From NCBI GenBank assembly GCA_017390825.1, contig JAFPAK010000222.1, positions 1 to 5,385 on the forward strand: a DNA stretch of 5,385 nucleotides. Direction: 5' to 3'. A program made the position numbers and the translations under genes. Below, one piece after another: positions 1 through 5,385 of the stretch; position 1 is the stretch's first letter, and every line of letters starts with the position of its first letter. This DNA comes from Clostridia bacterium (GTDB lineage: Bacteria > Bacillota_A > Clostridia > Oscillospirales > Acutalibacteraceae). The notes beneath the pieces are model-generated. The model was not told the origin of the DNA and did not search any database. It was given only the letters and a program-made list of their open reading frames with translations.

Positions 1-1303
1 CACTTACAAGCTTCGGTGAGTTTCCAATTACGTCGGTTGCAATTTTTACAAGAAAATCTCTGTCGTTAATTTGCTTCAAATCCTCTTTTTCAACAATCAC
101 AACAGGATCGGAGTCAGCCTCCCACATTCTTGCAATCAGTTTCTTTGCCGTAGAAGTATTGATAACCTCATCACTGATTAAGTCAGACAGTTTTGCCATA
201 TTTGCTGCTGAAATCGGGCAGTAAAATATCTCCGCCGTGTTCAGCCTTGCAACCTCTCCCACAAGAAGATTTGCAACAACCTTTGGAGTTTTTGCAAGTG
301 TCGCAACCTTTTCAAAATAATCCGCTATATCCATATCAGAAATAATCTTTTCGCTGATATAAGCCGATATTCCGTACTTTTCCATATACTTCTTTTTTCT
401 CGCATCCGGAAGCTCGGGAATTGTAGTTTTAATTTTTTCAATTTTTTCATCAGACAGTTCTATCGGCGGAAGGTCGGGGTCCGGAAAATATCTGTAGTCG
501 TTTGCATTTTCTTTGCCTCTCATAGAATATGTTTTACCGGTATCGGCATCAAATTTTCTTGTTTCCTGAACAATTTCTTCCCCTTCCGCAATTATTTCAA
601 TTTGCCTCTTATATTCATACTCAATAGCCTTAACCACAAACTGAAAAGAGTTGATATTTTTCATTTCTGTTCGTGTGCCGAATTTCTCCGTACCTTTTTC
701 ACGAACCGAAAGATTGACATCGCATCTGAAAGAACCTTCATTCATTTTACAGTCGGATATTCCGGTATAAAGGATAATGGCACGAAGCTTTTGCAGATAT
801 GCTTTAGCTTCCTCCGCCGAGCGTATATCCGGCTCGGAAACTATTTCAATAAGCGGAACACCACAGCGGTTGCAGTCAATCATAGTTCCGTGAATATCAT
901 CATGCACAAGCTTTCCGGCATCCTCCTCTATATGAATTCTCGTTATACCGATTCGCTTTGAACCTGATTCTGTTTCAATATCAAGATAACCGTGTTCGCA
1001 CAAAGGCAGGTCAAACTGACTAATCTGATATGCTTTGGGAAGGTCCGGATAGAAGTAGTTTTTTCTGTCCTGCTTTGAAAAGTTTGCTATTTTGCAGTTT
1101 GTTGCAAGTCCTGCTTTAACTGCATATTCGACAACCTTATCATTTAAGACGGGCAGCGTTCCCGGCAAGCCCATACATACCGGACAGGTATGGCTGTTAG
1201 GTTCTGCTCCAAAGCTTGTTTCACAATTGCAGAAAATCTTTGTTTTTGTTTTGAGTTCGACATGAACCTCAAGACCTATTACCATTTCATACTCTTTAGC
1301 CAT
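1..1303 (-). CDS. gatB: Asp-tRNA(Asn)/Glu-tRNA(Gln) amidotransferase subunit B, 3' end outside the window
   Basis: GatB binds the misacylated tRNA, phosphorylates the side-chain carboxylate with ATP and amidates it with ammonia from GatA. The window holds 434 codons of an expected 475-480, and the frame runs open off the left edge, so this is a cut gene, not a broken one. GLEVHVEL (10-17) carries E12 and H14, and IEEDAGK (125-131) carries E126 and E127. These match the active-site residues E10, H12, E124 and E125 of Staphylococcus aureus GatB. RKNYFYPDLPKAYQISQ (80-96) and the downstream DYRYFPDPDL motif are family signatures. Four cysteines (C25, C27, C40, C43) form a zinc-site pattern found in some GatB proteins and absent from the S. 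aureus one. The C-terminal part enters the helical YqeY-like tRNA-contacting domain. The start is set by GAGGAGGTG at 1320-1312 and by the TAATG overlap with gatA. Confidence 0.98.
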   Translation of the reverse strand, partial: MAKEYEMVIGLEVHVELKTKTKIFCNCETSFGAEPNSHTCPVCMGLPGTLPVLNDKVVEYAVKAGLATNCKIANFSKQDRKNYFYPDLPKAYQISQFDLPLCEHGYLDIETESGSKRIGITRIHIEEDAGKLVHDDIHGTMIDCNRCGVPLIEIVSEPDIRSAEEAKAYLQKLRAIILYTGISDCKMNEGSFRCDVNLSVREKGTEKFGTRTEMKNINSFQFVVKAIEYEYKRQIEIIAEGEEIVQETRKFDADTGKTYSMRGKENANDYRYFPDPDLPPIELSDEKIEKIKTTIPELPDARKKKYMEKYGISAYISEKIISDMDIADYFEKVATLAKTPKVVANLLVGEVARLNTAEIFYCPISAANMAKLSDLISDEVINTSTAKKLIARMWEADSDPVVIVEKEDLKQINDRDFLVKIATDVIGNSPKLVS

Positions 1304-2745
1304 TACTTTGACACCTCCTCTAAAACAGCAGCAGCTCTGTACAGCATCTTTTCGGAAAATGCAGGACCTATAAGCTGTGCTCCTACGGGCATATTTCCTT
1401 CACCCCTGCCGCACGGTACGCTGATTGCAGGAACACCCGCGATATTAACCGGAACACTATAAGCATCTCCCATATACATTTCAAGCGGATTTTTACTTTT
1501 CTCACCAAGCTTATATGCAACAGTAGGTGCTACGGGCGATAAAATGAAATCACACTTTTTAAAGCTGTTTTCAAAGTCATTCATTACAATACTTCTGATT
1601 TGCAATGCTTTTTTATAATACGCATCATAATATCCCGATGAAAGAGCAAAGGTTCCAAGCATAATTCTCCTTTTAACCTCTTTTCCAAAGCCTTCACTGC
1701 GGCTCTTTTTGTAAAGGTCATGGATATTCTCAAAGCAGTCTGTTCTGTATCCATAACGAACTCCATCAAAACGGGATAAGTTTGACGAAGCTTCTGCAGA
1801 AGAAATAATATAGTAAGCCGCAAGTGCGTTATCAATTGACGGCATTGAAATATCTACGATTTCTGCGCCCTCGTTTTTCATTCGCTCCGCTGCTTCAAAT
1901 ACAGCAGTTTTAACATCGTGCGAAATACCCTCACCAAAAAATTCTTTAGGCAGTCCGATTTTCATTCCCTTTATACCTTTTCCAATATCCCCGGTAAAAT
2001 CGTCCTGACTTTTATAAATGTTGGTAGCATCTCTTTTGTCTGCGCAGGAAATTGCATTTAAAACAATGGCATTGTCTTTTACGGTAGAAGTAAGCGGACC
2101 AATCTGATCGAGTGATGATGCAAACGCAACAAGTCCGTATCGTGATACCGTTCCGTATGTCGGTTTCATACCTACAACACCGCAAAATGATGCAGGCTGA
2201 CGGATGGAACCACCTGTATCAGAGCCAAGAGTAAATGCCGCTTCCTTTGCCGCAACACAGGCAGCACTTCCACCCGAGCTTCCGCCCGGCACACGGGTAA
2301 TATCAGCCGGATTTTTCGTTGTCTTAAATGCTGAGTTTTCCGTTGTAGAACCCATTGCAAACTCGTCCATATTAAGTTTTCCAAGAATAACTACATCTGC
2401 CTTTTTCAGCTCTTCTATAACGCACGCATCATACGGAGGAATGTAGTTTTCGAGCATTTTTGAAGCACAGGTTGTTTTTACTCCTTTTGTACAAATGTTA
2501 TCTTTGATTGCACACGGAATACCGGCAAGCGGTTCAAGGCTTTCGCCGGAGAGTCTCTTTTTATCAACCGCTTCTGCCTTTTTAAGTGCGGTTTCAAAGT
2601 CGGTTGTAATATAAGCTCCTATCTCGGAATCTGTATTTTCTATTTGAGCAATATAAGCATCTGTAAGTTCTCTGGATGAATATTCACCTTTCTTTAGCGA
2701 TTCTATATGCTCCGAAACACTTCTTTTTATTAAATCTAAACTCAT
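1303..2745 (-). CDS. gatA: Asp-tRNA(Asn)/Glu-tRNA(Gln) amidotransferase subunit A
   Basis: GatA is the glutaminase subunit of GatCAB. It hydrolyses glutamine and passes ammonia through a tunnel to GatB, where Asp- or Glu-tRNA is amidated. The protein has 480 residues, close to the family's usual 485, and is complete. It belongs to the amidase signature family. The Ser-cisSer-Lys triad is intact: K81 in GIPCAIKDN (75-83), S156 in GGSSGGSAA (154-162), and S180 in GSDTGGSIRQPA (174-185). The conserved GVVGMKPTYG and SSLDQIGPLT blocks follow. The chosen ATG has GGAGGG at 2758-2753, a 7-nt spacing, and gives the standard MSLDLI-type N-terminus. It starts 16 nt after the aspS-gatC stop. Its TAA overlaps the gatB ATG by one base, so translational coupling with gatB is likely. 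The order gatC (as a fusion), gatA, gatB is the common Firmicute order. Confidence 0.98.
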   Translation of the reverse strand: MSLDLIKRSVSEHIESLKKGEYSSRELTDAYIAQIENTDSEIGAYITTDFETALKKAEAVDKKRLSGESLEPLAGIPCAIKDNICTKGVKTTCASKMLENYIPPYDACVIEELKKADVVILGKLNMDEFAMGSTTENSAFKTTKNPADITRVPGGSSGGSAACVAAKEAAFTLGSDTGGSIRQPASFCGVVGMKPTYGTVSRYGLVAFASSLDQIGPLTSTVKDNAIVLNAISCADKRDATNIYKSQDDFTGDIGKGIKGMKIGLPKEFFGEGISHDVKTAVFEAAERMKNEGAEIVDISMPSIDNALAAYYIISSAEASSNLSRFDGVRYGYRTDCFENIHDLYKKSRSEGFGKEVKRRIMLGTFALSSGYYDAYYKKALQIRSIVMNDFENSFKKCDFILSPVAPTVAYKLGEKSKNPLEMYMGDAYSVPVNIAGVPAISVPCGRGEGNMPVGAQLIGPAFSEKMLYRAAAVLEEVSK

Positions 2746-2761
2746 AATTCTGCCCTCCGTC

Positions 2762-4855
2762 TTAATTTTCTACCACACGGGGAACTGTGATATATCCGTC
2801 TGTTTTTGTTGGAGAAGCTGCAAGAAGCTCATCTCTCTCCACATTATGAATAATTACTTCATCATCGTGAAAAACATTGCTTATCGGAATAAGATGTTCC
2901 TTCGCCTTTATATTTGATGTATCAACCCTTGTGATTGTATCTGCAAATGCTATGATAGAATTCATATCCTCTGCGTAGCTTATTTTATCTTCATCTGTAA
3001 GGTACAGACATGCAAGGTTTGCTATATTTTCAACATCAATTGTGATTTCTTTTTCTTTCTTTTGTTCCGACAATGCAGAATTTTCTTCCGCCTGTACAGC
3101 TTCTGTAAGACCAAGTACATCAAGCTGAGCTTTATCTACAAAATCAGGTGCTCCGGTAAGGGGACAAGACGCATCCTTAATCTTCGGAAAAGCAATAATA
3201 TCACGAAGAGAATCGGCGCCAACCATAAGCATTACAAAACGGTCAAGTCCAAATGCAAAACCGCCGTGAGGTGGAGTTCCGTATCTGAAAGCATTTACCA
3301 TAAAGCCAAAACGCTCATCAATTGTCTTTTTGTCAAACCCCAAGGCTTCAAACATTTTCTCCTGCACACGTCTGTCGTGAATTCTGATTGAACCTGAACC
3401 AAGCTCGATTCCGTTAAGCACTACATCGTATGCTTGTGCCCTCACTCTTCCGGGATCTGTCGTAAGATACTGTACATCCTCCGGATATGGCATTGTAAAC
3501 GGATGATGTGTCGCAACATATCTATTTTCCGCTTCGGAATATTCAAACTGCGGAAAATCAATTACAAACAGGAATTTATAATCATTTTTTCTGCGCAGTC
3601 CAAGCATATCACCCAAATCAAGTCTGAGTCCGCCAAGCGTTCTTCTCACAACATCAAGCTTATCAGCACAAAACAGTATAAAGTCACCGGGCTTTGCTTT
3701 GACAGCATCAAGCAATTCTTTCATTTCATCTTCAGTAAAATATTTTGTGAGAATAGAATATATTTCTCCGTTTTGCTTATATGCAATCCATGCCATACCC
3801 TTTGCACCGTAGCCCATTGCTTTTTCGGTTAAATTCTCAATGGTTGAACGTGTAAAGTCTGCCTGTCCGGTTACACATATCGCTCTTACATAGCCACCGC
3901 TTTGTGCAACCTTTTTAAACACGCTGAAGGAACATTTTTTTGCAATATCCGTAACATCAACAATCGGCAACTCAAATCTGATATCAGGCTTATCCGAGCC
4001 ATATACATCCATCGCTTCCTGCCAGGTCAGGCGCGGAAAGTCATAATGTATTTCCTTTCCCGTTGTCTCTTTATAGATATACTTAAACATTTTTTCAAGA
4101 TGATTTAAGATATCTTCCTGTTCTACAAAAGACATTTCCATATCAACCTGCGTAAATTCAGGCTGACGGTCTGCTCGTAGGTCTTCATCACGGAAGCATC
4201 TCGCAACCTGATAATATTTATCAACACCACCAACCATCAAAAGCTGTTTGAATATTTGAGGCGATTGAGGAAGTGCATAAAATGTTCCCGGATTCACACG
4301 GCTCGGCACAAGATAATCTCTTGCTCCTTCCGGTGTTGATTTTGTAAGCATAGGTGTTTCAACATATAGAAACCCGTTATTATCAAGATAGTCCGATGCA
4401 GCCTTTTGAACTTTATATCTGAATTTCAGATTGTTATAAAGCTCCGGTCTGCGAATATCCAAAAATCTGTATTTCAATCGAAGCTCTTCACGAACTTTAC
4501 TTCCGTCATCAATCGAATATGGTAAACTGTCCGCCTGTGAAATAAGTTCAATTTTATCTGCAGCAAGTTCTATTGTTCCGGTAGCAATCTTTAGGTTAAT
4601 TGTTTCTTCGTCTCTTTCTCTGACCGTGCCTTTTATAGACACTACCGACTGCAAACGCAGCCTTTCGATTAAGCTAAACTCATCAGCGCTCACTTTACCT
4701 TCATCCACAACAACCTGTAAAACGCCTTCACGGTCACGAAGATCAATAAATATGATTCCGCCCATATCACGCTTCGTAAGAACCCACCCCGAACATATCT
4801 GCTGCGTTCCTATGTGTTCAGGTCTTAAAAGGCCACAATATTCTGTTCTCTTCAT
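2762..4855 (-). CDS. aspS/gatC: Aspartyl-tRNA synthetase fused to amidotransferase subunit GatC (AspRS-GatC)
   Basis: This cytoplasmic protein of 697 residues has two parts. Residues 1 to about 583 form a full bacterial AspRS, matching the usual length of about 590. An OB-fold anticodon-binding domain covers about 1-105. The class II core carries motif 1 (GFLYVETP, 161-168), the flipping loop (TKSTPEGARDYLVPSR, 171-186), QSPQ (197-200) and motif 2 (FRDEDLRADRQPEFTQ, 221-236, with R222 and E224). A GAD insertion lies at about 300-415, and motif 3 contains GLDRF (536-540). After a charged linker (about 584-603), residues 604-697 are a complete GatC. The enzyme activates Asp and attaches it to tRNA, and the GatC part is the belt subunit of GatCAB. 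ATG is preceded by AGGAGG with 9-nt spacing. gatA follows after 16 nt. Free-standing AspRS and GatC are the norm. Residue 31, a tRNA(Asp)/tRNA(Asn) discrimination position, is Met, so specificity cannot be read from it alone. Confidence 0.97.
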   Translation of the reverse strand: MKRTEYCGLLRPEHIGTQQICSGWVLTKRDMGGIIFIDLRDREGVLQVVVDEGKVSADEFSLIERLRLQSVVSIKGTVRERDEETINLKIATGTIELAADKIELISQADSLPYSIDDGSKVREELRLKYRFLDIRRPELYNNLKFRYKVQKAASDYLDNNGFLYVETPMLTKSTPEGARDYLVPSRVNPGTFYALPQSPQIFKQLLMVGGVDKYYQVARCFRDEDLRADRQPEFTQVDMEMSFVEQEDILNHLEKMFKYIYKETTGKEIHYDFPRLTWQEAMDVYGSDKPDIRFELPIVDVTDIAKKCSFSVFKKVAQSGGYVRAICVTGQADFTRSTIENLTEKAMGYGAKGMAWIAYKQNGEIYSILTKYFTEDEMKELLDAVKAKPGDFILFCADKLDVVRRTLGGLRLDLGDMLGLRRKNDYKFLFVIDFPQFEYSEAENRYVATHHPFTMPYPEDVQYLTTDPGRVRAQAYDVVLNGIELGSGSIRIHDRRVQEKMFEALGFDKKTIDERFGFMVNAFRYGTPPHGGFAFGLDRFVMLMVGADSLRDIIAFPKIKDASCPLTGAPDFVDKAQLDVLGLTEAVQAEENSALSEQKKEKEITIDVENIANLACLYLTDEDKISYAEDMNSIIAFADTITRVDTSNIKAKEHLIPISNVFHDDEVIIHNVERDELLAASPTKTDGYITVPRVVEN
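2765..3046 (-). other. gatC: GatC domain of the AspRS-GatC fusion
   Basis: Residues 604-697 of the fusion align with free GatC from end to end. IANLACLYL (611-619) matches the conserved IANLA-L helix, DMNSIIAFADTI (630-641) the second helix, and DELLAASP-(3)-DGYITVPRVVEN (675-697) the conserved 'NAP...GYF-VP-V' tail. At about 94 residues it is the full length of a normal GatC. GatC has no catalytic residues: it wraps the GatA-GatB interface and stabilises the heterotrimer. There is no in-frame ATG or GTG between the AspRS core and this domain. The first internal Met (631) falls inside it, too late to start a complete GatC. One in-frame TTG (Leu595, 3073-3071) lies in the linker with only a weak purine stretch ahead, so independent initiation is possible but unlikely. 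Confidence 0.93.
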
Positions 4856-4921
4856 AGATTTATTCCTCCTGAATCTTTACTTATATGCTGTGCCGTGAAA
4901 TGGATTTGTAAACGCACAAAA

Positions 4922-4942
4922 GGTGTCACCTAAGTAACAACC
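4922..4942 (-). terminator. Possible second terminator-like hairpin after the main leader terminator
   Basis: TGTTAC (4939-4934) can pair with GTGACA (4929-4924) with one wobble around a TTAG loop. Two further G-C pairs (4942-4941 with 4923-4922) form if T4940 is bulged. A run of four T (4921-4918) follows directly. The hairpin is short and its T run is brief, so alone it would be weak. It may reinforce the upstream hairpin, whose own U tract is interrupted, or it may be chance. Confidence 0.3.
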
Positions 4943-4988
4943 CCTATAGAACACAGTCATATTTTTAAATATTCAGCATTCTACAGGG
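4932..4988 (-). terminator. Leader terminator hairpin competing with the antiterminator
   Basis: CCCTGTAGAA (4988-4979) pairs with TTCTATAGGG (4951-4942) over 10 bp, including one G-U pair. An inner AT-rich hairpin, ATATT/AATAT (4972-4959), sits within the large loop. The 5' arm reuses the bases that form the 3' side of the antiterminator (4988-4982), so the two structures exclude each other as expected for a transcriptional T-box. The following tract, GTTGTTACTT (4941-4932), is U-rich but broken by other bases, so termination may be less efficient than at a textbook site. A second hairpin follows immediately and may contribute. Confidence 0.75.
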
Positions 4989-5017
4989 CGATTGCTGTAC
5001 TCGCGGTGCCACCTGTA
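4982..5017 (-). promoter_or_regulatory. T-box antiterminator with conserved T-box sequence
   Basis: AGGTGGCACCGCG at 5014-5002 matches the T-box consensus AGGGTGGNACCGCG apart from one G missing in the initial G run. The helix is TACAGG (5017-5012) with CCTGTA (4987-4982), then the 7-nt bulge TGGCACC, then GCGA (5004-5001) with TCGC (4991-4988), capped by a 9-nt loop. The bulge starts TGGC. Its C can pair with a G discriminator base next to the tRNA CCA end, and G73 is the usual discriminator of bacterial tRNA(Asn) and tRNA(Asp). Confidence 0.93.
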
Positions 5018-5102
5018 TTTTTTCTCATTAACATTGCCGATTGACGCACGGCATACGGCGCACCTACTAAAATTTCTTCTTTCAGATTGCAGCTCGAAAA
5101 GT

Positions 5103-5105
5103 GTT
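5103..5105 (-). promoter_or_regulatory. T-box specifier triplet AAC (asparagine)
   Basis: The specifier loop has the 5' strand AGAAGTA (5176-5170) and the 3' strand GAATAACA (5109-5102). AGTA on one side and GAA on the other form the usual loop E/S-turn. In the B. subtilis glyQS leader the 3' strand reads GAA, one base, the specifier GGC, then A. The same register here gives GAA, T, AAC, A. AAC is an asparagine codon and would pair with the GUU anticodon of tRNA(Asn). No aspartate codon (GAC or GAU) occurs in the loop. The assignment rests on a manual alignment and fold. Confidence 0.85.
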
Positions 5106-5210
5106 ATTCATACGGGACCGGGACATGGCTTCCACCATCCCATGCTCGCTATACCCGGCTTATCCGTATTACTTCTCTTTTCTCAAACGCTTTTAACTTT
5201 TAAGTTTTTA

Positions 5211-5384
5211 TCAATCGTGAGTCGTTGTATTCTGATTGTACTCACTTGCCGGTTTTTCATCTCTGTCAAGAAATGCTTTCTCATAAAGCGGATCAATCTC
5301 CGGTGTCCTGACCTGCATTTTAGGAAGTAAATCAGTAAAATCTATACTCTTTACAAAGTTTTCAGTTTGCTTTTTATCTGCCAT
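5211..5384 (-). CDS. Unrecognised small hydrophilic protein, or 3' end of a longer gene cut by the window edge
   Basis: An open frame of 57 codons begins with an ATG at 5384 and ends at a TGA at 5211, directly followed by an in-phase TAA. The peptide starts MADKKQTENF and ends QNTTTHD. It is acidic (12 Asp/Glu against 8 Lys/Arg), with no membrane segment, signal peptide, Cys pair or motif that I recognise. Only one base lies upstream of the ATG inside the window, so no ribosome binding site can be seen, and the frame may continue further upstream as part of a longer gene. It stops about 20 nt before Stem I of the T-box leader, and no terminator is visible between them. It may therefore be the preceding gene, with the aspS promoter inside its 3' end. 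No function is assigned. Confidence 0.45.
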   Translation of the reverse strand: MADKKQTENFVKSIDFTDLLPKMQVRTPEIDPLYEKAFLDRDEKPASEYNQNTTTHD

Positions 5385-5385
5385 A

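Follow-up and report, generated by a model that had tools for sequence, protein, structure and literature searches.

AspRS, GatCAB, and tRNA(Asn) come together in the Asn-transamidosomes of Thermus, Pseudomonas, and Helicobacter, where the partners are separate chains. Another described system is that of Clostridium acetobutylicum, which has three AspRSs, an extra GatCAB, and redundant routes to Asn (available text of PMC4206432, PMC4052509, and PMC2494555). According to the same portions of these papers, its tRNA-dependent amidation is controlled by a T-box, which reads both tRNA(Asn) and tRNA(Glu) via overlapping codons. An additional AspRS has also been described in bacteria that use both routes to Asn (available text of PMC4206432). 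Finally, NCBIfam includes a model, NF009460 (PRK12820), for a "bifunctional aspartyl-tRNA synthetase / Asp/Glu-tRNA amidotransferase subunit C." By its name, this model describes a single protein whose parts are ordered like those that we report here.

We analyzed a 5,385-nucleotide stretch of DNA from a Clostridia bacterium of the family Acutalibacteraceae (contig JAFPAK010000222.1), which we will call the window. We use type A for the window's kind of AspRS-GatC fusion and type B for a second, distant AspRS-GatC type. Loci have L labels and genomes have G labels; G001 is the genome that contains L001.

AspRS and GatC in a single reading frame

The original prediction was that the window encodes an AspRS joined in frame to GatC by a charged linker of about 20 residues, and that gatA and gatB follow without a separate gatC. 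Both the protein and the operon turn out to be as predicted (Table 1). The fused frame has 697 codons before its stop, and both parts of the protein match their families at scores over the cut-offs. Pfam finds the OB fold (residues 22-105), tRNA-synt_2 (123-559), and GAD (313-407, 78.2 bits), followed by GatC (PF02686, residues 619-691, 51.1 bits versus a cut-off of 23). No stop codon or frameshift separates AspRS from GatC: the window's frame is intact, and the same frame is read in 18 loci (see below). Downstream, gatA starts 16 bases past the fusion gene, and gatB overlaps gatA by one base. Open reading frames and profile matches in the window gave no separate gatC between the fusion gene and gatA/gatB.

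We also considered a single AlphaFold2 model of the fusion protein. The model is of middling quality (mean pLDDT 68.2, pTM 0.61) and is too weak for geometry. The linker and the start of GatC (residues 587-620) have pLDDT below 50, as does most of the GatC part.

Table 1. Features of the window
Feature	Position	Strand	Details
T-box leader	4981..5196	-	RF00230, 90.3 bits, E 2e-20
Specifier codon AAC (Asn)	5103..5105	-	Specifier column of the Rfam alignment
Conserved antiterminator T-box motif AGGTGGCACCGCGAG	5000..5014	-	Sequence and Rfam alignment
Terminator-like hairpin	4942..4988	-	Folding; shares bases with the antiterminator; poor U run after it
Shine-Dalgarno AGGAGG	4865..4870	-	9 nt ahead of the fusion gene's ATG
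AspRS-GatC fusion gene	2762..4855	-	ATG start, 697 aa plus stop, no internal stop (ORF reading)
AspRS part (residues 1-584)	3104..4855	-	Bacterial type with GAD domain; TIGR00459 (aspS_bact, NCBIfam) 743.7 bits, cut-off 373.85, residues 1-582; NF001750 (NCBIfam) 811.1 bits, over cut-off
Linker (residues 585-605)	3041..3103	-	About 21 residues, charged, quick to diverge; dN/dS 0.585 vs L003
GatC part (residues 606-697)	2765..3040	-	TIGR00135 (gatC, NCBIfam) 68.6 bits, cut-off 47.1, residues 606-696
gatA	1303..2745	-	480 aa; TIGR00132 635.2 bits, cut-off 481.1
gatB	2..1303	-	434 aa visible, leaves the window; NF004014 611.6 bits, cut-off 414

Conservation of the type A fusion

We found relatives of the fusion by scanning one genome per species. 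The fusion protein from L001 is 100% identical to the window's over the AspRS and GatC parts, and L002, L003, and L005-L015 have the same fused architecture at 56-97% identity. With L153, L154, L161, and L162, the type A fused frame is found in 18 loci. (L004 ends at a contig edge and is outside this count.) A database search found 126 proteins that match the linker-GatC part at E<=1e-3, and the window's own database entry represents 184 contigs. Among the best 120 of the 126 matches, every named protein is labeled aspartate--tRNA ligase. Because these database entries give the fusion proteins only this name, gatC looks missing from such genomes.

In a codon comparison of the window with L003, dN/dS was 0.056 for the AspRS part and 0.10 for the GatC part, versus the far higher value for the linker (Table 1). 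The low value for GatC implies that it is under purifying selection. (Against more distant loci, dN/dS for GatC was 0.285-0.445 where it could be computed.) Both enzymes are maintained while the linker drifts. Overall, these results confirm that the fusion is real and conserved.

A T-box leader with an Asn specifier

The original prediction had the gene order of the operon right but overlooked the T-box, with its AAC specifier, ahead of the fusion gene. The window's leader scores 90.3 bits, which is below the gathering score of RF00230 (93). Nevertheless, its homology to T-boxes is not in doubt, because 8 of 17 type A leaders reach the gathering score. The region around the terminator-like hairpin (4925-4999) has a predicted folding energy of -23.2 kcal/mol (z -3.78). 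A consensus terminator scan of the window found none, and we did not find a sigma-70-like promoter in the window either.

The specifier is AAC in all 17 type A leaders that we checked (the window, L001-L003, L005-L015, L161, and L162), which fits the role of the gene. Sixteen of these were read from the specifier column of the Rfam alignment and one (L013) by pattern; L153 and L154 are outside the count. As a control, we asked if the Rfam column agrees with the downstream gene for other T-boxes, and it does for 6/6 of those whose gene is named by family (ileS, AUC; pheS, UUC, twice; valS, GUA; thrS, ACC; and leuA, CUC). Three more aligned T-boxes (L092, L094, and L112) lack a named gene and are outside this control. 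(A specifier rule based on a regular expression missed the leaders of pheS in L096 and L101 and of trpB in L109, and we used the Rfam column instead.) Since AAC is found in every one of the 17 leaders, uncharged tRNA(Asn) is the probable inducer of the operon.

In the nine genomes that we compared, the type A gene is always preceded by a T-box (9/9). No T-box was found upstream of standalone aspS (0/8) or asnS (0/5) in these nine genomes, among the matches listed (at most 101 candidates in each of G001, G005, G006, and G012). As the T-box with AAC lies ahead of type A and none was listed ahead of standalone aspS, it seems that the type A operon answers to tRNA(Asn) and that the standalone aspS does not.

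There are other features near these leaders. Just ahead of the T-box leader is the end of a small open frame with some 57 codons (MADKKQTENF..., 5211-5384 on the minus strand of the window). The L006 locus has a further T-box with a different specifier (L006:9083-9333(+), 82.7 bits). Some type A leaders (L009-L011, L014, and L015) read GAAC, which the window's leader does not.

Three kinds of AspRS and the origin of the fusions

G001 encodes three AspRSs: the type A fusion, a standalone AspRS of 604 amino acids, and a type B fusion (L081, 692 amino acids) with its own gatA and gatB. Type A is thus an additional AspRS beside the standalone one. The original prediction was correct that the AspRS is fused, but it overlooked that in G001 this AspRS is an extra, beside the standalone AspRS and type B. 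It had also proposed looking in the genome for a second aspS or a free gatC; G001 has the former, as the standalone gene and the type B fusion, and has no match to the latter. In G006, type A and type B share one contig, which argues against a binning error.

An unrooted tree with 61 AspRS rows groups all 17 from type A into one clade (support 100/98). Five type B fusions form a separate clade (100/99) that excludes two type B rows without a fusion, and 11 standalone AspRSs from the same genomes are placed elsewhere. The simplest reading of this tree is that type A and type B are two independent fusions, with loss as the less simple alternative.

The fusion had been predicted to arise by loss of a stop codon in an ancestral operon, and type B illustrates how this may have happened. 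At L086 (G002), the type B aspS ends with a stop, and gatC starts in frame one codon behind. Including L086, gatC lies in frame behind the aspS stop in 7 of the 13 unfused type B loci that we inspected. By a hand tally, type B AspRS is present in 31 of the 80 genomes of G001's family: five are fused, 12 have a match that continues into GatC past one or two in-frame stops, and 14 match over AspRS only. (We checked 15 of these 31 sequences, and all of them have a higher score against type B than against type A.) Because gatC so often follows the stop codon of aspS in frame in the unfused relatives, loss of that stop is a credible and likely route to the type B fusion. For type A, no unfused relative was found in the loci and genomes searched; type A is fused in all three of the family genomes that carry it.

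Type B loci have some other features of their own. Their gatA is short, at 393-399 amino acids (L081:4968-6149(-), L082, L083, L085, and L086), and in L081 it matches TIGR00132 from position 63 only, at 273.5 bits (below the cut-off of 481.1). The leaders of the type B fusions (L081, L082, L083, L085, L163-L168, and L156) are T-box-like but low-scoring, at 41-46 bits in G001, G003, G005, and G006. They contain GGGAAC, in which GAA and AAC overlap, like the two-codon T-box described for C. acetobutylicum. Elsewhere, G002, which carries type A and an unfused type B, has yet another gatCAB set, its third. This set includes a free gatC and lies next to a five-tRNA cluster that contains tRNA-Asp (L087:2744-5920(-) and 6148-6604(+)). 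Finally, L155 (3296-5197(+), in G324) was rejected as a candidate AspRS fusion. Its frame, of about 633-635 amino acids, joins GatC to GatA, which is another fusion within the pathway.

Gene content of genomes with fusions

We then considered what else these genomes encode. (They are mostly metagenome bins, and absences from them are soft.) The type A fusion is complete in 14 genomes. A free GatC is matched in only two of these, G002 and G005, and in none of the other 12. AsnRS is found over the cut-off in 10 of the 14, and not in G001, G002, G003, or G005. Hence G001 and G003 have neither AsnRS over the cut-off nor a free GatC match.

Within the 80 genomes of G001's family, GatC is over the cut-off in 48. 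It is fused to AspRS in seven (G001, G442, G474, G484, G487, G495, and G505), and we found no free GatC in any of these seven. Four of them (G001, G442, G495, and G505) lack AsnRS over the cut-off.

A second AspRS, of type A or type B, is present in 22 of the 28 family genomes without AsnRS versus 11 of the 52 with it (p = 8.8e-7, Fisher test on counts tallied by hand and ignoring relatedness). This association rests on type B, because AsnRS is present in all 11 of the examined genomes that carry type A without type B (G007-G015, G474, and G484). Most genomes can make free Asn as well, as asnB is over the cut-off in 10/12 genomes and asnA in 2/12. Type A is best seen as an additional route that is controlled by tRNA(Asn). 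In G001 and G003, there are best seen to be two fused routes, of which type A is one, and no other route was detected.

Proposed function of the fusion operon

We suggest that tying an extra AspRS to GatC in one protein would cause GatA and GatB to assemble on the synthetase. The AspRS part would load tRNA(Asn) with Asp, and GatCAB, tethered alongside, would amidate the resulting Asp-tRNA(Asn) to Asn-tRNA(Asn). The T-box, via AAC, would read uncharged tRNA(Asn) and switch the cassette on when Asn-tRNA is short, and the standalone AspRS would serve tRNA(Asp). We think it likely that the fusion operon makes Asn-tRNA(Asn) with tethered enzymes and is controlled by tRNA(Asn). The mischarging by type A AspRS, the assembly of the complex, the channelling, and the induction are what we infer from the sequences. 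The original prediction also linked the fusion to tRNA-dependent formation of Asn, and our results support this. The fusion may form a stable complex, with two GatCAB units per AspRS dimer as the original prediction had it, and may protect Asp-tRNA(Asn).

A stronger reading is that this is an obligate covalent transamidosome: without AsnRS and free GatC, all of the Asn in proteins would be made on an AspRS-GatC fusion, and the fusion would have arisen at least twice, under the control of tRNA(Asn) charging. On this reading we are evenly divided. It applies to G001, which has a fusion that matches the one in the window, to G003, and to four genomes among the 80 of the family, G001 being one of the four.

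Another view of the fused AspRS is that it is discriminating and mainly charges tRNA(Asp). The fusion would then only fix the co-expression of AspRS and GatC, and some other enzyme (type B, where present) would do the misacylating. The relevant evidence includes position 31. In PDB alignments, the AspRS(Asp/Asn) of P. aeruginosa has His31, while the AspRSs of T. thermophilus and E. coli have leucine there (Leu30 in E. coli). In mutational work, His31 is reported to favor tRNA(Asn). Position 31 is His in 22/22 type B sequences, and type B looks non-discriminating. It is Met in all 19 type A sequences (including the window's), and since Met31 is neither His nor Leu, type A may be of either kind by its sequence. 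(At the second known position, type A has Glu or Asp.) Met31 in place of His, the presence in G001 of a type B that does have His31, and the 11 genomes in which type A alone never accompanies the loss of AsnRS are all consistent with charging of tRNA(Asp). But standalone AspRSs with Leu31 are already present (10 of 11 from the same genomes; the other, L143, has Met), and the T-box specifier is AAC rather than an Asp codon. On balance, we consider a tRNA(Asp)-charging fusion unlikely. As for the tRNAs themselves, a search for U1-A72 in tRNA(Asn) gave no matches in 10 genomes with an anticodon-arm pattern that is almost surely too strict, and no tRNA(Asn) genes were found in the 36 loci that we scanned.

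Could the working complex be non-covalent, either because the polypeptide is cleaved or because an internal start yields GatC as well? The linker evolves quickly and has low predicted confidence, and among 18 type A genes there are 6 in which a start codon in frame, located within the linker or close to it, is preceded by 4-5 bases that match the Shine-Dalgarno sequence. However, the window's linker offers a single in-frame start, a TTG that lacks any such match, whereas AGGAGG precedes the fusion gene's own start. Internal start codons are also entirely missing from 5 of 9 type B fusions. (We scored 27 genes from the 19 type A and nine type B; L162 is outside this set.) Free GatC from an internal start is thus unsupported in the window, and we consider a non-covalent complex quite improbable. 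We expect one chain of about 79 kDa. Given this TTG and the rarity of free GatC matches in genomes with type A, the permanent link that had been predicted is probably obligatory.

GatCAB can also amidate Glu-tRNA(Gln), in bacteria without GlnRS (available text of PMC4206432), which raises the idea that the cassette serves Gln and that AspRS is a passenger. Indeed, 5 of the 14 type A genomes have GlnRS below the cut-off (three) or no match (two). But in the other nine GlnRS is over the cut-off (in pieces, in G001), which suggests that GatCAB is not needed for Gln there, and the specifier is AAC. A role in Gln formation seems highly improbable. Lastly, a sequencing or assembly artefact is ruled out for practical purposes by the shared frame in independent assemblies (59-100% identity) and by the dN/dS values, and we found nothing in its favor.

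Significance

Some gut Clostridia have combined the enzyme that loads Asp onto tRNA and a subunit of the enzyme that converts this Asp to Asn into one protein, from a gene that is apparently on when Asn-charged tRNA is short. So far, the debate on whether AspRS hands Asp-tRNA(Asn) directly to GatCAB, and on the reason for transient complexes, has drawn on separate proteins. A fusion that occurs in nature, apparently made twice and without a fallback free GatC, could offer a stable 1:1 particle for structural and kinetic studies. It also suggests that permanent attachment is tolerated or favored by selection. Furthermore, type A (with Met31, an Asn T-box, and usually AsnRS beside it) and type B (with His31 and AsnRS loss) occur in one genome, so a division of labor among three AspRSs should be testable there.

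Comparison with known systems

The Asn-transamidosomes involve the same enzymes as the window, AspRS and GatCAB, and the same proposed substrate path. (PDB 3kfu and 4wj3/4wj4 were among the structure matches for this comparison.) The difference is that the window encodes AspRS and GatC as one chain. A mutant of Mycobacterium smegmatis makes a GatC-GatA fusion polypeptide (available text of PMC7541841). As in the window, GatC is joined in frame to a neighbor in the pathway, but the partner is different and the mutant was selected.

A bifunctional AspRS/GatC architecture had already been named in NF009460, which the original prediction overlooked while getting the architecture itself right. The window's protein falls short of this model: it scores 617.2 bits, below the cut-off of 1379, and it matches positions 24-633 of 723, in the AspRS part only. 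No protein reached this cut-off in the 299 genomes that we sampled from G001's phylum. We found no paper on an AspRS-GatC fusion in the open-licence literature, and subscription journals are mostly outside that search.

The C. acetobutylicum system resembles the window's cassette: in both, a T-box that recognizes Asn controls an operon, and both the AspRS and the GatCAB are extra. There, however, AspRS and GatC are unfused, with no fusion mentioned in the available text of those papers, and the T-box reads Glu too, whereas the window's triplet is in the context U-AAC-A. In sum, the unfused, T-box-controlled pathway of C. acetobutylicum and NCBIfam's bifunctional model were known already, and what is new here is the fused version, controlled by an AAC T-box.
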